This document shows, piece by piece, positions 1 through 7,006 of a stretch of 7,006 nt of DNA. Where the stretch lies: positions 1 through 7,006 of the forward strand of contig JAHDHM010000194.1 of the NCBI GenBank assembly GCA_020631315.1, given 5' to 3'. Each line of letters opens with the position of its first letter. Positions within the stretch are counted from its first letter, which is position 1. The stretch comes from Acidimicrobiales bacterium. Its GTDB lineage: Bacteria > Actinomycetota > Acidimicrobiia > Acidimicrobiales > Poriferisodaliceae. A program made the translations under genes and the position numbers. Under the pieces are notes generated by a model that searched no databases, was not told where the DNA came from, and saw only the letters and a program-made list of their open reading frames with translations.

Positions 1-1198
1 TCACTCCGTGTTCGGCGAACCATGCGCCGTAGCGGGCCGACCAGGGCGCGGCCGTGATGCCGTGCAGTATGACCGACGCCAGGATGACGAGGACGACAAC
101 GGAGAAGAGATCGTCGGCGGTGTCGACGCCGCCTTCGGTGACGACGAGCAGACCGAACAGCATCGAGGCGAGCCCGCGGGGTCCGAACCAGCCCATGAAC
201 GCGACGGTCGGGCGCATGAGACCGGTGCCGATCAGCGAGAGTGCGACCGGCATCATGCGGCCGAGGGTCAGCGTGCCGATGGCGCAGAGCACGACGCCGA
301 ACGAGAGCACTTCGAGCGCGGGCACGACCAGCAGCGCGCCGAAGAGTACGAACGTCATCGAGGCTCCGATCTGGCCGATGTCCTCCGCGAGCTCGGTTCG
401 TTCGGCGACGTCGGGGCCGAGCCGGTAGCGGGCGATCAGCCCGCATGCGAACGCGGCGAGGAAGCCGTTGCCGCCGAGCACTTCGGCTCCGGCGAAGGCG
501 GCCAGGCCGCATCCGAGCGCAACGAGCCGCAGACCTTCGCCGTCGGTCCAGCCGCGTGTCTTCACGGCGGGGAGCACGAGGGACATGAGGAACGCGGCCG
601 CCGCGCCGACGGCCAATCCGATGGCGATCTCTCCCAGCGCTTCGCCGACCAGCGATCCGGCTCCTTCGATCTCCGACCCGGCGACGACGGCGAGCAGCAG
701 TGTGAACACGGGCACGACGAGGCCGTCGTTGAGGCCGGATTCGACGTTGAGGGCCTGTCGGATTCGGACCGGCACGGACTCGTTGGTGACGACGGCTTCT
801 CCGAGCGCCGCGTCGGTGGGGGCGAGGATCGTCGCCACGAGGGCGGCCTGTGCCCAAGACAGGTCGGCGAGGAGCAGCCGCGTGACGATGGTGCCGAGAC
901 CGATGGTGAGCGGCAGCCCGATGGCAAGCAGCCGGGCGGGGAGGCCGAATGAGAGGCGGTCGGATCGGGTGTCGATGCGGGCGGCGTCGGAGAACAGTAC
1001 GAGGGCCAGCGTGAGTTCGGCGATGAGCACGACCGTTTCGTCGTCGAGGTCGAGATCGACGAAGCCGAGTGCTTCGGGGCCGAGGAGCAGGCCGGCGCCG
1101 ACGAACAGCATGGGCGGGGTCAGCGGCAGCGATTTCATCCGCGTCCGGAACAGCGAGACGATCGCCAGGACGATGGCGAAGACGGCGAGGTCAGACAC
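1..1198 (-). CDS. NhaP-type cation:proton antiporter (CPA1), 3' end cut by the window
   Basis: An integral membrane protein expected to exchange Na+ or K+ for H+ across the cytoplasmic membrane. I read 399 codons from a GTG at 1198 to the left edge without a stop. About a dozen hydrophobic segments are visible. The CPA1 signatures are clear: LAPTDAALGEAVVTNESVP around residues 125-143, with T128 and D129 as the ion-site pair; NVESGLNDGLVVPVF at 151-165, with N157 and D158; and GWFGPRGLAS at 336-345, with R341. The tail motif HGITAAPWSARY at 379-390 shows that only a short C-terminus is missing. The GTG start is chosen because an in-frame TGA (the stop of the upstream gene) lies five codons before it and because it keeps the first membrane helix whole. 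No good Shine-Dalgarno is seen. The 12-nt gap to the selenoprotein gene suggests co-transcription. The family is secure; the transported ion and any regulation are not visible. Confidence 0.93.
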   Translation of the reverse strand, partial: MSDLAVFAIVLAIVSLFRTRMKSLPLTPPMLFVGAGLLLGPEALGFVDLDLDDETVVLIAELTLALVLFSDAARIDTRSDRLSFGLPARLLAIGLPLTIGLGTIVTRLLLADLSWAQAALVATILAPTDAALGEAVVTNESVPVRIRQALNVESGLNDGLVVPVFTLLLAVVAGSEIEGAGSLVGEALGEIAIGLAVGAAAAFLMSLVLPAVKTRGWTDGEGLRLVALGCGLAAFAGAEVLGGNGFLAAFACGLIARYRLGPDVAERTELAEDIGQIGASMTFVLFGALLVVPALEVLSFGVVLCAIGTLTLGRMMPVALSLIGTGLMRPTVAFMGWFGPRGLASMLFGLLVVTEGGVDTADDLFSVVVLVILASVILHGITAAPWSARYGAWFAEHGV

Positions 1199-1210
1199 GG
1201 CGTTTGTCGA

Positions 1211-2173
1211 TCACCGGCGGAGCTCGGCGGTGATGTCGTCGAGCGAGCCGGGTGTGGGCACGCCGGTGGCATCGAGGAGCCGGTTCATCATCTCGAAGTT
1301 GCCGACCGCACCGGCCACGGCGCCGGTGGCCGAGTCGCCGATCGCTGCCCGAAGACTGGCTCGCGCGTCGTCGAGCTCGTCGGTACGGCGAACGAGCGCA
1401 CGGGTGAAGTCCAGCAACTCCGCGGCGCCGGGTGGACCGGGGGCGCGGGCGGGGTCGACGATCGACCCGAGATCGAGGGTGGTGGAGGAAGCGACGAGGC
1501 TCGCACGGAGCATCCCTGCATGCGCCGCCGTTCAATAGACGCAGTGGTTGAGCCACGAGGTCGTGGTGGCGGCGAGTTCCATCTGCCACCGGGGGATGTC
1601 CTTGACGATGGCCGGGTTGCCCATCTCGTCGTACCGCAGATACAGCGCGCCGTGGAGGTCGGCCTGGGCGGCTTCCTCGTCGGCGACTGCGGTGAGGGCC
1701 GTAATGGCGCCGGCAGCGCCGACCATGGGCACGTGGGCAGACCGACGTTTCGCCCCGGCGACCTCGAGCCGCGTGGGTTCGCCGGCGGCCGGATCAGGAA
1801 GGGTCAACGGCCGGCCGCCGACACCGGCGACGGTCGTGTCGACGGCGGCGAGCCTGGCAACGACGCCGACCAGTTCGGTGTAGGCGGTGGGCGACACGCC
1901 GGCGTGGTCGAGGGCGTCGACGTCGGTTCGCTCGATGTGGTGCGCGTCGGTTGCGACCCGTTGCGCCATCGAGGCGACCGCCTCGTCGAGCCCGTGATCC
2001 GGTGCGGGTGCATCGTCGATCGCGGCGCGAGCCACTGCGGCGATGTCGACTCGCTGCGATGCCGTCCACCAGGTGCCGGGGCGGCCGAGCCGGGTCCATT
2101 CGCGTTCGATCCCCGCACGCATTGCGGGCCGCAGTGGCACGACCGAATCCTCGATCGTGAACGTGTCCGTCAT
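1211..2173 (-). CDS. AhpD-like (carboxymuconolactone decarboxylase family) selenoprotein, TGA decoded as selenocysteine at codon 214
   Basis: Predicted thiol/selenol peroxidase or redox protein of the AhpD/CMD superfamily, 320 residues when the TGA at 1532-1534 is read as Sec. The active-site region reads E199-x11-C211-V-Y-U214-T-A-A-H218. This has the spacing of the known AhpD catalytic set (Glu118, Cys130, Cys133, His137 in the mycobacterial enzyme), with Sec replacing the second Cys. After the TGA the same frame stays open for 106 codons. Those codons give the helical second half typical of the family (LLDFTRALVRRTDELDDA, then GNFEMMNRLLDATGVP). The N-terminal ~100 residues look like an alkylhydroperoxidase-related, mostly helical half. 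The ATG at 2173 is preferred because a run of six G ends 3 nt upstream; a GTG at 2194 would add seven residues. A gene caller that treats TGA as stop would split this into a 213-aa protein and an orphan 100-aa ORF starting at 1513. AhpD-like selenoproteins are known in bacteria. A plain nonsense mutation is the alternative, but the exact position and the downstream hairpin argue against it. Confidence 0.88.
1498..1529 (-). promoter_or_regulatory. Candidate bacterial SECIS stem-loop
   Basis: Reading the transcript and counting from the first base after UGA, these pairs form. G3-G4-C5 pairs with G32-C33-C34. After an asymmetric GG/A internal loop, CGCAUG (8-13) pairs with CGUGCG (25-30) over six pairs, one of them U-G. 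A C/C mismatch follows, then AG (15-16) pairs with CU (22-23). The apical loop is GGAUG (17-21). The loop begins 16 nt after the UGA and starts with G. Both points match what is known of bacterial SECIS elements recognised by SelB, which have a G early in the apical loop at about this distance. The element lies inside the coding region, as bacterial SECIS do. A competing shorter hairpin (GCAU pairing with AUGC around loop GCAGGG) is possible. The fold was drawn by hand and no energy was calculated. Confidence 0.65.
1532..1534 (-). other. In-frame TGA, probable selenocysteine codon
   Basis: Codon 214 of the AhpD-like gene is TGA. It is the second redox residue of a C-x-x-[C/U]-x-x-x-H motif, a position where Sec for Cys exchange is typical. 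The six codons after it (ACG GCG GCG CAT GCA GGG) lead in frame into the downstream ATG at 1513, so no frameshift is involved. Confidence 0.85.
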
Positions 2174-2175
2174 GG

Positions 2176-2226
2176 TCCCCCCGGTTCGGATCACTTCGTG
2201 TTGGACGATTCTTGCAAACGGGGGGA
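2176..2226 (-). repeat. Inverted repeat that could mask the selenoprotein ribosome-binding site
   Basis: Two perfect 8-nt arms are present: TCCCCCCG on the transcript at 2226-2219 and CGGGGGGA at 2183-2176, separated by 35 nt. With one bulged base the pairing extends by two more pairs (TT with AA). The 3' arm contains the G run that would serve as ribosome-binding site for the gene starting at 2173. If transcription starts upstream of 2226, the paired form would hide that site. No promoter could be placed with confidence in 2174-2278, so it is not known whether the 5' arm is transcribed. Confidence 0.45.
2177..2182 (-). promoter_or_regulatory. Shine-Dalgarno-like G run for the selenoprotein gene
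   Basis: The minus strand reads GGGGGG-ACC-ATG, so a six-G run ends 3 nt before the ATG at 2173. The spacing is short, but it is the only purine-rich site there, and it favours the ATG at 2173 over the GTG at 2194. Confidence 0.45.
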
Positions 2227-2278
2227 TGCGCCGCTGCCTGAAGATGTGAACGTTTGGCCGAGGGGGCGAGCGTTGGAA

Positions 2279-2839
2279 TCAGTCGACGAGGCAGACGTCG
2301 CGTTCGAAGGCGTCGACCGCGGCAACGCTCGAGCGGTAGCGCTCGTCGGTCATGAGGACGGCGAGTTCATCCTGTTTGTCGTCGAGCGTGCGTTCCTCGT
2401 CGCCGAGCAACTCGCTGATCGTCTCGGCCGTCGAGAGTGTCACCTCGAGCTCGACGCTGATGCGCTCGGGCGGGGTGACGCTCCGCATCATGAGTGTGCG
2501 ACGGTTGATGGCAGAGCGGACACGGTCGATCTCGCCGCGCACCCCGGTGCTCAACACGTCCCGGACGAGCACGGTTGCGAGGCAGTAGGCGATTTCATCG
2601 GGGTCCTCGGTCTGGAGGATCGGCGCGACGGCTGCGGTTGTCGTCGAGCGTGGCGGTGCGGTGGTGGTCGTCGTGGTCGTCGGCGCTTCGGTCGAGGTCG
2701 TCGTCTCGACGATGACCGGCGCCGTTTCGTCGACCACCTCCTCCGCTGATGCCGAGGGCAGAACTCCGCACCGACTCAACAGGAGGGCGATGCCCCCTGC
2801 GACCAGTGCCGCCAGGATGTGTCCCATGTGATGATGCAT
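2279..2839 (-). CDS. Secreted or membrane-anchored protein with Thr-rich linker, function unknown
   Basis: I do not recognise the family. The 186-residue product starts with a His-rich MHHHMGH, followed by a hydrophobic stretch (about residues 8-23, ILAALVAGGIALLLSR). A plausible signal-peptidase site follows at ASA/EE near residue 32, although the segment could also stay as an anchor. Cys24 is not in a good lipobox because Arg precedes it. Residues ~45-70 are a low-complexity Thr/Pro linker with runs of Thr. The remaining ~110 residues form a charged, probably helical domain with two cysteines, C86 and C183, close to its ends; they could form a disulfide outside the cell. The start at 2839 is supported by GGAGG seven nt upstream. 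The gene lies between the Fe-S regulator (99-nt gap) and the selenoprotein gene (105-nt gap) on the same strand, so operon membership is uncertain. Confidence 0.8.
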   Translation of the reverse strand: MHHHMGHILAALVAGGIALLLSRCGVLPSASAEEVVDETAPVIVETTTSTEAPTTTTTTTAPPRSTTTAAVAPILQTEDPDEIAYCLATVLVRDVLSTGVRGEIDRVRSAINRRTLMMRSVTPPERISVELEVTLSTAETISELLGDEERTLDDKQDELAVLMTDERYRSSVAAVDAFERDVCLVD

Positions 2840-2846
2840 GGACTGC

Positions 2847-2851
2847 CCTCC
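2847..2851 (-). promoter_or_regulatory. Shine-Dalgarno of the Thr-rich secreted protein
   Basis: GGAGG on the minus strand is followed by 7 nt and then the ATG at 2839. It is the clearest ribosome-binding site in the window, and it decides the start against the internal ATG four codons later at 2827. Confidence 0.7.
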
Positions 2852-2859
2852 GCCTTGGC

Positions 2860-2879
2860 CGAGCCGCCCGTACGGCTCG
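2860..2879 (-). other. Perfect 7-bp hairpin in the gap between the regulator and the secreted-protein gene
   Basis: The arms are CGAGCCG (2860-2866) and CGGCTCG (2873-2879) with a 6-nt loop. It lies about 60 nt after the stop of the Fe-S regulator and just upstream of the next gene's Shine-Dalgarno. There is no T run after either side, so it is not a textbook intrinsic terminator. High-GC actinobacteria often use terminators lacking a strong U tract. It could end the three-gene operon or be a 5'-leader structure. No promoter is obvious in the rest of the 2840-2938 gap. Confidence 0.4.
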
Positions 2880-2938
2880 TTGTCCGACGAAGGAATCGAC
2901 CGATCGGAGGGTGCGCTTGAGCGACGATGTCTGTGGGG

Positions 2939-3637
2939 TCAGCTCACGGTGCTGGGGCGGAGTTCGACCCGGCAGCCGGCGATCGCAGGATCGCGAGGTT
3001 CCAGCTGGGCTCGGAGTTCCTCGGACAGTGCGTCGAGGTGGCCGTCGAGCAGTCCGCGGTGCAGTTCGCAGACGACGCTCTGATTTCGTTGCGCGAGTTC
3101 GGCGAAGGGACAGTGTCCCAACTCGAGCATCGTGGGCGACATGCGGCGAGGTTCGAAACCGCTGATGCGAAGTTGCTGCTCGAGGTGGTCGGCGAGGTCC
3201 TCGTGTCCGAGTGCGTGTTCGGGAACCCGCACGCCGTCGCGGCCGGCGACCCGCCCGACGTCGTACGGCGATGCGGACGAGGTCGCGAGTTCGAGCAGGA
3301 GGCCGGCGAGCTGCTCGTACGAGCCGGAGAGTGCGGCGAACACGTTCATCGCGTCGTCGCGCAGCACGTACAGCTTCCGGGGTCGACCGCGCGTCGTCCG
3401 TCGTTCCGTGAATTCGGCGATGAGGCCGCTCTCGACCAGGACGTGCAGGTGTTGCCGGATGGCGTTGTGGTTGAAGCCGAGCAGTTCGGTGAGGTCGGCG
3501 ATCGGGACCGGGGCGTCGGACGTCCGAATGTGGTCGAAGATCTGGAAGCGGCTGGGGTCGCCGAGCGCTCGGGCCTGTTGCTGCAGCGGAGGAGCCTGAT
3601 CGCTGCCCATGTCGCCATCGTACCGATCGCCGGTCAT
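2939..3637 (-). CDS. SufR-like winged-helix transcriptional regulator with C-terminal Cys cluster
   Basis: A DNA-binding regulator of the ArsR/DeoR-like winged-helix type. Residues ~22-92 hold the helix-turn-helix, with recognition helix NHNAIRQHLHVLVESGL near 57-72 and a basic wing TTRGRPRKLY at 81-90. The C-terminal part has the arrangement seen in SufR-like Fe-S sensors: HCPF with C176, C190 thirteen residues later in VVCELHRGLLDGH, and C222 in AGCRVEL. SufR proteins use such cysteines to ligate a [4Fe-4S] cluster. Only three cysteines are visible here, so a fourth ligand would have to be another residue. I chose the ATG at 3637 (232 aa) because it shares its A with the stop of the globin gene (TGATG), which implies translational coupling; the ATG at 3610 (223 aa) is possible. 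The open frame up to 3880 runs through the globin gene and is not the start. The gene probably autoregulates its operon through the inverted repeat at 4457-4480. Confidence 0.85.
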   Translation of the reverse strand: MTGDRYDGDMGSDQAPPLQQQARALGDPSRFQIFDHIRTSDAPVPIADLTELLGFNHNAIRQHLHVLVESGLIAEFTERRTTRGRPRKLYVLRDDAMNVFAALSGSYEQLAGLLLELATSSASPYDVGRVAGRDGVRVPEHALGHEDLADHLEQQLRISGFEPRRMSPTMLELGHCPFAELAQRNQSVVCELHRGLLDGHLDALSEELRAQLEPRDPAIAGCRVELRPSTVS

Positions 3638-4041
3638 CACGATCCGAGGACGACCGGGTGCCGGCGGTGCAGCTGGGTCTCGTGGATCTTGGCCACCTGG
3701 TGCGCGAGCTCCTTGGCTCGTTCCGCCCGCGGCCCGGCCCAGGAGTCGTCGACGGTGTCCGCGAACAGCTGGAGCCACCGCACGAAGTGTTCGTGGGTGA
3801 ACGGTGACCGCCGGTGGATGGCTGCGTGTTTGGAGAACGGGTTGCCGGCGTAGCCGGGTTGGCCGAGCAGTTCCCGACACCAGAACTGAGTGAGGGTGGG
3901 GATGTGCCCGGACCAGTCGACGCGGGCTACCTCGTTGAACACGGGGCCGAGGAGATCATCCTGGGCCACGTCGGCGTAGAACCGACGGACCATGCGCTCG
4001 ATCTGTTCCGCGTCGTCGAGGTCCGGGCGATCCACCGTCAT
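3637..4041 (-). CDS. Group III truncated haemoglobin (trHb3/TrHbP)
   Basis: A 134-residue haem protein of the 2-over-2 globin fold, expected in the cytoplasm, where it binds O2 or NO. Key positions match the group III pattern known from Campylobacter Ctb: Tyr22 (B10) in RRFYADV, His46 (E7) in WSGHIP, and FW at 53-54. Further on come the P-x-Y-x-G-x-P stretch at 62-68, the proximal His76 (F8) in KHAAIHRRSPF, and Trp89 (G8) in HFVRWLQLF. The length is normal for the family. The ATG at 4041 overlaps the stop of the membrane-protein gene by four bases (ATGA), and its own stop overlaps the regulator start by one base. The three genes are therefore almost certainly one transcript. The exact role (NO detoxification, O2 delivery or redox sensing) is not settled for group III globins. 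The pairing with a putative Fe-S regulator makes NO or oxidative stress a reasonable inference. Confidence 0.92.
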   Translation of the reverse strand: MTVDRPDLDDAEQIERMVRRFYADVAQDDLLGPVFNEVARVDWSGHIPTLTQFWCRELLGQPGYAGNPFSKHAAIHRRSPFTHEHFVRWLQLFADTVDDSWAGPRAERAKELAHQVAKIHETQLHRRHPVVLGS

Positions 4042-4457
4042 GTCGACATCCGCAGCCCGAGGGTGAACAGCAACGCGGCCTTCACGAATTCGAGGACGGC
4101 GAAGATGGTGTGGAGGTGCGATGGCGGGGGTGGTGTTCCTGCGATGACGGCGGCGACCCGAACGTCGAGCAGCGGGAGCAGCCAGAACGCCTGCACCACG
4201 ACGATGCCGAGGGCGCCGGCGAGCAGGGCACCGTCGAGCGATTCCATCGGGGTGCTCGAACCGATGGAGCGGACCGCGGCGACGACAAGAACGGCGCTGA
4301 GCAGCCACTCGACCTTGGCGAACGCGTGGAAGGTGGCTCGGCCCACGTCCACGGCGACAGGAAGGGTGAGCGACTCGGCTCGGAACTTGATCGGTGCGGC
4401 GAGGAACGAGACACCGAGAATGAGACCGACCCAAAGGTGGGACACCGTTCGAATCAT
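4038..4457 (-). CDS. Small four-helix membrane protein, first gene of the globin operon
   Basis: I do not recognise this 139-residue protein with certainty. Four hydrophobic helices are predicted by eye at about 6-22, 46-64, 77-97 and 114-135. Polar residues in or next to the helices stand out: K24 and R26 after helix 1, H44, E50 at the start of helix 2, then H114, H116, E123 and K126 around helix 4. Such residues could bind a metal or haem or carry protons, but that is speculation. The ATG at 4457 gives MIRTVSHLW. Its first base belongs to the inverted-repeat operator and there is no Shine-Dalgarno. A GTG at 4445 would suit a leaderless transcript better, since a TATGAT lies 7 nt upstream, and would still keep helix 1. 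The gene overlaps the globin gene by 4 nt, so it is translated with it and probably acts in the same process at the membrane. Confidence 0.8.
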   Translation of the reverse strand: MIRTVSHLWVGLILGVSFLAAPIKFRAESLTLPVAVDVGRATFHAFAKVEWLLSAVLVVAAVRSIGSSTPMESLDGALLAGALGIVVVQAFWLLPLLDVRVAAVIAGTPPPPSHLHTIFAVLEFVKAALLFTLGLRMST

Positions 4458-4458
4458 A
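4453..4458 (-). promoter_or_regulatory. Candidate -10 element for a leaderless globin-operon transcript
   Basis: TATGAT matches the TATAAT consensus at five of six positions and overlaps the end of the inverted repeat. Transcription starting about 7 nt later would begin at or next to the GTG at 4445, giving a leaderless mRNA as is common in actinobacteria. A TTTACA in the left arm resembles a -35 element, but the 14-nt spacing is too short for a normal promoter, so this call is weak. Confidence 0.35.
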
Positions 4459-4480
4459 TTTACATTTCTACATGTAAATA
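4457..4480 (-). promoter_or_regulatory. AT-rich perfect inverted repeat, probable operator of the globin operon
   Basis: Arms TATTTACAT and ATGTAAATA (9 bp, perfect) flank the 6-bp spacer GTAGAA on the minus strand. The site is far more AT-rich than the surrounding DNA. It sits in the 47-nt gap after the DUF1501 stop and touches the ATG at 4457. Its size and symmetry fit a dimeric winged-helix repressor, and the obvious candidate is the SufR-like protein encoded third in the operon. The site is seen directly; the identity of the binding protein is inferred. Confidence 0.75.
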
Positions 4481-4504
4481 ATCGAGAGGTCCACCACCAC
4501 GGGA

Positions 4505-5761
4505 TCACACGATGCCGAGCTCCTCCCACGGCCCGGACAGCACATCGCCCGCATCCGTTCCGAGGTGGTGCAACGCCGTCGCATAGAGACTCCGGGTGTC
4601 GATCCCGATCGGCAGATCGCCGTCGACCAACCGATCGAGTCCCAGCTCGCCGTAGCGACCGCCCCAAACGCTGCCGCCGATGAGCAGGTGCGAGTTCGCC
4701 GTGCCGTGGTCGGTACCCGAGCCATTGTCCTGGGCTCGTCGCCCGAACTCGCTCGTGGTCATCACGACCACGTCGCGGTCGACGCCCGCAGACTCGAGCT
4801 CGGCGAAGAAGCCGTTGATTCCGGTGGCGAGGTCGGCGAGCAGGCGCTCGTGGGTGACGAGCTGGTTGGCGTGCGTGTCGTAGCCCCCGACGTCGATCAT
4901 GATCACTTCGGTCGAGAGGTTGAGTTGCACGATGCGACTGGCCACCGCCAGCAACCCGGAGGCCGAGTCCGCTTCCAGCGAGCTGACGGCGTCGTCGGTA
5001 CCGATCTCGTCGAGGATCTGCACGGCGTTAACGGCCCGCGGAATGCCCTGACGGACCAGCGTCAGTGCGTCGCCATCACCGACGCCAGGCGTGGCAGTTG
5101 CCAGCAGCACCTCAGCGAGTGCATCTGCGTCCATCCCCGGGGTGGTCTGGAGGAGGAACTGGTCGGGTCGGGCGATCACCGTGCTGCTCGCTGTCGTACC
5201 GGTTACTGCACTGCGACCGCCGCCGAGCGCGACCGCGAGCAACGGGTCCGTCCCGGCCGAGGGATGGAGGTCCAGCCACCGGCCGAGCCACCCGTTCGGA
5301 ACGACGTCGGGCTGCCCCGCGAACCACACGTCGGTGGCGGTGAAGTGGGAGCGGGACTGCTCGGGCAGGCCCAGCCCCTGGACGACCGCCATCTGCCCCG
5401 CGTGCCAGTGCCGCTCGATCGGGGCCAGCGCCGGGTGCAGCCCGAACCCAGAACCGGTGTCGAGGAGGTCCGCAGCGTCAAGGCCGATCGATGGTCGCAG
5501 GTCGCGGTAGCGCCCGCCGTCGGGAACGAACGTGTTGAGGCCGTCATTGCCACCGCCGAGGTTGACGACGACGAGCAGCGGAGGACCCGTGGACACCAAC
5601 GGACCCGTCGTGGTGGATGAAGCCGGCACGGTCGTGGTCGATGCCGCCACCGACTCGCGGACCGCTTCGTTCCACGAACAGGCACCGAGCGCCATGGCGC
5701 CGGCCGTGCCGCCGGCGAGCCGAAGGAACCGGCGGCGGGGGAGCGGGGAGGAGGTCGTCAT
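4505..5761 (-). CDS. DUF1501 family Tat-exported lipoprotein
   Basis: A 418-residue protein of the DUF1501 family, related in fold to alkaline-phosphatase/sulfatase-like enzymes; its reaction is unknown. The N-terminus carries a twin-arginine signal (RRRFLRLAG at 9-17) and ends in LGAC, with Cys28 in a lipobox-like context. This predicts Tat export of a folded protein and lipid anchoring outside the membrane. A Ser/Thr-rich linker spans ~38-58. Family motifs follow: VVVNLGGGNDGLNTFVP at 64-80, EQSRSHFTATDVWFAG at 134-149, DVGGYDTHANQ at 290-300, SEFGRRAQDN at 337-346, and DHGTANSHLLIGG at 351-363. The Asp/His residues in these motifs are likely metal ligands. The ATG at 5761 shares its A with the stop of the DUF1800 gene (TGATG); a GTG one codon earlier at 5764 overlaps that stop by four bases and is equally possible. 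No terminator is seen after the stop. Confidence 0.92.
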   Translation of the reverse strand: MTTSSPLPRRRFLRLAGGTAGAMALGACSWNEAVRESVAASTTTVPASSTTTGPLVSTGPPLLVVVNLGGGNDGLNTFVPDGGRYRDLRPSIGLDAADLLDTGSGFGLHPALAPIERHWHAGQMAVVQGLGLPEQSRSHFTATDVWFAGQPDVVPNGWLGRWLDLHPSAGTDPLLAVALGGGRSAVTGTTASSTVIARPDQFLLQTTPGMDADALAEVLLATATPGVGDGDALTLVRQGIPRAVNAVQILDEIGTDDAVSSLEADSASGLLAVASRIVQLNLSTEVIMIDVGGYDTHANQLVTHERLLADLATGINGFFAELESAGVDRDVVVMTTSEFGRRAQDNGSGTDHGTANSHLLIGGSVWGGRYGELGLDRLVDGDLPIGIDTRSLYATALHHLGTDAGDVLSGPWEELGIV

Positions 5762-7002
5762 CACGCCACCGCCAGTTCCGGAGTCATGAGCACCGCGGCC
5801 AGCGCCTCGCGACCACCCCGTCGGCTGGTGTTCGCGTCGTCGAGTGCGCGGGCCGTTGCCGCGGAGAAGCCGGCGGGCCGGCCGGTCAGTTCGGCGACCG
5901 CCGTCCAGTCCCGCGCCCGGGTGCGATCGAGCACCGGTGCATCATCCGGGGTGCTCTCGGCGAGCAGGCTGGCGGCGCGAAACCGACCAACGGTGGTCGA
6001 GGGTCCGGCCCAGGTGAGGGCGTCGGGGTAGCCGCCGACATTCGGCGGGACGCCGGGCACCTGACCCATCTGTCGGAGAGCGAAGAGCCGCGGTCTCGGT
6101 TGCAGCGTCGCGCCGGTGAGTGCCTCGGTCTGCAGGAACCACTGCAGAGGAGGGAGGACGACGGGAACCGATGCGCCCTCGAGGGCGAGCTCGATGAGGT
6201 CCCGACGCAGCGTCCCGACGTCGAGCGAAGAGGCTCGGAACCGGTCGGCGATCACCCGTTGGTCGGCCGCCGACAGCGCCGTCCCCAGCATCGCGTCGGC
6301 CATGTGGTGGGTGATGTGCTCTGCGCACGCGTCGTGGTTGGTCACCACCTCGATGACGCTGTCGAGGTCGTGGACGGTGGAGCCGAGCAGCGTCTGCGGA
6401 GTGTCGTCGTGCCGTCGGGCCACGAACCGGCTGTCGTCGAAGTCCTCCGTCCACGCCCATCCGGTCAACGCGACGGCCGCAGCGCGCACGTCGGCCTCGT
6501 CGTAGTTGCCGACACCGAGCGCGTAGAGCTCGAGGAGTTCCCGGCCGTAGTTCTCGTTGACGGCACCGACACGATTGCGGCGGCCGTCGAGGAAGATCAG
6601 CATTGCCGGATCGATGGTGACGGCGCGCAGCAGTTCGGCGAAGCCGCCGCTGCCGAGCTCGGCGAGCAGGTCGATGTGGCGGGTGAATGCGGCGAGGCTT
6701 CGGATCTGCGGCGCCGACACGGCGAAGTGATCGTGCCAGAACCACGTGGTCCAGTCCTGGAGCGGCGCCGGCGAGGCGACGAGATGGTCGAGCCATGCGT
6801 TGATGGCAACGATCGAGTCATCGAGGCTGATGTCGATCGGGACGTCCAACCCTGCCCACGGACTCGCCGGGGTCTCCTCGGGTTCGAGCAGAAGGGCGAG
6901 CGTGGCGTCGCGTCCGCTCGCACCGAGCTCGGGAAGTTCAGCCAGGCCGGAGCCGAACGTCAAGCGCCGGGCCATCCATGCGATCTGTTCCGTTTCGTCC
7001 AT
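5761..7002 (-). CDS. DUF1800 family protein
   Basis: A 413-residue member of the DUF1800 family, a large, mostly helical family of unknown function that is very often encoded next to DUF1501. Family motifs are clear: AWMARRLTFG at 8-17, WTTWFWHDHFAVS at 84-96, and DPAMLIFLDGRRN at 131-143. The signature NENYGRELLELYALGVGNYD at 149-168 is followed by ALTGWAW near 178-184. PNVGGYPDALTWAGPS marks the C-terminal third. No signal peptide is seen at the N-terminus, unlike its partner. The ATG at 7002 fits the usual family N-terminus, but only four bases of upstream sequence are available, so a slightly longer form cannot be excluded. The overlap with the DUF1501 start shows that the two are translated together. 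Confidence 0.92.
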   Translation of the reverse strand: MDETEQIAWMARRLTFGSGLAELPELGASGRDATLALLLEPEETPASPWAGLDVPIDISLDDSIVAINAWLDHLVASPAPLQDWTTWFWHDHFAVSAPQIRSLAAFTRHIDLLAELGSGGFAELLRAVTIDPAMLIFLDGRRNRVGAVNENYGRELLELYALGVGNYDEADVRAAAVALTGWAWTEDFDDSRFVARRHDDTPQTLLGSTVHDLDSVIEVVTNHDACAEHITHHMADAMLGTALSAADQRVIADRFRASSLDVGTLRRDLIELALEGASVPVVLPPLQWFLQTEALTGATLQPRPRLFALRQMGQVPGVPPNVGGYPDALTWAGPSTTVGRFRAASLLAESTPDDAPVLDRTRARDWTAVAELTGRPAGFSAATARALDDANTSRRGGREALAAVLMTPELAVA

Positions 7003-7006
7003 GTCC

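Follow-up and report, generated by a model that had tools for sequence, protein, structure and literature searches.

The window, the whole stretch of 7,006 nucleotides that was analyzed, carries on its minus strand two open reading frames (1532–2173 and 1211–1513) that share one frame and are separated by a TGA (1532–1534) and six sense codons. Reading the coding part (1214–2173, minus strand) through this in-frame TGA gives a single product of 320 residues, confirming the first-pass annotation, which had joined the two frames into one gene; the terminator codon (1211–1213) is TGA as well. The read-through product contains the motif E199-x11-C211-V-Y-U214-x3-H218, exactly the E-x11-C-x2-U-x3-H arrangement that had been claimed for it. 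The features are as follows.

1211–2173, minus strand: whole gene of 320 residues, with ATG at 2173, putative selenocysteine (Sec) TGA at 1532–1534 and stop TGA at 1211–1213
1709–2173, minus strand: N-terminal lobe, residues 1–155, AhpD-like fold by prediction, without CxxC
1214–1708, minus strand: C-terminal lobe, residues 156–320, AhpD core with the active site
1577–1579, minus strand: codon of Glu199, the Glu of E-x11-C, Glu in 52 of 52 aligned members
1541–1543, minus strand: codon of Cys211, the Cys of C-x-x-U, conserved in 52 of 52
1532–1534, minus strand: TGA, putative selenocysteine 214, TGA in 84 of 85 genes and TGC in one
1520–1522, minus strand: codon of His218, conserved in 52 of 52
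1499–1511, minus strand: putative SECIS core, a hairpin (GCUC-CGUGC-GAGC) 20 bases downstream of the TGA, its loop starting 24 bases after it

The joined product matches the Pfam CMD domain (PF02627) at 22.9 bits, missing the gathering cut-off of 23 by 0.1 bits, whereas neither half matches it at E 0.1. It reaches 213.1 bits against the NCBIfam model NF041238 (AhpD_rel_CFYUT; cut-off 175), covering model positions 2–348 of 357. Pfam, homologue, identity and NCBIfam searches were run with a window protein query (P0001) that carries the terminator TGA as an additional residue; without this residue the NF041238 score is 212.9 bits. The CMD match of the joined product, absent from both halves, and its match to NF041238 argue against a chance read-through. 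The score against TIGR01926 (peroxid_rel), 55.3 bits, stays below that model's cut-off of 81.8.

A homologue search with the joined product returned 18 proteins at E 0.001 among 7993 scored candidates (the protein searches scored only candidates sharing most words, 7993, 7993 and 7997 of them). Seventeen of these proteins stop at C-x-Y, just before the TGA, as had been anticipated for conventional annotation; the exception (P0014) is a product in a different frame, and none of the 12 closest database entries (P0002–P0013) is a full-length record. Ordinary ORF calling thus halves the gene, and the catalytic residue is lost at the cut. That the first part stands alone in databases, and that a mechanical ORF listing yields two ORFs, would also fit a TGA acting as a real stop, leaving a pseudogene or two separate proteins. 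We consider this very improbable, as the TGA is kept over deep divergence (45% identity; 84 genes) and is followed by a conserved hairpin apparently constrained beyond the protein. Downstream of the TGA, moreover, differences at codon positions 1/2/3 number 30/24/53 and 30/21/49 over 92 codons; since third positions differ most, the downstream part is conserved as protein.

The same TGA is present in the related loci L001, L002 and L003, whose products are 60, 63, and 45% identical to the window protein. When 395 genomes from the class of G002, the host of L002, were searched, 162 gave matches, many of them to shorter AhpD-type proteins, and all long hits listed were taken for gene reading. 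Of 86 loci tried, window included, 85 gave usable genes, 84 with TGA and one with TGC (L058). These genes were gathered with a pattern requiring the motif with TGA or Cys, and none of the 86 loci failed for lacking it; L066 was dropped for its position at a contig end with too short an N-terminal part, although the motif with TGA is present, L020 was omitted because it is the gene of L002, and L059 as a partial hit without the motif. Searching with the L058 protein (7997 candidates scored) returned 17 uninterrupted proteins of 267–353 residues, its own copy included, all 17 with Cys at the Sec column. An alignment of 52 of the 85 genes' proteins (A4) has ten invariant columns, four of which are E199, C211, 214, and H218. 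The comparison of column 214 across relatives that had been proposed as a check returns TGA or Cys, which supports the selenocysteine reading. A sequencing error turning TGC or TGT into TGA, for which a one-base change would suffice, is extremely unlikely given that 83 further genes, spread over more than 70 genomes, share this TGA. A reassigned TGA read as another amino acid, for example Trp, has an equally negligible probability: the frame is open whatever residue the TGA receives, but the window gene, L001, and L002 all terminate in TGA, and homologues carry Cys, not Trp, at column 214. Within the window, furthermore, the pattern TGA-N20-GCTCnGKnnGAGC occurs once, at TGA 1532–1534.

Across the family, GCUC-n-G-[UG]-nn-GAGC stands at a fixed distance after the TGA, exactly in 75 of 84 TGA genes and as CUCnGKnnGAG in 83 of 84, and is missing at the corresponding place in the TGC gene L058. 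RNAalifold applied to the 84 sequences selects the conserved 4-bp hairpin. The Leu codon at +8 is CTC in 84/84 genes vs 43% for Leu codons in the remainder of these genes, kinship being uncorrected, and residue +11 is Ser in 83, encoded by AGC or AGT in 83/83 vs 27% elsewhere, with related genes counted as independent. The hairpin codons are, as far as codon choice indicates, constrained beyond protein needs. As the SECIS stem is nearly invariant, its support comes from conservation and not from compensating changes. In a 2026 review (PMC13188914), the bacterial SECIS model is given a loop of 3–9 nt, an upper stem of at least 4 bp, a UGA-loop spacing of 16–37 nt, and a G within the first two loop positions. 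The window hairpin fits this description with a loop of 5 nt, a stem of 4 bp, and a spacing of 24 nt, and G occupies loop position 2 in 84/84 TGA genes.

The 42 nt following the UGA have a minimum free energy of −21.1 kcal/mol (criterion at most −7.5), reached in a structure without the conserved hairpin; taken alone, the window RNA prefers another fold, and its stability is unremarkable (z −1.22; 23 of 200 shuffled sequences did equally well). No Rfam family matched any part of the window up to an E of 1. In three genomes, G001 (host of L001), G002, and G250 (host of L058), the strict hairpin pattern occurs 3, 3, and 1 times vs 0, 1, and 0 times when the pattern is reversed. Among these seven strict matches, L122, L125, and L126 correspond to the already read genes L002, L064, and L001, and L128 hardly differs from L125; three of the seven lie elsewhere, not at genes of this family already read.

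Both G001 and G002, which host the two nearest orthologues of the window gene, encode SelA, SelB, and SelD over cut-off together with a tRNA-Sec with anticodon UCA. The genome of L003 has SelA and SelB, but no SelD, over cut-off; a tRNA-Sec candidate over cut-off in the same genome was rejected on inspection as tRNA-Ser, as were L134 and L135. At E of at most 1e-60, a SelB hit occurs in 66 of the 74 genomes that carry a long TGA gene vs 193 of 321 others, an odds ratio of 5.5 that treats genomes as independent with no kinship correction. As many genomes of the class have SelB (259 of 395 at E 1e-60 and 221 of 395 when the curated cut-off is applied) and kinship is uncorrected, this association is only supportive. 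Eight of the 74 lacked a SelB hit at E 1e-60; SelA over cut-off was found in one of these eight and not in the other seven, and a tRNA-Sec in five, in one case truncated by the end of a contig and recognized by Rfam alone. L058 is a Cys form without hairpin whose host, G250, has nevertheless kept SelA, SelB, and SelD; a lost Sec machinery therefore does not explain its Cys. The SelD genes of G207, G002, and G001 (L054, L056, and L057) each contain one in-frame TGA, so SelD in these genomes is probably a selenoprotein itself.

The first-pass annotation had called the selenoprotein hidden. This overstates the case, as the family is catalogued as NF041238 and appears in the 2026 review. Every one of the 52 proteins in alignment A4 hits NF041238 at E 0.001 or better. 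The model is named "alkylhydroperoxidase-related (seleno)protein", and like the window protein (C211-V-Y-U214) its members share CxxU, an active-site Sec or Cys, and a SECIS-like hairpin; the window protein differs from 46 of 52 members in having Val212 in place of Phe, and its C-terminus is among the shortest, with 106 residues after Sec (range 106–142, not counting L026, a gene truncated by the end of its contig). A full-text literature search for NF041238 led to PMC13188914 alone, one for the model name to nothing, and no experimental study of the family came up among the papers that these and related searches listed. Under its reference 59, presumably the 2005 study of the Sargasso Sea, the review lists a CxxU protein as "AhpD-related protein (hypothetical protein 1, Sargasso Sea metagenome)"; the 2005 paper describes hypothetical protein 1 from four sequences with a CxxU motif (PMC1088965). 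Given the NCBIfam model and the review listing, this kind of selenoprotein is already known, and the window gene is a further member split by ordinary ORF calling.

Window, L001, and L002 share the gene order DUF1800, DUF1501, a gene for a 186-residue protein (2279–2839 in the window), and the selenoprotein gene, which makes the window gene orthologous to the other two. DUF1501 is 81–82% identical between the window and these loci; an antiporter follows further on in L002, as in the window, and the contig of L001 ends before that point. The 186-residue protein is 55% identical in L001 and L002, where it likewise adjoins the selenoprotein gene, and has no convincing Pfam or NCBIfam match; it is a possible functional partner of the selenoprotein. 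Genes for an ArsR-like HTH protein, a bacterial-like globin, and a DUF4149 protein form a block at 2939–4457 of the window; none of the three was matched in L001 or L002, where DUF1501 adjoins the 186-residue protein. Elsewhere among the hits, five shorter AhpD-like genes (L113–L117, two from genomes of 0.8–0.9 Mb) have E-x11-CxxU-x3-H, with CTTCGGTCGGAG or CTCCGGTCGGAG after the TGA. G002 harbors three long TGA genes of the NF041238-type family and a shorter Cys gene (CLYC), at loci L002/L020, L064, L109, and L112, and this set of copies suggests paralogues with different roles.

Structure prediction of the joined chain gives one compact chain with a mean pLDDT of 96.4. The TIGR01926 and CMD matches both fall within the C-terminal lobe, and PDB AhpD sequences align to profile positions of about 160–311. 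On the predicted models, the window protein is apparently a fusion of two AhpD-like lobes, with the active site retained in the second one alone. Compared with peroxidase-related AhpD proteins (TIGR01926; PDB 2PRR, 6K40, and 3C1L), it adds the N-terminal lobe and has Sec for the second Cys.

In the CxxC of AhpD, the second position is the attacking residue. For Mycobacterium tuberculosis AhpD, PMC3141380 makes Cys130 and Cys133 responsible for peroxidase activity and proposes a relay of Glu118, Cys130, His132, Cys133, and His137. Glu118, Cys130, Cys133, and His137 (PDB 1GU9) have the same spacing as E199, C211, U214, and H218 of the window protein, and His132 corresponds to Tyr213. The window protein thus retains E199, C211, Y213, U214, and H218, with Glu, Cys, Cys or Sec, and His in 52/52 aligned members, and Glu199 would by analogy be a proton-relay residue.

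Gene anatomy, conservation, and the SECIS core can be read from the DNA itself, and we infer that Sec is inserted in the window's organism. With a high degree of confidence, we explain the whole as an NF041238 selenoprotein with hairpin- and SelB-directed Sec214, fused AhpD-like lobes, and a Glu-Cys-Tyr-Sec-His relay in the C-terminal lobe. The hairpin 20 bases past UGA codon 214, a bacterial SECIS, would recruit SelB with Sec-tRNA-Sec, so that Sec would be inserted at UGA 214; at the terminator UGA, which has no such hairpin, translation would stop. The N-terminal lobe, devoid of CxxC, may be structural or regulatory, and the C-terminal lobe would carry the relay. Sec214, most likely the attacking residue, would be oxidized by an organic hydroperoxide or an oxidized partner protein and form a selenylsulfide with Cys211, presumably the resolving residue, which a thiol donor would then reduce. 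Sec at 214 should speed the attack on peroxide, and peroxide reduction would be the enzymatic function. A plausible though less probable alternative, to which we assign roughly one chance in three, keeps the same selenoprotein and changes its chemistry, the C-terminal lobe being a thiol-disulfide adaptor or an enzyme akin to reductive dehalogenases instead of a peroxidase. The best PDB sequence matches, which are AhpD or peroxidase-related, and the retained Glu/Cys/Tyr/His relay speak against it, neither of them naming a substrate.

The predicted two-lobe anatomy invites comparison with the eukaryotic Sestrins, which were not found among the sequence matches of the window protein or profile. 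On predicted models, the window protein shares with them the two fused AhpD-like lobes. In Sestrin an electronegative hinge, DDYDY, takes the place of the active site in the C-terminal lobe (PMC11429811), and Sestrin2 has its redox Cys in the N-terminal lobe and a C-terminal lobe without any catalytic residues (PMC4674687); the window protein, in contrast, has an intact C-x-x-U-x3-H helix in its C-terminal lobe. Relative to human Sestrin2 (PDB 5T0N and 5DJ4), whose active lobe is the N-terminal one, the arrangement is reversed, with Sec in the C-terminal lobe. Bacterial fused AhpD proteins with a Cys-less N-terminal lobe are described for Corynebacterium ureicelerivorans and Comamonas aquatica in PMC11429811; as portrayed there, they follow the same plan as the window protein, with the Cys pair in the C-terminal lobe only, and differ from it in having two Cys where the window protein has Cys and Sec. 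Our literature search found no paper tying this two-lobe plan to a selenoprotein. Tentatively, at slightly less than even chances, NF041238 may represent a Sec-dependent, mirror-image bacterial counterpart of Sestrin, in which the peroxidase site would have been retained in the C-terminal lobe and become selenium-based and the N-terminal lobe, its CxxC lost, would be free to serve as a sensor or docking surface.

NF041238 is thus a known but little-studied family, and the gene very probably encodes one selenium-containing redox enzyme. The gene type is common in the class of G002, the long TGA gene being present in at least 74 of the 395 sampled genomes. A Sestrin-like two-lobe model would supply a concrete, testable idea for the long N-terminal half, and Sec within such a two-lobe design is the part worth following up.
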